Of a DNA stretch of 64,000 bases, positions 1 through 64,000 are shown piece by piece. How positions within the stretch are numbered: position 1 is the stretch's first letter; the number at the start of each line of letters is the position of its first letter. This DNA is from Jonquetella anthropi DSM 22815. Its GTDB lineage: Bacteria > Synergistota > Synergistia > Synergistales > Dethiosulfovibrionaceae. Position numbers and translations under genes: made by a program. Where the stretch lies: the NCBI RefSeq assembly GCF_000237805.1, contig NZ_CM001376.1:1292349-1356348 (forward strand), read 5' to 3'. The notes under the pieces were generated by a model. That model did no database searches and was not told the DNA's origin. It worked only from the letters and a program-made list of their open reading frames with translations.

Positions 1-1079
1 GGCCCGGCCAACTGAACGTCAACGGCGCCTAAGCCAACGCCGGCGCCTGTGCCTTTCACGCCCGGCGCCTTATCGAGCCGCGCGCCGGTCAATTTAACCT
101 GCAGGAAAAGTGGGAAGTTCGGATCCCCGGCGTCAAACGTCCCGTCAGCCGCCAACGCCCCGCCGAAAACCGTCCCCGAAGCGCCGTCCACCGACGCCAT
201 GCTGCCGTCGTACTTAAATGGAAGAACAAAACTCCCTATCAGCGACCCGAGCGCTGCCAGATCTTGGCCGCTCAGCCGCCCCGAGATGGCCCACCCGTTT
301 TTCGTTGGGACGAGCCTGACTGAACCCGACAGGCTTCCGCCCAGCTGAAGCGGCTCAAGGGACCGTTCCAGCTCCTTCAACTTATCGAGCTTCAGCCCTG
401 ACAGCGTCACGTCAAACCCTTCGGAGAGCCTGCCAGACAGAGTGATCGACGCGTCCAATGCTTGAACCGTCACGTTCCCGGCCGGGTCGTTCAGGTCCGG
501 GCTCACGAGGCCGGACAGGTGAATCGGCACGCCCTGCCACGAAAGGGACGCCTCCAGCTGGCTGAACTTTTCGCCCGGAGCGACGGACAGCCTCTCAACA
601 GCCCACGGCAGGTCAGTGCCCTGCCAGTCCTCAATCAACACCGTTCCCAACTGAAGGGGGCTGTGAAACGGCTCCTGCTGCTTCTCTGGCTCAGACGGAA
701 ACGCGGCGTCCACGTCTTTAAAAAATTCGGACAGGTTCCCAGCCGTCAGCCTCAGGCCGGACGACCGAAGGTCGAGCGAGCCGCCCAACGGCGACAGGGA
801 CAATCGGCTCAGCCCAAAGCGAAGGTCTTTCAGCTCCAGCACGTCAGAACCGCTTTGAGTCCGCAGCGACAGGCCGGTCAGGTCATATCCTGACCCCAAG
901 TTGCCGCGAAGATCGTCAAACGTCACGTCTAACGGAACGCCGGCCAAGTATTGTTTTCCGTACCGGGACGCCAGACGGGCGCCCCAATCCCCGACGAACA
1001 GCAGAACAGCGCAGGCTGCCACGAGGATAATCAAAACCGTGCAAAGCCCAGCAAGGCTTCGACGATATATTTTTCTCAT
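1..1079 (-). CDS. tamB: TamB/AsmA-like translocation and assembly protein, N-terminal part (cut by window edge)
   Basis: The reverse strand is open from an ATG at 1079 to the window edge, giving 359 residues with no stop. An AAGGG ribosome site lies just upstream. Residues about 8-28 form one hydrophobic helix (signal anchor), followed by repetitive beta-type sequence (DVTFDDLRGNLGSGYDLTGL and similar). This is the architecture of AsmA/TamB proteins, which span the periplasm and help deliver proteins or lipids to the outer membrane. The diagnostic TamB C-terminal domain lies outside the window, so TamB versus another AsmA-like protein is inference. A gene of this kind implies a diderm envelope. 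Confidence 0.7.
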   Translation of the reverse strand, partial: MRKIYRRSLAGLCTVLIILVAACAVLLFVGDWGARLASRYGKQYLAGVPLDVTFDDLRGNLGSGYDLTGLSLRTQSGSDVLELKDLRFGLSRLSLSPLGGSLDLRSSGLRLTAGNLSEFFKDVDAAFPSEPEKQQEPFHSPLQLGTVLIEDWQGTDLPWAVERLSVAPGEKFSQLEASLSWQGVPIHLSGLVSPDLNDPAGNVTVQALDASITLSGRLSEGFDVTLSGLKLDKLKELERSLEPLQLGGSLSGSVRLVPTKNGWAISGRLSGQDLAALGSLIGSFVLPFKYDGSMASVDGASGTVFGGALAADGTFDAGDPNFPLFLQVKLTGARLDKAPGVKGTGAGVGLGAVDVQLAG

Positions 1080-1316
1080 GCCAGTTTCCCTTCTGTCGCC
1101 TAGGCGGCAAACTTTTATTAAAGTCTAAACTGACGGCCGGCTCAAGACAAGGGAAAAACTGACAGTTCTTCCGTAATGTAAACCTCGTCGAGTTATTTTC
1201 CGTTACGTAAAATCGGGGATAGAATACCGGCGGGAAGCCCTCTCGTCGCCAGTAATTTCTTGGGTATAATAGGACTAACTTCTAGGGGGTTTCCCCCTGA
1301 CGAAAGGAGAACGAAC

Positions 1317-1550
1317 ATGACCATTAAGGTATACTCTTCACCCACTTGCACTTGGTGCGCCAAGCTTAAGGATTACCTGACAAAAAAAGGCGTTGAGTTT
1401 GAGGCAATTGACGTGTCGAAGGACCGGGCCGTCATCAAGGCCCTGGTAGAAAAGACCGGACAGATGGGCGTTCCCGTGACGGAAATCGACGGCGAGTACA
1501 TCATCGGGTTCGACAAGGCAAAACTTGACGCAAAACTTGGTCTGAAATAA
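1317..1550 (+). CDS. Small glutaredoxin-like protein
   Basis: A 77-residue thioredoxin-fold protein with the redox motif C11-T-W-C14 near the N-terminus and the glutaredoxin TVP-like loop (MGVPVTEIDG), which binds thiol substrates. It should reduce disulfides in the cytoplasm, for example as an electron donor of the NrdH/Grx type. The donor and the partner cannot be told from sequence. The ATG at 1317 is chosen over an earlier in-frame start at 1260 because GAAAGGAG sits 8 bases before it and the earlier extension is not glutaredoxin sequence. A TATAAT at 1265-1270 is a plausible -10 box. The gene is monocistronic and ends at a strong terminator. Confidence 0.85.
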   Translation: MTIKVYSSPTCTWCAKLKDYLTKKGVEFEAIDVSKDRAVIKALVEKTGQMGVPVTEIDGEYIIGFDKAKLDAKLGLK

Positions 1551-1590
1551 AAAACGGCAGAGCCTTAAAAGGCTCTGCCATTTTATTTTT
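1551..1590. terminator. Bidirectional intrinsic terminator
   Basis: The arms GGCAGAGCCT (1556-1565) and AGGCTCTGCC (1570-1579) are a perfect 10-bp stem with a TAAA loop. T-rich DNA follows on the + strand and A-rich DNA precedes it. It can serve the glutaredoxin gene and the convergent gene ending at 1597. Confidence 0.9.
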
Positions 1591-1596
1591 CAGGCT

Positions 1597-2064
1597 TCAG
1601 CAGTTGATGACGAAGTGATCGTACTCGGAAAAGACTTGGAACTCCTCAAAGCCCTCTTCCTTGACGATCTCCTCCACGTCCTCTTCCTTCTCCACGTTGA
1701 AGATGTCCACGCCGTCGGCGGTGTAATTCACCAGCAGGCAGGCGCAGCCTTCTTCCTTCCCCCGCTCGAACATCTGCAGGTACCGCTCCAGCTCAATCAG
1801 ATCGAGGAAAAATACCTCGCCGTCCAGCTTCTCTCCCTCGTCGGCCACGGCCTCCAGATAATCCTGCTGGCGGGAGCGCAGCACCGACTGATACGTGGCC
1901 GGCACGTCGAGCTCCATCGGCTTGTCGAGACGCTCGGAGAAGCTGCCGATCTGCTTACCGTCCAAGTAGATATCCCCGTTGTACAGGATATCCTCTTCGC
2001 AGTCCTGCTCGACCAAGTTATGAACTTCAACCCCGTTAATCGAGGCATGTTCGATTTTTTCCAC
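1597..2064 (-). CDS. Acidic hypothetical protein, 155 aa
   Basis: A soluble, strongly acidic 155-residue protein with no signal peptide or membrane segment. The C-terminal third is rich in Glu (EKEEDVEEIVKEEGFEE). I do not recognise a family. Translation starts at a GTG (2064) with a perfect GGAGGT eight bases upstream. It lies 39 bp downstream of the MFS transporter gene and is probably cotranscribed with it. Antisense reading frames over the same stretch lack ribosome sites and are taken as shadows. Confidence 0.7.
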   Translation of the reverse strand: MEKIEHASINGVEVHNLVEQDCEEDILYNGDIYLDGKQIGSFSERLDKPMELDVPATYQSVLRSRQQDYLEAVADEGEKLDGEVFFLDLIELERYLQMFERGKEEGCACLLVNYTADGVDIFNVEKEEDVEEIVKEEGFEEFQVFSEYDHFVINC

Positions 2065-2103
2065 AGCGAATGACCTCCAATAGTTCGTTTGAAATCTTTG
2101 CGG

Positions 2104-3348
2104 CTATTGTAACTCACTTTCTTCGCCTGCGCCAGAGACGGAGCCGCAGTCCGGACGGCGCTCCTTCAGACATGGGTGAGCCATCACGGCGGAAACGACA
2201 GCCAAACAGGCCGCCACAATCGCAACGGCTGTTCCCTCCATGCCGTGGGACTCCAAGCTGCCGCCTAAAATCGGGCCGGCCGTCATGCCGATGCCGAACG
2301 CAATGTTGTACGCGCCCATCGACACGCCGGAGCCGTAGATGTGGCTTCGCTGGCTCACAAATGCCAGCGTCGCGGGGATACCGATGGCGTTGGCGCCCCC
2401 GTACAAGACCGATACCAACATGAACCCGGCGAAGGTGCGGGGCAGAGGCAGAGCCAGTAGGACGGACCCGGTCAGGATACAGCTGACGACTGCCAGCCAT
2501 CGTTTAGAAATCCGATCCGCCAGCCAACCTGAGACCTGCTGGAGCAGTGCCGACGAGATGGACACGCCGGCGACCAGATAACCGATCTGGGAGACCGACA
2601 GGCCGTGCCGATTCGCCAGAATTGGGATCAGAAGCATCGTCATGCCGCGGCCAAAGGTGGTCATCAGCTGGTACAGCATGACCCGAAAGAGAACCGGGTC
2701 AGCCAGAATGCCGCCCATAGACCGCCACAGGGACTTCGTGTCGTGAGAGGAATCGCCGATTCCCTTGGGAACTTTTATCAGGCTCGCGACCACCGCCACA
2801 GAGCAGCTGACGAACATGACGAGAAACGGTGCTTTAACGCCCCAGTGCTCGTAGGTTACGCCGCTCAGCAGAGGCCCTAAGCCGACCCCCAAGTAGGTCG
2901 CCATCTGCATCGTGCCGAAGAAGCGTCCTTCCTTGCCGGGCGGCGCCACCTCGGCGCCGATAGCCATCGCCACGGGAATGACAAACGCGCTTCCGACCCC
3001 GTTCAGCAGGCGAACGGCCATCAGGTGCCACGCTTTCGACGCGAAGATGTACCCAACCGACGCGGCGGCGTAGAGGCTCAAACCGCCCAGCATGAGCGTC
3101 CGGCGGGGAAATCGGTCCGCCATCGGGCCGGAAAAGAACGTGGCTGTCATTCGGCTCAGCGAAAATGCGCCCATGACCGCTCCAAGGAAAGCCCCTCCAG
3201 CGCCCATGCGAACCGCGTATAATGGAAGCAATGGATTCACGATGCCGATTCCCAGCATGCAGATGCACAGGGACATGGACAGGACAAAGAGAAGTCCCCA
3301 TGGACTGTATTCCTTTTCCCCCCTCGGCTTTCCGCTATCCAATGCCAT
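2104..3348 (-). CDS. Major facilitator superfamily transporter
   Basis: About 414 residues with twelve predicted hydrophobic helices. The MFS loop 2-3 signature appears as GPMADRFPRR and its counterpart after helix 8 as GWLADRISKR. It acts at the inner membrane, probably as a proton-coupled drug or metabolite exporter of the 12-helix type. The substrate is not predictable. The ATG at 3348 is preferred over the GTG at 3354 because the GGGGGAG ribosome site leaves proper spacing only for the ATG. It is the first gene of a two-gene unit with the acidic protein downstream. Confidence 0.85.
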   Translation of the reverse strand: MALDSGKPRGEKEYSPWGLLFVLSMSLCICMLGIGIVNPLLPLYAVRMGAGGAFLGAVMGAFSLSRMTATFFSGPMADRFPRRTLMLGGLSLYAAASVGYIFASKAWHLMAVRLLNGVGSAFVIPVAMAIGAEVAPPGKEGRFFGTMQMATYLGVGLGPLLSGVTYEHWGVKAPFLVMFVSCSVAVVASLIKVPKGIGDSSHDTKSLWRSMGGILADPVLFRVMLYQLMTTFGRGMTMLLIPILANRHGLSVSQIGYLVAGVSISSALLQQVSGWLADRISKRWLAVVSCILTGSVLLALPLPRTFAGFMLVSVLYGGANAIGIPATLAFVSQRSHIYGSGVSMGAYNIAFGIGMTAGPILGGSLESHGMEGTAVAIVAACLAVVSAVMAHPCLKERRPDCGSVSGAGEESELQ

Positions 3349-3373
3349 CCGCACTCCCCCCGTTTCTGATCGT

Positions 3374-3382
3374 ATTATATCA
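3374..3382 (-). promoter_or_regulatory. Extended -10 promoter of the MFS gene
   Basis: Reverse strand reads TGATATAAT, a TGn extended -10 element with a perfect TATAAT. It lies 26 bp before the MFS start codon. No good -35 box is seen, which is usual for extended -10 promoters. Confidence 0.6.
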
Positions 3383-3537
3383 ACGGCCCTTCTCCAAAAA
3401 CGGGATAAAGGCGGCGCGCCACGGCAAGATGATTTGCAATTTACAATTTTTATTATTGCGTTCAGCTATTCGACTGCCCGAATTTCGCTTCGTCACGTCG
3501 GCTATTTGCCCTCAAAAAGCTCGAAGGAGGAACCTCC

Positions 3538-4938
3538 ATGACACCAGCTCTTTCCCCAACCATCTTCCGGGAATACGATATCCGCGGCATCGCGGATACT
3601 GACCTGTGCGACGCCAACGTCCTAGCCATCGCCAGGGCGTTCGGGACCTACCTGACCCGCAAGGGCGGCCGTCGGGTCACGGTCGCCGGCGACGTCCGGC
3701 TCTCGACCGAACGGATCCGCGCGAGCGTCATCGCCGGCCTGACCGACTGCGGGCTGGACGTGATCGACCTCGGCGTCACCACCACGCCGCTGCTCTATTG
3801 GAGCCTGTTCGAGCTCAAGCCCGACGGCGGCGTCATGATCACAGGCAGCCACAACCCGAAGGAGATGAACGGGCTCAAGCTGGCGCTCGGCAGGGCTACG
3901 CTGTATGGCGAGGAAATTCAAAAAGTCGGCCGTATGGCTTTGGAAGGTGACTTCGATTTGTCAGCGCGCAAGGGAGGGACGGAGAAGAAAGACCTCTGGC
4001 CCGACTACTTGGCCATGCTGAAAAGCAAAATCGTCCTCGACCGACCTCTGCACGTCGTGACGGACACGGCCAACGGGACGGCCGGGCTCGGGATCCGTCA
4101 GTTCCTCACGTCGTTAGGCTGCAAGGTCACGGCGCTTTACGAGACGCCGGATGGGACGTTCCCGAACCACCACCCGGACCCACAGAAGTCAGCCAACATG
4201 GCTGACTTGGCCAAGCTTGTGAGGGAAGTCCACGCCGACATCGGCTTCGGTTTTGACGGCGACGCGGACCGAATCGGCGTCGTTGACGAAAAAGGCGAGA
4301 TCATCTGGGGCGACGTGCTCATGGCACTCATCTGGCGCGAGCTTCTGCCCAAGCACCCAGGCGCGACCGCCATCATCGAGGTCAAGTGCTCTCAGGCGTT
4401 AGAGGACGAAGTGCGTCGCTTAGGCGGCGTCCCGTACTATTACAAGGCGGGACACTCGCTCGTTAAGGCCGAGATGCGGCGAATCGGCGCGCTCTTCTCC
4501 GGCGAGTACTCGGGACACATGTTCTTCGCCGACGAGTTCTACGGCTTCGACGACTCGTTCTACGCCGCCGGCCGGTTCCTCAGGCTCCTCTCCCGGACGA
4601 AGGGGCCGATGTCCGCGCTGGTCAGCGACATGCCGAAGTACATCGGCACCGAGGAAGTTCGTATCCCCTGCTCGGACAGCGAAAAATTCGAGAAGGTCAA
4701 GGAGATCACCGATCAGGCCGTCAAGGACCACGAGGCCGTGACGGTTGACGGCGTGCGAATCCTCTACGGTGACGGCTGGGGGCTGATTCGAGCGTCGAAC
4801 ACTCAGCCTGTGATCGCCCTCAGGTGTGAGGGCAAGGACAGCGCCGCGCTGGAGCGAATCAAGTTGGACCTCAGGCGCCGCGTCCAGGCCGTCGGGCTGG
4901 ACGACTTCAGCTGGACGCCCGAGCCGCCAAAAAAGTAA
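3538..4938 (+). CDS. manB: Phosphomannomutase/phosphoglucomutase
   Basis: A 466-residue alpha-D-phosphohexomutase. It has the active phosphoserine loop TGSHNP (Ser104), the magnesium loop DGDAD (240-244), the sugar-binding loop GEYSGH (about 322) and the C-terminal phosphate-binding RASNTQP (about 418). It interconverts hexose-1- and hexose-6-phosphates for exopolysaccharide and LPS precursor synthesis. Sequence alone does not separate mannose from glucose specificity, and AlgC-type enzymes do both. The start has a strong GAAGGAGG site. The gene stands alone with its own terminator. It is distinct from glmM at 59.6 kb, which belongs to a different subfamily (SASHNP). Confidence 0.9.
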   Translation: MTPALSPTIFREYDIRGIADTDLCDANVLAIARAFGTYLTRKGGRRVTVAGDVRLSTERIRASVIAGLTDCGLDVIDLGVTTTPLLYWSLFELKPDGGVMITGSHNPKEMNGLKLALGRATLYGEEIQKVGRMALEGDFDLSARKGGTEKKDLWPDYLAMLKSKIVLDRPLHVVTDTANGTAGLGIRQFLTSLGCKVTALYETPDGTFPNHHPDPQKSANMADLAKLVREVHADIGFGFDGDADRIGVVDEKGEIIWGDVLMALIWRELLPKHPGATAIIEVKCSQALEDEVRRLGGVPYYYKAGHSLVKAEMRRIGALFSGEYSGHMFFADEFYGFDDSFYAAGRFLRLLSRTKGPMSALVSDMPKYIGTEEVRIPCSDSEKFEKVKEITDQAVKDHEAVTVDGVRILYGDGWGLIRASNTQPVIALRCEGKDSAALERIKLDLRRRVQAVGLDDFSWTPEPPKK

Positions 4939-4953
4939 CGGCGTGAAGACACG

Positions 4954-4999
4954 AAAGCGCCCGTTCGTCCCGCAACCGCGGGATGAACGGGCGCTTTTT
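4954..4999. terminator. Bidirectional intrinsic terminator between manB and dnaB
   Basis: The outer stem GCGCCCGTTC (4957-4966) pairs with GAACGGGCGC (4985-4994), with an inner TCCCGC/GCGGGA stem. Five T follow on the + strand and AAA precedes, so it can serve both convergent genes. Confidence 0.9.
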
Positions 5000-5012
5000 C
5001 TGCCGTGGCATC

Positions 5013-6374
5013 TTACATTCTTGAAGGGTCAAGCCGAGTGCTGGCGTCCTCGAAGCGAGTGAACTCCTTGATAAACACCAAGTTCGCCGTCCCTGTCGGG
5101 CCGTTGCGGTGCTTGGCGATATCGACAAATGAGACGCTGCTCGTCTCTTCGGGGTCCTTGTCCTTATCGTAGTACTCCGGTCGGAAGAGGAACGCCACCA
5201 AGTCGGCGTCCTGCTCGATAGCGCCGCTGTCGCGCAGGTCGGACAGCTGAGGCCGCTTGTCGTTTCTGCTTTCGACGGCCCGTGAAAGCTGGGAGAGCGC
5301 CAACACCGGCACGTCCAGCTCCCGAGCCACGGCCTTCAGGCCACGCGATATCTCGGCCACTTCCTGCTGTTTGCTCTCCGCCTGGCGAGCCGAGTTCATC
5401 AGCTGAAGGTAGTCGACCACGATCAGCCCCAAGTCCTCGTGCTGAGCCTTAAACCTTCGGCACTGGGCCTTGAGCTCCATGGTGGACATCAGGGACCGGT
5501 CGTCGATGTAAAGAGGCACCTTGTCCAAGACGCTGGCCGCCTCGGTCAGATGAACCCAATCGCCGCCCTGCATCAGGCCGCTGAACATGTCGTGGATATT
5601 AATCCGAGACTCGGCGCCGAGCAGACGCTGAGCCAGCTGGAGCGCCCCCATCTCGAGGCTGAAGACCAAAACCGGCTTGCCCTGCTTGACCGCCACGTTC
5701 CGGGCCACGTTCAAAGCGAGCGCCGTTTTCCCCATCGAAGGACGGGCGGCCAAAATGTTCAGCGCGCCGCGCTGCAGGCCGCCGGTCAGCCGGTCAAGCT
5801 CGCTGAACCCGGTGGGAACGCCGGTGGTCAGATCGCCGTCCCGAGCGCAGGCCGCCTGAATCTGTTCAATTGCCTCAGACAGCAGGTCGCCGACCCGCTG
5901 GAAGTTGGACGAGTTGCGCCGGCGGGAGATCTCAAAAATCATCCGCTCGGCCTCTTCCAACAGCTCCTCGGTCTCGCACTGCCCCTCGTACCCTAACTGG
6001 GCGATTTTCTGCCCCGCCTGAATCACGCGTCGTCTCAGCGCCCGCTCTTGAACGATGCGGGCGTAGTACGCCGCGTTCGCCGCCGTGGGCAGCATGTCCG
6101 CGCACTCGACCAAAAAGTTTTGGTCCGACGCCGGATCCCCGTCACCCCGCCGGTTCAGCTCATCTTTCGTCGTCAGGACGTCGACCGGCCGTTCCCTCCG
6201 GGTCATGTCGCACATGACCTCGAACACCCTTCTGGGCTGGGCGTCGAAGAAGTCATCCGGGGACAGAATGTCCTGAACCTCAATGAGGGCGTTTCGATCC
6301 AGCAGGCAGCCGCCGATCACCGCACGTTCAGCCTCTGGGCTCGACGGGAGGGATCTGACCTGCGGGACGGGCAT
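5013..6374 (-). CDS. dnaB: Replicative DNA helicase DnaB
   Basis: A 453-residue hexameric helicase that unwinds DNA at the replication fork. The N-terminal DnaB domain covers about residues 8-110. The RecA-like domain has Walker A ARPSMGKT (210-218), a Walker B in LIVVDYLQL (about 315) and the downstream LSQLSR segment. The start codon overlaps the rplI stop as TAATG, indicating translational coupling. It is the last gene of the rpsF-ssb-rpsR-DUF2232-rplI-dnaB operon, an arrangement known from many bacteria. Confidence 0.97.
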   Translation of the reverse strand: MPVPQVRSLPSSPEAERAVIGGCLLDRNALIEVQDILSPDDFFDAQPRRVFEVMCDMTRRERPVDVLTTKDELNRRGDGDPASDQNFLVECADMLPTAANAAYYARIVQERALRRRVIQAGQKIAQLGYEGQCETEELLEEAERMIFEISRRRNSSNFQRVGDLLSEAIEQIQAACARDGDLTTGVPTGFSELDRLTGGLQRGALNILAARPSMGKTALALNVARNVAVKQGKPVLVFSLEMGALQLAQRLLGAESRINIHDMFSGLMQGGDWVHLTEAASVLDKVPLYIDDRSLMSTMELKAQCRRFKAQHEDLGLIVVDYLQLMNSARQAESKQQEVAEISRGLKAVARELDVPVLALSQLSRAVESRNDKRPQLSDLRDSGAIEQDADLVAFLFRPEYYDKDKDPEETSSVSFVDIAKHRNGPTGTANLVFIKEFTRFEDASTRLDPSRM

Positions 6375-6820
6375 TACTGAGCCTCGACGGAAACGGTCAT
6401 GGAAGCGTCGACGGCAGGGTGAAGCTTCAGGGTCAGCGGATAACCGCCGAGGGCCTTGATCACGCCGTCGAGCTTGACGTCTTTTTTATCCACGCTCACG
6501 CCGTACTGGGCCCCCAGGGCCTCGGCGATCTGCGCGCTGGTAACGGCTCCAAACAGCTTTCCGCCCTCGCCTGCCGGGATAGACACCCGAACAACTTTCC
6601 CGGCGATGCGGGCCTTCACCGACTCGGCTTCCGCCCGAAGCTTTTCGTCCTTCCGGCGCTCCGCCGCGTCGCGTTCCGCCTGAACCTTCATCGTCGAGGC
6701 GGTCGCCTCAACGGCCAGCCCGCGGGAGATCAGGTAGTTGCGCCCGTACCCGTCGGAAACTTCCACGACTTGGCCCTTCTTGCCCAACTTGCGGACATCT
6801 TCTTTAAGAATAACCTTCAT
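6374..6820 (-). CDS. rplI: 50S ribosomal protein L9
   Basis: A 148-residue L9 with the N-terminal rRNA-binding lobe (MKVILKEDVRKLGKKGQVVEVSDGYGRNYLI), a long central helix and the C-terminal lobe. It starts with ATG after GGAGGTG. Its ATG overlaps the stop of the upstream membrane-protein gene (ATGA) and its stop overlaps the dnaB ATG, so three genes are translationally chained. Confidence 0.97.
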   Translation of the reverse strand: MKVILKEDVRKLGKKGQVVEVSDGYGRNYLISRGLAVEATASTMKVQAERDAAERRKDEKLRAEAESVKARIAGKVVRVSIPAGEGGKLFGAVTSAQIAEALGAQYGVSVDKKDVKLDGVIKALGGYPLTLKLHPAVDASMTVSVEAQ

Positions 6821-7749
6821 TGTTTCACACCTCCGTAGCGTTTCCTGATGTCAAGCCACAGGTCTACGACGCCCAGCACCACGGCCCCCTGCTCGAGAAC
6901 CGGCACGGCAACCGCAGCGATAAGAAGCGGAACTGAGATCCACCAGCTTAATCCGAACCGTTTTGCCCACCAGCCGGCCAAGGACAGCCCCTGTACGAGT
7001 AGCAGCGCCCGAATGACCAGCTCAAGGTTCACCCCGACGATAAAAGCGACTTGGGCCGCCTGAAACGACAGCCGCGACAGCACCAGCGCCGCCAAGCTGA
7101 AAAGGTACGCCCAAAGAACGCTGGAAGGCATTCGCAGCTCCGTCACCTTGGGCAGCTTCGGCATCGGCAGGGCCGTCCGACGGAGCAGTAGCGACGACAA
7201 ACCGTAAGAGAGGGCTGTCAGCCACATGGCGCTCAAGACGAGAATCGACGGAAACACGGTCGGCACCACCGCAGCCGCTTGACGCACCGCGCCGAAATAC
7301 GCCGCGGCCTGAGGCGCTTGGAGCAGCACGTTTCGGTAGAGGCCAGTCAGGCTGGCGACGAGAAGTTTAGCCGGCCCTTGGCCTGTGGCGTAAAAGAGCC
7401 AGCCTCCCAACGCCGTCATGCCCAATATCGTGGCGGTCAGCCCGGCCAGAAACGTTTCCCCGGCGCTTTGGCTTCTGGCCGCGAGACCAAGGCAGAGCCC
7501 ACAGGCCCCCCAAGCTAAAAAGAAAGCCAGAGCGTGATAGGGCGACAGGACAGCCGCAACGGTCCCGGCGGCGCAGGCGAGCGCCCCGACGCCGCCGGCC
7601 GGCCCAAGAAGACGGGACGCGACGGCCAACGGCACGGCGCACAACATCACGGCGAAGCTGACGAATGGAAGGTTCCACGCCGCATAGAACGCCCCGGACA
7701 GGACGCCCAAGGACAGAGCCGCCGCCGGTGAACGCATCCGAAGATTCAT
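6817..7749 (-). CDS. DUF2232 integral membrane protein
   Basis: A 310-residue polytopic membrane protein with about eight hydrophobic segments and a basic C-terminus. Its position between rpsR and rplI is where DUF2232 (YybS-like) proteins occur in Gram-positive and related genomes, and the fold fits. The function is unknown, and an ECF-transporter S-component-like role has been proposed for relatives. It starts 18 bp after the AAAGGGG ribosome site and ends in a 4-bp ATGA overlap with rplI. A T-tract terminator lies upstream, so it may be expressed below the level of rpsR. Confidence 0.75.
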   Translation of the reverse strand: MNLRMRSPAAALSLGVLSGAFYAAWNLPFVSFAVMLCAVPLAVASRLLGPAGGVGALACAAGTVAAVLSPYHALAFFLAWGACGLCLGLAARSQSAGETFLAGLTATILGMTALGGWLFYATGQGPAKLLVASLTGLYRNVLLQAPQAAAYFGAVRQAAAVVPTVFPSILVLSAMWLTALSYGLSSLLLRRTALPMPKLPKVTELRMPSSVLWAYLFSLAALVLSRLSFQAAQVAFIVGVNLELVIRALLLVQGLSLAGWWAKRFGLSWWISVPLLIAAVAVPVLEQGAVVLGVVDLWLDIRKRYGGVKQ

Positions 7750-7769
7750 CTGGGCATCCCCTTTCTTTG

Positions 7770-7806
7770 AAAAAAGGGAGAAGAAGCCGCGTCGGCTTCC
7801 CCTCCC
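7770..7806 (-). terminator. Intra-operon terminator between rpsR and the DUF2232 gene
   Basis: On the reverse strand GGGAG-GG-GAAGCCG pairs with CGGCTTC-TT-CTCCC across an ACG loop, followed by six T. It sits inside the ribosomal operon and probably lowers read-through into DUF2232-rplI-dnaB. Confidence 0.75.
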
Positions 7807-7823
7807 CTGCGTCCAAATCTGAA

Positions 7824-8072
7824 CTAATCGGCAGTGTACGGCAACAGAGCCATAAAACGCGCCCGTTTAATGGCAATCGTCAGTTGGCGCTGGTGCTTGG
7901 CGCAGTTGCCAGTCACCCGGCGGGGAACGATCTTCCCGCGCTCACTCACGTATTTTCTCAGCCGATCCACGTCCTTATAGTCGGCGTGTTCGAGCTTATC
8001 AGCGCAATAATAGCAAACCTTCGGACGGCGTTTACCCCGCCGCCGGTTGTTGTTTCCTCCCTGAAAGGGCAT
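7824..8072 (-). CDS. rpsR: 30S ribosomal protein S18
   Basis: An 82-residue S18 with the conserved core from [19 protein letters not shown] to [20 protein letters not shown]. An N-terminal CYYC pair is consistent with a zinc-binding (C+) paralogue. It binds S6 in the 30S platform. GAGGAGG precedes the ATG. Gene order is rpsF-ssb-rpsR, as in most bacteria. Confidence 0.97.
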
Positions 8073-8103
8073 TTCCTGACCTCCTCAATAATGTTTCTGC
8101 TGG

Positions 8104-8616
8104 CTAAAAGGGGATCTCCGCTTCGCCGCCGGAAGGACCGACTTCGGAGATATCCATCGGGAAACTGTCGTCCTCGCCGTATGACGAGAAGCCAGACCGA
8201 AGATTGGCCGGCTCGTCGCCGCGCTTAGGAGCGCCGTACGATTGGCGAGGTCCTGAACTTTCGGACTGATCGCCGTCCCGGCTTCCGCCGCCGAGGAACT
8301 GAACTGTGTCGGCGACGACTTCAGTCACGTACCGTTTCTGTCCGGACTTATCCTCATAGGACCGGGTGGCAATGCGCCCCTCAACGAGGGCCGCCCGCCC
8401 CTTGGAAAGGTACCGCTCACAGTTTTCGGCCTGAGCGCCCCAGACGACGATGGGAACAAACGCCACGTCCTCCTGAAGCTCTCCGTTCTTGCCCTTCCAC
8501 GTGCGGTTGACCGCCAAGGTAAAACTCGCTACCGGCGTCTTGCTAGACGTGTAGCGAAGTTCCGGATCCTTCGTCAGGTTTCCTACCAGAATCACTCGGT
8601 TAAATCCCCGTGCCAT
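8104..8616 (-). CDS. ssb: Single-stranded DNA-binding protein
   Basis: A 170-residue SSB with an N-terminal OB fold (residues 1-110: NRVILVGNLTKDPELRYT...VASFTLAVNRTWK). A glycine/serine-rich linker follows, and the acidic tail ends in EAEIPF. The tail is the docking peptide for replication and repair proteins. The last four residues are EIPF rather than the common DIPF, which is a conservative change. AGGAGG precedes the ATG. Confidence 0.96.
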   Translation of the reverse strand: MARGFNRVILVGNLTKDPELRYTSSKTPVASFTLAVNRTWKGKNGELQEDVAFVPIVVWGAQAENCERYLSKGRAALVEGRIATRSYEDKSGQKRYVTEVVADTVQFLGGGSRDGDQSESSGPRQSYGAPKRGDEPANLRSGFSSYGEDDSFPMDISEVGPSGGEAEIPF

Positions 8617-8629
8617 GGTGAAAAGCCTC

Positions 8630-8914
8630 CTACTTCTCGTCCCGAACGGTCACCATGTGACGGACGACGTTCGGACGCAGCTTCATCAGCCGATCGAGCT
8701 CCGACAATGCCGACGGATCGAGCTTCAGCTCGAACACGACGTAAATGCCCTCGTTGAGGCCCTTGATCTCGTAGGCTAAACGGCGTTTTCCCCAGAGGTC
8801 AGACTTGGTTACTTCTCCGGAGAGACGGGCAACCAACTCCTCAATACCCTTGATTTCGGCGCTGTGCTCTTCGACGGACGGATTGATAATGACCATCATT
8901 TCGTAGAGACGCAC
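8630..8914 (-). CDS. rpsF: 30S ribosomal protein S6
   Basis: A 94-residue S6 (RLYEMMVIINPSVEE ... LMKLRPNVVRHMVTVRDEK). The GTG at 8914 is chosen because GGAGGT lies seven bases upstream and the protein then begins exactly where S6 normally does. An in-frame start at 8953 would add 13 unrelated residues that overlap the leader. First gene of the ribosomal/replication operon. Confidence 0.95.
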   Translation of the reverse strand: MRLYEMMVIINPSVEEHSAEIKGIEELVARLSGEVTKSDLWGKRRLAYEIKGLNEGIYVVFELKLDPSALSELDRLMKLRPNVVRHMVTVRDEK

Positions 8915-8978
8915 GTGCACCACCTCCTCCCTATGGACTGTGGCCCTCCTCATGAAGGGCAGGGAACTGCATTTAGGG

Positions 8979-9007
8979 ATTATATATCAGTTCTTGGGCT
9001 CCTGCAA
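8979..9007 (-). promoter_or_regulatory. Sigma70-type promoter of the rpsF operon
   Basis: Reverse strand TTGCAG (9007-9002), a 17-bp spacer and TATAAT (8984-8979). The -35 box lies inside the 3' end of the FtsB-like gene. The leader of roughly 55 nt contains a GCCCT/AGGGC hairpin before the ribosome site. I did not see a clear bulged CCG as in the known S6:S18-binding leaders. Confidence 0.75.
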
Positions 9008-9280
9008 GGAGCCGTCGTCCAGACGGTAGATTTTCTCCCCGGGAAACGCCATGTTCAAATCCCGACGGGCCGCCCACGCCTGCCCTTCAGGCGTTTTCAG
9101 GAACTCGACGTGATCTTTCCGGCGGGCCAGTTGGTCTTGAGCCGCGCGGGCCTCCTCCTGTTTTTGGGCCAGATACGCCTGAACTTCCTGACGATGAGCG
9201 ACCTCCCGCCGCCAGGTGGTGACGTACACTGCAGCGCCCAGTCCTAAAACCGCGAGGAAAATAGCCCACCGAAGCCGCAT
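8987..9280 (-). CDS. FtsB/DivIC-like septum formation initiator protein
   Basis: A 97-residue bitopic protein. Residues 4-22 form a transmembrane helix, followed by a coiled coil rich in Glu/Gln/Ala and the C-terminal ARRDLNMAFPGEKIYRLDD. The PGE segment is typical of FtsB/DivIC proteins, which link early and late divisome components at midcell. The start is 2 bp after the argS stop, with AAAGGATG as ribosome site inside argS, so it is cotranscribed with argS. The family call rests on architecture and the PGE motif. Confidence 0.7.
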   Translation of the reverse strand: MRLRWAIFLAVLGLGAAVYVTTWRREVAHRQEVQAYLAQKQEEARAAQDQLARRKDHVEFLKTPEGQAWAARRDLNMAFPGEKIYRLDDGSLQEPKN

Positions 9281-9282
9281 CT

Positions 9283-10968
9283 TTACATCCTTTCAGGCGC
9301 TGAAAATCCCAGAATGCCGAAACAGTTTTTCAGGACCATCCTGACGGCCTGAACGAGAGCCAAATGGCTCGACCGAAGCGGCTCGTCCTCGTCGAGGATC
9401 CGGCAGCTGTTGTAAAAGGCGTGGAAGTGCCCGCTCAGCTCGTGGACGTACGTCACCAGCAGGTGAGGCTCCAATCCCGCGGCCGCCCGTTCAAGCTCGC
9501 CCGGGAACGTCTCAAGAGCCGTCAGAAGGCGTTTTTCCTCCGGCGACGTCATCAGACGCCCGTCAAACGGAAGCGGCTTGGTCATGTCGATGTTTTTCTC
9601 CTGCGCCTTGCGCGTCAGGCTGGCAATCCGCGCGTAAGCGTACTGGACGTAGTACACCGGGTTGTCCGATGACTCCCGCTTGGCCTGATCCATGTCAAAA
9701 TCCAGCTGGCTGTCCGAGCGTCGCATCAGGAAATAATACCGGGCCGCATCGACGCCGACCTCATCCAGCAGCGACGCCAAGGTCTCAAACTTTCCGCCTC
9801 GGGTCGACATGCCGACGATCTGGCCGTCTTTGACTAGGTTGACGAACTGAATCAAAAGGACGTTGAAATCGCCCTCGTCCTTCCCAAGGCCGCGAAGCGC
9901 CGCGTTGATCCGCGGCACGTAGCCGTGGTGGTCGCAACCCCACACGTCAATGACCCGGTCAAAGCCCCGGTCGAATTTTTCTTTATGGTACGCCACGTCG
10001 GAGGCAAAATACGTGGGCTCCCCGGTGGAACGGAACAGAACCCGGTCTTTGTCGTCGCCGAAGTCGGTGGACCGGTACCACAGGGCTCCGTCCTTCTCGT
10101 AGACATACCCCGCTTCCCGAAGCGTCTCCACGGCCTTCCTGACTAAATCGCGGTCGTACAGCGACTTCTCCGAAAAGAACTGGTTAAACTTCACACCAAA
10201 CCGAGCCAGATCGCTTTTGATGTTCTCCAGAATATGCTGGGCGCCGAACTGACGAAGGTACGCCAGAGCCTCGTCCTGAGAGGAGTTCACGAACTTGTTG
10301 CCGACCGCCTCAATGACCCGGCGGGCCTCGTCGTAAATGTACGCGCCTTTGTACATCGCTCCCGGCGCGTCGTCGAACGGCAGCTTCTCCGGGCAGCCCT
10401 GCAGCTCAAAATACCGGGCCAAGATGGACTTGGCGAGAATGTTGATCTGCAGGCCGGCGTCGTTGACGTAGTACTCCTTTTCGACTTTCCAACCGGCAAA
10501 CGCCAAGATGTTGCCGACCACATCGCCGACAGCCGCGCCCCGACCGTGCCCCACGTGCAGAGGGCCTGTTGGGTTGGCGCTCACGAACTCCACCTGAACG
10601 GACCGGCCAGCGCCGACAGAGCTTTTGCCGTAGTTTTCCCCGTTTTCAGCGATTCGGGCCACCAAGTCGTCCATCCACTGGTTTGAAAGGCGGAAGTTGA
10701 TGAACCCAGGGCCGGCCACTTCCATCGAAGCGATATGCTTTGAATCGTCGATCAGCGACGTCAGCCGCTCGGCCAAGTCTCTGGGTCGCGTTCCAAGGAT
10801 TTTGGCGCACTTCATGGCGACGTTGGTCGCCCAGTCGCCGTGAGATTCGTCCTTGGGCCTTTCAAACTCGACGCGGCACGTCTCAGGAAGCTGAATGCCC
10901 TTTTCCTGAGCGATCTTCGCAAGCGCGGCGGTAACGCTGGTTTGCAGTGCAGCAAGACTTTCGTTCAT
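9283..10968 (-). CDS. argS: Arginyl-tRNA synthetase
   Basis: A 561-residue class I aminoacyl-tRNA synthetase that charges tRNA-Arg. The HIGH-type signature is HVGHG (138-142) and a KMSKS-type loop appears as GMSTRGG (about 395). The N-terminal Add1 domain (residues 1-105) and the C-terminal anticodon-binding domain are both present, and length is normal. GAGGAAG precedes the ATG. Confidence 0.97.
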   Translation of the reverse strand: MNESLAALQTSVTAALAKIAQEKGIQLPETCRVEFERPKDESHGDWATNVAMKCAKILGTRPRDLAERLTSLIDDSKHIASMEVAGPGFINFRLSNQWMDDLVARIAENGENYGKSSVGAGRSVQVEFVSANPTGPLHVGHGRGAAVGDVVGNILAFAGWKVEKEYYVNDAGLQINILAKSILARYFELQGCPEKLPFDDAPGAMYKGAYIYDEARRVIEAVGNKFVNSSQDEALAYLRQFGAQHILENIKSDLARFGVKFNQFFSEKSLYDRDLVRKAVETLREAGYVYEKDGALWYRSTDFGDDKDRVLFRSTGEPTYFASDVAYHKEKFDRGFDRVIDVWGCDHHGYVPRINAALRGLGKDEGDFNVLLIQFVNLVKDGQIVGMSTRGGKFETLASLLDEVGVDAARYYFLMRRSDSQLDFDMDQAKRESSDNPVYYVQYAYARIASLTRKAQEKNIDMTKPLPFDGRLMTSPEEKRLLTALETFPGELERAAAGLEPHLLVTYVHELSGHFHAFYNSCRILDEDEPLRSSHLALVQAVRMVLKNCFGILGFSAPERM

Positions 10969-10998
10969 GTGCTTCTTCCTCTCTTGAACAGAAAAGCT

Positions 10999-11025
10999 CC
11001 GACGTTCGCCGGAGCTTGCAAAATG
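10999..11025 (-). terminator. Intrinsic terminator after the secreted-protein gene
   Basis: Reverse strand AAGCTCCG pairs with CGGAGCTT across a short loop and is followed by TTTTC, between the end of the gene at 11044 and argS. Confidence 0.7.
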
Positions 11026-11043
11026 ACTTTCCGAACTGCTGAC

Positions 11044-12888
11044 TTACAGCACCAGTGCCAGCGAGTTGTTCTTCCAAAGCCCCCAAAGCCCAAGAAGTTT
11101 GTAGAACTGCTCAGCCCAAGAGCTGTCAACTTCTGTGGTCTTGACGATGATCTTTTCCTGACTGGTCACGGCGTTTTGAACCCGGTTAAACCTTTGAGTA
11201 ACCGAGTACTCGGCGCCGGGAAGAACCTGACTGCCTCTGTTCGGAAGCACCATCGGGTGCATCTTTCCCGGGATCTTAACCGTGTAGCTCTGCTCCATGA
11301 CGAACGGGAACTTCAGCCCCACCTGTCCGGAAAGAGCTCTCAGCTGATCAAACGCCGGCAGTTCAAGGGACGGCAGGGAGACCATCAAGCCCTTCTCTGC
11401 CGGAACGGCGGATTTTTTCGAAACGGCGAACTTGACCTTGACGCTTCCGTCCGGCTCTGTCGAGATATCAAGCGGCGTACCGTGATACCAGTCGCCCAAG
11501 CTGCTGAAGTTCTGCAGCCCGTCTTTTCCCGCGCCATTCGGGAAAACGATACTGGGCCATGGACGGCGGACGATGAACGTGGCGGTTCCCGAAACCGTGC
11601 CGTCATTTTGAGCGTTCAGGTCCCAGACGGCAGTCAGCCGCATGTTCACAAAGCTTCCGGCTTTCATATAGCGAGGAATGACTTTCCCGCTGGATTTCCC
11701 TTTAGGCTTTGCGCTGGACTTCACGCCGAACAGATACCGACCGTCGAGAGCCTCCGGCTGCCGCCCCGGGTCGCTGGTCCCGCCGGGGAAGTAAAACCAC
11801 GCTTTGCTTTGGCCGGGCGCCTTGATGGACAGAGCGGGCCGGTACAGGACTTCCGGCGCGTCGGGCATGTCTTTTTGGATCCCCATCGGAGACTGCCACC
11901 AAATATGAGCGTCGAAGCCCCCCTGACGAAGCCGAGCGCAGGCCGCCGCAGCCATTTCAGGATCTGTCAGCGGAAACTGACGATCCTTCGGATCCCGCGC
12001 CACCTCAGCGCCTGACATATGAATCCGGCTGTCTTTCCACGCCGCGTCAAGTTCTTGGACAATCTGCTGGGGCGTGTCAGAGGCCGAAAACGGGCGAATC
12101 GCTCCGGGGAGGTTTTCAGCCGGCTGAGACTCAGCGGACTGCATAGCCTCTGCAATTCTGTTCGTCCCGGACGTCAGGCTGAGAACCAAGTACGGATCCG
12201 ACCGGTCAATCAGCCCGTAGCTTCCCCGTCTGGCTGGCTGCTGGGCGTAATACCAGCGGTACCAGAAGTACGGCTTCTCGTCGGAAATCGCAGGCGACTG
12301 GCCTAAACTTGAGTTGTAATACAGCTCTTGGTCGGTCGACAGCCGAATGGCAATTTCCCCTTCTCTGACCGGATACGGCTCACCAAGCCACACCATGCCG
12401 CTGGCTGGCCGGCCGGCCGGCCCGATCTGCCGGTACGACAGGACGATGACGCGGGTTCCGTCGACCCAGTGGGGCCAGTTCATCCAAGCGACGCCGCCTT
12501 GCTCAGCGCCGGACCGAAGGGGAATGTCCTCTTGCGTTCCAGCCGAACTCTCCAAGTCGAAGCAGGTCGCCTGATCGACGACGAGTTCCCAGCCCGCAGG
12601 GACGATCAGCTGGTTCTGCAGCCAGTCGAACGGCATGGAAGAGTCGGCCAGCACGATGAGACGAACGTCTTTGACGGCCCGCCCGTCCTCATCGGTCAAA
12701 AAGTGAACTGTCCGCTGCCAGACCACCGCGTGGCTGCCAGCCTGTTCCAGAGTTGGAGAGTTCTCCTCCAAGTACTGCACGTCCTGCAGCGTCACGGTTT
12801 CGGCTGCCGCAAGGCTCACCGCCGACAGCAGAACCAACGCTGCCGCCGCGGCCAAAGATCGGGTCAGACGGTTCAGTCGCATCATCAT
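11044..12888 (-). CDS. Secreted DUF3857-like protein
   Basis: A 614-residue exported protein. Residues 1-29 are a signal peptide with a SLAAAE cleavage region. Residues about 35-220 look like a DUF3857 domain (TLEQAGSHAVVWQRTVHF, DVRLIVL, VIVLSYRQIG). The middle section lies where a transglutaminase-like domain usually follows, but I see no obvious Cys-His-Asp triad. The C-terminal part is beta-rich. The role is unknown; related proteins occur in the periplasm of diderm anaerobes. It starts 12 bp downstream of secA and ends at its own terminator. The family assignment is tentative. Confidence 0.55.
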   Translation of the reverse strand: MMMRLNRLTRSLAAAAALVLLSAVSLAAAETVTLQDVQYLEENSPTLEQAGSHAVVWQRTVHFLTDEDGRAVKDVRLIVLADSSMPFDWLQNQLIVPAGWELVVDQATCFDLESSAGTQEDIPLRSGAEQGGVAWMNWPHWVDGTRVIVLSYRQIGPAGRPASGMVWLGEPYPVREGEIAIRLSTDQELYYNSSLGQSPAISDEKPYFWYRWYYAQQPARRGSYGLIDRSDPYLVLSLTSGTNRIAEAMQSAESQPAENLPGAIRPFSASDTPQQIVQELDAAWKDSRIHMSGAEVARDPKDRQFPLTDPEMAAAACARLRQGGFDAHIWWQSPMGIQKDMPDAPEVLYRPALSIKAPGQSKAWFYFPGGTSDPGRQPEALDGRYLFGVKSSAKPKGKSSGKVIPRYMKAGSFVNMRLTAVWDLNAQNDGTVSGTATFIVRRPWPSIVFPNGAGKDGLQNFSSLGDWYHGTPLDISTEPDGSVKVKFAVSKKSAVPAEKGLMVSLPSLELPAFDQLRALSGQVGLKFPFVMEQSYTVKIPGKMHPMVLPNRGSQVLPGAEYSVTQRFNRVQNAVTSQEKIIVKTTEVDSSWAEQFYKLLGLWGLWKNNSLALVL

Positions 12889-12900
12889 TGCGCCACCTCC

Positions 12901-15750
12901 CTACGCGTTCCGGCCGCAGCAGTTCTTGTACTTTTTCCCGCTACCGCAGGGGCACGGGTCGTTCCGGCCGACTTTTGGAACCCGCTTCGGCGCGGGGGCC
13001 TCCCCGGCGCCGAAGTATCCGCCTCTGGACATGGGGCCGCCGAACCCGGAGTTGCTCTGACCGGGCAGCGGCATGGAAGCGCCGGAAGGCGCGTGATATC
13101 TGGACTGTTCCTGGCGGCGTCGGTCTTCATCGGAGACGAGAGACACCTTGAAGAACAGCTTGATGATGTTTTCCCGAACTCGAGCCATCGTCTCCTTGAA
13201 CAGGTTGTACGACTCGAAGTTGTACTCCATCAGCGGGTCTTTCTGACCGACGGCTCTCAGGCCAATCCCTTCACGGAGCGCGTCCATTCCCAGAAGGTGT
13301 TCCTTCCACGCGCCGTCAAGGACGTGGAGGGAGATAAACCGGAACACGCTGTTGGCCACGTCGTGGGTGAGTTCTTTGACCCGCTGGTCGAACCGGTCGC
13401 CCACCTCGGCCACGATCGCCTCCCGGGCTTTTGCCATGTTGTGTCGGTCGTCCACCCCGGCCAGATGATTTTCAACGCCCGGCCAGAACACTTCCTGCAG
13501 CCGAGCCGCCGCCAATGACGGTTCGCTGGGTGCGTCCTCCGGGAACGCGGCGTCCATGATGTCTTCGACGACGCTTTCGGCCATCTGGCGCCCGTGCTCG
13601 ATCAGGTCTTCGGCCAACAGGATATGGCTCCGCTCGCCGTAGACGGCCTCGCGCTGCTGGTTCATCACGTTGTCGTACAGCAGAAGCTGACGGCGGATGT
13701 CGTAGTGAACCATTTCAACCTTTTTCTGGGAGCTCTCGATCGCCTTGGAGAGGAGCTTGGCCTCCATCGCCTCGCCCTCTTCCATGCCGAGCCGCCCTAA
13801 AAGCCCCTGAAGCTGGTCCGCCCCAAACAGGCGAAGCAGGTCGTCTTCCAGCGACAGGTAGAACTGGCTCGCCCCCGGGTCACCCTGACGGCCGGAACGG
13901 CCGCGGAGCTGGTTGTCGATGCGCCGAGCTTCGTGACGTTCGGTGCCGATAATGCACAGGCCGCCCAGCTGAAGAACCTTTTCTTTTTCCTTCGCGCAGG
14001 CGTCGGCAAACTCGCGGCGAATAGAGTCGCACGCTTCCTTGTCCTTGATCGGGTCAAGGTTTCTCTCCTTAAACGCCTCTTTAGCCAAGAAATCCGGGTT
14101 GCCGCCCAGCACGATATCGGTTCCGCGCCCCGCCATGTTGGTCGCTACGGTGACGGCGCCCAGCCGGCCAGCTTGGGCGACGATGGCCGATTCCATCTCG
14201 TGATACCGGGCGTTCAGCACCCGGTGAGGCACCTTCCGCGCTTTCAGAAGGCGGCTGACGTTTTCCGACGTGCTGACCGACGCGGTTCCGACGAGGATCG
14301 GACGGCCGGTGGCGTGAATTTTTTCGATGACGTCAGCCACGGCGGCGAACTTTTCGACCTTGGTCCGATAGATCAGATCGGTTTTGTCCTCCCGGATCAC
14401 CGGCTGGTTCGTGGGAACGACGACCACGCCGAGCCCATAAATTTCCTTGAACTCTTCGGCCTCGGTCGCCGCCGTGCCGGTCATACCGGCCAGCTTGGCG
14501 TACAGCCGGAAGTAGTTCTGCAGCGTGATGGTGGCAAGCGTCTGGCTTTCTTTGCCGACCGTGACCTTTTCCTTGGCCTCGATAGCCTGATGCAGCCCGT
14601 CGGAGTACCGGCGGCCGAACATGAGCCGACCGGTGAACTCGTCGACGATGACGATTTCCCCGTCCTTGACCACGTAGTCCACGTCGCGCTTGAACAGGCT
14701 GTGGGCCTTGATAGCCTGCTGAATCCGGTGCGCCATGTCGGCGTGCCCCATGTCGGAGAACAGACCGGGCACGTTCAGGAGCTTCTCGCACTTGGCAATG
14801 CCCCGGGACGTCAGCGAAATGCTCTTTTCCTTCTCGTCCACCTGATAGTCCGCGTCAGGCTCGACGATTTCCTGTTTTTCGAGGAAGTTGCGGGACTGAA
14901 ATTCGTTGGGGTCTTTGACGTAGCCTTCCAGCTGACAGGCGATGTCGTCGGCAATTCGATAGGCTTCCGGGTCGTCCTGCGAGGGACCGGAAATGATCAG
15001 CGGCGTTCTGGCCTCGTCGATGAGGATTGAGTCGACTTCGTCGACGATGCAGAAGTTATGGCCCCGCTGGACCATCTCTTCCGCGCTGTTGACCATGTTG
15101 TCGCGCAGGTAGTCAAAACCGAACTCGCTGTTGGTCCCGTACGTGATGTCCGAGTCGTACGCTTTCTTGCGCTCCTGCTGGTCCATGAAGGCGTAAATAA
15201 CGCCAACCGAACAGCCCATCGCCTCGTACAGCGGTTTCATCCACTCGGCGTCGCGCTTGGCCAAGTAGTCGTTCACCGTTACCACGTGAACTCCCCGCCC
15301 AGTATAGGCGTTGAGGATGACCGCCAGAGGTGCTACAAGGGTCTTTCCTTCGCCGGTCTTCATCTCGGCGATGTTTCCCTCGTGAAGCGCCATCGCACCC
15401 ATCAGCTGGACGTCAAACGGCCGCAGGCCGAGCTTGCGGTGAGCCATCTCCCGGGCCAGTGCAAACACTTCCGTCAAGTGCTCGTTGGACGCGCTGCTGA
15501 TCTGGGAGAGGCCTTCCTGAAAGTTCGCCGCTTCTTCCGGGTCAACGGTGTGGTTGGCAGGGACTTTCCATTTGGCCGCCAGTTCGCTCAGCTGGGCGCG
15601 AATGGCCAGAGCGCGCTCCTTGATGGCCTCATCGGTCATCTCGCGAATTTTCGGCTCCAGCGCGTTGATTTCAGCGACCTTTGCCCGGTAGCGTTTCAGT
15701 TTTCTCTCGTTCGGATCGAGCCCAAGAGCCTTTTTCAGTCCTTCAAACAT
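12901..15750 (-). CDS. secA: Protein translocase ATPase SecA
   Basis: A 949-residue SecA, the motor that pushes preproteins through SecYEG. Walker A is MKTGEGKT (about 102), the DEAD-like box is in IVDEVDSIL, and the second helicase half has GRGTDIVLGG and RGRSGRQGDPG. The C-terminal zinc (SEC-C) motif [13 protein letters not shown] binds SecB or ribosomes in relatives. The ATG at 15750 (GAGGTGA upstream, protein MFEGLKKALG) is chosen over an in-frame start at 15795. Confidence 0.97.
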   Translation of the reverse strand: MFEGLKKALGLDPNERKLKRYRAKVAEINALEPKIREMTDEAIKERALAIRAQLSELAAKWKVPANHTVDPEEAANFQEGLSQISSASNEHLTEVFALAREMAHRKLGLRPFDVQLMGAMALHEGNIAEMKTGEGKTLVAPLAVILNAYTGRGVHVVTVNDYLAKRDAEWMKPLYEAMGCSVGVIYAFMDQQERKKAYDSDITYGTNSEFGFDYLRDNMVNSAEEMVQRGHNFCIVDEVDSILIDEARTPLIISGPSQDDPEAYRIADDIACQLEGYVKDPNEFQSRNFLEKQEIVEPDADYQVDEKEKSISLTSRGIAKCEKLLNVPGLFSDMGHADMAHRIQQAIKAHSLFKRDVDYVVKDGEIVIVDEFTGRLMFGRRYSDGLHQAIEAKEKVTVGKESQTLATITLQNYFRLYAKLAGMTGTAATEAEEFKEIYGLGVVVVPTNQPVIREDKTDLIYRTKVEKFAAVADVIEKIHATGRPILVGTASVSTSENVSRLLKARKVPHRVLNARYHEMESAIVAQAGRLGAVTVATNMAGRGTDIVLGGNPDFLAKEAFKERNLDPIKDKEACDSIRREFADACAKEKEKVLQLGGLCIIGTERHEARRIDNQLRGRSGRQGDPGASQFYLSLEDDLLRLFGADQLQGLLGRLGMEEGEAMEAKLLSKAIESSQKKVEMVHYDIRRQLLLYDNVMNQQREAVYGERSHILLAEDLIEHGRQMAESVVEDIMDAAFPEDAPSEPSLAAARLQEVFWPGVENHLAGVDDRHNMAKAREAIVAEVGDRFDQRVKELTHDVANSVFRFISLHVLDGAWKEHLLGMDALREGIGLRAVGQKDPLMEYNFESYNLFKETMARVRENIIKLFFKVSLVSDEDRRRQEQSRYHAPSGASMPLPGQSNSGFGGPMSRGGYFGAGEAPAPKRVPKVGRNDPCPCGSGKKYKNCCGRNA

Positions 15751-15795
15751 CACGTCACCTCTCGAAAAGGGCGTCCGCCTCAGCGGACAGCCCAT

Positions 15796-16365
15796 TTAGT
15801 TGCTGTCGGTAATCAGATCCCAACCGTTGGCCACGTACACGGCGCCGGACCAGACGGTCAGAGCCAAACTTACCCACATAACTTCTATTGCCAGAGGAAG
15901 CTTAAAGATCATCATCACGATAGCGATGATCTGAGAAACCGTTTTAATTTTGCCGAGCCGGGAGGCCGCGATGACCTGTCCTTCGGCGGCAGCCACCATT
16001 CTGAGGCCGCTGACGACGAAGTCCCGGGCCACGATGACCATGACCATCCAGCCGGGCAGGCGGTGAAGCTCCACAAGGGCGACGAGCGCGGCGATCACCA
16101 GCACCTTGTCGGAAAGCGGATCAATGAACTTGCCAAGGTTCGTTATCAACCCGCGGCGCCTGGCAATGTAGCCGTCAACTGCGTCAGTCGACGCGGCAAC
16201 GATAAACACGAGCCCGGCCAGAAGGTCGCTGTACGTGACCGACAGCCCCACTGCCGCCAGAGGGGTGACCGTTTGGTCGATCTTCGTCGTCAGCAGCAGC
16301 ATGACAAGCGGAGCCAAAAATATCCTCGACAGGCTCAGCATGTTGGGCAAATTAATGGACTTCAC
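15796..16365 (-). CDS. pgsA: CDP-diacylglycerol-glycerol-3-phosphate phosphatidyltransferase
   Basis: A 189-residue integral membrane enzyme making phosphatidylglycerophosphate. The CDP-alcohol phosphatidyltransferase motif is complete: D64-G65-x2-A68-R69-x8-G78-x3-D82-x3-D86. The GTG at 16365 is preferred because GGAGGCG precedes it and the protein then begins at the usual NLPNMLSLSRI. A longer in-frame start at 16443 would run back through the nrdR terminator. Just upstream is the 15-bp palindrome at 16396-16410. Confidence 0.92.
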   Translation of the reverse strand: MKSINLPNMLSLSRIFLAPLVMLLLTTKIDQTVTPLAAVGLSVTYSDLLAGLVFIVAASTDAVDGYIARRRGLITNLGKFIDPLSDKVLVIAALVALVELHRLPGWMVMVIVARDFVVSGLRMVAAAEGQVIAASRLGKIKTVSQIIAIVMMIFKLPLAIEVMWVSLALTVWSGAVYVANGWDLITDSN

Positions 16366-16395
16366 AGGTTCGCCTCCTCCAGGCAGGGACAAAAC

Positions 16396-16410
16396 TGTCA
16401 TATTATGACA
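16396..16410. promoter_or_regulatory. 15-bp perfect palindrome upstream of pgsA
   Basis: TGTCATATTATGACA is a perfect inverted repeat (TGTCATA-T-TATGACA), 31 bp before the pgsA start. Read towards pgsA it contains CATAAT, a plausible -10 box, so a dimeric regulator bound here would cover the promoter. The regulator is not known. Confidence 0.5.
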
Positions 16411-16411
16411 C

Positions 16412-16441
16412 AAAATGAAGAGCCGCGTCATTCGGCTCTTC
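16412..16441 (-). terminator. Intrinsic terminator of nrdR
   Basis: GAAGAGCCG (16417-16425) pairs with CGGCTCTTC (16433-16441), with ATTTTG following on the reverse strand. It ends the nrdR transcript before pgsA. Confidence 0.8.
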
Positions 16442-16473
16442 ACGATCCTTCTGAACCGCCATGCGGCGGATCA

Positions 16474-16956
16474 TCAGTTCTCGCTGCTATCCTCCCGGGC
16501 CACGTCCTCGCGAATGAGCCGGCGTATTTCCTCTTGGAAGGTGTTCAAATCGGTGAACTCCCGATAGACTGCGGCAAATCTCACGTACGCCACCTTGTCG
16601 AGCTGCCGCAGCTCTTCCATCACCAAGTCGCCGATCCTGCTGCTGGGAATTTCGCCGCCTTCGCCACGCAGCTTCTTTTCGACCGACGCCGCGGCTTCCT
16701 CAATCGCCTCCAGAGAAACGGGGAGTTTTTCACAGGCGCGGCTCATCCCCCGGACGATCTTTTCCCGGTCGAACGCCTCGCGGCGCCCGTCCTTCTTGCG
16801 TATCCAGAGGACTTGGCCGCCCTCGGCCCGTTCGTATGTGGTAAACCGATAGCTGCACAGCGGACACTCGCGCCGGCGGCGAATCGCTTCCCCGCCTTCG
16901 ACTGGTCGGGTCTCAATTACCCGAGTGTCGGAAAAATCGCACCGAGGACACTTCAC
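16474..16956 (-). CDS. nrdR: Transcriptional repressor NrdR
   Basis: A 160-residue zinc-ribbon plus ATP-cone repressor of ribonucleotide reductase genes. The zinc ligands are C3/C6 and C31/C34 (KCPRC, ECPLC). The ATP-cone follows (IRKKDGRREAFDREKIVRG onward) and senses dATP/ATP. The GTG at 16956 is preferred: GGAGGTG lies 7 bp upstream and the protein then starts at the usual MKCP, whereas the ATG at 16971 overlaps the ribosome site. A likely target operator is present in this window at the nrdD promoter (36195-36221). Confidence 0.95.
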   Translation of the reverse strand: MKCPRCDFSDTRVIETRPVEGGEAIRRRRECPLCSYRFTTYERAEGGQVLWIRKKDGRREAFDREKIVRGMSRACEKLPVSLEAIEEAAASVEKKLRGEGGEIPSSRIGDLVMEELRQLDKVAYVRFAAVYREFTDLNTFQEEIRRLIREDVAREDSSEN

Positions 16957-17070
16957 GCCTTTCACCTCCATTGATTAAAAATATAGTCGTACATACATCA
17001 AGATGACTTATCTAGAACTAATAAACCTGTGATTGCAATGATTTTTCGGCTTTATTATATCCCCATATAT

Positions 17071-17094
17071 CCAATTGGTATATTGAGATATAAT
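17071..17094 (+). promoter_or_regulatory. Putative integrase promoter with palindromic operator
   Basis: TATAAT at 17089-17094 lies 41 bp before the integrase start. Immediately upstream is CCAATTGG (17071-17078) within the near-palindrome ATATCCAATTGGTATAT, which would sit in the spacer or -35 region. I see no consensus -35 box. Confidence 0.45.
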
Positions 17095-17135
17095 AAACTT
17101 GTTCCATAGATGTTCCCAAAGAAGGCGACCTCACC

Positions 17136-18311
17136 ATGAGAGTAAAACTCACTCAAAATCTAGTGTCCAAACCACCTGACGATCTGATTGGTACTGAGAT
17201 TTTTGACACCGTAACAACCGGGTTCATGCTTCGTATCGGGAAGCACGCAAGAACCTTTTACGTTGTGTACCGAGGGAAAACCAGACAACTTCGAAAGTTC
17301 AAGATTGGTTCAGCAACGTATTTAACATTAGCACAGGCACGAGATATCTGTAAATCTGTTTTAGGTCGAATAGCACTCGGACAAGATCCGCAAGAAGAAC
17401 GGCTCACAGAAAGAGAGACTGAACTTTCGGTACACAAATTTCTAAAGGAAATCTACATTCCTAAAGTTAGAAGAGAGCGCCCTAAAACAGCTTCATTAAC
17501 CGAATCTATACTTCTACGTATTCTCAAAGAAAATCTTCATAAACCTCTTTCTAGCATATCAGCAGAAAAAATCGTAAAGATCAGGGAACAACTTTTACAA
17601 TCAGGTCTTCGCCCAATTAGTGTTAAACGATACGAAAGCGACGTTCGCGCTTGTTTGAACTATGCCGTAAGTCAAAAACTTATCGCACCAATCAAAATCA
17701 ACGAAAAAATGAAATATGAAAACACCGAGCGCATTCGATATCTTGCTCCCGACGAAGAAGAAAGGCTTAAAAACGCGCTCAAAGAACGGGATAAGAGACT
17801 CAGAAAAAATAACAAGAACATACAGGGGAGATATGCCGATTATTTAGAACCACTTATCACCCTGTCGCTTAAAACAGGCATCCGGCGCGGAGCAATGTTG
17901 CAGTTAGAGTGGCGAGATATCGACTTTAACGCAAAAACAGTCCTTGTGCGTGGCGAAATATGCAAAACCGGGAAAAGTCGCCGGATCCCCTTGTCTCCCC
18001 TTGCCTTTGAGACGCTTAAAGCATGGCGAGAACAGCAACCACAAGGGAATAGATACATTTTCCCGTCGCCGCGCGGCGATTGGCCGAGGTCAAGTTGTGA
18101 TGAAGCATGGCGAACCCTTCTCAAGAAAGCGGGTATTACCAATTTCCACTGGCATGACTTGCGACACGACTTCGCGTCAAAACTAGTAATGTCAGGCATC
18201 GATCTTAACACTGTCCGAGAATTACTAGGTCACGGCTCTTTGACGATGACGCTAAGGTATGCTCATCTTGCGCCCTCAAAACTCAGCGCGGCAGTAGAGA
18301 CACTAGGCTAA
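17136..18311 (+). CDS. Phage-type tyrosine integrase
   Basis: A 391-residue site-specific recombinase. The N-terminal arm-binding domain (residues 1-95) is of the DUF4102-like type found in P4-family and ICE integrases. A core-binding SAM-like domain follows (about 100-205). The catalytic domain has the full set R250, H340-D-L-R343, H366 and nucleophile Y375. It should catalyse integration and excision of the surrounding element. It appears intact, although the rest of the element is decayed. The ATG start has only a weak AAGAAGG site 10 bases upstream. Its base composition is AT-richer than the core genes, as expected of transferred DNA. Confidence 0.92.
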   Translation: MRVKLTQNLVSKPPDDLIGTEIFDTVTTGFMLRIGKHARTFYVVYRGKTRQLRKFKIGSATYLTLAQARDICKSVLGRIALGQDPQEERLTERETELSVHKFLKEIYIPKVRRERPKTASLTESILLRILKENLHKPLSSISAEKIVKIREQLLQSGLRPISVKRYESDVRACLNYAVSQKLIAPIKINEKMKYENTERIRYLAPDEEERLKNALKERDKRLRKNNKNIQGRYADYLEPLITLSLKTGIRRGAMLQLEWRDIDFNAKTVLVRGEICKTGKSRRIPLSPLAFETLKAWREQQPQGNRYIFPSPRGDWPRSSCDEAWRTLLKKAGITNFHWHDLRHDFASKLVMSGIDLNTVRELLGHGSLTMTLRYAHLAPSKLSAAVETLG

Positions 18312-18335
18312 AGTCAGCTTAAAGAAAATAACATC

Positions 18336-18369
18336 AAGGCCACTCCCCTTTCAGGGAGTGGCCTTTATA
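18336..18369 (+). terminator. Intrinsic terminator of the integrase gene
   Basis: AAGGCCACTCCC (18336-18347) pairs with GGGAGTGGCCTT (18354-18365), then TTTAT. A second GC-rich hairpin (CCCGCGC/GCGCGGG) follows at about 18390-18411. Confidence 0.85.
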
Positions 18370-18433
18370 CTGCTCGGCCTGCGGCCGTCCCGCGCCTGAA
18401 ACTGCGCGGGTCATATTAGCAACCATCGCCGTT

Positions 18434-18715
18434 TTATCTCATTAAACTTCTTCGTTTATAGATATCCCTACGGTGACCGACTTGAAGAATAAGAACAATT
18501 AGTCTGTTATCTTGGATATCGCAGATGACTCGATAATCTCCGATCCGATATCGCCAATACTCATCTAAATTTCCTGTTAAACTCCGGCCCCGAAGCCGTG
18601 GGTTGGGCAACTTGCTAATTACATCTAAATAGCTATAAACGCGATTTCTTACCTGTTTTTCTAGAGACTGTAAATCTTTTAAACTACGTTCAGACCATTC
18701 AATCGTCCAATCCAC
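18434..18715 (-). CDS. RelE/ParE-family toxin (TA pair 1)
   Basis: A 93-residue basic protein of the RelE/ParE superfamily with the conserved block YWRYRIGDYRVICDIQDNRLIVLILQVGHRRDIY. RelE members cut mRNA on the ribosome and ParE members poison gyrase, and this family form is usually RelE-like. The start overlaps the end of the upstream antitoxin gene by 17 bp, the normal antitoxin-toxin order. A 24-residue block is shared with the toxin at 19001-19282, but the N-terminal halves differ, so the two are not a recent duplication. Confidence 0.85.
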   Translation of the reverse strand: MDWTIEWSERSLKDLQSLEKQVRNRVYSYLDVISKLPNPRLRGRSLTGNLDEYWRYRIGDYRVICDIQDNRLIVLILQVGHRRDIYKRRSLMR

Positions 18716-18920
18716 AGGCTATCCGCACCTCTTCCATCGTATAAGACTTCTTCCCAGAGCGTAAATATTCTTGATACGCCTCATCACCGATAGCCGCGTC
18801 TTCTAAGTCTTCGAGATATTGATTCAGGGCTTGTTGGACATGCCACTCTTCTGTATGACCTGATTCTTTTGCAATCGTATGTAGTCTAGCTTCTATCTGT
18901 CTTTCAAGTTGCAAGAGCAT
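18699..18920 (-). CDS. Antitoxin of TA pair 1
   Basis: A 73-residue protein with a ribbon-helix-helix-like N-terminus (LLQLERQIEARLHTIAKESGHTEEWHVQQALNQYLEDLEDA) and a charged C-terminal tail expected to wrap the toxin. AGAGGTG precedes the ATG. The family is inferred from position and pattern. It should autorepress the pair together with the toxin. Confidence 0.75.
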   Translation of the reverse strand: MLLQLERQIEARLHTIAKESGHTEEWHVQQALNQYLEDLEDAAIGDEAYQEYLRSGKKSYTMEEVRIACGLDD

Positions 18921-19000
18921 TTATAACACCTCTTTTTACATTATCAAATACAACGTTCTATACCTAATGTTACACTAGCAAAAACATTCTTAACATAAAA

Positions 19001-19282
19001 TCAGTCGCTGTAAATACTGTCTCGCCTGCCACAGGCGAGGGCAATGACAATTAGCTGCTCATCTTGGATATCACAGATGATTCTGTAATCACCAACTCTG
19101 TACCGCCAAAGCCCCGCTAAGTTAGCCGAAAGCCCGTGTCCAAAAGCTCTTGGATTTTCGCAACCCTGAAGTCTACGGCGAATGAAGTCTTCAATGAGTC
19201 GCTTCGCCTCAAGTGGCAAGTGCTTTACCTTGCGTTGGAAAGTTTTCTCAACAAGAACTCTGTAGCTTTTCTTCAATACCAT
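19001..19282 (-). CDS. RelE-family toxin (TA pair 2)
   Basis: A 93-residue RelE-type toxin (SYRVLVEKTFQRKVKHLPLEAKRLIEDFI, then LWRYRVGDYRIICDIQDEQLIVIAL). The RVGDYRI-CDI block and a C-terminal Arg-rich end (GRRDS) are those of mRNA endonuclease toxins. It overlaps the antitoxin gene by 10 bp. It is the second such pair in tandem and in the same orientation inside the element. Confidence 0.87.
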   Translation of the reverse strand: MVLKKSYRVLVEKTFQRKVKHLPLEAKRLIEDFIRRRLQGCENPRAFGHGLSANLAGLWRYRVGDYRIICDIQDEQLIVIALACGRRDSIYSD

Positions 19283-19485
19283 TCTTTGACGGCCTCTTCA
19301 AAGGGGATATACTCTTTGTCCCGCCGAGCAAGATATTCTTGATAAATGGCAAGGTCGTACTCATCTTCAACCCGATCCAAAGCACTTTGACGTAACAACT
19401 GGGATACGGTGAGCTGACGCTCAGCCGCAAAGTTCTCAAGAACTGTTTTTTCGCGTTCGGTTACCCTGATTGTGATGCTCGACAT
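19273..19485 (-). CDS. RelB/RHH-family antitoxin (TA pair 2)
   Basis: A 70-residue protein starting MSSITIRVTEREKTVLENFA, the classic ribbon-helix-helix DNA-binding opening. The DEYDLAIYQEYLARRDKEYIPFEEAVKEW tail is of the kind that binds RelE. GGAGGGATG precedes the ATG. It should neutralise the downstream toxin and repress the operon. Confidence 0.87.
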   Translation of the reverse strand: MSSITIRVTEREKTVLENFAAERQLTVSQLLRQSALDRVEDEYDLAIYQEYLARRDKEYIPFEEAVKEWY

Positions 19486-19542
19486 AGTTCATCCCTCCCT
19501 CCTTGCTTGCATTACATTGTAAGACAAAGAAGGGGCAACGTC

Positions 19543-19577
19543 AAGCCCTCTCCCCTATGAAGGGAGAGGGCTTTTAA
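19543..19577 (+). terminator. Hairpin terminator ahead of the trbE remnant
   Basis: AAGCCCTCTCCC (19543-19554) pairs with GGGAGAGGGCTT (19562-19573), followed by TT and AAA. It resembles the terminator at 18336 in form. It sits just before the broken end of trbE, so the remnant has no obvious upstream promoter. Confidence 0.7.
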
Positions 19578-19644
19578 ACTACATTATTCTCGACAAAATC
19601 GCTCCAAGCATAACACCAAAAAGACAGAGAATACCCAGTCCCGC

Positions 19645-21240
19645 CCATCGGCGGCGGCCCGTGAAGTCGTCAAGATTTTCGAACGGGCGGGCTGTCAGGC
19701 AAAGATCGAGAAGATGAACAACCTTGAGGCTTTTCTAGGTTCGCTCCCCGGCCACAGCCGGGAGAACGTCAGACAGCCTCTCATAACGAGCCTCAACCTC
19801 GCGGATATCCTGCCTCTGTCCTGCGACTGGGTTGGAGAAACAACGTGCCCGTGCCCCTTCTACCCGGCGGGATCACCGGCACTCATCCAAGCGGCCTCTC
19901 AAGGCGCGACGCCGTTTGCCCTCAATCTCCACGTCGGCGACGTCGGCCACACGCTCATCCTAGGCCCTACCGGCTCCGGGAAATCAACGCTGTTGGCGAC
20001 GATAGCCGCTCAATTCAACCGATATCAAGATTCACAGGTATTCGTCTTTGACAACGGGCGCAGTATCTATCCGCTGGCGCAGTCGTTCAGGCACAGCGTC
20101 TTTTATGACCTCGCCAGAGGAGAGCAGGACATCAGCCTCTGTCCGCTGGCCGAAATAGACCAGCCTGACGTCCGAGACTGGGCGCTCGAATGGCTGGAAA
20201 GCCTCATAGAAATGGTCGAGCCGGGGGTTGTGACGCCCGCCAGACGCGCTCTTCTTATTGAGGCTATGAACAACCTAGCCGAATCCACAAGTGAGGCGTC
20301 TGAGCGAACGCTGACGGCCTTTATCACGTCATTACAGGACGAACGCCTCAAAGATGCGTTGAGTTTTTACTCGCTGGATCAGAACGGCGGGTACTTGCTG
20401 GACGGGGATCACGACGATATCACGTACAGCCCGTTCTCGGTGTTTGAGATCAGCGCGTTGCTTGATCGAGACAAGATAGCTCCCGCTGTGCTGTCGTACT
20501 TGTTCTTCCAAATTCAGCGGCGACTCACCGGGAAGCCGTCACTTCTCATCATCGATGAGGCTTGGACGGCTCTGAGGGACGAACAGTTCAGCGCGAAGAT
20601 TCGCGCGTGGCTGAAAACGTTCCGAAAGCTGAATTGCGCAGTCATCCTTGCCACGCAGTCAATCACCGACGTCGTTAACAGCCCTATCCGTGACGCCGTT
20701 TTTGAGTCCTGCCCCACAAAGATCCTCCTCGCCAACCCGGACGCGAAGTCGCCGGCCATGAGCGAGTGCTACAGAAACTACTTGCAGCTCAATACCCGGC
20801 AGGTTGACCTCATCGCTCACATGGTACGGAAGCGCGAGTACTACTACATCAGCCCCAAAGGCCGGCGGCTCTTTGGGCTGGGACTGGGAAAAGTCGCCCT
20901 CTCCTTTGTCGGCGCCAGCGGCGCTGACGACCTCGCCGAAGTAAAAAGCCTCTCGAAAGAGTTCGGGCCGGATTGGCCGGGGCAGTGGCTCAGGATTCGT
21001 CGTCTCGATCGCTGGGCGGATCGATGGGCAAAACTGAACCGCGAATACAGCAAGAAAGAAGGGACAGAAGAAGAGAGCGCCGAAGAAGAAACAGAACGCC
21101 TTACGTCTCAAACCCCGTTTAACGACAACGAAGGCGTGCCGGAGGACTCAATAGCCCGGCTTCGGGAACTCATGAAACGCCGGCAGAACGAATACGAAAC
21201 GCTCAAAGGAGGCATCAGCCCACATGAAGAAACGGACTAG
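19645..21240 (+). pseudogene. trbE: 5'-truncated conjugal transfer ATPase trbE (VirB4 family)
   Basis: The C-terminal part of TrbE/VirB4, the energising ATPase of the mating-pair formation apparatus. It keeps Walker A GPTGSGKS (about 19963-19986), Walker B LLIIDEAW (about 20542-20565) and the family block CPCPFYPAGSPAL...GDVGHTLILGP. In-frame family-like sequence (AAREVVKIFERAGCQAKIE) begins about 19645, upstream of the first usable ATG at 19714, which has only a weak ribosome site. TrbE is normally over 800 residues, so about 300 N-terminal residues are missing. A 508-residue product from 19714 is possible but would lack the VirB4 N-terminal domain. The end overlaps trbJ by 17 bp. The last 60 residues are charged and low-complexity. 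Confidence 0.85.
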
Positions 21241-21961
21241 CGTTTGGAGCCTTATCGGAACCGCCCTCGTCTTCTCGCTTCTCCTCGCCGCACCCGCGCG
21301 GGCGTGGAAAGCCACCTACGGAATGCAGGTGTTGCAGAGGATAGAGCAGATAAAGCAACTCGCCCAGCAGGTACAGATGGTACGAAACCAGATTCAGATG
21401 ATTAAAAGCCTCGCGTCCAACGTCAAAGGCTCCCTCTCCGGCCTGAACTTCGAGATCCTCAACGTCTACAACCAGACCATGGATGTGCTGAAAAAAACAG
21501 AGGCCGTCACGTATGGCTCTGACGACCTCATGAACAAGTTTAAGGTTCGATATTACGACCCGAAAGACGCCGAAGGGCAAAAAATCAACGATATTGTCGC
21601 CGCCGCGACGTTCCGTCAACGGCAGTGGAAAGACACTCAAGAAATTTACATGCAACAACTTGGTGTCACCGCCCAAACCTCAAAGGCCGAAGGCCAGCGG
21701 CGAATGCAAATGCTCCAGCACATGATGAACACGAACGGACAGGTTCAGGCGCTACAAGTCTTAGGCGGCATGGTGACCGAGACGAACCAGCTCTTAGCCC
21801 GCCAGCATCAGGACATGGCAATGCTCATCGACCTGCTCAGCTCCCGCGAGCGGGACAAAATCGACGAAGAACTCGCTCGGGAACAGCTTCGTAAAGAGAA
21901 CTACAAGCGCGCCGCGGAAGCACAGGTTAATTCTCCGGGGGTGAAGCACTCTTGGGAATAA
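21224..21961 (+). CDS. trbJ: Conjugal transfer protein TrbJ (VirB5-like)
   Basis: 245 residues. A signal peptide ends at APARA-W. Long helical, Gln-rich coiled-coil stretches follow (VLQRIEQIKQLAQQVQMVRNQ...), as in TrbJ/VirB5 minor pilus proteins, which act in the periplasm or at the pilus tip and, in RP4, assist entry exclusion. It overlaps the trbE end and keeps the usual order trbE-trbJ-(trbK)-trbL. Its last 23 residues are almost the same as the end of the convergent 60-residue protein at 22000-22182, although the codons differ. This tail is the oddest feature of the gene. Confidence 0.88.
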   Translation: MKKRTSVWSLIGTALVFSLLLAAPARAWKATYGMQVLQRIEQIKQLAQQVQMVRNQIQMIKSLASNVKGSLSGLNFEILNVYNQTMDVLKKTEAVTYGSDDLMNKFKVRYYDPKDAEGQKINDIVAAATFRQRQWKDTQEIYMQQLGVTAQTSKAEGQRRMQMLQHMMNTNGQVQALQVLGGMVTETNQLLARQHQDMAMLIDLLSSRERDKIDEELAREQLRKENYKRAAEAQVNSPGVKHSWE

Positions 21962-21990
21962 AAAACGACACCTTTCGGTGTCGTTAGGAG
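21962..21990 (-). terminator. Terminator of the small convergent gene
   Basis: AACGACACC (21964-21972), TTTC loop and GGTGTCGTT (21977-21985). A-rich DNA at 21960-21965 gives a T-tract on the reverse strand, so it terminates the gene at 22000-22182. The + strand side lacks a T-tract, and trbJ transcripts could pass. Confidence 0.75.
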
Positions 21991-21999
21991 AGAGCTTTT

Positions 22000-22182
22000 T
22001 CATTCCCACGAATGTTTTACTCCGGGGCTTTTTACATCAACTTCGGCGGCCCTTTTATAGTTTTCGTGCCGCAGTTCGGCTTTTCGGTGTTCCTCATATT
22101 GGCCGTCCAGATATACGGCTCCGCAAATTAGCACGACGGCGGCGATGACGCCGAGAAGAATCGATTGAGTTTTATTGTCCAT
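22000..22182 (-). CDS. 60-aa single-span membrane protein sharing the TrbJ tail, in the trbK position
   Basis: The sequence begins MDNKTQSILLGVIAAVVLICGAV... One transmembrane helix covers about residues 8-25, then a charged stretch, then the tail ENYKRAAEVDVKSPGVKHSWE. AAGGAG lies 11 bases before the ATG and a terminator lies after the stop. In RP4-type trb clusters the small entry-exclusion lipoprotein gene trbK sits exactly between trbJ and trbL. Here the gene is on the opposite strand, and the Cys20 context (LIC) is not a good lipobox. The tail match to TrbJ is 19 of 23 residues, with 14 of the 19 shared residues using different codons. I do not recognise a family, and an exclusion or assembly-partner role is inference. 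Confidence 0.65.
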   Translation of the reverse strand: MDNKTQSILLGVIAAVVLICGAVYLDGQYEEHRKAELRHENYKRAAEVDVKSPGVKHSWE

Positions 22183-22258
22183 GAATTTGTCCGCTCCTTA
22201 TCAAGATGTTTTTATCGATCTTATTTAACCATATTTTGTCCGTAAGAAGGTGACTTTC

Positions 22259-23743
22259 GTGAAAAAAGTCCTTGCTATTGTTACTTGCCTTTGTCTTCTC
22301 GCCCTGAGCGGGACTGCGTTTGCAGACCCGCCCGGAACGGTTCCTCCCGGTTCAGTCGTTGTCGGAGAGAACAAGAAAGTTAAAGTTCCTGACGTGCCGT
22401 CAAATTACGACGAGTGGAAAAACCCACCCAAAGATATTAAAGACCTGCCGGAGTTCCACGGAACAACGATTGAGGGGAAGGGGACTCTGAAAGACGGAGA
22501 TAAATATAAAGACACCGTTTATTCCAAACAAGAAACCGACCATGCGGCGCAAGTGCTCTCGAACATACAAAACCCGGACGGCATCATTAACTTGATTAAG
22601 GAAAAAAGCGACGTCTTCATGGCCAAAATCGCTCCAGCGGGGCGAACGCTCTTCCTCTGGCTCTCGCTCTTGTCGTTGGGAATCATCCTCGCCCGGCTTC
22701 TTCTCACCGGCGAAGCCACGCTCACCAGCATTCTCGGCTCACTGGCGCGGTGGATGGTCTACACCGGCGTGTTCTTCTGGATCATCCAAGGCCTCACCAT
22801 CCCGTGGAGAGCGGCGAACGACGCGGCCATGCCCAGTTGGCCGAAACTTATTTTTCAATCATTTGACCGAATTGGTTTCAATGCGACGGGGATAGAGATT
22901 ACTCCGACAGGGCTTTTGACCCGGGGCGTCAAAATCTTTGGCACGCTTTTCGACTCTGCGGAGGGATTTGGAAACTCAATCGGTGCCGTGCTCGTCGGCG
23001 TTTTCATCTTCCTCTGCTTCTGTCTTCTTGCGGCGACATTCGCGGTCACGCTCATCGAAGCGTACCTCGTCATCTGCGGCGGGAGCGTCATGGTCGGCTT
23101 TGCCGGGTTCGAGTACACCCGCGACATCGGGTTCCAGTACCTGAAATACTCCATCGGTGTCGGCGTCAAAGTCCTCATCATCATGCTCATTTCAGGGTTT
23201 GCAATGCACTTCGGCAACGACGCGATAGTGACGGTGCGGGCCTTGAACGTCATCAACACGGACTTTTGGACAACGATTGGGTACCTGCTCGGCGTCGCCG
23301 TCCTCATGGTTCTCGCGGCTCAGATGGTACCGTCCATCGCTCAGGGCATCATCACCGGCTCTTCCGTCAGTGGAAGCGGTACAGCGGCGCTCCGCGCGGC
23401 GGCAATGGCCCCGGTTATGGCGGGCGGTGCCGCTATTGGCGGCCTCATGGCCGCAAAGGGCATGGCAAGCGCTCCGTCCCGGGTAGGAAGCGACTTCGCT
23501 CAGGCGTCTTTAGTCGCCAGACGTAAGGCGGCAGAACGGATGAGACGGAACGAAAACAGCGCGGACAAACCGGGAGCGTACGTTGACCCGCCTGAAATGG
23601 ACGGCGCTTCTGGCGCTTGGGCCGGCGCGAAGGGAATGGGACACTACGCGCTCAACACGCTCATATTCGGAAACCAGCACTGGCGAACGACGCGGTTACT
23701 CGGCGACAGAACCAACGTGTACGTTGACCCGCCGGAGAACTAG
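22259..23743 (+). CDS. trbL: Conjugal transfer membrane protein TrbL (VirB6-like)
   Basis: About 494 residues. The GTG at 22259 is preferred, with AAGAAGG eight bases upstream and a clean signal peptide MKKVLAIVTCLCLLALSGTAFA. A proline-rich periplasmic stretch follows, then about six hydrophobic helices (residues about 120-380), as in TrbL/VirB6, the inner-membrane channel component. The C-terminal tail is cytoplasmic-type and carries YVDPPE twice, encoded by the same 15 bp (GTACGTTGACCCGCC at 23578-23592 and 23719-23733), the second copy at the very end. The stop overlaps that of the convergent antitoxin gene in a shared CTAG. Confidence 0.87.
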   Translation: MKKVLAIVTCLCLLALSGTAFADPPGTVPPGSVVVGENKKVKVPDVPSNYDEWKNPPKDIKDLPEFHGTTIEGKGTLKDGDKYKDTVYSKQETDHAAQVLSNIQNPDGIINLIKEKSDVFMAKIAPAGRTLFLWLSLLSLGIILARLLLTGEATLTSILGSLARWMVYTGVFFWIIQGLTIPWRAANDAAMPSWPKLIFQSFDRIGFNATGIEITPTGLLTRGVKIFGTLFDSAEGFGNSIGAVLVGVFIFLCFCLLAATFAVTLIEAYLVICGGSVMVGFAGFEYTRDIGFQYLKYSIGVGVKVLIIMLISGFAMHFGNDAIVTVRALNVINTDFWTTIGYLLGVAVLMVLAAQMVPSIAQGIITGSSVSGSGTAALRAAAMAPVMAGGAAIGGLMAAKGMASAPSRVGSDFAQASLVARRKAAERMRRNENSADKPGAYVDPPEMDGASGAWAGAKGMGHYALNTLIFGNQHWRTTRLLGDRTNVYVDPPEN

Positions 23744-23979
23744 CTTTTTAAGTCTTTCAGCTTTTTGGGAATCCCTTTCCCGGTCTTGATCTGTTCCAGC
23801 GCTCGGTCTGCCTTTGCAAGATACATCTGATTTTGAAAGGCGGTGAACTCTTTCAGGCTCATCATCACCACGTTTCGTTCTCCCGGTCGGGTAATTACAA
23901 GCACTTCATCGTCATCGACCACCCTGTCGCAGTAGTCTTTGAAGTTGTTGCGCACCTGAGCGACGGTACTTGCCAGCAT
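23740..23979 (-). CDS. Orphan YefM/Phd-family antitoxin
   Basis: A 79-residue Phd/YefM protein (MLASTVAQVRNNFKDYCDRVVDDDEVLVITRPGERNVVMMSLKEFTAF). This is the DNA-binding and dimerisation domain, followed by a short toxin-binding tail ending KKLKDLKS. GGTGA precedes the ATG. No YoeB/Doc-type toxin gene is next to it, because downstream on the same strand is only the antisense of trbL. Its promoter region holds a YefM-type TGTACA operator. It may protect against a toxin elsewhere, or be a leftover of a broken pair. Confidence 0.85.
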   Translation of the reverse strand: MLASTVAQVRNNFKDYCDRVVDDDEVLVITRPGERNVVMMSLKEFTAFQNQMYLAKADRALEQIKTGKGIPKKLKDLKS

Positions 23980-24031
23980 TGGATCACCCCCAATCTGTGT
24001 AAGGATATCGCGCGCGTTTATCGTTAATTTA

Positions 24032-24070
24032 TGTACATATATATTGTACCTTTCATTACAAAAATGTCAA
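24032..24070 (-). promoter_or_regulatory. Promoter and TGTACA operator of the orphan antitoxin
   Basis: Reverse strand TTGACA (24070-24065), a 16-bp spacer and TACAAT (24048-24043), a strong sigma70-type promoter reading towards the antitoxin. TGTACA (24032-24037) and TGTACC (24045-24050) overlap the -10 region. TGTACA is the known core of YefM-YoeB operators, so autorepression is expected. Confidence 0.7.
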
Positions 24071-24088
24071 GCACAAGGAGGTTTATGA

Positions 24089-24850
24089 GTGAGTTTATTT
24101 CGTCGGCAAAAAGAAGAATCGGCAGGACAGCCATTAAGACAAAGCAGAGCCGAACTGGCGTCCGCCAAGATGGAACGCAAGTCGCCGAGGGACGAAAACC
24201 CGTATCTATCGGCGCGGCGGGAGTACGGGGACAGATACGGCTCCGCCGTCAGGGACGCGGCAACGTGGCGGCGGTTCTGCATGGGGACGCTCGTTCTGTT
24301 GGCCGTTTTCGGCGGCGGTATGCTCTGGCTCGCCTCAACGAATAAGGTCGTGCCTTACATCGTGCAGGTGGACAAACAGGGGTACGCCGTGGCGATTAAA
24401 CCGGGAACGCAGGTAGAGAACACAGATCCCAAGGTCATCATGGCCGCCGTTGGCCGGTTCATCGTCAACCTGAGAACGACCGTCAGTGACGTCGGAGCGC
24501 AGAACGCCCTCATAAAGAGCGTATATGACTACATCGCCGACGGCAGTTCAGCCCAGACGGCAGTTGGGGAGTACTACTCGAAGGCTGACCCGTTCGGGGC
24601 CGCACAGGGCCGGACGAAGGCAACCCGACAGGTACAGATTAAGACGATTCTACCTGAGGGCCGAAGCGGCAAGGCATGGCAGGTGCTTTGGACGGAAGAA
24701 GCGGTGGACGAAGGGCTTGTGACAGAGCGAAGCGCTTGGCGGGCCATCATCACCATCGCCCTATCGCCGGTTCAGGATTTATCAGACGTATTGAAAAACC
24801 CGCTTGGAATCTACGTTGTAGACATCAACGTCGCGCGGGATATCAGCTAA
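24089..24850 (+). CDS. trbF: Conjugal transfer protein TrbF (VirB8-like)
   Basis: 253 residues: a short cytoplasmic N-terminus, one transmembrane helix (about 66-84, CMGTLVLLAVFGGGMLWLA) and a periplasmic VirB8/NTF2-like domain (VVPYIVQVDKQGYA onward). VirB8 proteins nucleate assembly of the secretion channel. Translation starts at GTG with AAGGAGG seven bases upstream. The ATG four bases earlier is in another frame. It is separated from trbL by the divergent antitoxin gene, an insertion into the usual trbL-trbF order. Confidence 0.9.
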   Translation: MSLFRRQKEESAGQPLRQSRAELASAKMERKSPRDENPYLSARREYGDRYGSAVRDAATWRRFCMGTLVLLAVFGGGMLWLASTNKVVPYIVQVDKQGYAVAIKPGTQVENTDPKVIMAAVGRFIVNLRTTVSDVGAQNALIKSVYDYIADGSSAQTAVGEYYSKADPFGAAQGRTKATRQVQIKTILPEGRSGKAWQVLWTEEAVDEGLVTERSAWRAIITIALSPVQDLSDVLKNPLGIYVVDINVARDIS

Positions 24851-24871
24851 TTCAGCGAAAGGAGTTTATTG

Positions 24872-25969
24872 ATGAAGGTTAGAGATTTTGGTCTGTCTGT
24901 TTTGGTTTTGTGCCTTGTAACGACTGGGGCGAGTGCAAAGCAACTGTTCACGTCGGCGGAAATCGCGTCGTTTAACGCGACGGGGCATTTCCCCGCTCCG
25001 GCGGCGACGGAGCCGGTCGTTCCCACCGTCTTATCCTCTCAGCCCGGACAGCCGGGCGATCTGTCGCCCGACGACCCGACCATGAACCAGCCTGATTACT
25101 ACGGCCCGTCCGAGTCGGAAACGCCAGACCCTGACGAAGTTCGCGCCATTCAGGAATGGGAAGCGCTCGACAGGGAAATCAAGCTCCGGGATTACGACAA
25201 GCTGGCGATGAAACTGCGCCAGCAGTACGACGAAGCGAAGCGAGCCGCGAACCCGTACATGGGCCAACAGGGCGTCGTCATCTTCCCGTACGGCGAAGCC
25301 GTTCCGCGCGTCACCTGCCGCCCGTTTAGGGTAACGGATCTGCGGCTGGCTCCGGGTGAGGAAATTCTCGGCATTCACGCCGGCGACACCACTCGTTGGA
25401 CGTTTGAGCCGTCTGAGTCGATCGCCCGCGGACAGTCGGTCAAGCACGTCATTATCAAGCCGTCCACGGCTGGAATCAGCACGAACCTCGTTATCAACAC
25501 GAACCGACGGACGTACAACCTCGACCTGACGGCCACCGACGGGGACAAGTACCTACCGAGCGTCGCGTTCTCCTACCCGGACGGGAGCGAGTCGGGCGAC
25601 TTGAATAAACTTTTCGTCTCCGGCGGCTCATCGTCTTTCGCCGGCGGGGAAAAGAGCAAGGCGCTCAACACGTCGAACCTTTTTACCCGCTACACCCTCA
25701 AAGTTGCGGGGAACAAGAAACTGGACTGGCTTCCTCTGGCGGTGTTCGACGATGGGATGAAGACCTATATCAACATGCCGGGAAACATCAGCGAAGCGCC
25801 GGCCCTCTACATCTGCCTTGATGGGAAAGACACGCTCGTCAACTACCGCGTCTCCGATGGCCGCTACTACGTTGTAGACCGGCTGTTCGACAAAGCCTAC
25901 TTGAAACTTGGAGCGAAGCGAGTTGCGATTATCCGTCAGGTGCCCTTGTCGGCGACGCCTGAGCGTTAG
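24872..25969 (+). CDS. trbG: Conjugal transfer protein TrbG (VirB9-like)
   Basis: 365 residues with a signal peptide (VLVLCLVTTGASA-K), a Pro-rich linker and the VirB9 domain. The N-terminal lobe is VIFPYGEAVPRVTCRPFRVTDLRLAPGE and the C-terminal lobe contains FDDGMKTYINMP. VirB9 is the outer-membrane-proximal ring component. The ATG at 24872 with AAAGGAG is preferred to the TTG three bases earlier. The gene looks complete and is tightly spaced after trbF (21 bp). Confidence 0.9.
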   Translation: MKVRDFGLSVLVLCLVTTGASAKQLFTSAEIASFNATGHFPAPAATEPVVPTVLSSQPGQPGDLSPDDPTMNQPDYYGPSESETPDPDEVRAIQEWEALDREIKLRDYDKLAMKLRQQYDEAKRAANPYMGQQGVVIFPYGEAVPRVTCRPFRVTDLRLAPGEEILGIHAGDTTRWTFEPSESIARGQSVKHVIIKPSTAGISTNLVINTNRRTYNLDLTATDGDKYLPSVAFSYPDGSESGDLNKLFVSGGSSSFAGGEKSKALNTSNLFTRYTLKVAGNKKLDWLPLAVFDDGMKTYINMPGNISEAPALYICLDGKDTLVNYRVSDGRYYVVDRLFDKAYLKLGAKRVAIIRQVPLSATPER

Positions 25970-25987
25970 AGAGCAGGTTTGAACGTT

Positions 25988-26608
25988 ATGGGGCCGTCGG
26001 CGTTTAACCACAACGAATATCAGGAGAAACAGCCGCTTTCAAAGCGGATACGGTACGTAATTATTTTCGGGATCATGATCCTTTTTGCCGCTGTCGCCGT
26101 TGCGATTTCTATGTCGAAAGGCCACTTCCGGGCGGCTGACGCTCCGACCGCCGTTAAGGCGACGACCGCGACGCCGCCGGAACCGTCCAAGGTTCCATCA
26201 AACGTAGAAGCTCCGGCACAAAACAAAGCGGTCGAAGAGGCCAAGGAAGAGCCGCCGCAGGTACAAGCGCCTCAGGTCATTTATTACCAAGCTCCCGCGC
26301 CTCGAGTAGGGAACTACCGAAAGAACGCCTACACCGTGAGGCTCGCGTCTGCCGGAACGGCCAGTACCATTTCGACCTTTGGCTCCAACGGCCAGAGCGG
26401 GAACGGAGGAGGGCAGGCTCAGCAGGCCAACCCGGGCGACTTGACGAACCTATTAGCTGGACTGGGCGGGGAAAACCCCGCGGCGGCTTGGGGGCGCGGT
26501 AACGCGCCAGACCCCAACGGTTGGAACAGAAAGGCCGAGTTCATGAAACAGGGACTGCCTGAGGACTACTCGCCCTATCTGCCGCAAGGCCTTCAATTTC
26601 ATCAGTAA
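25988..26608 (+). pseudogene. trbI: 3'-truncated conjugal transfer protein trbI (VirB10 family)
   Basis: 206 residues. A cytoplasmic N-terminus, a transmembrane helix (RYVIIFGIMILFAAVAVAI), a Pro-rich periplasmic region and the stretch WNRKAEFMKQGLPEDYSPYLPQ are those of TrbI/VirB10. The protein then stops. The C-terminal beta-barrel domain of VirB10, which forms the outer-membrane pore and makes up about half of the usual 400-plus residues, is absent. The cut coincides with the right edge of recognisable element DNA, so it is probably a deletion end point. Start ATG 25988 follows GCAGG. Confidence 0.8.
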
Positions 26609-26785
26609 GTCCAGTATAAGACACGAAATATGGAACAGATTTTTTCGATTTTTTATTTCGTTCCGTACGAAAAACGCGAGAACTTATCCCAAAACGCGTC
26701 AGAATCTGCCCTAAATGAGACGCGTCTTCCGACGTAAAAGAAACCATTCGTCCGCCCAAAGTCATGCTCCACAGATATAGATAAA

Positions 26786-26815
26786 AGGGGTCCGGAGCAG
26801 GCTCCAGACCCCTCA
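26786..26815 (-). terminator. Intrinsic terminator of yqeY
   Basis: On the reverse strand GGGGTCTGGAGC pairs with GCTCCGGACCCC, followed by TTTTAT. The 170 bp between the trbI stop and this hairpin hold nothing I recognise. Confidence 0.85.
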
Positions 26816-26820
26816 ATGAC

Positions 26821-27282
26821 TTATCGGGACATTCGATCGGAAACGACGGCCCGGACGGCCGTTCCATCCGCCTTCCCCTTGACTTTGGGCATCACAGCGC
26901 CCATGATCCGGCCCATATCCTTGGCCGTTGGGGACGTAAGTCCCAGCTCGTCAAGCGTAGACTGGACCAGCGCCTCAAGCTCAGATCGGCTCATCTGAGG
27001 AGGAAGGTATCCTTCAAGGATTTTGGCCTCTGCCAGTTCATCGTCAGCCCGCTCTTGTGCTCCGCCTGCGGCGTACTGTTCCGCCGCCTCTTGGCGCTGC
27101 TTGATCTGCCGGCGGACGATCTGTTGGACGTCCTCGTCGGTGATCTGATAGGAGACGCCCTTGTCGGCCTGAAGTTTCTGAGCCTCGGACTTAAGAAGCC
27201 GCAGGACAGCGACTTCCCGGTCTTGGCGGCTCTTCATGGCTGTTTTCAGATCTGCGCAGATCCGTTCCAACATAGTTGACAT
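26821..27282 (-). CDS. yqeY: GatB/YqeY domain protein
   Basis: A 153-residue YqeY protein (all-helical, related to the tail domain of GatB/GatE amidotransferase subunits). The family blocks RLLKSEAQ, AEAKILEGYLPPQMS and DMGRIMGAVMPKVKGKADG are present. The exact role is unknown; a tRNA-related function is suggested by homology. It starts 5 bp after the rpsU stop, an rpsU-yqeY pairing seen in many bacteria. Confidence 0.93.
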   Translation of the reverse strand: MSTMLERICADLKTAMKSRQDREVAVLRLLKSEAQKLQADKGVSYQITDEDVQQIVRRQIKQRQEAAEQYAAGGAQERADDELAEAKILEGYLPPQMSRSELEALVQSTLDELGLTSPTAKDMGRIMGAVMPKVKGKADGTAVRAVVSDRMSR

Positions 27283-27287
27283 GGCCC

Positions 27288-27467
27288 TTATCCTCTCGCC
27301 CGGCGGCGGGAGAGCTCCTGGCGCTTCCGCTTCTTCGCCTCGCTCGGTTTCTCGTAGTGTTCTTTCTTCCGGGCCTCGCGAAGCACACCTGTCTTCGAAA
27401 CGTCCCGCTTGAAACGGCGCAGGACGTCTTCAATCGACTCATTTTCTTTTCTTACCACGGTCGTCAA
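27288..27467 (-). CDS. rpsU: 30S ribosomal protein S21
   Basis: A 59-residue S21: [19 protein letters not shown], then [20 protein letters not shown] and a basic tail. The start codon is TTG (27467) with GGAGGG seven bases upstream, which gives the exact N-terminus normal for S21. The protein is short and easily missed. It lies between hinT and yqeY. Confidence 0.93.
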
Positions 27468-27503
27468 AACAAATCCCTCCTTTCTTTGCCACTCATGTTC
27501 TAC

Positions 27504-27836
27504 CTAGCCCGGAGGCCAGCCCAGCAGACGTCCTGCTAGGAGATGAACATGAAGATGGGGGACTGTTTGACCAGCCGCCGCTCCACAGTTGACCACTAGC
27601 CGAAAATCTTCGATCTTCAGCTGACGGGCTACCAAGGTGCAGGCGGTCATGAGGCGGCCCCACAGCGCTGGGTCTTCTACCGCCGAGGCGCTCTGAACAT
27701 GGGCCTTCGGCACAACCAGAATATGCACCGGGGCCTGAGGCGCCACGTCTTTGAACGCTATGACGTCTTGGTCCTCGTAAACCCGCTGCGCTGACAGTTG
27801 GCCTTGGACGATACCGCAAAACGGACACTTATCCAT
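27504..27836 (-). CDS. hinT: HIT-family nucleotide hydrolase HinT
   Basis: A 110-residue histidine-triad protein with the catalytic motif HLHVHLL near the C-terminus and an N-terminal CPFC zinc pair. Relatives hydrolyse adenosine 5'-phosphoramidates and aminoacyl adenylates. GAGGTG precedes the ATG. It leads the hinT-rpsU-yqeY unit. Confidence 0.94.
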   Translation of the reverse strand: MDKCPFCGIVQGQLSAQRVYEDQDVIAFKDVAPQAPVHILVVPKAHVQSASAVEDPALWGRLMTACTLVARQLKIEDFRLVVNCGAAAGQTVPHLHVHLLAGRLLGWPPG

Positions 27837-27861
27837 CAGCGGTCACCTCACTTGTAGATGC

Positions 27862-27890
27862 ATTGTAACCTACAAAACGCGCTCCGACAA
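27862..27890 (-). promoter_or_regulatory. Promoter of hinT-rpsU-yqeY
   Basis: Reverse strand TTGTCG (27890-27885), a 17-bp spacer and TACAAT (27867-27862), 25 bp before the hinT start. Confidence 0.65.
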
Positions 27891-27929
27891 TAGCCCAATT
27901 AATGCCGTGGGCGAAGCCTTTCATTCGGG

Positions 27930-29273
27930 CTAATTTTTGGGTCCGTCCGCTTCGGGCCGGTTCGTCTCGTTTGGGCGCTCAAGATACAAAACGCCGTCTT
28001 CCTTCCAAATCGGCTGAACCGTGCACCACTTGTCCCTTTCGTACGAAGCGGGCAGGTGAACTTCAATGTAGTCGCCCGTGTACCCCGACGGCGCGCCCTT
28101 TCCTCCCCGCTCGGCGTACACGACGACGCTCCGCCCCAGCGACCGCGCGGCCTGCTCGTCCAGCAGAAGACGGCCCAATCGCTCAAGTTCTTCCAGCCGC
28201 CGCTTCCCGGTTTGGCGGTCAACCTGATCGGGGAACCGAGCCGCCGGCGTTCCGGGCCTGATCGAAAAGATGAAGCCGTGTATCCGTCCAATCCGAGCCT
28301 CCTGCAGGACTTCTAGCGTCCGGGCAAACGCCTCGTCAGTCTCGCCGGGAAAGGCGACCATCACGTCGGTCGAAACGTGCAGACCGTCGCCAAGCGCGCG
28401 CCGAAGTTTTTTGACCAGTTCAAGGAACTGTCCGCTCGTTCCCGGTCGGCGCATCCGGCGAAGCACCCCGTCGTCGCCGCTCTGCAGCGGCAGATGAAGA
28501 TGCGGGGCAAAGACAGTCAGAGACGCCATGGCGTCAATGTCCCGTTCGTCAATGCCAAACGGCTCCAGCGAGCCGAGCCGCAGCCGCTTCAGGCCGGGAA
28601 CGTTTCCCACCGCCTCAATTAAATCGGCAAGGCCACGTCCGCTTTCCTTTCCCCATTGTCCGAGGTGAACGCCAGTCAAAACGAGTTCGGTTCGTCCCGC
28701 TTCGACAAGCCGCCGCGCCTCGGCAACGGTTCGCTCAAGAGGCCGGCTCACCGACGGGCCTCTCAGCGACGGGACGATGCAGTAACTGCACCGGCAGTCA
28801 CAGCCGTCCTGCACCTTGATGAACGCCCGGCTGTGGGCGACCGACGTCCGCTCGTCCAGTTCGTCCCAAACGCCGGCCAGCGGGCTTCTCAGCGCGTAAA
28901 AGGAAGATTCGGACGTCCGGAAGGAGAGCTCCCGCTCCACGAGGGCGAGAATTTCGCCTTTATGCCCGTTGCCCACCAGCAGGTCAATGCCCAGCTTTTT
29001 GGCCAACGCCTCGTCAGCCCCTTGGGCCCAGCAGCCGGACGCGACGAGAAGCGCCCGCGGGCAACGCCGCCGCAGGCGTCCGATGAGCTGACGGCTTTTC
29101 CTGTCCGCCATCGCGGTAATAGAACAGGTGACGACGATTCCGACGTCGAACGGCCCATCGGAAGCGACCGACGCGCCGGCAGACAAAAAAGCGGAGGCCA
29201 GAGCCTCCGCTTCAGCTGCGTTCACCCGGCACCCGAGAAATTCGATTCTGACCGCCGTCCCGGCGAGGCTCAC
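27930..29273 (-). CDS. mtaB: tRNA t6A37 methylthiotransferase MtaB
   Basis: A 447-residue radical-SAM methylthiotransferase that converts t6A37 to ms2t6A37 in ANN-decoding tRNAs. The N-terminal UPF0004 domain has cluster ligands C15, C50 and C81. The radical-SAM triad is C158-x3-C162-x2-C165. A C-terminal TRAM domain follows. The GTG at 29273 (GGAGG seven bases upstream) is chosen; it overlaps the prmA stop as GTGA. MtaB rather than MiaB is inferred from the FLGCRVN N-terminus. Confidence 0.9.
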   Translation of the reverse strand: MSLAGTAVRIEFLGCRVNAAEAEALASAFLSAGASVASDGPFDVGIVVTCSITAMADRKSRQLIGRLRRRCPRALLVASGCWAQGADEALAKKLGIDLLVGNGHKGEILALVERELSFRTSESSFYALRSPLAGVWDELDERTSVAHSRAFIKVQDGCDCRCSYCIVPSLRGPSVSRPLERTVAEARRLVEAGRTELVLTGVHLGQWGKESGRGLADLIEAVGNVPGLKRLRLGSLEPFGIDERDIDAMASLTVFAPHLHLPLQSGDDGVLRRMRRPGTSGQFLELVKKLRRALGDGLHVSTDVMVAFPGETDEAFARTLEVLQEARIGRIHGFIFSIRPGTPAARFPDQVDRQTGKRRLEELERLGRLLLDEQAARSLGRSVVVYAERGGKGAPSGYTGDYIEVHLPASYERDKWCTVQPIWKEDGVLYLERPNETNRPEADGPKN

Positions 29274-30157
29274 GAAGAGGCCTCCGCCCACAGTCCACAC
29301 CAGTCTCCGCAGTGAATTTCGTCCACCAGTTTCAGACCGGCTGACGGGAAAAGCTTTTTGAACTCTTCCCCTTCGGCGATGAGCATGCCGGAGAAGATCG
29401 CCCGCCCGCCCTCTCGAAGGACCTTCGAGACGTCCGGCAGCATTTCACAAAGAGGCTCGAAAAGGATATTCGCCATCAGGAGATCGACTTTTCGGTCAAA
29501 CCCCTTGAGCAGGTCGCCCACCTCGACGGCGATCTTTTCGGGGGGGATGTCGTTCAAGTCCCGCGAGTTGTGAAGCGCTTCGTCCACCACTGACGGGTCC
29601 AAGTCTCTGGCGTAGACCTTGGAGGCCCCCAGCTTGACCGCGGCGATGGAGAGAATAGCCGAACCGCAGCCGATGTCAGCTGCCACGTCGCCGGGCCGAA
29701 TTGCCCGCTCTAAGAGCGACAGGACGGACTGAGTGCTCTCGTGATACCCTGTGCCAAACGACGAACCGGGGTAAATGTACAGCGGGATCCGGCCGCTGGA
29801 CGGCGAAAAGCCCTCGCTGTGCCACGGCGCCATGACGGTGAGCCGGTTTCCCACGTTGAGCGGCGGAAACGCGTCCATCCACTCGGTATGCCACGGTCTG
29901 TTCTCGATTCGCCCCATATCCCGAATTGACACCTCAGGCCAGCAGTCCATCAATCCCGAAAGCCTCTCGAGCCAAGCGCCGAGGTCTTTCGAGCTTCGAT
30001 AATAGATCTGCAGCTGGGCGTTTTCTCCCCGGCTGGTGTCCTCGCTTCCCAAACAACCTGACGCCTCGGCCAGCGACGCGAGAACCTCCTCGTGTCCCTT
30101 AGGGGCCTGAAGCGTAATGTACCACCAGAACGATTCACCGTTCACCACGTTGACCAT
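29270..30157 (-). CDS. prmA: Ribosomal protein L11 methyltransferase
   Basis: A 295-residue SAM-dependent methyltransferase. The SAM-binding motif I is DIGCGSAILSIAA (about 161). The catalytic motif LLMANILFEPL and the GTGYHESTQ segment are typical of PrmA, which trimethylates L11. It is translationally coupled to mtaB by a 4-bp overlap. GGAGGT precedes the ATG. Confidence 0.92.
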   Translation of the reverse strand: MVNVVNGESFWWYITLQAPKGHEEVLASLAEASGCLGSEDTSRGENAQLQIYYRSSKDLGAWLERLSGLMDCWPEVSIRDMGRIENRPWHTEWMDAFPPLNVGNRLTVMAPWHSEGFSPSSGRIPLYIYPGSSFGTGYHESTQSVLSLLERAIRPGDVAADIGCGSAILSIAAVKLGASKVYARDLDPSVVDEALHNSRDLNDIPPEKIAVEVGDLLKGFDRKVDLLMANILFEPLCEMLPDVSKVLREGGRAIFSGMLIAEGEEFKKLFPSAGLKLVDEIHCGDWCGLWAEASS

Positions 30158-30194
30158 ATCATTTACCTCCGCGGCGTTAGAAAAAGCCGCCGTG

Positions 30195-30203
30195 ATTATA
30201 GCA
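30195..30203 (-). promoter_or_regulatory. Extended -10 promoter of prmA-mtaB
   Basis: Reverse strand TGCTATAAT, a TGn extended -10 element. A small GCGGC/GCCGC hairpin follows directly before the GGAGGT ribosome site of prmA and might limit its access. Confidence 0.55.
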
Positions 30204-30235
30204 AAAACGGAACGTCGGGATGACCCCTAAACTGT

Positions 30236-30709
30236 CTAGAGGATTCTCAGCCAGACCGTCGCTTCAGACGCCTGAAACTGGGCAGTCGGCTCCGATGAGC
30301 CGTCGCCGCCCAGCAGGTCCAGAGCAGCAGCCTGAAGGGCCAATTTTTGTGCCACGCCGGACGACGGTGTAATCCCCGAGTACCCGATAAACCACTTGTC
30401 AGACGCCGTCCCAGCCGAGGGAAAGAGCTTGTATGCCCCGTTCACCTGCGTCAGCTTGGTCCCGCCGTGAAGGTACGGCTCAAGCGCCGCGAGAGTAGGA
30501 ACTTTGCCAGCGTCGTCCGTTCCAGCCTTGTCAGAGACGTACAGCAGCGCGGCAGCACGGATGCTCTGCAGGTCGCTGGCGATACGCGTCGCTTCCGCCT
30601 TGTCCGTTCCGCCTCCAAGGGTCAAAAGCATCGTACTGGCCAATGCCGCCATGATGGCGAGCGCTATCAGAAGTTCAACAAAACTGAAACCGGCGCGGCG
30701 CTTTTTCAT
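30236..30709 (-). CDS. Type IV pilin-like / type II pseudopilin protein
   Basis: 157 residues beginning MKKRRAGFSFVELLIALAIMAAL, a class III prepilin signal: cleavage after Gly, Phe next, Glu at +5, and a hydrophobic helix with ELLIAL. The rest is a small globular domain (KAEATRIASDLQSIRAAALLYVSDK). It would be processed by a prepilin peptidase and assembled in a type IV pilus or type II secretion pseudopilus. No other pilus genes are next to it. GGAGGACA precedes the ATG. It lies 21 bp after ptsI and is probably cotranscribed. Confidence 0.8.
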   Translation of the reverse strand: MKKRRAGFSFVELLIALAIMAALASTMLLTLGGGTDKAEATRIASDLQSIRAAALLYVSDKAGTDDAGKVPTLAALEPYLHGGTKLTQVNGAYKLFPSAGTASDKWFIGYSGITPSSGVAQKLALQAAALDLLGGDGSSEPTAQFQASEATVWLRIL

Positions 30710-30730
30710 CAGGTGTCCTCCTTAAATCGT

Positions 30731-32443
30731 CTACTCGGTCCGGCAGAACTGGCCGAACGTCTCCTCGCAAAACCGACGGACGTCGGTTTCGCTTCCCATG
30801 CCCAAAACCTGACGTGCCCACTCTTCGGCCTGCCGGTCTTCCAGCTGGGTGATGACCCAGTTCGTCCGAAGCAGGCTCGTCGGGTTGACGCTGAAGTGAC
30901 GCAGCCCCATGCCGAACAGGACAGGAATCAGCGTGGGAACTCCGGCCATTTCGCCGCACAGGTGAACCGGCGTTCCGGCCGCGTCTCCGGCGTCGATGAC
31001 CATCTTGATGAGCCGCAGCACCGCCGGAGCAAACGGCGAATAAAGGTTCCCCAACGACCCGTTCGCCCGGTCAGCGGCCAACGTGTACTGAACCAAGTCG
31101 TTGCTGCCGATGCTCAAAAAGTCGCTCTCCCGCGCCAGCACGTCCGCGGTCAGCGCGGCGGCCGGCGTTTCAACCATCACGCCCAAGGACACTTCCGGGT
31201 TGAACTGCTTGTCCTCCCGGCGCAGCTCGTTTTTCAAGTCCTCCAGAACGGCCCGGGCGGCTCGGACTTCCTCCACAGAGGTCACCAGCGGCAGCATGAT
31301 GCCTAAGTCCCCGTCGCCGCTGGCCCGCAGCAGCGCCCGAAGCTGCTCCCTGAAAATATCGCTTCTCGACAGGGAATAGCGGATCGCCCGATGCCCCAGC
31401 GCCGGATTGGTCTCTTTTGGAACGGCCAAGTAGTCTGGGATCCGGTCGCCGCCGATGTCAAGGGTCCGAAAGATGACAGGACAGCCAGTCATGGCCAAAA
31501 GAGCCCGCCGGTAATCGCCGTACTGCTCTCCGCAGGTAGGCAGACGGTTCTTTGACAGGTACAGGTATTCGGTCCGGTACAGCCCGATACCGCCGCCGCC
31601 CAGATCGGCCAGAGTGTCCACGTCAGCTAGGTCTGCCACATTGCCGTGAACCGTGCAGAGCGTCCCGTCCCGGCTTCGGGCCGGATGTCCTTTCAGCTTG
31701 GACAGCTGCCGCTCGAACTCCTCGCGGCGGGCGGCCCGCTGGGCGAAGGCCGCGCGGTCGTCTTCCGACGGGTTGAGGATCACCTCTCCCGTCGTCCCGT
31801 CAAGGATAACCGGGTCGCCGGTCTCGGCGAGATCGGCGATCTCATCAACGGAGATGACCGTTGGCACGTGACAGTTCCGAGCGGAGATGACGCCGTGAGA
31901 GTAGTACGTGTCCTTCTGGCAGACGACCCCGGCGAACACGCCTCGCTGGAGCATGGTCTGGTGCCCCTTGTCGAGCTGACGGCATACCAGCACAATCGGC
32001 TCGTTTGCCCGGCTGATCAGCAGAGGGCCTGACACGTGAAGGAGCAGCCGGCACAGTCTGGAAGCCACGTCTTTCACGTCGTCGGCCCGGGCCTTCAGGT
32101 CGTCGTTGTCCATGTTCTCGAAGACCTGAACGAACTTGTCGGCTGTCACCTTGACGGCCCACGGGGCGTTCACGTTTTCAGTGATAATCCACCCCTTGAT
32201 CTGACCGATGAACTCGCCGTCCCGGAGCATTGTCCCCGGCGCGACGCCCGCTTCCTCCCCGCCTTCAGGAAAGGTTTGGCAGAGGGCCGACATCTCGCCA
32301 GCCACGGTCTCGATCGCCAAGTCGAGACGCTCCAGCTCAGCTTCGACGTCGTCAACGAACTCCCGATCGATTTCAACCTGCTCTTTCCAGTCAAGGTACA
32401 CCCGTCCGACAGCAATTCCCGGCGACGCTCCCACTCCGTTCAT
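30731..32443 (-). CDS. ptsI: Phosphoenolpyruvate-protein phosphotransferase (PTS enzyme I)
   Basis: A 570-residue enzyme I. The phosphohistidine is expected at H183 (YYSHGVISARN), inside a somewhat divergent swivel domain. The PEP-binding barrel has GIGLYRTEYLYL, LDIGGDRIPDY, the SNDLVQYTLAADR signature and the catalytic C in CGEMAG. It moves phosphate from PEP to HPr. No HPr or EII gene is in the window. The active-site context differs from the usual TSHTAI form. A regulatory PTS is as likely as a sugar-uptake one. Confidence 0.85.
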   Translation of the reverse strand: MNGVGASPGIAVGRVYLDWKEQVEIDREFVDDVEAELERLDLAIETVAGEMSALCQTFPEGGEEAGVAPGTMLRDGEFIGQIKGWIITENVNAPWAVKVTADKFVQVFENMDNDDLKARADDVKDVASRLCRLLLHVSGPLLISRANEPIVLVCRQLDKGHQTMLQRGVFAGVVCQKDTYYSHGVISARNCHVPTVISVDEIADLAETGDPVILDGTTGEVILNPSEDDRAAFAQRAARREEFERQLSKLKGHPARSRDGTLCTVHGNVADLADVDTLADLGGGGIGLYRTEYLYLSKNRLPTCGEQYGDYRRALLAMTGCPVIFRTLDIGGDRIPDYLAVPKETNPALGHRAIRYSLSRSDIFREQLRALLRASGDGDLGIMLPLVTSVEEVRAARAVLEDLKNELRREDKQFNPEVSLGVMVETPAAALTADVLARESDFLSIGSNDLVQYTLAADRANGSLGNLYSPFAPAVLRLIKMVIDAGDAAGTPVHLCGEMAGVPTLIPVLFGMGLRHFSVNPTSLLRTNWVITQLEDRQAEEWARQVLGMGSETDVRRFCEETFGQFCRTE

Positions 32444-32531
32444 GGCAAGACCTCCCCGAATACCGCCTCACGTTCGAATGTTTTTATCTTATCACAGCAA
32501 CGGTCCGTCGACTTCATGCCGTGGATGACGC

Positions 32532-32559
32532 TTCACTTTTGCGGACACCTGACTATAAT
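32532..32559 (+). promoter_or_regulatory. Promoter of the YchJ-like gene
   Basis: TTCACT (32532-32537), a 16-bp spacer and a perfect TATAAT (32554-32559). Confidence 0.65.
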
Positions 32560-32566
32560 ATAAAAG

Positions 32567-32605
32567 GGCCTCGGTCGGAACGATGTCTCCGAACGAGGCC
32601 TTTTT
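32567..32605 (+). promoter_or_regulatory. Terminator-like hairpin at the start of the YchJ-like leader (possible attenuator)
   Basis: GGCCTCG-G-TCGGA (32567-32579) pairs with TCCGA-A-CGAGGCC (32588-32600), then TTTTT. It begins about where transcription from the promoter above should start and ends 46 bp before the coding sequence. Transcripts would therefore stop after about 40 nt unless the hairpin is bypassed. Confidence 0.6.
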
Positions 32606-32651
32606 GCATTCAAAACGAAGAGTTTCTCGAAGCTGAAAGGAGTTTCCAATC

Positions 32652-33140
32652 ATGAGCGAATGTCCCTGCGGTTCCGGACGATACTACACGGCGTGCTGCG
32701 GCCGGTTCATCGACGACGGCGCTTCCCCTGCGACCGCCGAGGAGCTGATGCGGGCGCGGTACACCGCGTACGCCACCGGCAACGTCGAGTACGTGCTGAA
32801 CACCCACGACCCGAAGACCCGAGAGTCAGTCAGCGAAGAGGCCACAAAAGAGTGGTCCCAGTCCGCCCATTGGCTGGGCCTGAAGATCCTCCACACCGAC
32901 GCCGGCGGTCCCAAGGACAACCGCGGCACGGTGGAATTTGTAGCCAGCTTTGAAATCGAGGGCAAGAAAGTTGACCACCACGAGCGGGCCTCGTTCCTGC
33001 GGCACGACGGCAAGTGGTTTTTCGAGGACGGCGACATCGTCGGCGAGACGTACGTCCGCGACACGCCCAAGGTCGGCCGCAACGACCCATGCCCCTGCGG
33101 CAGCGGAAAGAAATACAAGTTCTGTTGCGGCCGCAGCTGA
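32652..33140 (+). CDS. YchJ-like protein with SEC-C zinc motifs at both ends
   Basis: 162 residues. N-terminal [18 protein letters not shown] (residues 4-17), a central YchJ/NTF2-like domain ([26 protein letters not shown]) and a C-terminal [18 protein letters not shown]. The C-terminal motif is nearly identical to that of SecA in this window. The molecular role is unknown. AAAGGAG precedes the ATG. Expression may be attenuated by the leader hairpin. Confidence 0.88.
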
Positions 33141-33149
33141 TTCAGTCAA

Positions 33150-34667
33150 ATGCTGAACGTACGGGGTTTTGACAACGAGAAGTACCTAGCCGAGCAGACC
33201 GCTGCCATCAAGCAGCGGCGCGAACGCATCGGCGGGAAGCTGTACTTGGAGTTCGGCGGCAAACTCACCTCGGATCTCCACGCGGCCCGCGTCCTGCCCG
33301 GCTTTGACCCAGACGTAAAGATGCGGCTGCTGGGCGGCTTTCGGGATATGGCAGAAATCATCATCTGCCTGTACGCCGGCGATATCGAGCGCAAGAAAAT
33401 CCGCGCCGACTTCGGGATAACCTACGACGCCGACGTGCTTCGGCTCATTGACCGGTTCGGCGAGCAGGGGCTGACTGTGGCGGGCGTCGTCATTAACCGC
33501 TACGAAGGCCAGCCGACCGCCGACCTGTTCCGCCGCCGGCTAGAACACCGGGGCGTGAGAGTCTACACCCACCGGATGACGAAAGGCTACCCGACCGACC
33601 TTGAGACGATCGTCAGCGACGAAGGCTACGGGGCCAACTCGTACGTGCCCACCACCAAGCCCATCGTCGTCGTCACAGCGCCCGGCCCGGGTAGCGGGAA
33701 GCTCGCCACCTGTCTCAGCCAGCTGTATCACGAGCACCGGCGGGGCGTTCAGGCGGGATACGCCAAGTACGAGAGCTTCCCGGTGTGGAACATGCCCCTC
33801 AAGCACCCGCTGAACTTGGCCTACGAGGCAGCCACCGCTGACTTAGGCGACGTCAACCTGATCGACCACTTCCACCTGGAAGCGTACGACCAGAAAACGG
33901 TCAACTACAACCGCGACTTGGAAGCGTTCCCAATCCTTCAGCGAATCCTCCAGCGAATCACCGGACAGGACTCGTTCTACCGTTCGCCCACCGACATGGG
34001 GGTCAACCGGATCGGCTTCGGCATCGTGGACGACGACGTGGTCCGCCGGGCCTCCTGCGACGAAATCGTCCGGCGGTACTTCCGCTACTCCTGCGAGTGC
34101 GCCCAAGGAATCACCGACGATGAGGTCGTCCAGCGCGTCGAACTCATCATGAAGGAGCTGGGGCTCCAGCCCGAAGACCGGGCGGTCGTCATTCCTGCCC
34201 GAGAGGCCGCCAAGGAGGCCCGAGCCAAGGGCAAAGGCTCCGACGGCATCTATACCGGCTGCGCCATCGAACTTCCCGACGGCTCGATCGTCACGGGCAA
34301 GAACTCCCCGCTGCTTCACGCCGAAGCGGCGGCGGTTCTCAACGCCATCAAGACGCTGGCCGGCATCCCGGACTCGATCGACCTCCTGCCTGCCTCGCTC
34401 ATTCACTCGCTGGCCCACTTCAAAAAAGAGATCCTCGGCGGGACGAAGCTGACCATGAACCTTGACGAGACGCTCATCGCCCTCAGCCTGAGCGGCACGG
34501 TCAACCCGGTCGCCGAGGCGGCGGTCGCTCAGCTTCCCAAACTCCGCAACAGGGAAGTTCACACGTCCCATATTCCCAGCCCGGCCGACGAGAGCGCGCT
34601 GCGCAAGCTGAACGTCAACCTGACGAGCGACCCGCACTTCTCCAGCAAGAGCTTGTTTGAAGATTAA
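33150..34667 (+). CDS. DUF1846 family protein
   Basis: A 505-residue cytoplasmic protein that matches the DUF1846 (UPF0371) family along its length: GFDNEKYLAEQTAAIKQR at the start, VVVTAPGPGSGKLATCLSQLYHE, and GYAKYESFPVWNMPLKHPLNLAYEAATADL. The GPGSGK segment resembles a nucleotide-binding loop. The function is not established. It follows the YchJ-like gene by 9 bp with a weak ribosome site, so it is probably cotranscribed and coupled. Confidence 0.85.
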   Translation: MLNVRGFDNEKYLAEQTAAIKQRRERIGGKLYLEFGGKLTSDLHAARVLPGFDPDVKMRLLGGFRDMAEIIICLYAGDIERKKIRADFGITYDADVLRLIDRFGEQGLTVAGVVINRYEGQPTADLFRRRLEHRGVRVYTHRMTKGYPTDLETIVSDEGYGANSYVPTTKPIVVVTAPGPGSGKLATCLSQLYHEHRRGVQAGYAKYESFPVWNMPLKHPLNLAYEAATADLGDVNLIDHFHLEAYDQKTVNYNRDLEAFPILQRILQRITGQDSFYRSPTDMGVNRIGFGIVDDDVVRRASCDEIVRRYFRYSCECAQGITDDEVVQRVELIMKELGLQPEDRAVVIPAREAAKEARAKGKGSDGIYTGCAIELPDGSIVTGKNSPLLHAEAAAVLNAIKTLAGIPDSIDLLPASLIHSLAHFKKEILGGTKLTMNLDETLIALSLSGTVNPVAEAAVAQLPKLRNREVHTSHIPSPADESALRKLNVNLTSDPHFSSKSLFED

Positions 34668-34699
34668 CCGGCGCGTGCCCGCGAAGTCTAGCAGAACAT

Positions 34700-34743
34700 A
34701 AAAGGGCCGCCGCCCGCGTAACGCGGGCGGCGGCCCTTTTAAC
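34700..34743. terminator. Very strong bidirectional terminator
   Basis: AAAAGGGCCGCCGCCCGCG pairs perfectly with CGCGGGCGGCGGCCCTTTT across TAA. It serves DUF1846 on the + strand and the UGA-containing gene on the - strand. Confidence 0.92.
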
Positions 34744-34758
34744 GTTCCAACGTAACGA

Positions 34759-35121
34759 TCAGTCCAGAACCGACGTGCACTTGACGAATTTCTGACGCCG
34801 GTACTCAAACAGCACCAAATGGGCCACGCCGCCGGCAAACTTCATCGTCCGACGCACGTACACCGTCATGCCGTTCCAAGAGACCGGATCGTACATATCC
34901 ATGGCCGCCTCAGGTTTCCCCGACTCTACCAGAGCCGTCGCCGGTTCGCCTCAGCAGCCTCGATAGTACCCCCAGGTCAGCGTCTGAACGCTGCCCGTGC
35001 TCTTCAGGTATTGAACGACCTCGCCGGACGCGTCAAACCTCTGCGGCACGACCGCCCAGGCGACGGACGAAATAGAAACCGCGGCAGCCGCCCCGGCGAG
35101 CCATCTCACGAAGCCCCGCAC
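34759..35121 (-). CDS. Secreted protein with in-frame UGA at codon 57 (candidate selenoprotein or nonsense mutant)
   Basis: The reverse strand encodes 120 codons from a GTG at 35121 (AAGGA seven bases upstream, 10 bp after the previous gene) to the stop at 34759. There is one in-frame TGA at 34953-34951. A signal peptide (VRWLAGAAAAVSISSVAWA) opens the protein. The TGA follows Cys56 (YYRGC-stop-GEP). The sequence after it stays protein-like in the same frame for 63 codons (MDMYDPVSWNGMTVYVRRTMKFAGG...). Starting 13 nt after the UGA, a 7-bp stem closes a GGU loop that begins 20 nt after the UGA, within published bacterial SECIS limits. No family is recognised. A nonsense mutation or sequencing error remains possible, and no sel genes are in the window. 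Confidence 0.5.
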
Positions 35122-35131
35122 TGCGCCGTCC

Positions 35132-35845
35132 TTACTTCAGCCCCGTGGCCGCCCGAACCTTGATCGAGTCGTCAGCCAAGCTCACCGACTGAACTGCCAT
35201 CGGGACGACCAAGTGCTCAAACGAAATGCGCGGAGCCGCCTTGACCGTCGCCTTGGCGACAGCGTCGGCCGACACCAGACCGTTGTCGCAGGTCGCGGAG
35301 GTGATCTTCAGCGCGCCGCACCCGTTCTGAACCTCGTAATTCCCGTCCATATGCACCGTCGCTCTCAGCGGGATCATCGCCTTCCGGCTGTACACGCCCC
35401 ACAGGCCGATCGTGTGCTCGGTAAACATCGACTTGTTCACGCTCAGCCGCGGAAAGTCCCGCCCCACCTTGGCGACGAAACCTTCCCGACTGATTCGCCC
35501 GGTCAGAGACCCGCCGCCGATCGACTTGATCAGCAGGCTGCTCCCGTTGGCCGAAAAGGTCACGTCTCTCAGCTCGATCATCAGGTCGTCATAGACCACG
35601 TTGTCGATCGAATACCCTTTAACTCCCAGGTACACTTTTGAGGCGTGCCCCTCTCCCAACCCCTGATCGGACGCGTCGACCGAAGCGGTCAGTGACTTAG
35701 CTCCTAAAAAAGAAGAGCGGAACGCGTCGGTCATCGCGTCGCCCCACTCCAAAGCCGTCTGAGGCGCCGCCTTCATATCCGACGACGCAAACGCCGGCAC
35801 GGCCGAGGCAAACAGCGCAACCGCCAGAATAAACCATCGCTTCAT
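35132..35845 (-). CDS. Secreted protein, possibly LmeA/DUF2993-like
   Basis: 237 residues from the ATG at 35845 (AAGGAG eight bases upstream), beginning with a clear signal peptide MKRWFILAVALFASAVPAFAS. A longer in-frame start at 36019 would add residues that are not signal-like. The mature part is beta-rich (VYLGVKGYSIDNVVYDDLMIELRDVTFSANGSSLLIKS), resembling lipid-binding DUF2993/LmeA domains, but this is a weak call. It is in an operon with the UGA-containing gene. A TATAAT on the reverse strand upstream (about 35931-35936) is a possible -10 box. Confidence 0.55.
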   Translation of the reverse strand: MKRWFILAVALFASAVPAFASSDMKAAPQTALEWGDAMTDAFRSSFLGAKSLTASVDASDQGLGEGHASKVYLGVKGYSIDNVVYDDLMIELRDVTFSANGSSLLIKSIGGGSLTGRISREGFVAKVGRDFPRLSVNKSMFTEHTIGLWGVYSRKAMIPLRATVHMDGNYEVQNGCGALKITSATCDNGLVSADAVAKATVKAAPRISFEHLVVPMAVQSVSLADDSIKVRAATGLK

Positions 35846-36031
35846 TTTCCCATCTCCTTTGAGTCTGTCATTCGATGATCGGGACAACTTAAAGTGCCCC
35901 TGCGCAGTTCGTACGTTTCTTTTTATTATATTGTATCGATATCGAACCGCCGAACAACCGTTAGAATGCTTGAGAAATACCGCCCGTCGCCTCCCGTCGG
36001 AGCGAAAAAACAGATACAAGGAGGATCTTCC

Positions 36032-36178
36032 ATGTCAGCTGCCAAACTCATCCTGTGGTTCTGCGCCGCCGTCTTCCTCGCCCTGTCGGTCCGCTTCTTC
36101 CGGGCCAAGCGGCCGTTCCACGCCCTCGTTGACCTCCTGCTGGCCGTCGGCATCATCGGAGTCATTTTCAACCAGTAA
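36032..36178 (+). CDS. Small membrane protein, 48 aa
   Basis: MSAAKLILWFCAAVFLALSV..., with two hydrophobic stretches (about 5-20 and 30-46) separated by a basic loop FFRAKRPF. AAGGAGG lies 7 bases before the ATG at 36032. An in-frame ATG further upstream (35894) is not supported by a ribosome site. No family is recognised. It is just upstream of the nrdD promoter but outside that transcript. Confidence 0.6.
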   Translation: MSAAKLILWFCAAVFLALSVRFFRAKRPFHALVDLLLAVGIIGVIFNQ

Positions 36179-36189
36179 CATCTTCCCCC

Positions 36190-36246
36190 TTGCGAAACAC
36201 TATATATATGGTATAGTGTTTCTGCAATCGCCACATATATGGAGAC
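36190..36246 (+). promoter_or_regulatory. nrdD promoter with NrdR-like operator
   Basis: TTGCGA (36190-36195), a 16-bp spacer and TATAGT (36212-36217) form the promoter. It is overlaid by the inverted repeat AAACACTATA (36195-36204) and TATAGTGTTT (36212-36221). The sequence ACACTATATATATGGT (36197-36212) resembles the 16-bp NrdR box ACACTATATATAGTGT. A weaker second copy, CCACATATATGGAGAC, is at 36231-36246. NrdR boxes usually occur in pairs, and nrdR itself is at 16.5 kb. Confidence 0.7.
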
Positions 36247-36268
36247 ATCGCAGTGGGAGGAAAGCGCC

Positions 36269-38320
36269 ATGCTCATTCGTTACATTTTCAAGCGCGACGG
36301 AAGTCAGGTCCTGTTTGATCGGGAAAAGATCCGCGTGGCCGTGATGAAGGCCGCGGCGGCGGTCGGATCGTCGGATCCGTCGATCGGAGAGAACGTCACC
36401 CGTCAGGTGGAGTCCTATCTGGCCATATTTTACGACCACGACTCTATCCCGTCGGTCGAACAGATTCAAGATCTGGTCGAGCGGATTCTCATCGAAAACG
36501 ACTACGCCGAGGTCGCTAAAGCCTATATCCTGTACCGCCGTCAGAGAGCCCGGATCCGGGACACCAAAGAGCTTTTGGGCGGCGCGGCCGACCTAGTGAA
36601 CCGTTATCTGGACAACATCGACTGGAAAGTCAACGAGAACAGCAACATGAGCTACTCGCTCCAGGGGCTGAACAATTACATCGCCTCGGAGATCACCGCC
36701 CAGTACTGGCTGAACGAGATCTACACGCCCAAGATACGGGACCTTCACACCTCAGGCTCGCTTCATATTCACGACCTGAGCAACCTGTCGGTGTACTGCT
36801 GCGGCTGGGACCTGATGGACCTTCTCACGGTCGGATTCGGCGGCGTCACCACAAAGGTCGGCTCCAAGCCGGCGCGGCACCTGCGCTCACTTTTGGGGCA
36901 GATCGTCAACTTCTTCTACACGCTCCAAGGCGAAGCGGCCGGCGCTCAGGCGTTTGCCAACTTCGACACCTATCTGGCGCCGTTTGTCGCCGCGGACAAG
37001 CTCCCCTATGAGAGCGTCGTCCAGTGCATTCAGGAGTTCGTCTTCAACCTGAACGTCCCGACCCGCGTCGGCTTCCAGACGCCGTTCACCAACATCACCA
37101 TGGACCTAACCGCGCCCAAGGCGCTGGCTAAACTGCCGGCCATCATCGGCGGCGAGCCCATCGACGCCACGTACGGCGACTTCCAGCGGGAAATGGACAT
37201 GATCAACCGGGCGTTTGCCGAAGTCATGCTGGGCGGCGACGCCTCCGGAAAGGTGTTCCCCTTCCCCATCCCCACCTACAACCTGACCAGCGACTTCAAC
37301 TGGGACAACCCGGTCCTTGACCCGGTATGGGAGATGACCGCCAAATACGGCATCCCGTACTTCTCCAACTTCATCAACTCGGACATGAACCCCGACGACG
37401 CCCGATCCATGTGCTGCCGGCTCCGGCTGGACAACCGGGAACTGCGCAAGCGCGGCGGCGGGCTCTTCGGCTCCAACCCCATGACCGGATCCATCGGCGT
37501 TGTGACCATCAACATGCCCCGGCTGGGATTCCTCTCCAAGGGAACCGACGACCTGCTCGCCCGGCTGGACGACCTGATGGACACGGCCCGCGACAGCCTC
37601 GAGATCAAGCGGAAAGTCTTGGAGCGCCTTACCGACGCCAACCTGTACCCCTACTCCAAGCACTACCTGCGGAGCGTCAAAAAGGCGTCGGGCCACTACT
37701 GGAACAACCACTTCAACACCATCGGCATCAACGGCATGAACGAGTGCCTGCTCAACCTGTGCGGCAAAGACCTGACGAGCCGCGAGGGAATCAAACTGGC
37801 CGCTTCGATCATGAACCACATGAAGGAACGGATGAGAACCTACCAGCTGGAGACCGGCAACCTGTACAACTTGGAAGCCACGCCGGCCGAGGGCGTCACC
37901 TACCGGTTCGCCAAGGCCGACCGGGATCAATTCGGCGGACAGGTCATCTGCGCCAATCACCGCCACATGCTGGAAGACGGCGCCGAGCCGTACTACACCA
38001 ACTCGTCCCAGCTTCCCGTCGGCTCAACCGACGACATCTTTGAAGCCCTTGAGATGCAGGACGAACTCCAGACCATCTACACCGGCGGCACGGTCCTCCA
38101 CGGCTTTCTGGGCGAGCGGGTCACCGACGGGGCGACCGTCCGACGGCTCGTTCGGAAAATCGCCGAAAACTATCGGCTGCCGTACTTCACCATCACGCCC
38201 ACGTTCTCTATCTGTCCGATTCACGGCTACATTCCGGGCGAACACGAATACTGCCCCATCTGCGACGCCGAGCTTGCCGCACAGGAGGCAGCCTGCTGCT
38301 CCTGCAGCGCCGGCGACTAA
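36269..38320 (+). CDS. nrdD: Anaerobic (class III) ribonucleoside-triphosphate reductase, catalytic part without the glycyl-radical segment
   Basis: 683 residues from the ATG at 36269 (GGGAGG upstream). The N-terminal ATP-cone (LIRYIFKRDGSQVLFDREKIR, residues 1-95) senses ATP/dATP. The ten-stranded barrel has the finger-loop region SMCCRL (C382/C383) and GSIGVVTINMPR. The C-terminal zinc motif is CPIHGY...CPIC (C649, H652, C662, C665). The chain then ends in a short Cys-rich tail, AACCSCSAGD. The RV.GY.RPV..WN.GK segment that carries the essential glycyl radical in this family is missing here and is found in the separate 47-residue protein at 39065-39208. Stop and nrdG start are adjacent (TAAATG). 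Confidence 0.93.
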   Translation: MLIRYIFKRDGSQVLFDREKIRVAVMKAAAAVGSSDPSIGENVTRQVESYLAIFYDHDSIPSVEQIQDLVERILIENDYAEVAKAYILYRRQRARIRDTKELLGGAADLVNRYLDNIDWKVNENSNMSYSLQGLNNYIASEITAQYWLNEIYTPKIRDLHTSGSLHIHDLSNLSVYCCGWDLMDLLTVGFGGVTTKVGSKPARHLRSLLGQIVNFFYTLQGEAAGAQAFANFDTYLAPFVAADKLPYESVVQCIQEFVFNLNVPTRVGFQTPFTNITMDLTAPKALAKLPAIIGGEPIDATYGDFQREMDMINRAFAEVMLGGDASGKVFPFPIPTYNLTSDFNWDNPVLDPVWEMTAKYGIPYFSNFINSDMNPDDARSMCCRLRLDNRELRKRGGGLFGSNPMTGSIGVVTINMPRLGFLSKGTDDLLARLDDLMDTARDSLEIKRKVLERLTDANLYPYSKHYLRSVKKASGHYWNNHFNTIGINGMNECLLNLCGKDLTSREGIKLAASIMNHMKERMRTYQLETGNLYNLEATPAEGVTYRFAKADRDQFGGQVICANHRHMLEDGAEPYYTNSSQLPVGSTDDIFEALEMQDELQTIYTGGTVLHGFLGERVTDGATVRRLVRKIAENYRLPYFTITPTFSICPIHGYIPGEHEYCPICDAELAAQEAACCSCSAGD

Positions 38321-39010
38321 ATGCTCATCGGAGGACTGCAGAGGACCTCTCTCATCGACTACCCCGGACTCGTCGCTGCGACGGTTTTCACCCTCGGTTG
38401 CAACTTCCGCTGCCCATGGTGTCATAACGGCCCGTTGGTCGACCAGTCGTCGGACCTGCTGGACGAAGAGGACTTCTTCTCGTTCCTCGCCAGTCGAAAA
38501 CGCCTGCTGGACGGCGTCGTGGTCACCGGCGGCGAGCCGACAATCCACCGCGACCTGCCGGAGTTCATCCTCCGAATCAAAGACATGGGGCTGAAAGTCA
38601 AACTTGACACCAACGGAAGCCACCCGGCAATGATGGCCGACCTGATCGACAAAAAACTCGTCGACTACATCGCCATGGACGTCAAAGCCGCGCCGTCGGC
38701 CTACCGACTCGCCGCCGGGACAACCGTCCAGCTGGAAACGCTCCGTCAGGCCATCGAGCAGACTCGGCGCCTTCCGCACGAGTTTCGGCTCACCCTCGTT
38801 CCGGGCATTCACACCGTCGACAGCATGGACGAATACGCCCAATTTTTGGTCCGCGGGCCGCTCTACCTTCAGGCGTTTCGGCCCGTCGAAACGGTACTGG
38901 CCGCCCCGTTCCGGGGCGCCCGCCCCTTTACCCCGAGCGAATTGGCCGCGTTTCGCGACCGATTAGCGTCGCTGATGGAAGGACCGGTCGTTCTTCGGTC
39001 TGCCATCTAG
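38321..39010 (+). CDS. nrdG: Anaerobic ribonucleotide reductase activating protein
   Basis: A 229-residue radical-SAM activase. The cluster motif is C27-NFR-C31-PW-C34, with GGEP at the second SAM-contact position. It uses SAM and a 4Fe-4S cluster to create the glycyl radical on NrdD, here presumably on the separate radical-domain protein. The start directly abuts the nrdD stop. A 54-bp gap with AAGGAGG leads to the radical-domain gene. Confidence 0.92.
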   Translation: MLIGGLQRTSLIDYPGLVAATVFTLGCNFRCPWCHNGPLVDQSSDLLDEEDFFSFLASRKRLLDGVVVTGGEPTIHRDLPEFILRIKDMGLKVKLDTNGSHPAMMADLIDKKLVDYIAMDVKAAPSAYRLAAGTTVQLETLRQAIEQTRRLPHEFRLTLVPGIHTVDSMDEYAQFLVRGPLYLQAFRPVETVLAAPFRGARPFTPSELAAFRDRLASLMEGPVVLRSAI

Positions 39011-39064
39011 CGAATACATCAATTTCGATCGATCATCAGATCGTCTATTGAAGGAGGACTTATC

Positions 39065-39208
39065 ATGGAAGAAAAGCGCACAAAGTGTGAAGTGTACTCT
39101 CGGGTCGTCGGTTTCCTTACTCCCGTTTCCCAGTGGAATAAAGGCAAGAAGGAAGAGTTCAAAGACCGCAAGACCTACGACGCCACGATGGCCCACCGTG
39201 ATTTTTAA
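39065..39208 (+). CDS. Stand-alone glycyl-radical domain of the class III ribonucleotide reductase
   Basis: 47 residues, with AAGGAGG seven bases before the ATG. After a short charged lead and Cys8 it reads EVYSRVVGFLTPVSQWNKG and then KKEEFKDRKTYD. This matches the C-terminal glycyl-radical segment that in other NrdD proteins follows the zinc motif directly. Gly16 in RVVGF is the expected radical site, with Phe where Tyr is common. It is the third gene of nrdD-nrdG-(this), before a strong terminator. It most likely docks on NrdD and is activated by NrdG, by analogy with the stand-alone glycyl-radical protein YfiD/GrcA that rescues pyruvate formate-lyase. Confidence 0.85.
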   Translation: MEEKRTKCEVYSRVVGFLTPVSQWNKGKKEEFKDRKTYDATMAHRDF

Positions 39209-39218
39209 GACACGGCAC

Positions 39219-39256
39219 AAACAGAGCGCCCCGCCTTCGGCGGGGCGCTCGCGTTT
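39219..39256 (+). terminator. Intrinsic terminator of the nrdDG operon
   Basis: GAGCGCCCCGCC pairs with GGCGGGGCGCTC across TTC, then GCGTTTT. From here to about 39440 I see no convincing gene. A 39-codon frame at 39314-39433 has no ribosome site. Confidence 0.85.
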
Positions 39257-39461
39257 TCTGCTGGACAGGCAGCCTAGGCGGACACAACGCAAACAGGACT
39301 GCGGTTCGTTACGATGTTTCGGCTTTCCAAAGACCGCTTTAGCCAAGGCTTTGTCTGGCTCTTTGACGCGGGCGGACGGGGCGGTCGTCTTTCACGCGCT
39401 TGGATTGGCTATGACCGTGCCGTTGTTTATTGACTGAGTTGCGTATTCCCCGCCTGTTCCC

Positions 39462-39489
39462 TTGACAAACTGGCGGGGCGTGCTATTCT
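39462..39489 (+). promoter_or_regulatory. Strong promoter of an orphan RNA gene
   Basis: Perfect TTGACA (39462-39467), a 16-bp spacer and TATTCT (39484-39489). The arms CCCCGCC and GGCGGGG flank the -35 box as a 7-bp inverted repeat (about 39449-39479), a possible operator. Confidence 0.75.
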
Positions 39490-39494
39490 TGCAT

Positions 39495-39582
39495 CAGAAA
39501 GCGGCTCTTCGTGACTAGAGGTCCCTGTGGGCAATTGGAGCCCCGTTGGTTCTTCTATTTCTCGAAGAGCCGTTTCTTTTTT
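39495..39582 (+). ncRNA. Candidate small RNA, about 88 nt, unknown family
   Basis: The predicted transcript starts near 39496. GAAA(G)CGGCTCTTCG (39497-39511) pairs with CGAAGAGCCG-TTTC (39563-39576), followed by six T (39577-39582), so the outer stem is also the terminator. Inside are an imperfect TAGAGGTCC/GGTTCTTCTA stem and a GGGC/GCCC tip, giving a rod with internal loops. It encodes no plausible protein and is followed by another terminator and a convergent gene. It lacks the conserved bases of 4.5S RNA and is much shorter than 6S RNA. I cannot assign it. Confidence 0.65.
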
Positions 39583-39599
39583 AGGAGAAAACGAAACGA

Positions 39600-39640
39600 A
39601 GCAGAGCGCCCCGCTAAACGCGGGGCGCTCTGCTTTTGTC
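39600..39640. terminator. Bidirectional terminator
   Basis: GCAGAGCGCCCCGC pairs with GCGGGGCGCTCTGC across TAAAC, with T-rich flanks. It ends the flavin-reductase-like gene on the reverse strand and backs up the small RNA terminator. Confidence 0.85.
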
Positions 39641-39655
39641 TTTTAAAAAGACGTC

Positions 39656-40333
39656 CTACTCCTGCTTCTCAAACTTAGCCTTCAGAGCTTCGCCAGGGGT
39701 TCCCAGCACGTCGCCGACGTGGTAGTACTTGCCGGTTCCGGGCCAGTAGAGGAAGAGCTTCATGGCTTCGGGCTTCAGCTCGCCGCTGGTCGGGTCGATA
39801 CAGTTCTTATCGATCCACGTTTTGTTGACTTTGGCGATGAAGAACGTGTGGGATCCGCCGTCGAACGCCTCTTCAACTTCACATTCCATGGTGACAGGGA
39901 AGTCCACCAAGCAGGGGGCGTTGACCGTTTCAGCCTTCTCGGTCTTGACGCCAGTGACGGCGAACTTGTCCAAGTCGGGGAGCTTTTTCAGGCTGTGATT
40001 GCCGAAGAAGTCCATCTCGGCGAGGAACTTCTCGCTGGGAAGGTTCACCGTGAAAAACTTGGAGGCCATGATGTTGTCATGGGTGGCCCGCTTCTTGTTG
40101 ACTGCCACGCCGATGCGGGCCGGCGAGCTGCTGACGATGCCCCACCGATCGATGAGAGCCGCGTCGGCCTTTCCGTTTGCGTCGTACGTGGCCACAGCGA
40201 TGACTGTGGACGGGGCGACCCGAGGCCCAAGCTCTTTGCCGTTTGCCGGGTTCACCGCGACCCTCTCAACTGCCAAGGCCGGAACGGCCAACAATGACGC
40301 GCACATCAGAACTGCCAAGACGCTCTTTTTCAT
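39656..40333 (-). CDS. Exported flavin-reductase-like (FMN-binding split barrel) protein
   Basis: 225 residues. A signal peptide (MKKSVLAVLMCASLLAVPALA) precedes a flavin-reductase/flavoredoxin-like domain: ALIDRWGIVSSSPARIGVAVNKKRATHDNIMASKFFTVNLPS, then HTFFIAKVNKTWI. The family normally works in the cytoplasm, so a signal peptide is unusual and suggests a periplasmic redox or FMN-binding role. It is monocistronic, with a T-rich promoter region upstream. Confidence 0.8.
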   Translation of the reverse strand: MKKSVLAVLMCASLLAVPALAVERVAVNPANGKELGPRVAPSTVIAVATYDANGKADAALIDRWGIVSSSPARIGVAVNKKRATHDNIMASKFFTVNLPSEKFLAEMDFFGNHSLKKLPDLDKFAVTGVKTEKAETVNAPCLVDFPVTMECEVEEAFDGGSHTFFIAKVNKTWIDKNCIDPTSGELKPEAMKLFLYWPGTGKYYHVGDVLGTPGEALKAKFEKQE

Positions 40334-40491
40334 GCGAACACGCTCCTTTAATTAGCTCTAACTAACATATTGATTATACTCTGCCGCCGCTAAAAATCAA
40401 CGGTTCAGCGGCTTTCGCCTGCCGGCAGGGAGCGGACTGTTGGTCTATAATCAGGCTGTTGTGACTTGTCAAAGACGAAGGAGGAGTTCCT

Positions 40492-42414
40492 TTGGCCAGA
40501 GCTGTGCAGCGTGATGATCTGCTTTCTTTTCGTTTCCTTTCCCGACCGGCCGTTTCGCCCGACGGCGGGACGATCGCCTTTTTGGTTCACCGGGCAGACA
40601 AGGAGTCAAACCGTTACGAGTCAAACATTTGGACGTGCCGCCTCAGCGACGGCGTTCTTCGGCAGATGACCTTTTCAGGAAGAGAAAAGTTTTTCTGCTG
40701 GAGCCCGGACGGCTCGTCGCTCGTCTTCGCTTCCGAGCGGACCGACGACGAGGGGACGGTCTTTTACCGGCTTTCTCTCGAAGGCGGGGAGGCCCAACGT
40801 CTCTTTTCCCTGCCCCAGAAGGCCGGGGCCGTCTGGGAGCTGCCTGACGGGCGTTTCCTCGTTCGGGCCCGCTGGGTTCCGTCAATTGAGAACCCGGATG
40901 AGGCCAACTATCAGATTTTTGACCAGCTGCCGTTCCTTGCGAACGGCCAAGGGTACATCGGTTCGGAACGGACCGGCTTAGGCGTTTATGCCCCTCAATC
41001 CGGGACTTGGAAGCGGCTGACCGACGAGACGTTCGACTTGGCAAGCTGCACGATGAAGGACGACTTCAGCCAAGTCCTCGCCGTGGGCTGCTCTTTTACC
41101 GACGTGAAGCCCCAGACGAACAGCGTCTGCCTGTTTGATCTGGCCGACGGGACGTCGCGAGATTTGACCGAAGGCCTCGCGATGTCCTTTTCGTCCGCCG
41201 GCTGGCATGGAGACGACGTGATCGCGACCGGGTGCGACCGCGCGGACCGCGGAGTCCACAAGAACCCGACGTTTTTCAAGCTGGCCGACAGCGCTTTGAC
41301 GCCTCTGAGCCCGACGCTCGACACCGGCCTTCACAGCACGGTTGGCTCGGACTGCCGGTACGGCCAGGCCGATCAGACGGGCGAGTTCTTCGACGACGGG
41401 CTCGGCCTGGTTTACTGTTCCACCGAAGGGTTCCGAAGCTTCCTTTTCCGGCTAAACGCCGACGGTTCGAGCAGCCGGCTGACCGACCTGTCGTCTGTGG
41501 ATTCGTTCTGCGTCCGATCGGGCGTCACGGCGTTCGTCGGGATGGAGCCGAACGGCCTGCAGGAGCTTTACGTTCTGAACGGCTCGGGCGTCCGGCGGCT
41601 GTCCCACTTTAACGACGCAATTTTGAGTGAGCTTCAGGTGCAGCCGGCGCACTACGTTTCAGTTCAGTCAGGCGACGTGACGCTCGACGGCTGGTACATT
41701 GAGCCGCTGAACTGCCAGCCGGGGAAAAAGTACCCGACGATCCTGAACATTCACGGCGGCCCGCGGGGAGTTTACGGCGACGTGTTCTTCCACGAGATGC
41801 AATGCTGGGCCGCTCAGGGGTACGGCGTGATTTTCACGAACCCGCGGGGCAGCGACGGCCGTGGAAACGATTTTGACGATATTCGGGGGGCGTACGGCGT
41901 CACTGACTACGGCGACCTGATGGCGTTTGCCGAGTGGTGCGCGGCTCATCTGCCGTTTGTGGATTCCGATCGGCTTGGCGTCGCCGGCGGTTCGTACGGC
42001 GGGTTCATGGTCAACTGGATGGTGACCCACACGGATCGGTTCAAGGCGGCCTGCGCCCAGCGGCCGATCAGCAACTGGGTGTCCAAGTTCGGCAGCTGCG
42101 ACATCGGCTACTACTACGTGGAAGATCAGCACGTAGGGCTGCCGTGGGACGGCAGGCCCGGCCCGTGGGACGATTCGCCGCTCAAGTACGCGGCGAACGC
42201 GAAGACGCCTCTGCTGCTCATTCAGTCGTCTGACGACTTCCGCTGCGAGGCCAGCCAGTCGTTCCAGATGTTTACGGCGATGAAAGTGTTGGGCGTGCCC
42301 TGCCGGATGTGCTTCTTCCACGGGGAAAATCACGAGCTGAGCCGCAGCGGCAAGCCGCGCAACCGGCTGGCGCGCCTGCGGGAGATCAGCCGATGGTTCG
42401 ACGAGATGCTGTAA
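40492..42414 (+). CDS. S9 family (acylaminoacyl-peptidase-like) peptidase
   Basis: A 640-residue cytoplasmic serine peptidase: an N-terminal beta-propeller (residues about 10-390) and a C-terminal alpha/beta hydrolase. The nucleophile is S501 in GGSYGGF, the acid is near D581 and the base is H614 (HGENHEL). It cleaves short peptides that fit the propeller cavity. Translation starts at TTG, supported by GAAGGAGG seven bases upstream. TATAAT at 40446-40451 is a likely -10 box. No signal peptide is present, unlike the S9 peptidase at 55.5 kb. Confidence 0.92.
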   Translation: MARAVQRDDLLSFRFLSRPAVSPDGGTIAFLVHRADKESNRYESNIWTCRLSDGVLRQMTFSGREKFFCWSPDGSSLVFASERTDDEGTVFYRLSLEGGEAQRLFSLPQKAGAVWELPDGRFLVRARWVPSIENPDEANYQIFDQLPFLANGQGYIGSERTGLGVYAPQSGTWKRLTDETFDLASCTMKDDFSQVLAVGCSFTDVKPQTNSVCLFDLADGTSRDLTEGLAMSFSSAGWHGDDVIATGCDRADRGVHKNPTFFKLADSALTPLSPTLDTGLHSTVGSDCRYGQADQTGEFFDDGLGLVYCSTEGFRSFLFRLNADGSSSRLTDLSSVDSFCVRSGVTAFVGMEPNGLQELYVLNGSGVRRLSHFNDAILSELQVQPAHYVSVQSGDVTLDGWYIEPLNCQPGKKYPTILNIHGGPRGVYGDVFFHEMQCWAAQGYGVIFTNPRGSDGRGNDFDDIRGAYGVTDYGDLMAFAEWCAAHLPFVDSDRLGVAGGSYGGFMVNWMVTHTDRFKAACAQRPISNWVSKFGSCDIGYYYVEDQHVGLPWDGRPGPWDDSPLKYAANAKTPLLLIQSSDDFRCEASQSFQMFTAMKVLGVPCRMCFFHGENHELSRSGKPRNRLARLREISRWFDEML

Positions 42415-42427
42415 ACTTTTTCCGGCT

Positions 42428-42462
42428 AAAACGGGAAGGGCCATGCGCCCTTCCCGTTTTTT
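42428..42462 (+). terminator. Intrinsic terminator of the S9 peptidase gene
   Basis: AAAACGGGAAGGGC pairs with GCCCTTCCCGTTTT, followed by TT. Confidence 0.88.
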
Positions 42463-42593
42463 GACGGCCGGCCCTTCGGTCCAACTCGTTTGAGCGAAGG
42501 ACTGTCAGCTTATTAAATTTTCTTGAGATAAACGAATATTCCGTCTTCGAACGAGTTTCCCCACAAAACGCTCAGAGCAGGATAGAATGAATT

Positions 42594-42653
42594 ACAGGCT
42601 TTTGTGCCCTGTGCATTTCAAGTTCGATGCACCTTATTTTAGGGGTATCCCTA
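42594..42653 (+). promoter_or_regulatory. Structured leader of the 42.7-47.7 kb operon
   Basis: Three small stems follow each other before the ribosome site: ACAGG/CCTGT (42594-42612), GTGCAT/ATGCAC (42611-42632, sharing two bases with the first) and TAGGG/CCCTA (42640-42653). Upstream, TAGAAT is a possible -10 box and AACTCGTT...AACGAGTT an interrupted inverted repeat (about 42482-42564). No known riboswitch is recognised. Confidence 0.4.
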
Positions 42654-42674
42654 TTCTCTAAGGAGGCTGGTTGG

Positions 42675-43256
42675 ATGAAACGCATTCTCGCATTGAGCGC
42701 CTTGGCAGTCATGCTGATGGGCAGCGCGGCTTTTGCCGCTTTGAGCGGCGCTGATGTTCCCAAGGGCAACGATCCTCTGCTGATTACCAACGCTGGGCAG
42801 GGACCCGGAGGCAAGATGGGACGTCTGCTGTTCACCCGCGCCGGGGTTCAGGGGCTGACGTACAACGCCGAACCGAAGGCCGACGACGTGGAAGCCGGCG
42901 GGTTCAAGACGATGGTAGTGGTTATTGGGTCGTCCGCCAAAGGGCTGGGCGCTTCGGGCATCACGATCGATCAGGAAATCGACCGGCTCGTTCCGATGCT
43001 CGACCGGGCGAAGAGTCTGGGAATCCAGATTGTGACTGCTCATATCGAAGGCAAGGCCCGCCGCGGGAAGCCCGGCAGCGCCGACGAGCGGTCCATCGAC
43101 ACGGTTCTTCCCTACGCCGACTACATTGTCGTCAACAAGGAAAGCGACGAGGACGGACGGTTCACCGAGTTCGCCCATGAGCACGACATTCCCATTACGT
43201 ACCTTGACAGCGCTATGGATCTCAAGGCCTACGCCGAGGCGATGTACAAGAAGTAA
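42675..43256 (+). CDS. Exported DUF6305-like protein
   Basis: 193 residues from the ATG at 42675 (AAGGAGG upstream). A signal peptide (MKRILALSALAVMLMGSAAFAA) is followed by a Rossmann-like domain: DPLLITNAGQGPGGKMGRLLF, MVVVIGSSAKGLGASGITIDQE, IQIVTAHIEGKARRG, VVNKESDEDGRF. I place it tentatively in DUF6305, a periplasmic family of amino-acid fermenters. As first gene of an operon with a carboxylate-type permease it may be a substrate-binding or sensing component. Confidence 0.65.
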   Translation: MKRILALSALAVMLMGSAAFAALSGADVPKGNDPLLITNAGQGPGGKMGRLLFTRAGVQGLTYNAEPKADDVEAGGFKTMVVVIGSSAKGLGASGITIDQEIDRLVPMLDRAKSLGIQIVTAHIEGKARRGKPGSADERSIDTVLPYADYIVVNKESDEDGRFTEFAHEHDIPITYLDSAMDLKAYAEAMYKK

Positions 43257-43311
43257 CGGCCTCTGACGCGCCTTATCCGGGCGCTTTGTCTGATTGGAGG
43301 ATGTGTGCCCT

Positions 43312-44607
43312 ATGTACGCGGAGACATCAATTGTTTTAGCGGCAATGGTGGTGACGTTCGCCCTAGCCAGCTGGAAACTTAAGTCACCGGAGATTTCCAT
43401 GGTCATCACGGCAGTCGTCGGCGCGCTGGTCGGCCGGCTGGGCTTTCCCGTCCGGCTGCTCGTCGAAGGGACGTTCACCTACTTCGACGTGGCGTTCACG
43501 TTCCTCACCGCTTCAATTTTCATCAACTTTTACAAGGAAACCGGCGCGATGGACACGCTGGTGCGCAAGATGGTCGACCGGTTCTACGACAGCCGATGGA
43601 CGCTCTTTTTCCTTCTGGCGGTCATCATGCTCATTCCCGGAGCTCTGACCGGCGCCGGCAGCGTTTCCATGTTCGTCGTGGGCGGCATGGTCGCGACGGT
43701 GCTGCGGTTTATGGGCATCAGAGACGACCGAATCGTGTCGTTCATCTACGTGACGTCGATGCTGGCCGCCGTGGCGCCGCCGATTAACCTGTGGGTCATG
43801 CTGATGTGCGCTCAGGCGAATATGCCCTACGTGGGCTTCGACGTGCCGCTCTTGGCCCCGATTATCCTGATCACGATCTTCACGGTGTTCTACCTGCTCC
43901 GGGGCGCCAAGCCGCAGGAAAAACAGGTGATCCTTGACTCCCTGCCCCCGATTCCCGAGGGCATGAGCTGGTTCCGGATTTTGACGCCGCTCGTTGTCTT
44001 CATCGCGCTGATTCTGGCGTCCAAGTACGCGGCGTTCTACGTGCCCATTCTGGGCATTCCGCTGATCTTCATTCTCTCCACGCTGGTCGCCATGCTCCTG
44101 TCGCCCCGCAAGGTCGGCGCCAGAGGCTGGCTCAAGGTGCTGAACGAGACGACCGAGCAGGTGTTCCCGCTGCTTGCAACGGTTATCAGCGTCGGCGTTC
44201 TGGTCAACATCATGACGGCTACCGGCGTGAGAGGCCTGATCGCCATCACGTTTGTCACCCTGCCGGTGGCTCTGATTTACGTGTTCGCCCCGATCGTTCT
44301 GCCGTTTGCCCAAGGCTCGCTGAGCTACAGCAGCGGCATTATCCTCGGCACGCCTCTGATTTTCCTGTTTAACTCCATCGGCGTGAACGTGACCATCGTG
44401 GCGACGGCGCTGAGCCTGATTTACCCGCTGGGCGACTGCCTGCCGCCGTCCCGCATTTCCGGCCGCGTGGCGATTGAGGTTTCGGACTATAAGGGCTCGT
44501 ATATGTCGTTCTTGCGGTCCATCGTCGTGCCTGCCGTCTTCATGGCGGCCGTGGCGCTGGTCATGCTGATTTTCGCCAACAAGTTCCGTTGGCTCATCGT
44601 CTATTAA
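43312..44607 (+). CDS. TRAP-type/DctM-like permease
   Basis: A 431-residue inner-membrane protein with about twelve hydrophobic segments. Features of DctM-like and ion-transporter superfamily permeases are visible: GALTGAGSVSMFVVGGMV, YVTSMLAAVAPPINLWVMLM and the C-terminal half-repeat with DCLPPSRISG. The ATG at 43312 is preferred (GGAGG at 43296-43300). The substrate is unknown, but the downstream deacylase and dipeptidase suggest an acylated amino acid or dipeptide. The two halves look like an inverted repeat, as in these transporters. Confidence 0.8.
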   Translation: MYAETSIVLAAMVVTFALASWKLKSPEISMVITAVVGALVGRLGFPVRLLVEGTFTYFDVAFTFLTASIFINFYKETGAMDTLVRKMVDRFYDSRWTLFFLLAVIMLIPGALTGAGSVSMFVVGGMVATVLRFMGIRDDRIVSFIYVTSMLAAVAPPINLWVMLMCAQANMPYVGFDVPLLAPIILITIFTVFYLLRGAKPQEKQVILDSLPPIPEGMSWFRILTPLVVFIALILASKYAAFYVPILGIPLIFILSTLVAMLLSPRKVGARGWLKVLNETTEQVFPLLATVISVGVLVNIMTATGVRGLIAITFVTLPVALIYVFAPIVLPFAQGSLSYSSGIILGTPLIFLFNSIGVNVTIVATALSLIYPLGDCLPPSRISGRVAIEVSDYKGSYMSFLRSIVVPAVFMAAVALVMLIFANKFRWLIVY

Positions 44608-44620
44608 GGAGGCCGGACAG

Positions 44621-44806
44621 ATGGACGAATTTCTTCGTTTCGCCAATGAAATCATTCACCAGTTCTATTTCATCATGTCCGGAGTGGTCGCTCTGGTGCT
44701 GCTGCGTGGGCTGTTCGCCCGCAACACCCGCAGGACTATCGTGTACGATATCGTCTACGCCTACACGATTATCCCCTTCCTGCTCCGTGCGCTGCACATC
44801 AAGTAG
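44621..44806 (+). CDS. Small membrane protein, 61 aa, transporter accessory
   Basis: MDEFLRFANEIIHQFYFIM..., with two hydrophobic helices (about 14-28 and 42-57) and an Arg-rich loop between. AAGGAGG precedes the ATG. It lies 13 bp after the permease gene and 12 bp before the deacylase gene, so it probably is a small subunit of the permease. No known family is recognised. Confidence 0.75.
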   Translation: MDEFLRFANEIIHQFYFIMSGVVALVLLRGLFARNTRRTIVYDIVYAYTIIPFLLRALHIK

Positions 44807-44818
44807 GGAGGCCGGACA

Positions 44819-46024
44819 ATGACTCAGAACTCTTCTCAGGCTCAAGGCGCGTACGAGACCGGCAAGACGATCCGTCAGCTGGTCTTCCTCGCGCTGGCGC
44901 TCGTGCTGGCGTTTTTCGGCGGCAAACAGTTCGTCGAGCTGCGCAACACGAGAGAAGCGATCGTCGTTTCGCCGGCGTTCACGAAAATGTACATGCTCAG
45001 CGACTGGTTCGCCCCTCTTAAGGGAACTGGCATGGACACGCCGGTGTACCTGTTCGATTCGGGCAAGCCGGGCGGGACGATGCTCTACTTGGGCGGCACT
45101 CACCCGTACGAGCCGGCGACGATGGTTTCAGCGTACGTCATTATGGAAAACATTAAGGTCGACGCGGGACGCGTGTTCGTCATTCCTCACGCCAACCGCA
45201 GCGGCGCGACGGTCGGCATGCTGGGCAACGCCTACCCGCTCACCTTCGGCATCAAAACGCCTTGGGGCGAGAAGCGGGTCCGCATCGGAGACCGCAACTC
45301 TTCGCCGCTGGATCAGTGGCCTGACCCGTTCACCTACGTTCATTACCCGTCGGGCCAGAACTTGGACTACACCGACTCGCGCAACCTGAACCGCTCCTAC
45401 CCGGGCCGGCCCGGCGGTTCGCTGACCGAACAGCTGGCGTTCGCCCTGATGGAGCTGACCCGCAAGGAAAAAGTAACCCTTTTCGTGGACAGTCACGAGG
45501 CGTCCCTGATGTACCCGGTGGTCGCCACGTACGTGGCCCACGATCGGGCGCTTGATATGGCGATGATGGCCGCGATGGAGCTCACGGCGACCGACTTCCC
45601 AATGAAGTGCGAGTCCTCGCCGAAGGGGCTGCGCGGCCTGTCCCACCGCGAAGTGGGCGACTTCGCACCGACGCCCTACGTTATCCTGATGGAGACGCCT
45701 GAGCCGTTCATCGACCGGGTCGCCGGCAAGATCACCGAAGACCTGATGGTGGAAGGCAAGGACGAGTTCCTTCAGACCGCGGCTGAGCACGGCCTGCTGT
45801 TCTGCGACTACGATATTTCGGTCGGCGCTCCCATTTGGGATCGGGTCGGCCGTCACCTGTCCGGCACTCTGGCCATGCTGCGCAACATGAATGACTTTCT
45901 CAGCGACCCGGAGCGGACCATTCAGGTCTCGTTCCCGGACTATCAGGCTGTGAAGGCCAACGGGTTGGGCGCGTACCTGCACAACCCCGCCGAGGCAGAC
46001 CCGTCAAAGGTTTTCTGGGACTAG
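44819..46024 (+). CDS. Succinylglutamate desuccinylase/aspartoacylase-family protein
   Basis: 401 residues with an N-terminal membrane anchor (about 20-34) and an M14-type zinc carboxypeptidase fold. The zinc ligands are probably H95 and E98 (GGTHPYEP) and H226 (VDSHEA). The ASTE/ASPA blocks ANRSG and NLNRSYPG are present. It should remove an acyl group from an amino acid at the membrane, probably on the outer face. Its substrate would be taken up by the permease encoded just upstream. AGGGAGG precedes the ATG. Confidence 0.85.
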   Translation: MTQNSSQAQGAYETGKTIRQLVFLALALVLAFFGGKQFVELRNTREAIVVSPAFTKMYMLSDWFAPLKGTGMDTPVYLFDSGKPGGTMLYLGGTHPYEPATMVSAYVIMENIKVDAGRVFVIPHANRSGATVGMLGNAYPLTFGIKTPWGEKRVRIGDRNSSPLDQWPDPFTYVHYPSGQNLDYTDSRNLNRSYPGRPGGSLTEQLAFALMELTRKEKVTLFVDSHEASLMYPVVATYVAHDRALDMAMMAAMELTATDFPMKCESSPKGLRGLSHREVGDFAPTPYVILMETPEPFIDRVAGKITEDLMVEGKDEFLQTAAEHGLLFCDYDISVGAPIWDRVGRHLSGTLAMLRNMNDFLSDPERTIQVSFPDYQAVKANGLGAYLHNPAEADPSKVFWD

Positions 46025-46096
46025 TCAGTCCCTGCAGCACAGCTCCGCGCGCTCATTTCTTGTGGCGAACCATTTGACCGACGAGGAGGATGAACG

Positions 46097-47713
46097 ATGA
46101 AGAAACGTACACTTGGCCTGCTTGCCGCCGCTGCCGGACTGGTCCTTGCTTCCGGATCCGCCTGGAGCTGCACCGTGCTGGGCATCGGCAAGAACGCTAC
46201 CGCCGACGGCAGCGCGATGATCACGCACAACGACGACTCACGGACCGCAAACTCCCGGCTCTTCATTATTCCTGAAGCTGACTGGCCGGAAGGGTCCAAG
46301 CGCCCGATCATCAAGGACGCTCACGGCTACGAGGGCGACGCTCAGCAGATGGACGAAATTGACCAAGTTCCTCACACGTACCGGTATTTCTTCTCCCGCT
46401 ACTCGTTCATGAACGAAAAGGGCGTGGCCATCGGCGAGGCGACCAACGGCGTTCAGGTGACCGACGAGCGGAGCAAGAAAGTTCAGCAGATCATGGAAAA
46501 AGACGCCGTCGGCTCTGCCGACGCTTGGGTCGTTCAGGACGTCGCTCTTGAGCGCGCCAAGACTGCCCGCGAGGCCGTTTCCGTCATGGGCAAACTGGTC
46601 GAGGAAGTCGGCTGGTACGACTCCGGCGAGACCATGCCGATCACCGACGGAAACGAAGTTTGGATCATGGAGTTCTACGGCAACAAGATTTGGGCCGCGT
46701 GGCGCGTGCCGGATGATCAAGTGTTCGTGGCCGCCAACCGGGCTCGGCTTCGCCACCTTGACCTGACCGACAAGGACAACGTGATGTACTGCCCCGACCT
46801 GGTCGACTACGCCGTCAAGAACGGCTTCATCGCCAAAGAAGACGTCAACATGAAGGACTTCAGCCCGGCGGACGTGTACTCGCCCAACACCGAGCTGTAC
46901 GCCATGCGCCGCGAGTGGCGGGTGTTCTCGCTCATCGCCCCGGAAAGCTTCAAAGGCGGCCCGGACGACCTCGAGATGCCCATGTCCTTCAAGCCTGACA
47001 AGAAGCTGACCGTGGACGACGTGTTCCGGATCACCGGCGACTGGTACGGCGGCACCGATTACGACCTGAGCAAAGGCCCCGCTGCCGGTCCGTGGGGCAA
47101 CCCGCTTCGCTACGCCAACTCCTCTAAGGAAAACCCCGACGCCACGTGGGAGCGGTCCATCAACATGATGCGCACCTGCTACGTCCACATCGCCCAGGTC
47201 CGCGGCGACCTGCCGGAAGAGGTCCGCGGCATCAGCTGGTACGGCTACGGCGCACCTGACACCACCTACATCACCCCGCTTTGGCCCATCATGACCGAAC
47301 TGCCCGCCCTCTACTCGATCGGCGACCGGTTCCACGACTACGACAGCAAGTCGGGCTGGTGGACCTGCACCCGCGTGCAGGAACTGGCGACCCTTCACTA
47401 TCAGGACGCCAGAAAGGACATTCACGCTGCCCGGGAGCCCAAGCTGAACGCGCTGTACCTGCAGACCCGCATGATTCAGGACAAGGCCGCCGAACTCATC
47501 AAGGACGGCAAACGCGACGAAGCGATCAACCTGATCACCCAGTTTGCGTGCGCCAACGCCACCGACTGGCACGAGCGCTGGCTCGCCCTTGGCGACAAGC
47601 TCATGCAGCGCTACTCGCTGGGCTACGTGAACTACAAGACCACACCGTACCCCGAGTGGTGGAACAAGTTCGTCGGCTACGGCTCCGTCGAACGCAAGAA
47701 CAAGAGCAAGTAA
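46097..47713 (+). CDS. Secreted C69-family dipeptidase
   Basis: A 538-residue Ntn-hydrolase of peptidase family C69. The signal peptide ends at SAWS, and mature Cys25 (CTVLGIGKNATADGS) is the predicted nucleophile freed by cleavage. GEATNGVQVTD and TDGNEVWIMEFYG are family blocks. It hydrolyses dipeptides in the periplasm. GAGGAGG precedes the ATG. It is the last gene of a five-gene peptide/acyl-amino-acid scavenging operon that ends at the terminator at 47.73 kb. Confidence 0.9.
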   Translation: MKKRTLGLLAAAAGLVLASGSAWSCTVLGIGKNATADGSAMITHNDDSRTANSRLFIIPEADWPEGSKRPIIKDAHGYEGDAQQMDEIDQVPHTYRYFFSRYSFMNEKGVAIGEATNGVQVTDERSKKVQQIMEKDAVGSADAWVVQDVALERAKTAREAVSVMGKLVEEVGWYDSGETMPITDGNEVWIMEFYGNKIWAAWRVPDDQVFVAANRARLRHLDLTDKDNVMYCPDLVDYAVKNGFIAKEDVNMKDFSPADVYSPNTELYAMRREWRVFSLIAPESFKGGPDDLEMPMSFKPDKKLTVDDVFRITGDWYGGTDYDLSKGPAAGPWGNPLRYANSSKENPDATWERSINMMRTCYVHIAQVRGDLPEEVRGISWYGYGAPDTTYITPLWPIMTELPALYSIGDRFHDYDSKSGWWTCTRVQELATLHYQDARKDIHAAREPKLNALYLQTRMIQDKAAELIKDGKRDEAINLITQFACANATDWHERWLALGDKLMQRYSLGYVNYKTTPYPEWWNKFVGYGSVERKNKSK

Positions 47714-47726
47714 CCTGTTCATAAAA

Positions 47727-47761
47727 CACGCGGCCGTTCGTTGGACGGCCGCGCATTTTTA
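47727..47761 (+). terminator. Intrinsic terminator of the scavenging operon
   Basis: CGCGGCCGTT pairs approximately with ACGGCCGCG across CGTTGG, then CATTTTTAT. Confidence 0.85.
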
Positions 47762-47788
47762 TCTTCCCTCTCTCCGAGGTGTTCGGAC

Positions 47789-48694
47789 TTGAAGCTCATC
47801 AGACTGACCGCCGTTATTCTCCTGGCCCTCTGCTCCACGAGCCGCCCCGCGCCGGCGCTCGAATCGGCCGGCCGGCTCATGGCTAGGTGCGAAGCCGTTC
47901 TCTGGCAGCAGAAGCAAGACGCCGGACGCGGCCTTGAACTCGCTGACCCAAACCACAGCGGCCTGATCGGCCCGGAGTGGAGCCCGCTGGTCACGGATAT
48001 CGGCCATTGGGGCGACAAGGTCGCTTCCGCCCGGCCCGAAATGGCCGACGCGCTGGCCGGATATTTCCGCCGCGCCCGGCTGAAACGCGGCGACGTGATT
48101 GCAGTCAACGCCAGCGGCTCGTTCCCCGGCTTCCTTTTGGCTACGCTCTGCGCCGCTCAAACGCTCGGACTGCAGCCAGTCGTCGCCTACTCGCTCGGCG
48201 CGTCCAGCTACGGCGCGACCGATCCGAACTTCCCTTTTCCAGCCGCCTTGGAAATCCTGCGCCAGCGCGGCCACCTGAAGGACTTTCCCCTCTTGATTTT
48301 CCCCGGCGGCTCTCAGGACCGAATGGAACAGACGCTACTCGAGGCCCCGCAGCCGACCGTCAAAGCGCTGATGAATCGCTGGCCTCAAAACGCCGTCTTC
48401 CCGGACTCGCTGGACGACGGCATCGCCCGGCGGCAGAAGTTCTTCGACTCGTACCCGGTCAAGTGCTTCGTCTCCATCGGCACGCCTGAGACGAGCACCG
48501 GCCTCGGCGACGAGATTTTAAAGCTCCCGCGGGGGCTCGTCCTTCCAGTGGCTAATTACCCGCTCGCCCAAGGGCTCATCTGGACGTACCTCCGGCGCGG
48601 CATTCCGGTAGTTCACCTGCTCTACGTCCGGGCTATCTGCCAAGACAATCGCGTCGTCTGGCACGACCAGCCCGACGCGCCAATCGCCCGATAA
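47789..48694 (+). CDS. Poly-gamma-glutamate system protein PgsW-like
   Basis: 301 residues from a TTG (47789, GAGGTG seven bases upstream) with an N-terminal hydrophobic signal (LKLIRLTAVILLALCS). ADPNHSGLIGPEWSPLVTDIGHW, then RGDVIAVNASGSFPGFLLATLCAAQTLGLQPVVAYSLGASSYGA, match the poly-gamma-glutamate system family (TIGR04332-type). No pgsB/C/A genes are in the window, so a role in polyglutamate capsule is inferred from the family alone. The stop codon lies inside a 28-bp inverted repeat. Confidence 0.7.
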   Translation: MKLIRLTAVILLALCSTSRPAPALESAGRLMARCEAVLWQQKQDAGRGLELADPNHSGLIGPEWSPLVTDIGHWGDKVASARPEMADALAGYFRRARLKRGDVIAVNASGSFPGFLLATLCAAQTLGLQPVVAYSLGASSYGATDPNFPFPAALEILRQRGHLKDFPLLIFPGGSQDRMEQTLLEAPQPTVKALMNRWPQNAVFPDSLDDGIARRQKFFDSYPVKCFVSIGTPETSTGLGDEILKLPRGLVLPVANYPLAQGLIWTYLRRGIPVVHLLYVRAICQDNRVVWHDQPDAPIAR

Positions 48695-48744
48695 AGAACC
48701 GGCCGCTTCAGAAAAATCTGAAGCGGCCGGTTCTTTATCGGGCG
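48685..48744. terminator. 28-bp perfect inverted repeat acting as bidirectional terminator
   Basis: The arms 48685-48712 and 48717-48744 are perfectly complementary over 28 bp, with an AAAA loop. The left arm includes the stop codon of the upstream gene. The convergent methyltransferase gene ends 8 bp beyond the right arm. Stems of intrinsic terminators are usually far shorter. Confidence 0.85.
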
Positions 48745-48751
48745 ACGAACT

Positions 48752-49429
48752 TTATCCCCTCGACGGCTTCCGGCACCGGAAACAGATCATCGAGCCGCTG
48801 GGCTTCCAGCACTCAACCGTGTAGTCGCGGGCGAGGCGAGCTCTCAGTTCCGACGCGGTCGGATGCGGCTCCATGAATATGCCCCACCGGGTGTACAAAT
48901 TTTTCACGAAAAAGTCAGTCCGGCGCGAAACGCCGCGGACGTACGTGCAGCCGACAAACCACCCGCCGGGGCGAATGACCCGGAGTATTTCGCTCAGCGC
49001 GTCCTCTTTTTCGGGGAAGCAGTGGTACCCGTTCATGCAGAGGACACCGTCGAAACTTTCGTCCTCAAACGGCAGCTCCCCCACGTCTCCTTGGGTGAGC
49101 GTGACCTGCGGGACCGACTTCCCCGCCCGACGCCTGAACCGCTCCAGCATGACCGGCGAGTAGTCGAGGCAGACGATCTCCGCGTTTGGAAGCTGCTGAT
49201 ACATCTGAAGAGTGAACACTCCCGTGCCGGCCGGCACATCGAGCATTCGCCCTGAAAAGTCCTTGGGGAGCATGTCCAGCACGATTCGAGCCTCAGTCCA
49301 CGAGTTTTTCTCGCCCCAGAAAATTCGATTGTACAGCCTGTGATACCAGCGCTTGCCGGTTAAAAAATCGTCGTACCGCATGTCGTCCGCCGTCAGATTT
49401 CTGATGAACGCGTCGTTTACCCGCTTCAT
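48752..49429 (-). CDS. Class I SAM-dependent methyltransferase
   Basis: 225 residues from the ATG at 49429 (GGAGG upstream). SAM motif I is MLDVPAGTGVFTLQM, the acidic loop end is IVCLDYSP, motif II is LTQGDVGELPFEDESFDGVLCMNGYHCF and motif III is LRVIRPGGWFVG. It resembles UbiE-like and quinone/small-molecule methyltransferases. The substrate is unknown. It is monocistronic, with TATAAT on the reverse strand at 49494-49499. Confidence 0.85.
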   Translation of the reverse strand: MKRVNDAFIRNLTADDMRYDDFLTGKRWYHRLYNRIFWGEKNSWTEARIVLDMLPKDFSGRMLDVPAGTGVFTLQMYQQLPNAEIVCLDYSPVMLERFRRRAGKSVPQVTLTQGDVGELPFEDESFDGVLCMNGYHCFPEKEDALSEILRVIRPGGWFVGCTYVRGVSRRTDFFVKNLYTRWGIFMEPHPTASELRARLARDYTVECWKPSGSMICFRCRKPSRG

Positions 49430-49551
49430 TTCGCGCCTCCTGAGCAAAAGGCTGGCGGCGAAATGCCGTCAGTCAGATCGGTTAAGCTAACTTATTATAA
49501 CCCTTGTTGAAGCTAGAGAAAGAACGCCGGGACTGGACGGATTCAGCCAAA

Positions 49552-49586
49552 TAAAAAAAAGAGGACGCCCGAGCGGGCGTCCTCTT
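49552..49586 (-). terminator. Intrinsic terminator of the abg operon
   Basis: Reverse strand AAAGAGGACGCCCG pairs with CGGGCGTCCTCTTT, followed by five more T. Confidence 0.9.
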
Positions 49587-49606
49587 TAGAACTCTGAGCA
49601 AAAAGC

Positions 49607-51181
49607 CTACATGATCGGCGGCGTGCCGGGCCCCATGGGCAGCTTGAGCAGGTACCACACGACCAGCTGAACCGAGAAGCAGACTATGTACGCGATGGAA
49701 TAGGGCATGGACATGGAAAGAACCGTGCCGATCCCGACTTCCTGCTTGTTGCCCTCGGGCCGGTACTGCTCCAACAGACCGATGATGACCGGGAGATAGT
49801 ACGACAGCGGCGAAATGATGTTGGTGCTGGAGTCGCCGATTCGGTAGGCCATCTGAGTGAGAGCCGGCGAGAAGCCAACCACCGAGAACATGGGGACGAA
49901 AATCGGCGCCAGAATCAGCCACTTGGCCGAGCCGGAGATCATGAAAAGGTTGACGAAGCAGCTCAACAAAATAAACATGAGCAGCAGCGGAATACCGCCA
50001 AGGTTCATGGCCTTCAGCATTTCAGCGCCCTTGACGGCCAGCACGGTGGTCAGGTGGCTCTCGGCAAAGAAGTAAATGAACGCCGCGGCGGGCAGGACGA
50101 CGACCAAGAAGCTGACGCCGTTGGCCAGCCCCTTGCCCATCATGTGGGGCACGTCGGCCATCTTCTTGATGGTCCGTGCGCCGTAGCCGTAGGCGATACC
50201 GACGATGAAGAAGAGAATGAACAGCTCGCAGATGATGCCCGACAGGAACGGCGACTTGGGAACGATGTCTCCGTTGTCAGCTCGGAAGAACGAGCCCTGA
50301 GGCAGAATGTTGTAGAGGAACAGGGCCACAACGATTACCAGAGCGATGAGGGCGTACCGAAGACCTCGGTTCTCGTCCGCTGTGACCCGGTGCTGGGCCA
50401 GGTACTCATCGTCCTTGACCGTCGTGTCATCGCCCAAGACGCGGACGGTGAACTTCTCGGTGACGAACGTGGTCGCCAGCGTGAGAATAACCGTGGCAGC
50501 CATCAGGAAGTACCAGTTCATCAGGGGATGCACAGGCGCGTTGATGGGGAAAACGGACGCGGACACGGCCGACTGGGTAATGCCGGAAAGCAGAGCGTCA
50601 GTTCCGGCAATGAAGAAGTTGGCGGTGAACCCGCCGCAGCCTGCGGCAAACCCTGTGGCAATGCCGACCCACGGGTTGCGGCCCAGCGCCTTGAAGATGG
50701 CGCCGCCGATGGCCGGGGTGAAAATAATGCCCGCGTCGCTGGCCAAGTTGGCGTTAATGCCGACAACAGCCAACGTGGCGGTGATCGCCCACGACGGGGC
50801 GCCCAGAATGGCCTTGCGCATGAACGCGGAGATCAGCCCGGACTGCTCGAGCAGGGCGATGCCCAGCGTCATGGTCATAATCAGCCCGAGGGGCGCAAAG
50901 CTCGTGTAAATCGGCACGAAGTTGGCGAAGTACTTTCTCAGCGCCTCGTAGCTGAAAAGGTTCACCACCGCGACAGTCGTTTCCTTGGCATCGGCGCCCG
51001 CCTTGCCGGCGGACATGTAGGTGACCGAAACGCCGGCCTTGGACAGAAAGTACGACAGGACGAGAACAATAATTGACAGGTAAATGAACAGCCAGAACGG
51101 GTGAGGCAGTTTATTGCCAACGACCTCCACGCCGTGAATGAACCGCTCAAATCCGCTTCGTTTTTTCTGCAGCTCAGCCAT
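49607..51181 (-). CDS. abgT: AbgT-family transporter
   Basis: A 524-residue inner-membrane protein of the AbgT family (p-aminobenzoyl-glutamate uptake in E. coli; sulfonamide efflux in some relatives). About eleven helices are seen, with family blocks PHPFWLFIYLSI, LASDAGIIFTPAIGGAIF, GCGGFTANFFIAGTDALL and GDSSTNIISPLSYYLPVI. The ATG at 51181 (GGAGGG upstream) is chosen; a longer in-frame start at 51352 runs back into the preceding gene. It follows two M20 amidohydrolases, the abgA-abgB-abgT arrangement. Confidence 0.9.
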   Translation of the reverse strand: MAELQKKRSGFERFIHGVEVVGNKLPHPFWLFIYLSIIVLVLSYFLSKAGVSVTYMSAGKAGADAKETTVAVVNLFSYEALRKYFANFVPIYTSFAPLGLIMTMTLGIALLEQSGLISAFMRKAILGAPSWAITATLAVVGINANLASDAGIIFTPAIGGAIFKALGRNPWVGIATGFAAGCGGFTANFFIAGTDALLSGITQSAVSASVFPINAPVHPLMNWYFLMAATVILTLATTFVTEKFTVRVLGDDTTVKDDEYLAQHRVTADENRGLRYALIALVIVVALFLYNILPQGSFFRADNGDIVPKSPFLSGIICELFILFFIVGIAYGYGARTIKKMADVPHMMGKGLANGVSFLVVVLPAAAFIYFFAESHLTTVLAVKGAEMLKAMNLGGIPLLLMFILLSCFVNLFMISGSAKWLILAPIFVPMFSVVGFSPALTQMAYRIGDSSTNIISPLSYYLPVIIGLLEQYRPEGNKQEVGIGTVLSMSMPYSIAYIVCFSVQLVVWYLLKLPMGPGTPPIM

Positions 51182-51233
51182 AATGCCCTCCTTGATATCT
51201 TTAGTTTTATTTCCCAGTGCCGCAAAAAGAAGG

Positions 51234-52511
51234 CTACCCGTTGAGACGGCGCACCACCCCTTCAAGCAGGCGAAGCCCGATCGGAAGACACGCCTCGTCG
51301 AAGTCGAACCGGGCGTTGTGGTGTCCGGCGCTCGTCGTCGCGCCGAGGCCAATGTACGTCGCCAGTCCGCCCCGATCCTGAACGGTCTTCATGAGCCACG
51401 CGGCGTCGTCGCTGCCCGACATGAGCCGCCGGGGCCGAACGTCAACCGCGCCGGGGACTTCCCGAGCAACCTGGCAGACCAGCTCGGCCAGCTCGGGCGA
51501 GCTGGCGCCGCCGATGGACTGACCGACCTTCTCCACCTGAGAGGTCAGGCCGTACATCTCCGCCGCGCCGCGAATGACTTCCATCGCCCGGCCGTAGACG
51601 TACTGTTCGAGCTCGTCTGTCCCGCCGCGAGTTTCAACCTTCATGAACGCTTTGGGAGGAATCACGTTGCGGCCTTCGCCGGCGCGCAGGACGCCCACGT
51701 TGATTCGGGTGACCCCGTGAGAGTTCGGCGCAATAGCGTGCAGGTTCAGCGCCGCGGCCGCCGCGCCGAGCAGGGCGTTTCGGCCCAGCTCAGGCGCCCC
51801 GCCGGCGTGAGCTGCCTCGCCGGTAAAGGTCACGTCGAACTTGGTGGTGCACAAAAAGCCGTCCGTTCCGCCGAAAACAGTGCCTGTGGGAAAACCAAGG
51901 CCAAGGTGCAGGGCGATGAACGTATCGGCCTGATCGACGGCGCCGCTGGCCGCAAAAGCGTAGCCGCCCCGAACGCCTTCCTCGGCAGGCTGGAAGACTA
52001 AAAGGATTTTTCCCTTGAGCCCGTCGAGATTTGAAGTCAGCAGCTCGGCCAACCCCAGCCCCATCGCGGTGTGCCCGTCGTGGCCGCAGGCGTGCATTTC
52101 GCCCGGATTTTCCGAAGGGAATCCCTCAGCCGTCGGCCTGTGACTTGCCTCGCTGCACTCGGTCACGTCAACGCAGTCAATGTCAAACCGAAGGGCAGTC
52201 AGAGGGCCGGGACGCCCCGTGTCGATCATCGCCAAAAGCCCCGTGGCGTCGCCGATTCGGCCCACAATTTTGGGGTCGGCGCCCCACTCGACCGCCCGGC
52301 GGCGGTGAGCGTCCCGATCGGCCGGCGCGCCCATCACCGTTTCAGGCTTCACGAACTCGCCGCCGAACGTTATCCCAAGCCCCAGCGGCTCAAGCGTCTC
52401 TGCTATTTTTGCCGTCGTGTAGTACTCGGTCCAGCCGGTCTCCGGGTGCCGGTGAAACAGCCGCCGACGCTCGACCGTCCGCCGGACCAGATCTTCAAAA
52501 TCAAGGCTCAT
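51234..52511 (-). CDS. M20 amidohydrolase, AbgA-like
   Basis: A 425-residue metallo-amidohydrolase of family M20. The metal-binding HACGHDGH and catalytic PAEEG are intact, along with the family motif GGTDELEQYV and the C-terminal HHNARFDFDE (metal ligand). The pattern HRHPETGWTEYYTTAKIAETLEPLG fits AbgA, one subunit of p-aminobenzoyl-glutamate hydrolase. The start overlaps the upstream M20 gene by 4 bp (ATGA), so the two are translated together. Other amidated amino acids are possible substrates. Confidence 0.85.
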   Translation of the reverse strand: MSLDFEDLVRRTVERRRLFHRHPETGWTEYYTTAKIAETLEPLGLGITFGGEFVKPETVMGAPADRDAHRRRAVEWGADPKIVGRIGDATGLLAMIDTGRPGPLTALRFDIDCVDVTECSEASHRPTAEGFPSENPGEMHACGHDGHTAMGLGLAELLTSNLDGLKGKILLVFQPAEEGVRGGYAFAASGAVDQADTFIALHLGLGFPTGTVFGGTDGFLCTTKFDVTFTGEAAHAGGAPELGRNALLGAAAAALNLHAIAPNSHGVTRINVGVLRAGEGRNVIPPKAFMKVETRGGTDELEQYVYGRAMEVIRGAAEMYGLTSQVEKVGQSIGGASSPELAELVCQVAREVPGAVDVRPRRLMSGSDDAAWLMKTVQDRGGLATYIGLGATTSAGHHNARFDFDEACLPIGLRLLEGVVRRLNG

Positions 52512-53719
52512 GCAAAGACCTCCTTCGGAGCGCTCATCAGAGCCAGCGCCGCGTGGCAGGTGTACAGGACGCCCAATTTTAGGCTGTCAGACGCGGGCAG
52601 AAATGACGAGTTGTGCAGAGGCGGCATATCTTCCGGGGAAACGCCGTCAGGCCGACAGCCAAGCCACGCGAACGCCGACGGCCGAGCCTTGGCGAAGAAC
52701 GCGAAGTCCTCGCCGGTCGGCGGCACTGGCAGTCCAGTCAGCAGTTTTCCGCCGGTCACGTCAGAGGCGACGGGCTCCAGCAGCTCGACGAGCCGGCGGT
52801 CGTTGACCGTCGGCGGGTAACCGCGCTCATACTTCACCTGAGCCGTCGCCCCGAGAGCTTTCGCCGCGTTCTCCGCAGTCCGAACGATCCAGCCTGGCAG
52901 ATGGTCATGTACCCCCTCGTCGAAGCTGCGAACCGTGCCTTCCATCTCGACCCGGTCGGCCAGAATGTTGTAGCGCGTTCCGCCGCTCATCGTGCCGATT
53001 GTCACCACAGCGGCCTGAGCTGGCGGCACGTTTCGGCTCACCACCGTCTGAAGGGCCATCACCACGTTGGAAGCGGCCACGATCGCGTCGATTCCGCCGT
53101 CGGGCATGGACGCGTGACAGCTCTTGCCCAGCACGGTGATGTTCAGGTGATCCGACGCGGCGCTGACCGCGCCGGCCTGAAGGCCAATAGAACCGCAGGG
53201 CAGCGTCGGCCACAGGTGCAGGCCAAGGATCGCGTCAACGTGCGGGTTCTCGAGCGCGCCGTCGCGAATCATCAGCTGGGATCCGCCCAGCGGCGTGCAC
53301 TCCTCAGACGGCTGAAACAAAAACTTGACCGTCCCCGGCAGCTTATCCCTATGGGCCGCTAAGATTTGGGCGACTGTCAGCAGGATAGCCGTGTGTCCGT
53401 CGTGCCCGCAGGCGTGCATCACGCCCGGGTTCTGCGACGCGAACGGACATCCGGTCGTCTCTGTAATGCTCAGCGCGTCCATGTCGGCCCGCAGGCCGAT
53501 GACCGGCCCGCCCGACTGGCCGGCGAGAAGAGCCGTGACGCCGTGACCTCCGACGCCCGTTTTAATCTCATCAAGGTTCAGCCTGCCGAGTACTTGAGCC
53601 ACGTACCGAGCCGTCTCCTCCTCGTGATAACTGAGTTCCGGGTGGGCGTGAAGATGCCGGTAGTGCTCCATTAGAACTGAACTGGCATCGTTCGCCCCCC
53701 CGACAAAAAAATCGCGCAC
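52508..53719 (-). CDS. M20 amidohydrolase, AbgB/hippurate-hydrolase-like
   Basis: 403 residues from a GTG at 53719 (GGGAGG eight bases upstream). A longer in-frame start at 53764 has no good ribosome site. Family M20 motifs HAHPELSYHEEETA, HACGHDGH, PSEEC and the C-terminal PPLHNSSF are present. It is the first gene of the M20-M20-abgT unit. The reverse-strand TATAAT at 53781-53786 is a likely -10 box. It may pair with the downstream M20 protein as a heterodimer or act separately. Confidence 0.85.
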   Translation of the reverse strand: MRDFFVGGANDASSVLMEHYRHLHAHPELSYHEEETARYVAQVLGRLNLDEIKTGVGGHGVTALLAGQSGGPVIGLRADMDALSITETTGCPFASQNPGVMHACGHDGHTAILLTVAQILAAHRDKLPGTVKFLFQPSEECTPLGGSQLMIRDGALENPHVDAILGLHLWPTLPCGSIGLQAGAVSAASDHLNITVLGKSCHASMPDGGIDAIVAASNVVMALQTVVSRNVPPAQAAVVTIGTMSGGTRYNILADRVEMEGTVRSFDEGVHDHLPGWIVRTAENAAKALGATAQVKYERGYPPTVNDRRLVELLEPVASDVTGGKLLTGLPVPPTGEDFAFFAKARPSAFAWLGCRPDGVSPEDMPPLHNSSFLPASDSLKLGVLYTCHAALALMSAPKEVFA

Positions 53720-53810
53720 AGGACGTTCCTCCCTTCGCGCGTTCGCCGCGCTTTGCTTTATCACAACGCCATTGTGTTTTATTATAACAGGTTCCCGGAG
53801 CCCTGCTCGG

Positions 53811-53839
53811 TTGCGCCAAACAGGAGCCGGCGCTATAAT
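53811..53839 (+). promoter_or_regulatory. tRNA-Asn promoter
   Basis: TTGCGC (53811-53816), a 17-bp spacer and TATAAT (53834-53839), 11 bp before the tRNA. Confidence 0.8.
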
Positions 53840-53850
53840 ACGTCCGTTAT

Positions 53851-53926
53851 TCCTCGATAGCTCAGTCGGCAGAGCGGGTGACTGTTAATCACTAGGTCGC
53901 AGGTTCAAGTCCTGCTCGAGGAGCCA
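53851..53926 (+). tRNA. tRNA-Asn (GTT)
   Basis: A 76-nt tRNA with encoded CCA. The acceptor TCCTCGA pairs with TCGAGGA, the D-arm is GCTC-GAGC type, the anticodon stem encloses CTGTTAA with anticodon GTT (53884-53886), and the T-arm has GGTTCAAGTCC. All arms pair. I saw no other tRNA gene in the window. Confidence 0.97.
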
Positions 53927-53934
53927 GATGATAA

Positions 53935-53972
53935 GAGCCTCGTGCGGTTCCATCGCACGAGGCTTTGTTTTT
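53935..53972 (+). terminator. Terminator after tRNA-Asn
   Basis: AGCCTCGTGCG pairs with CGCACGAGGCT, then TTGTTTTT. The next 120 bp hold a CTTTTAAC/GTTAAAAG inverted repeat (about 53978-53999) and nothing else I can name. Confidence 0.85.
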
Positions 53973-54096
53973 ACTGGGCTTTTAACGCCATTGTTAAAAG
54001 ACGTTGTGCCTTTTAACGGCTTGGGACCTAAACGGCCCCTCGGGAAACGGGCGCCCCAAAACTGTCCATCAAAAAACTTGTCTCTCGACGCAAATA

Positions 54097-54131
54097 AAAA
54101 GCCTGCCGGATAAACCGGCAGGCTTTTTACA
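54097..54131. terminator. Bidirectional terminator after the repeat-protein gene
   Basis: AAAAAGCCTGCCGG pairs with CCGGCAGGCTTTTT across ATAAA. Confidence 0.9.
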
Positions 54132-54137
54132 CAAGAA

Positions 54138-54647
54138 TTAGTTTTTAGCAGGCTCTTCGGGCTTGGGCTGATCGGCAGGGACAGGAGCCGGAGCGGCGTC
54201 CTTGACTTCAGCGGCCTTGTCGGCGGCGGCGTCCTTAGCCTCAGCGGCCTTGTCGGCGGCGGCGTCCTTAACTTCAGCGGCCTTGTCGGCGGCAGCGTCC
54301 TTGACCTCAGCGGCCTTATCAGCAGCGGCGTCCTTGGCCTCTGCAGGCTTGTCGGCAACAGCGGCTTTCACTTCTTCGACCTTCTGTTCGACTTCCTGTT
54401 TCACCTCGGCAGCCTTATCGGCGACAGCTGTCTTTACCTCTTCTGCCTTCGCGGCGACAGCATCGCCCACTTTCTGGGCGGCGTCGCTCACGGCAGCCTT
54501 TGCTTCTTCAACCTTCTTGTCGCCTTCCGTCTGGGCAGCCGGCTGACTGGCGGTCTGAGAGGCCTGCTGGCCCTTGTTGGCCTTCTGATAGTACACGACG
54601 CCTGCAATCACAGCAATAATCACGACGATAATCCAAAACTTTTTCAT
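54138..54647 (-). CDS. Membrane-anchored Ala/Lys-rich repeat protein
   Basis: 169 residues: an N-terminal anchor (MKKFWIIVVIIAVIAGVVYY), a Gln-rich linker, then Ala/Lys/Glu/Val-rich amphipathic sequence. From about residue 100 there are five or so copies of an 11-residue unit DAAADKAAEVK, and the tail is Pro-rich. The repeats are also direct 33-bp DNA repeats (about 54196-54345). The pattern resembles LEA- and apolipoprotein-like 11-mers and suggests a long helical periplasmic rod, perhaps for stress or envelope spacing. Function unknown. AAGGAGAGG precedes the ATG. Confidence 0.8.
   Translation of the reverse strand: MKKFWIIVVIIAVIAGVVYYQKANKGQQASQTASQPAAQTEGDKKVEEAKAAVSDAAQKVGDAVAAKAEEVKTAVADKAAEVKQEVEQKVEEVKAAVADKPAEAKDAAADKAAEVKDAAADKAAEVKDAAADKAAEAKDAAADKAAEVKDAAPAPVPADQPKPEEPAKN
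54196..54345. repeat. Tandem 33-bp coding repeats
   Basis: Units encoding DAAADKAAEVK (or AEAK) follow each other with few differences. Nearly identical units are prone to expansion or contraction. Confidence 0.8.
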
Positions 54648-54884
54648 GAGAGATCCTCTCCTTAGTTTGGTATGTCAGGGCTTGCCGCCACTGTCAGTAT
54701 TTTAGCCCGACGGCCTGCCCTCTCAAGCGAAAAAAGCTTCACGCCGTCTCCGTCCGTTTTACCGATTCCACCGTTGCCAGATTCGTCGGGCCAGCAAAGT
54801 TGCTCTGGCCGTTTCAGAGCTCAGCCGGTATGTTAATATTTAAAAGAAATTCCAGCACAAAAAACCTGCAGGAGGTGTTCTACG

Positions 54885-55397
54885 ATGGAAAGGAAAGGCG
54901 TTATCACGATGGGCGGCAACCCGATGACCCTGATCGGTCCGGAACTGAAGGTCGGCGACAAGGCTCCGGCGTTTACGCTTCACGATATGGGTCTCGCCCC
55001 AGTGACGTTAGGCGATTTTTCCGGCAAGGTGAAGATCATTTCCGTGACGCCGTCAATCGACACGCCGGTGTGCGACGCTCAGGCTCACCAGTTCAACGAG
55101 GATGCCGCCGCGCTTGGCAGCGGCGTGGTCATTTTGAACGTCAGCATGGATCTGCCGTTTGCGTTGGGCCGCTACTGCGCCGCCGAGGGAATTGACAGCG
55201 TCAAGACCCTTTCCGACTACTACGACGCGTCGTTCGGCTCTGGCTGGGGCGTCCTGATTAAGGAGCTGCGCCTGCTCTGCCGAGCGGTTTTCGTGCTAGA
55301 CGACCACGACGTGATCCGGTACGCCCAGATTGTCCCCGAGGTGACCCACGCGGTCGACTTCGACGCCGCGCTGAAAGCCGCGAAAAAACTTCTCTGA
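54885..55397 (+). CDS. tpx: Thiol peroxidase Tpx
   Basis: A 170-residue atypical 2-Cys peroxiredoxin. The peroxidatic Cys is C63 (PSIDTPVCDAQAHQF) and the resolving Cys is C98 (GRYCAAEG), the spacing normal for Tpx. It reduces hydroperoxides with electrons from a thioredoxin-like donor, a defence against oxygen in an anaerobe. AGGAGG precedes the ATG. Confidence 0.95.
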   Translation: MERKGVITMGGNPMTLIGPELKVGDKAPAFTLHDMGLAPVTLGDFSGKVKIISVTPSIDTPVCDAQAHQFNEDAAALGSGVVILNVSMDLPFALGRYCAAEGIDSVKTLSDYYDASFGSGWGVLIKELRLLCRAVFVLDDHDVIRYAQIVPEVTHAVDFDAALKAAKKLL

Positions 55398-55413
55398 TCG
55401 CTGGTGTTTTGCA

Positions 55414-55450
55414 CGGACCGGCTCACGTTGAGCCGGTCCGCCTCGTTTTT
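55414..55450 (+). terminator. Terminator of tpx
   Basis: CGGACCGGCTCA pairs with TGAGCCGGTCCG, then CCTCGTTTTTA. Confidence 0.8.
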
Positions 55451-55476
55451 ATTCCCATAATGAAAGGGTTGAAATC

Positions 55477-57390
55477 ATGGTAAGCTCCCCTATTTTCCTC
55501 AGCCTAGCGGCCCTGTCGGTCCTCTTGGCGTCACCCCTGACGGCAGCCCCCGCGGCCGACCAGTCTGTTCCGCCGCGTCTCCCGGTGGAGGACTTCTTCC
55601 GGCAGCCGGAAAAAACCGCTTTTCGTCTTTCCCCGAACGGGAAGATGTACTCGTGGCTTGAACCGTGGAAGGATCGGTTCAACGTGATGGTCGCACCGGT
55701 GGACGGCTCCCAACCGGCCCGACGGGTTACCGCGGCGACCGAGCGGGATATCCGTTCGTACGGCTGGGTGAACGACGAGACGATCGTCTACGCTCAGGAC
55801 TTCGGCGGCGACGAGAACTACCACCTGTACGTGACGCCGGCTGACGGGTCTTCCGCCCCGAAGGATCTGACGCCATTCAAGGGGGTCAGGGCGAGCGTTC
55901 TGGACGACCTTGAAGACGACCCGGAACACATTCTGATCCTGATGAACAAGGAGAACCCGGAAGTCTTTGACGCCTACCGGGCGAACGTGAAGACCGGCGA
56001 GCTGACCCGTCTGACCGACAACCCGGGCAACGTGGTCGGCTGGGGGACGGACAATGATGGGCATATCCGTCTGGCCTACGTGAGCGACGGGCTGACGAGC
56101 CGGGTGTTGTACCGGGAGAACGAATCGGAGAAGTTCCGGGAGATTTTCTCTTCTGACTTCAAGGATTCTATCGAGCCTGTCGGCTTCACCGGCGACAACA
56201 AGAAAATCTACCTGCTTTCCAACTTGGGGCACGATTACTCGGCTCTCTACCTGTACGACCCCCAAACGAAGAAGCAGGACCTGATCTGTTCGTTCACTGA
56301 CCGGGACGTGTCCGGTATTCTCTGGTCGCAGGCTCGGCGCACCCTTCTGGGCGTGAGCTGGTACACCGATCGAAGCGGCCGGCTGTACTTCGACGAGGAG
56401 GCCCGCGACTTTTACGAGGCCCTGAAAGCCCGTTTCCCCGGCATGGAAGTGGGCATTACCGACACGTCTAAAAACGAACGGCGGATCATCGTCGTCGAGA
56501 CGAGCGACAAGGTTCCCGGCCGGCTCTACTACTACGACAAGGACAAGCCGGGCGAGTTCAAGCTGTTGGCTGACCTTTATCCTTGGCTGAAAGAAGAGCA
56601 CATGGCGTCGATGAAGCCGATCAGCTTCACCGCCAGAGACGGGCTGACGATTCACGGCTATCTGACGCTGCCCCTCGGGCGGCCGGCCAAAAACCTGCCC
56701 GTTGTGGTCAACCCTCACGGCGGGCCGGAGGCTCGGGATACGTGGGGGTACGACCCGGAGGTTCAGCTGCTGGCTAACCGGGGGATGGCGGTGCTTCAGG
56801 TCAACTACCGGGTGTCGACCGGTTACGGGAAGGCGTTCTGGAAGGCGGGCTTCAAGCAGTGGGGCCAGAAACAGCAGGACGATATCACCGACGGAGTGAA
56901 GTGGCTGATCAGCGAGGGCATCGCTGACCCGAAACGAATCGGCATTTACGGCGGCAGTTACGGCGGGTATGCCACGCTGATGGGCCTGATCAAGACGCCT
57001 GAGCTCTACCGGTGCGGGGTCGACTACGTGGGCGTGGCCAACCTGTTCACGCTGTTCAAGTCAATTCCCAGCTACTGGCGGCCGATGCTGACCGTGATGA
57101 AGGAGACGATCGGCGACCCGAAAAAGGACAAGGTGATGTTCCAGCAGTATTCGCCGGTCTACCACGCCGATAAAATCAACGTACCCCTTTTCATCGCCCA
57201 GGGCACCAACGACCCGCGGGTCGTGAAGGACCAAAGCGATCAGATGGTTAAGGCCATGAAGGCCCGAGGGATTGAGGTGGAATATCTCGTCAAGAACAAC
57301 GAAGGCCACGGCTTTTCCAACGTGGAAAACCGGCTGGACTTCTACCGGCAGATGTCCGACTTCTTGGAGCGCCACCTGACGAAACGCTGA
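55477..57390 (+). CDS. Exported S9 family prolyl-oligopeptidase-like peptidase
   Basis: 637 residues. An N-terminal signal sequence (MVSSPIFLSLAALSVLLASPLTAAPAA) precedes a beta-propeller and a C-terminal alpha/beta hydrolase. The triad is S494 (GGSYGGY), D579 (GTNDPRV) and H611 (NEGHGF). It should digest oligopeptides in the periplasm. GAAAGGG precedes the ATG. It is a second S9 enzyme, here exported, complementing the cytoplasmic one at 40.5 kb. Confidence 0.92.
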   Translation: MVSSPIFLSLAALSVLLASPLTAAPAADQSVPPRLPVEDFFRQPEKTAFRLSPNGKMYSWLEPWKDRFNVMVAPVDGSQPARRVTAATERDIRSYGWVNDETIVYAQDFGGDENYHLYVTPADGSSAPKDLTPFKGVRASVLDDLEDDPEHILILMNKENPEVFDAYRANVKTGELTRLTDNPGNVVGWGTDNDGHIRLAYVSDGLTSRVLYRENESEKFREIFSSDFKDSIEPVGFTGDNKKIYLLSNLGHDYSALYLYDPQTKKQDLICSFTDRDVSGILWSQARRTLLGVSWYTDRSGRLYFDEEARDFYEALKARFPGMEVGITDTSKNERRIIVVETSDKVPGRLYYYDKDKPGEFKLLADLYPWLKEEHMASMKPISFTARDGLTIHGYLTLPLGRPAKNLPVVVNPHGGPEARDTWGYDPEVQLLANRGMAVLQVNYRVSTGYGKAFWKAGFKQWGQKQQDDITDGVKWLISEGIADPKRIGIYGGSYGGYATLMGLIKTPELYRCGVDYVGVANLFTLFKSIPSYWRPMLTVMKETIGDPKKDKVMFQQYSPVYHADKINVPLFIAQGTNDPRVVKDQSDQMVKAMKARGIEVEYLVKNNEGHGFSNVENRLDFYRQMSDFLERHLTKR

Positions 57391-57404
57391 GTTTTTCCGC
57401 TGAG

Positions 57405-57450
57405 ACGAAAAAAGCAGCCGGACCGAGTTCTCGGTCCGGCTGCTTTCGTT
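57405..57450. terminator. Bidirectional terminator between the S9 peptidase and glmS
   Basis: AGCAGCCGGACCGA pairs with TCGGTCCGGCTGCT across GTTC, with A-rich and T-rich flanks. Confidence 0.9.
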
Positions 57451-57462
57451 TTGGCTTCTATT

Positions 57463-59307
57463 TTACTCGACTGTGACGCTCTTGGCCAAGTTGCGGGGCT
57501 GGTCGATGTTCCGGCCGCGGATCAGCGCCGAGTGGTACGCGAACAGCTGAAGCGGCAGCAGGGTCAAAAGCGGCGAGAAATCGGCGCTCACTTCGGGCAC
57601 GAAGATCACCACGTCTGCCGCGTCTGGCTGAACCGGCCGGCCGTCGACCGACGCGCCGTCGGTGGTAACCAGGATTACCGGTGACTTTCTGGCGATGCAC
57701 TCCTGCATGTTGGAGAGGGTCTTCGCCAAGAGCTCGTCGCCGGGGGCGACGACAACCGAGGGCACGGTCTCGTCAAGCAGGGCGATCGGCCCGTGCTTCA
57801 TCTCGCCGGCGGCAAACGCCTCGGCGTGAACGTAGGAAATCTCCTTGAGCTTAAGCGCTCCTTCCATCGCCACGGGGAACGAGACGCCCCGCCCTAAAAA
57901 CAGGAAGTCCCGGGCGAAGCTGAACCGTTCGGCGACGCTGGAAATATCACCGCACCGAGCAAGGGTCTGGTCCATCTTCCACGGCAGGCGGGACAGCTCG
58001 ACGACAAAGCACTTCAGGTCGTCCTGGCTCAGGTCTCCGCGCAGACGGGCGAGGGCAAACCCCATCAGCACGAGGGTAATCACCTGAGACGTGAACGTCT
58101 TCGTGGCCGCGACGCCGACTTCGATGCCAGCCCGAAGGTCGATGACGTCGGCTGCTTCCCGGGCGATGGACGAGTTCACCTGATTCGTCACGGCGACGGC
58201 ATAATGGCCTCGGGATTTAGCAACTTTGAGGGCAGCCAACGTGTCGCTGGTCTCGCCAGACTGGGAGACGAAGACGGCCAGCGTTTTCGTGTTCGTTCGG
58301 TCAGGTCTTGACCGGTACTCGGACGCCACGTCGACGGTCATCGGCACGGACAGATACCGTTCGAGAATCCGCTGGGCGACCGTTGCCGCGTAGCATGACG
58401 AACCGCAGGCGACAAACTGGAGGGCTCGCAGCTCCTTGGCCTGTTCGGGCGTCAGGGACAGCAGCCCGTCTAGGACGAGACCTTCCGGCGTCAGCCGCCC
58501 TTCAAGGACGTTGCGGACGACGGCGCTCTGCTCGTAAATTTCCTTCAGCATAAAGTGGGCGTACCCCGCCTTGTCAATCATCGACGGGGACACGTCAAGA
58601 GCCTGAGGCGTCCTGCTGTGCGGCTCGCCTTCCAGATTCCAGAACTCGGCTCCGCTCGGAGTCAGCCGACACAGCTCTCCCTCTTCGAGGAAAACGACCT
58701 TGTCGGCGTACTCGGCCAAGGCGGGAACGTCGGACGCGCAGAGCGTCTCTCCGTCGCCCAACGCTACCACGAGCGGCGCGCCTTTTCTGGCGCAGTAAAT
58801 CTCGCCGGGCCTGTCGGCGAACATGATGACCAGCGCGAACGCGCCTTCGAGACGGCCGAACAGCTCGCCCAAGGCTTTCAACGGGTCGCCCGCGTACAGC
58901 CTGCCAAGGGTCTGAGCGACCACTTCCGTGTCCGTGTCGGAGACGCACTCCACCCCGCTTTCTTTCAGCTGGGCTTTCAGCGCGACGTAGTTTTCAACGA
59001 TTCCGTTGTGGATGATCGCCACTTTGCCGGCGGCGTCCATATGGGGATGGGCGTTGACTTCCGTCACGCCGCCGTGCGTCGCCCACCGGGTGTGCCCCAT
59101 GGCACAGTGACAGTCGAACGCGCCGGCTTCGTGAAGGCGGTCTTTCAGCTGAGCTACCTTGCCGACAGTTTTTGTCACGCGAATTTTTCCGCTCTCAAGG
59201 CAGGCGATGCCTGCCGAATCATAACCGCGGTACTCCAGGCGCTCCAGCCCAAGCAGTACCAAAGGAACAGCCTGCTTGTGGCCGGTGTACCCTACAATTC
59301 CGCACAT
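57463..59307 (-). CDS. glmS: Glutamine-fructose-6-phosphate aminotransferase
   Basis: A 614-residue enzyme making glucosamine-6-phosphate, the first step to UDP-GlcNAc. The N-terminal glutaminase has the nucleophile Cys directly after Met (MCGIVGYTG). Two SIS sugar-isomerase domains follow (CGSSCYAA, SQSGETSDT), and the C-terminus is the usual ...LAKSVTVE. The ATG at 59307 (GGAGG upstream) exposes the Cys correctly; an in-frame start 18 bp earlier would not. Expression is controlled by the glmS ribozyme in its leader. Confidence 0.97.
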   Translation of the reverse strand: MCGIVGYTGHKQAVPLVLLGLERLEYRGYDSAGIACLESGKIRVTKTVGKVAQLKDRLHEAGAFDCHCAMGHTRWATHGGVTEVNAHPHMDAAGKVAIIHNGIVENYVALKAQLKESGVECVSDTDTEVVAQTLGRLYAGDPLKALGELFGRLEGAFALVIMFADRPGEIYCARKGAPLVVALGDGETLCASDVPALAEYADKVVFLEEGELCRLTPSGAEFWNLEGEPHSRTPQALDVSPSMIDKAGYAHFMLKEIYEQSAVVRNVLEGRLTPEGLVLDGLLSLTPEQAKELRALQFVACGSSCYAATVAQRILERYLSVPMTVDVASEYRSRPDRTNTKTLAVFVSQSGETSDTLAALKVAKSRGHYAVAVTNQVNSSIAREAADVIDLRAGIEVGVAATKTFTSQVITLVLMGFALARLRGDLSQDDLKCFVVELSRLPWKMDQTLARCGDISSVAERFSFARDFLFLGRGVSFPVAMEGALKLKEISYVHAEAFAAGEMKHGPIALLDETVPSVVVAPGDELLAKTLSNMQECIARKSPVILVTTDGASVDGRPVQPDAADVVIFVPEVSADFSPLLTLLPLQLFAYHSALIRGRNIDQPRNLAKSVTVE

Positions 59308-59339
59308 TCCATATCCTCCTTGCACGACAAAGCGAAGCG

Positions 59340-59476
59340 CGGCCGCCCTTTTGTCCGCCGATCGCCCGACGTCTTTGTGGACAGCCTTGAGGGAATCGCT
59401 TCCTTCCCCGAGGGAACCCGCCGAAAATTTCGATAACCCCCGACCTCGTCAACTGCTCTTCGCAGTTCAGGCGCTT
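59340..59476 (-). ncRNA. glmS self-cleaving ribozyme/riboswitch
   Basis: In the 281-bp glmM-glmS gap the reverse strand reads AAGCGCCTGAACTG (from 59476), then GTTGACGAGG (59453-59444), then TTATCGAAATTTTCGGCGGG (59436-59417) and later GGACAAAAGG (59356-59347). These are the conserved core blocks of the glmS ribozyme, in order and spacing. Cleavage is expected between 59475 (A) and 59474 (G) of AGCGCC, activated by glucosamine-6-phosphate, which lowers glmS mRNA. Recognised from memory of the consensus; no covariance search was run. Confidence 0.85.
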
Positions 59477-59518
59477 CCATCGTCCGCGTCTTTTCTCCCC
59501 TTATCACCTCCCTGACGT

Positions 59519-59567
59519 AAGAAACAGCAGGGAAACGGCCCGGCGACAGCCTGCCCGTTCCCTGCCC
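59519..59567 (-). terminator. Weak terminator-like hairpin after glmM
   Basis: Reverse strand GCAGGGAACGG pairs with CCGTTTCCCTGC (one bulge), followed by TGTTTCTT. It may partly separate glmM from the ribozyme-glmS transcript. Confidence 0.5.
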
Positions 59568-59588
59568 TAAAGCCTGCAATTCCGGACG

Positions 59589-60956
59589 CTATGCCTCGCG
59601 AATCAGCTTTTCCAACACCTGAGACGTCTGAAGAAGCTGGTCTGGGTCGTCGCACTCCACCAGCAAGCGGATGAGCGGCTCTGTCCCCGACGCCCGAAGC
59701 AGAACCCGTCCCGACGTTCCCAGATCCCGATTAGCCTGATCGACCGCCGATTTCACGGCCGGGCTCTCCATCGCGCGATCCCGGTCCGCCACGCAGATGT
59801 TCACGAGCCTCTGAGGGAACGGGTGGAACTCATCCGACAGACCGGTCGTCTGCCAACCCATCTCCCGACAGGCCCTCAGAAACGCCATGGCAGTGCAGAG
59901 CCCGTCGCCAGTTTTGGTGAACGCGTCAACAATGACGTGCCCGGACTGCTCTCCGCCTAGGCGGGATGCGGTGCTCCGCATCATGTCCAGAACGTACCGG
60001 TCGCCGACGGCGCAGCGGAACACCTGAATATCCTCTTTTGACAGTTGGCGTTCCAGCGCCCCGTTGCTCATGACCGTCGCAACGACCCCGCTTCCCAACA
60101 GGTCTTCTCGCTTCAGCCACGTGCCCAAAACCCAGAGAATGACGTCCCCGTCGATCACCCGGCCCAGCCGGTCTACCATCAGCACTCGGTCGGCGTCGCC
60201 GTCGAAGGCTATTCCCAAATCGAACCCCGACTCTTTGACCGCGTTTTTCAGCGTCTCCAGGTGCATGACGCCGGACTTTTCGTTGATGTTCAACCCGTTG
60301 GGTTTGTGGCCAATGATCAATGCGCGGCATTTCAGCCGGCGCAGAAACGGCTCCATGACGACTGACTGAGCGCCGTTAGCGCAGTCGAAGACGATCTTCA
60401 TGTTGGACAAGTCGTCGCCGGCCAAAACGGACAAACTGTGCTCGGCATACTCGACGGCAAAACTGTTGTCAGAAAGAATTTCTCCTACCGACGCGCCGGT
60501 CGGGCGCCAGTCGTCGATCAGCTCGTCGCCCAAGTAATCTTCGATTGCCAGCTCGTCGCTGTCGCGAAGCTTCTGTCCGGCTCCGTTGAGGAACTTAATC
60601 CCGTTGTACTCCGGCGGGTTATGGGACGCGCTGATAATGCCACCGCCCTGAGCGCCGAAAGCCGCAACCGCCAAGCTGACCGCCGGCGTCGGAAGGACTC
60701 CCAAACGAACGACCTCTGCCCCTGCCGACGTCATGCCGGCCGTCAGAGCGTTTTCAAGCATCAAACCAGAACGGCGGGTGTCCCGCCCGACGACAATCTT
60801 TGGACGGGGCTCTCCCCGCTCGGTCAGAAAAAGCACATAGGCCCGTCCCAGCCTCAACGCCATTTCCGGCGTCATTGATCCTCGGTTGGCCACATCCCTC
60901 ACGCCGTCAGTGCCAAAAAGGCAACGAACTCTCTGGCTGCCGTCAGTTTTTTCCAT
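59589..60956 (-). CDS. glmM: Phosphoglucosamine mutase
   Basis: A 455-residue alpha-D-phosphohexomutase of the GlmM subfamily. It has LFGTDGVR at the N-terminus, the phosphoserine S111 in SASHNP, the metal loop DGDADR (about 251) and the C-terminal RASGTEP. It converts glucosamine-6-phosphate to glucosamine-1-phosphate for UDP-GlcNAc. Gene order cdaA-cdaR-glmM is conserved widely, and CdaR and GlmM modulate the cyclase in relatives. AGGAG precedes the ATG. Confidence 0.96.
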   Translation of the reverse strand: MEKTDGSQRVRCLFGTDGVRDVANRGSMTPEMALRLGRAYVLFLTERGEPRPKIVVGRDTRRSGLMLENALTAGMTSAGAEVVRLGVLPTPAVSLAVAAFGAQGGGIISASHNPPEYNGIKFLNGAGQKLRDSDELAIEDYLGDELIDDWRPTGASVGEILSDNSFAVEYAEHSLSVLAGDDLSNMKIVFDCANGAQSVVMEPFLRRLKCRALIIGHKPNGLNINEKSGVMHLETLKNAVKESGFDLGIAFDGDADRVLMVDRLGRVIDGDVILWVLGTWLKREDLLGSGVVATVMSNGALERQLSKEDIQVFRCAVGDRYVLDMMRSTASRLGGEQSGHVIVDAFTKTGDGLCTAMAFLRACREMGWQTTGLSDEFHPFPQRLVNICVADRDRAMESPAVKSAVDQANRDLGTSGRVLLRASGTEPLIRLLVECDDPDQLLQTSQVLEKLIREA

Positions 60957-60979
60957 CGTCGGTTCTCCTGTCTTCTTCT

Positions 60980-62206
60980 CTAATCCTTCGCTATAACACG
61001 AACCGTCGCCGGCTCCACAGTCACGGACGAGATCCCGGGAATGCTTGAATCGTACTCGAGGCGCACCGGCACCCGAATATTCCGCGTGACCACGTTCGTC
61101 ACGTCCACATAGGCCAGAGCCTTCAGCTTCTCCAACGTCACGTCAGAGGATTTATTCTGCTCAAACTGCACGCGAACCGTCACCCTGTCCGGGTCAGCGA
61201 TCCAGCCGTCAAACGGCGACGTCCCTTCCTGCCTGATTTCAAGCGGGACGCTTTCAAAAACCTTTTCTTCCTGTCTCGGCCCAATTGTGACCGACACTTG
61301 AACGCTTTTTTCTCCGACCAGCTGGAACGGACTCGCCGGGGGTACAACGCGCAGCTTGACTGATGTAGTTTCTGTCAGCCCGTCCAAGTTCAGCGGCTCG
61401 GTATGAAGGTCAGGAACTTTCCCAGTAAAGCCCTCCGTCCCAGTGACTGATACCGTTGGCGGGGATATTTCGACGTTCTTGATCATCAGGTTCTCCGGCA
61501 GCTCGCCGGTCGTGTCCAGCTTAACCGCCGCCGGCAGTTCAGGCAGTCCCTTTTGGAACTTTCCGAAGACTTTAACCGTTGCAGGTACAGCGTCCAAATT
61601 GCCCCAAAAACCGCGCGGCAACTGAACGGTCAGGTTCCACGGCCCGCCAGCTTCCAGCTGAGCGAGAGTCGGCCGCACAACCACGTGGGTCAGAGCGCCG
61701 ATTTCGTTCTGCCGGCCCCGAACGGTTACCCTCTCCGGCTCAACCGTCTGATCCCGGAGCGTGTACCCTTCCGGCATGTCCTTTGGCGTCTCGACGCGAA
61801 CAAGTACCTGACGCTCAAGCAGCTGCGACAGGTCAATTTTTACCGACGTGGGAGAGACCGACACGATCTCAATTCTTGCCGGGCCGGAAACTCGGACCGG
61901 CAGCTGCACCTGTCCGGCCTTCAAGCCCGCCAAGTCGACGTCGGTCACTATCGAGTCCGGCTTCATGGCTGCGACGGCTCGCCGTTCGCCCTTGACGGTC
62001 ACCACGACTGTTCGGACAGACGGCGTTACCAGCAAATTCGACGGCGGGTTTGAAAACTCCAGTCGGACGTCAAACTCCTTGATGACCGACTCGTCTCGCC
62101 CTCCGACGACGAAAAACCACAGGACAGACGCCACCATCAGGGAAAAAACCTGCAGAAAGATTTTCGACTCCAGAATCTTGTTCAGGTTCACGTTCAGTCT
62201 GATCAT
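60980..62206 (-). CDS. cdaR: YbbR-domain protein CdaR
   Basis: A 408-residue protein with an N-terminal membrane anchor (about 17-36, FLQVFSLMVASVLWFFVVGG) and about four YbbR beta-repeats outside the membrane. Each contains a VTVRG/VSVTG-type strand (PERVTVRGRQNEI, PPTVSVTGTEGF). It binds and tunes the diadenylate cyclase CdaA in other bacteria. It starts 8 bp after cdaA. Confidence 0.9.
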   Translation of the reverse strand: MIRLNVNLNKILESKIFLQVFSLMVASVLWFFVVGGRDESVIKEFDVRLEFSNPPSNLLVTPSVRTVVVTVKGERRAVAAMKPDSIVTDVDLAGLKAGQVQLPVRVSGPARIEIVSVSPTSVKIDLSQLLERQVLVRVETPKDMPEGYTLRDQTVEPERVTVRGRQNEIGALTHVVVRPTLAQLEAGGPWNLTVQLPRGFWGNLDAVPATVKVFGKFQKGLPELPAAVKLDTTGELPENLMIKNVEISPPTVSVTGTEGFTGKVPDLHTEPLNLDGLTETTSVKLRVVPPASPFQLVGEKSVQVSVTIGPRQEEKVFESVPLEIRQEGTSPFDGWIADPDRVTVRVQFEQNKSSDVTLEKLKALAYVDVTNVVTRNIRVPVRLEYDSSIPGISSVTVEPATVRVIAKD

Positions 62207-62214
62207 GGCGGCCT

Positions 62215-63036
62215 CTAGTCATCCCCCAGCGAGCGGATCTCGTCGTGCAGGCTTTCCAGCAGCGACTGCTGGGTCTGATCCGCGCCGGCAAAGTACTGCA
62301 CCAACAGCTTGCGAATCTGCGCGTCCTTCAGGTCCTGGGACAAACGCCCGTTGATCGCCATGGAGATCTTACCCCGCTCCTCGGATACCACGAGGGATAT
62401 GCAGTCGGAGACCTCTGTGACGCCGATCGCCGCCCGGTGGCGGGTTCCAAGCCAGCGGGACAGGTCGGCGTTCTCGGTGAGCGGAAGGTAACACCCGGCA
62501 GCGATGATCTCGTCGGTGTCCAAAATGACAGCCCCGTCGTGAAGGGGGTTATTGACCCAGAAAATTGAAATCAGCAGTTCCTGAGTTATCTCCGCGTTCA
62601 GCTTGACGGCCGTGCTCCAAAAGTCCTTGAGGCCGGTCGTCCTCTGGAGGACGACCAGCGCGCCAATCTTGTGCGCCCGAAGGTACGAGAGGGCCTTGCC
62701 TACCTCGTCGGCCATCGACTCGCCGCGGGCCAGCGCTTTCTGCCGACGCCATATGCCGCCGCGGCCCAGCTCTTCCAGGACCTTGCGGAGCTCAGGCTGA
62801 AAGATGATGGGCACGGCGAAAAACAGCAGGCTCAAAATTTGGTTGAGTAGCCATGACAGGGTGTCAAGAGCCAACCCGCGGGCGATGAAACTCAAAACCG
62901 TCACGAGGAAAAAGCCTTTTACCAGCTGAAATGCCCGGGTGTTCCGAAGGAGAAGGAGCACCCGATAAATCATATACGCGATCACCAAGATGTCGACACA
63001 ATCCTGCCATCTCAGGTTGCGGAGCATCTCGCTCAT
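62215..63036 (-). CDS. cdaA: Diadenylate cyclase CdaA
   Basis: A 273-residue membrane enzyme making cyclic di-AMP from ATP. Three N-terminal helices (about 15-80) precede the DAC domain, with the catalytic DGA (D167-A169) and RHR (R199-R201) motifs. It heads the cdaA-cdaR-glmM-glmS cluster, linking c-di-AMP signalling to cell-wall precursor synthesis. Confidence 0.96.
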   Translation of the reverse strand: MSEMLRNLRWQDCVDILVIAYMIYRVLLLLRNTRAFQLVKGFFLVTVLSFIARGLALDTLSWLLNQILSLLFFAVPIIFQPELRKVLEELGRGGIWRRQKALARGESMADEVGKALSYLRAHKIGALVVLQRTTGLKDFWSTAVKLNAEITQELLISIFWVNNPLHDGAVILDTDEIIAAGCYLPLTENADLSRWLGTRHRAAIGVTEVSDCISLVVSEERGKISMAINGRLSQDLKDAQIRKLLVQYFAGADQTQQSLLESLHDEIRSLGDD

Positions 63037-63092
63037 CTGGCAGCCCCTCCTCGCAGACCTTTCTACCGTCTCATCATATCACACCGGCCCGG

Positions 63093-64000
63093 TCACTTGC
63101 TTCCGGCGCCCAAGTTAACCCGCCCCTCGTAAATGAGGCCTTTCCCCGAGTCGACCGTGATGATGCTGTCGTTTTTCAGTTTGTCGGCCACCCCGGCAGC
63201 CCCGACGACGGCCGGTATTCTCAGCTCAAGAGAAACAATGGCCCCGTGGCTCGTCAGCCCGCCTTCCGCCGTGACAACGGCGGCCGCTTTTTCCATGGCC
63301 GGAATGAACGACTTGTCGGTTTCCTCGGCGACCAGAATATCCCCGGGCTGGAACCGATGCAGATCTTCCGGCGTGCGGCACACGCAGGCGCGTCCGGTGA
63401 CGACGCCGGGCAAAACGGGAAGTCCGCTCGCCACAATTCGGCCTACAGTTTGAACCTGAATCAGGTTGGTCGTTCCGGGGACGTCCAGCGGCACCCCGGC
63501 AGTCACCACGACCAGATCCCCCTGATTGACCAGACCGGCGGCCAAGGACGCTTCAACGGCCCGGGCCACCGCCTGTTCCCCGTCGCTGGCGGTGGGGCAC
63601 AAGACCGGAACGACGCCCCAACACAGGCACAGCTCCCGGGTCGTGCCAACCGACGGCGTGGTGGCCACTATCGGGCAGGACGGGCGGTACTTGCTCACAA
63701 GCCGGGCGGTCGATCCTGACTTCGTCAGGGAAATGACCGCGCTGGCGCCGAGCTTTCGGGATATCTCCACAGCTGCCATAGCCACGCCGTCGGGCACCCC
63801 CGCCTCGACTGGAACTTTCAGCGGGCGCTGCCAGCGGCGAAGTTCTTCCTCGCTGCGGACGACGATTTTCGCCATGGTCTGAACGGCCAGAAGGGGATAT
63901 TTTCCCGCCGCCGTTTCGCCGGACAGCATGACCGCGTCGGCGCCGTCCAAAACGGCGTTGCTCACGTCGTTTGCCTCAGCCCGAGTCGGCCGCGGGTTGC
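63093..64000 (-). CDS. pyk: Pyruvate kinase, C-terminal part (cut by window edge)
   Basis: The reverse strand is open from the right edge to a stop at 63093 (302 codons). It begins [19 protein letters not shown] and continues [17 protein letters not shown], the conserved end of the pyruvate-kinase barrel, then the alpha/beta C-domain. It ends with an extra PEP-utilising (swivelling) domain containing [22 protein letters not shown]. This extension occurs in Bacillus-type and related enzymes. The N-terminal half lies beyond the window, so a GTG at 63965 is not the start. Confidence 0.95.

Follow-up and report, generated by a model that had tools for sequence, protein, structure and literature searches.

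Class III ribonucleotide reductases (RNRs), such as the NrdD enzymes of Thermotoga maritima (4COI/4U3E) and P. copri (8P23), combine a catalytic body, a finger loop and a zinc ribbon with an NrdG partner, and carry their glycyl-radical loop within the same chain. An RNR in two chains is represented by the split class II NrdJa-NrdJb of Pseudomonas aeruginosa, in which both chains are needed and the small one mediates disulphide exchange and bears no radical; split NrdJ was named in 2015 as the sole split RNR from a non-viral organism (PMC4520616, in excerpt). Small stand-alone glycyl-radical proteins, activated by radical SAM enzymes and also borne by phages, are represented by GrcA/YfiD and phage T4 Y06I, which repair a normally complete pyruvate formate-lyase; the available part of that source raises spare parts for further glycyl radical enzymes as a possibility only (PMC8683613). 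Finally, phage nrdD genes can lie in pieces where introns, inteins or homing endonucleases have interrupted them; these breaks have a mobile-element or unexplained cause, and the accessible portion of PMC3653736 describes no conserved break by which the radical loop is set free.

Here, we analysed a window of 64,000 nucleotides from the genome of Jonquetella anthropi DSM 22815, in which the radical loop is, in contrast to class III NrdD, a separate gene product: a small protein (hereafter S) homologous to the last ~35 residues of such chains. Unlike pyruvate formate-lyase, the large subunit itself lacks a loop, and the models matched by both NrdD and S are of class III, rather than of a class II chain with a separate cysteine-rich C-terminal chain as in NrdJa-NrdJb. 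A sequence-only reading had located three genes, an NrdD without radical motif and an AAGGAGG before S, all of which we recover (Table 1). We consider it very probable that the locus encodes a class III RNR whose glycyl-radical loop is a separate, obligate subunit activated by NrdG2, that this split is recurrent and that viruses also supply S.

Table 1 Features of the nrdD-nrdG-S locus, in coordinates of the window.
Feature	Position	Strand	Remarks
Near-consensus NrdR-type box in imperfect palindrome, 5' of nrdD	36197..36212	.	2 mismatches to ACACWATATWTWGTGT
nrdD, catalytic subunit, no glycyl-radical loop	36269..38320	+	ATP-cone, catalytic barrel, zinc ribbon, free C-terminal tail
Finger-loop MCCR (M381 C382 C383 R384), expected radical acceptor cysteine(s)	37409..37420	+	Sequence
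Zinc-ribbon motif CPIHGY...CPIC (C649 to C665)	38213..38263	+	Sequence
nrdG2, activase (radical SAM)	38321..39010	+	Adjoins nrdD stop directly; TIGR02495, PF04055
AAGGAGG, ribosome-binding-site-like, of S	39051..39057	+	Sequence; 7 bases 5' of ATG
S, stand-alone glycyl-radical protein, 47 aa	39065..39208	+	NRDD 530-562; conserved among homologues
Gly16 codon of S, predicted radical site	39110..39112	+	Aligns with residue 621 of 4coi
Terminator-like hairpin, 3' end of nrdD-nrdG-S unit	39224..39250	+	12 pairs, 11 G-C; consensus match only

The large chain, 683 residues long from position 36269 (an in-frame ATG upstream at 36239 would give 693), matches NF006126 with 1026 bits (cut-off 548) and positions 1-529 of the Pfam family NRDD with 598 bits (E 2.5e-179, cut-off 26.2), and includes an ATP-cone (E 3e-21). 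It contains the finger-loop cysteine, the NxN flap and the zinc ribbon, and stops 18 residues past the last CPIC cysteine with the glycyl-radical motif absent. Its alignment to 4coi covers residues 105-609, and relative to T. maritima NrdD the cut falls between residues 609 and 612. An AlphaFold2 model of this chain alone, without S, reached a pLDDT of 80.4 and a pTM of 0.74, with low confidence in the finger-loop region 361-400 (block means 43-59). The best 36 PDB matches of the model are all class III RNR chains, led by 8p2c_A (E 3.4e-25, TM 0.63/0.66), and the large chain is predicted to adopt the NrdD catalytic fold by itself. The same motifs recur in 61 split NrdDs collected with no motif filter, with MCCR in 60 (L060 being the exception), ENxN and YCxGW in all 61, and the zinc C..C pattern in 59, one of the two misses being L097, whose NrdD match ends early. 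Their invariance in our 29-row alignment is partly built in, as rows were chosen by such motifs and L080 and L105 were dropped, both of which have MCCR. With the loop missing from this chain, the pair, and not NrdD alone, would be class III-like.

S matches the remainder of the NRDD family (E 1.7e-10), and the two proteins together span it with no gap and no overlap. In the alignment to 4coi, Gly16 of S pairs with Gly621 of Thermotoga NrdD, which is the glycyl-radical site of the T. maritima enzyme (PMC4493059, in excerpt). This complementary coverage and the Gly16/Gly621 alignment bear out the earlier proposal that the radical-bearing part is encoded apart from the catalytic NrdD. S contains a single cysteine and no cysteine pair. 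An alignment of 13 sequences, of which one is the window's, 11 come from relatives and one is a prophage copy, has 21 invariant positions. When differences were pooled across 17 sequences for 28 core codons, pS was 0.82 and pN 0.077, indicating that S is under purifying selection. An NrdG-type activase lies alongside, matching TIGR02495 with 180.0 bits (cut-off 131) as well as PF04055. Upstream of nrdD, the box in Table 1 was found by a scan with what we take to be the NrdR box consensus. The J. anthropi genome has an NrdR gene, and among 14 relatives scanned such boxes are inconsistent, eight having no site at ≤4 mismatches and six having one or two sites of 3-4 mismatches; the NrdR-type box is suggestive only.

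We propose that the large NrdD retains the ATP-cone, the barrel with the finger-loop cysteines and the zinc ribbon, while S, as the missing last segment, would dock near the zinc ribbon; its RVVGF loop would thread into the barrel next to C382/C383, and NrdG2 would generate the radical on Gly16. Alternatively, S might be a mere spare or repair part, with the large NrdD working or being regulated without it, or using another radical source. GrcA is a known precedent for a stand-alone glycyl-radical protein (PMC8683613, in excerpt), and the viral S copies described below resemble spare parts. We nevertheless regard this reading as improbable: the split NrdD has no radical loop of its own, and S matches NrdD models, with no match to PF01228 or a GrcA model at E-values up to 1. 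The genome is complete and the nrdD in Table 1 is its only one; our search for a second full-length copy, which together with decay of this locus would have refuted the sequence-only reading, returned nothing. Because there is neither another NrdD match nor a Gly_radical (PF01228) match anywhere in the genome, we see no intact NrdD that S could repair, as GrcA-type repair of an enzyme with its own loop would involve.

The two-part form extends beyond this genome and beyond its phylum. In our phylum sample, 16 of the 91 NRDD-matching genomes have the split with nrdG between the parts, the orthologues of 15 relatives being divided in the same way as the window's; split and gene order, which the sequence-only reading proposed to check, are conserved here. 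The order NrdD-NrdG-S occurs at 18 loci, namely all 16 split loci of this sample, one in Orenia and one further Synergistales locus. In three other groups, the separate piece is present in 41/47, 30/39 and 13/33 NRDD-matching genomes; the first two counts include G267 and G298, which have the small piece alone with no catalytic match. It also occurs in DPANN archaea and Endomicrobium, where loci, like the viral stand-alone ones, were located by searching with S, an approach biased towards stand-alone and similar pieces. A single split clade was rejected (p-AU 1.4e-11), and unrelated anaerobes have undergone splitting, re-fusion or gene transfer on several occasions. Fused NrdDs in the sister genus were considered as fused orthologues and rejected, as they belong to a distant, different NrdD type (RRITGYL motif); the concern that fused close homologues might reveal an assembly error does not apply.

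The pieces could instead be joined after transcription or translation, by a frameshift, read-through, an intron or a split intein. In eight NrdD-S pairs, which come from archaeal-titled records, the two genes share 7-11 bases in different frames, and four genomes of the Kuenenbacteria phylum together with G238 match through in-frame stops, as joining might produce. In the window, however, nrdG separates the parts, an order common to 18 loci that upholds the earlier exclusion of a simple frameshift, and elsewhere the two genes are distant or S comes first. NrdD ends at a normal stop, S begins at a start of its own behind a ribosome-binding-site-like stretch, inspection by eye of both ends revealed no intein half, and neighbouring NrdD and S genes take all three phases relative to each other (13, 9 and 21). 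Joining is, in our judgement, very improbable.

The same genome encodes an intact class II NrdJ, so the split NrdD is not proven essential there, and J. anthropi, judging from its gene content, would not depend on the split NrdD alone. Class I/II RNRs are present in 31 of the 49 split-bearing genomes, including 14 of the 15 of best quality. The other 18 show no class I/II RNR (PF02867), none of them matches RTPR, and they include G061, estimated to be 100% complete. One could read NrdJ and these 31 genomes as signs of a decaying nrdD operon, a broken gene with both pieces on the way out after replacement by a class II RNR. Against this stand the pN far below pS in S, the arrangement common to 16 genomes, the retained active-site motifs and the split-bearing genomes with no other detected RNR. 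Since the split is common to 16 of the 91 NRDD-matching genomes of the phylum sample and S is under purifying selection, decay or assembly error is unlikely, and decay we hold to be extremely improbable.

Next to the cellular loci, stand-alone S genes occur in viruses. S is present with no catalytic NrdD match in 48 of the 50 viral records scanned whole, four of the 50 matching below the family cut-off, and no NrdD was found in the fetched DNA at 56 of the 64 viral loci. These records may be fragments, none being listed at ≥90% completeness, such that a catalytic gene farther away could have escaped detection; the exception is ANMV-1, which is reported as complete (PMC4372165, in excerpt). Extra S copies also lie in prophage or phage-like regions of three split-bearing hosts (G033, G243 and G262). 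Searches of 50,697 phage records with S queries matched the same two records each time, and 27 plasmid records were matched by an S query. MT835493.1 was rejected as a phage S, being a full fused NrdD of 802 aa. Some viral S copies have zinc-ribbon-like cysteines of their own.

For viruses of hosts with a split NrdD, carrying just S would most likely be an inexpensive way of maintaining or restoring the host's NrdD activity while infection proceeds, and on hosts with a fused NrdD viral S could act in a GrcA-like manner. A different reading, which we think unlikely, is that viral S is a decoy or inhibitor occupying host NrdD, or a functionless passenger gene. It draws on the absence of a viral catalytic NrdD alongside S in the 48 records and on unusual copies: one is fused to a virion-structural-like protein, another to a SLOG-type domain, and two (L194 and L195) are interrupted, by an insert whose ORF matches LAGLIDADG_3 just above the cut-off and which has no match in Rfam. 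However, most of the viral copies listed keep the radical-loop core intact, viruses need dNTPs, and T4 Y06I provides a known example of such a helper (PMC8683613, in excerpt). That viral contigs and phage-like regions carry S genes by themselves makes exchange of S more plausible, which the sequence-only reading had suggested as a possible response to oxygen damage. We give roughly even chances to the broader idea that the radical piece is freely exchangeable, having been separated several times by anaerobes, that a fresh copy can replace it once oxygen has cleaved it, and that bacterial and archaeal viruses encode it alone, as a gene of ~150 bases, to seize or renew dNTP synthesis in the host.

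RNRs occur almost universally and have been studied intensively; nonetheless, as the sequence-only reading had supposed, we found no description of a two-chain class III form in the open-licence literature, while subscription papers may hold one. The finding bears on the open question, posed in the available part of PMC8683613, of whether enzymes other than pyruvate formate-lyase also have spare-part glycyl-radical proteins. With a radical subunit of ~5 kDa, the glycyl radical could be installed, labelled or swapped apart from the catalytic body. For virology, S would represent an overlooked, very small dNTP-metabolism gene in viruses of anaerobic bacteria and archaea.

Re-reading the sequence bore out the positions first given for nrdD, nrdG2 and S, the gene for a stand-alone glycyl-radical protein with Gly16 as its predicted radical site. 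An NRDD scan of the whole genome (one contig, 1.68 Mb, 99.94% complete) returned just these two pieces, which do not overlap; a second NrdD was not found. On T. maritima NrdD (4coi), the large chain aligns to residues 105-609 and the S profile to 612-647, with Gly16 on residue 621, the radical glycine of the T. maritima enzyme according to PMC4493059. These alignments place the cut directly after the zinc ribbon, so that the tail and the radical loop are separated from the large chain. The window's large chain ends in a free tail that is cysteine-rich and perhaps redox-active; the tails of the 15 relatives read are not cysteine-rich.

Features of the split locus and of related loci
Feature	Position	Strand	Length	Coverage or basis
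NrdR repressor gene (window)	16516-16956	-		TIGR00244, 186 bits
NrdD, large catalytic chain (window)	36269-38320	+	683 aa	Pfam NRDD 1-529, ATP-cone
NrdD C-terminal tail (window)	38284-38317			ACCSCSAGD
NrdG2, radical-SAM activase, between NrdD and S (window)	38321-39010	+		TIGR02495
S, glycyl-radical protein (window)	39065-39208	+	47 aa	Pfam NRDD 530-562
Viral NrdD, NrdG and S (L132)	G149:C1:155209-159747			
Interrupted viral S (L194)	4120-5040			
Radical-loop protein, Elusimicrobiales contig (L100)	near 3340-4114		240 aa	phrog_6121, E 3.9e-16
SLOG-type domain with radical loop (L200)	3123-3641			PF10686
Thioredoxin gene (L200)	5860-6159			
Viral S with CxxC pairs (L051)	3680-4114			NRDD from 519 onward
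Viral S with CxxC pairs (L154)				NRDD from 510 onward

An AlphaFold2 prediction of the large chain alone, from a 29-row alignment, reached a pLDDT of 80.4 and a pTM of 0.74. All 36 best PDB matches were class III RNR chains, headed by P. copri NrdD (TM 0.63/0.66), so the predicted body takes the NrdD fold in the absence of S. Confidence was low in the finger-loop stretch around MCCR, the motif with C382/C383 (residues 361-400; block means 43-59 in the S-free model m113c37630ac5), and fell below 50 in segment 387-403, which is consistent with a loop ordered only by S; the thin alignment may by itself explain the low confidence.

Both the split and its gene order, whose conservation the sequence-only reading had left to be checked, recur in relatives. 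A phylum sample of 149 genomes gave an NRDD match in 91 and the pair of pieces in 16, the window's genome counted; the loci of the other 15 were fetched and read, and the order is nrdD-nrdG-S in 16/16. Twenty-one positions, including the radical glycine, are invariant in an alignment of 13 S proteins, one of them from a prophage. A set of 17 sequences, which also includes one prophage copy, gave a pooled pS of 0.82 vs a pN of 0.077 over its 28 core codons, with synonymous saturation in most pairs listed; closer pairs are exemplified by L034/L035, with 6 synonymous and 0 nonsynonymous differences. Among 61 split NrdDs, chosen without reference to motifs, MCCR is retained in 60 (the exception is locus L060), and ENxN and YCxGW in every one; 59 keep the zinc pattern.

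Scanning genome_contigs with the S alignment yielded 80 loci (the best 80 of 127). HMM classification puts S in a frame of its own in 65, with NrdD nearby in 58 of these, and assigns 15 as fused. They include the named strain Orenia metallireducens, Endomicrobium, Caldiserica/Cryosericum, Patescibacteria, Desulfurellales, Thermoplasmatota and DPANN archaea. Because the S query favours S-like pieces, we recounted with the family model; the separate and fused tallies for the three further groups are our interpretation of match tables. The class of Orenia, which we take to be Halanaerobiia, comprised 59 genomes, 51 with an NRDD match and 47 above cut-off: a separate small piece occurs in 41 of the 47 (one, G267, without a catalytic match), while 3 are fused through (G284-G286) and 2 have partial catalytic matches; in G238 the match runs through in-frame stops. 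In the phylum of Cryosericum, 39 of 54 genomes had a match: 30 of these have a separate piece (G298, among the 30, lacks a catalytic match), 7 are fused and 2 show the catalytic part only. In the Kuenenbacteria genome's phylum, 33 of 116 sampled genomes were above cut-off, with a separate piece in 13, in-frame stops between the parts in 4 more, one frame with an insert in 3, 11 fused, and 2 fused with a fragmented match. Many split NrdD frames from the first two groups and from the viral contig G149 are 860-1556 aa long with gaps in the family match, a sequence pattern such as inteins would give.

On a tree of 84 catalytic domains, built by a quick method under LG+G4 and flagged for long branches, the split/fused label has to change 6 times or more. 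Together, the window's group and Orenia form a single supported clade, made up of 18 split rows. A thinner set (45 split of 65 rows) needs 7 changes and rejects a single clade of all split rows (p-AU 1.4e-11). Thus splitting, fusion or both were repeated, or the genes moved. Gene orders across 92 loci were nrdD-S-nrdG (47), nrdD-nrdG-S (18), fused (15), S alone (5), S-nrdG (2), and nrdD-S with nrdG on the opposite strand (2); the last three loci each had an order of their own, S-nrdG-nrdD among them.

S is also carried by viruses. The IMG/VR scan gave 64 loci, with some records apparently near-duplicates and three contigs giving two loci each. Of these loci, 6 were fused, and in the other 58 S occupies a frame of its own; among the 58, the fetched DNA of 56 shows no NrdD, two copies are interrupted (L194, L195) and one (L192) has no visible start codon. 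Whole-record scans of 50 viral records (49 from IMG/VR plus ANMV-1) found only the radical piece in 48, 4 of them under the family cut-off; G192 has an NrdD end at the contig edge, and G149, a 203-kb contig, carries its own split NrdD with an in-frame insert, NrdG and S. Among the 71 neighbouring proteins examined at 12 loci are terminases, replication proteins and anti-repressors. The archaeal virus ANMV-1, whose genome is reported to be complete and carries an nrdD label in a figure (PMC4372165), encodes only a 144-aa protein with the radical loop at its end. Three genomes with split NrdD hold an extra S, beside a group of 22 proteins that includes matches to terminase, head, tail and primase (G033), a tail and baseplate module (G243), or SSB and DnaB (G262). 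GFL[TS]P is common to six viral copies and the window's group and occurs in 0/22 fused loops compared (a 23rd had no loop available), and an N-terminal extension is common to 15 viral and 8 genome loci, the latter mostly of the Cryosericum phylum; judging from these shared sequences, stand-alone genes of hosts are the probable origin of at least some of the viral copies.

Several copies are unusual in form. In L194 and L195, about 800 bases break S just past the radical-glycine codon; the L194 insert contains an ORF of 242 aa that matches LAGLIDADG_3, and Rfam gave no match in either insert. The radical loop is the C-terminus of a protein matching a virion structural family in L100, and is fused to a SLOG-type domain in the phage-like region of G262, with the thioredoxin gene ~2.2 kb downstream. 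The S proteins of L051 and L154 have their own CxxC pairs ahead of the loop.

Full-text searches of open-licence papers, as far as their text was accessible, found no description of a two-part NrdD. At least one S protein is already named after NrdD in public annotation (ANMV-1), so these sequences are not hidden; we found no remark on their meaning.

The window's genome has no Gly_radical (PF01228) match. It has a class II RNR (PF02867; TIGR02504 at 491 bits vs a cut-off of 400), and therefore the split enzyme is not the organism's sole RNR. The NrdR repressor gene lies in the same window. Among 49 split-bearing genomes, a PF02867 RNR is present in 31, including 14 of the 15 of best stated quality, and absent in 18, with an RTPR match in 0/18. 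One of the 18, G061 of the window's family, is rated 100% complete; for the remaining 17 (five belong to the Cryosericum phylum), absence is weaker evidence because completeness is not stated. In organisms without another RNR, the split enzyme must be functional if dNTPs are made de novo. S would dock close to the zinc ribbon of NrdD and then enter the barrel, with NrdG2 passing the radical to S. By analogy with YfiD (PMC8683613), exchange of S following oxygen cleavage is plausible.
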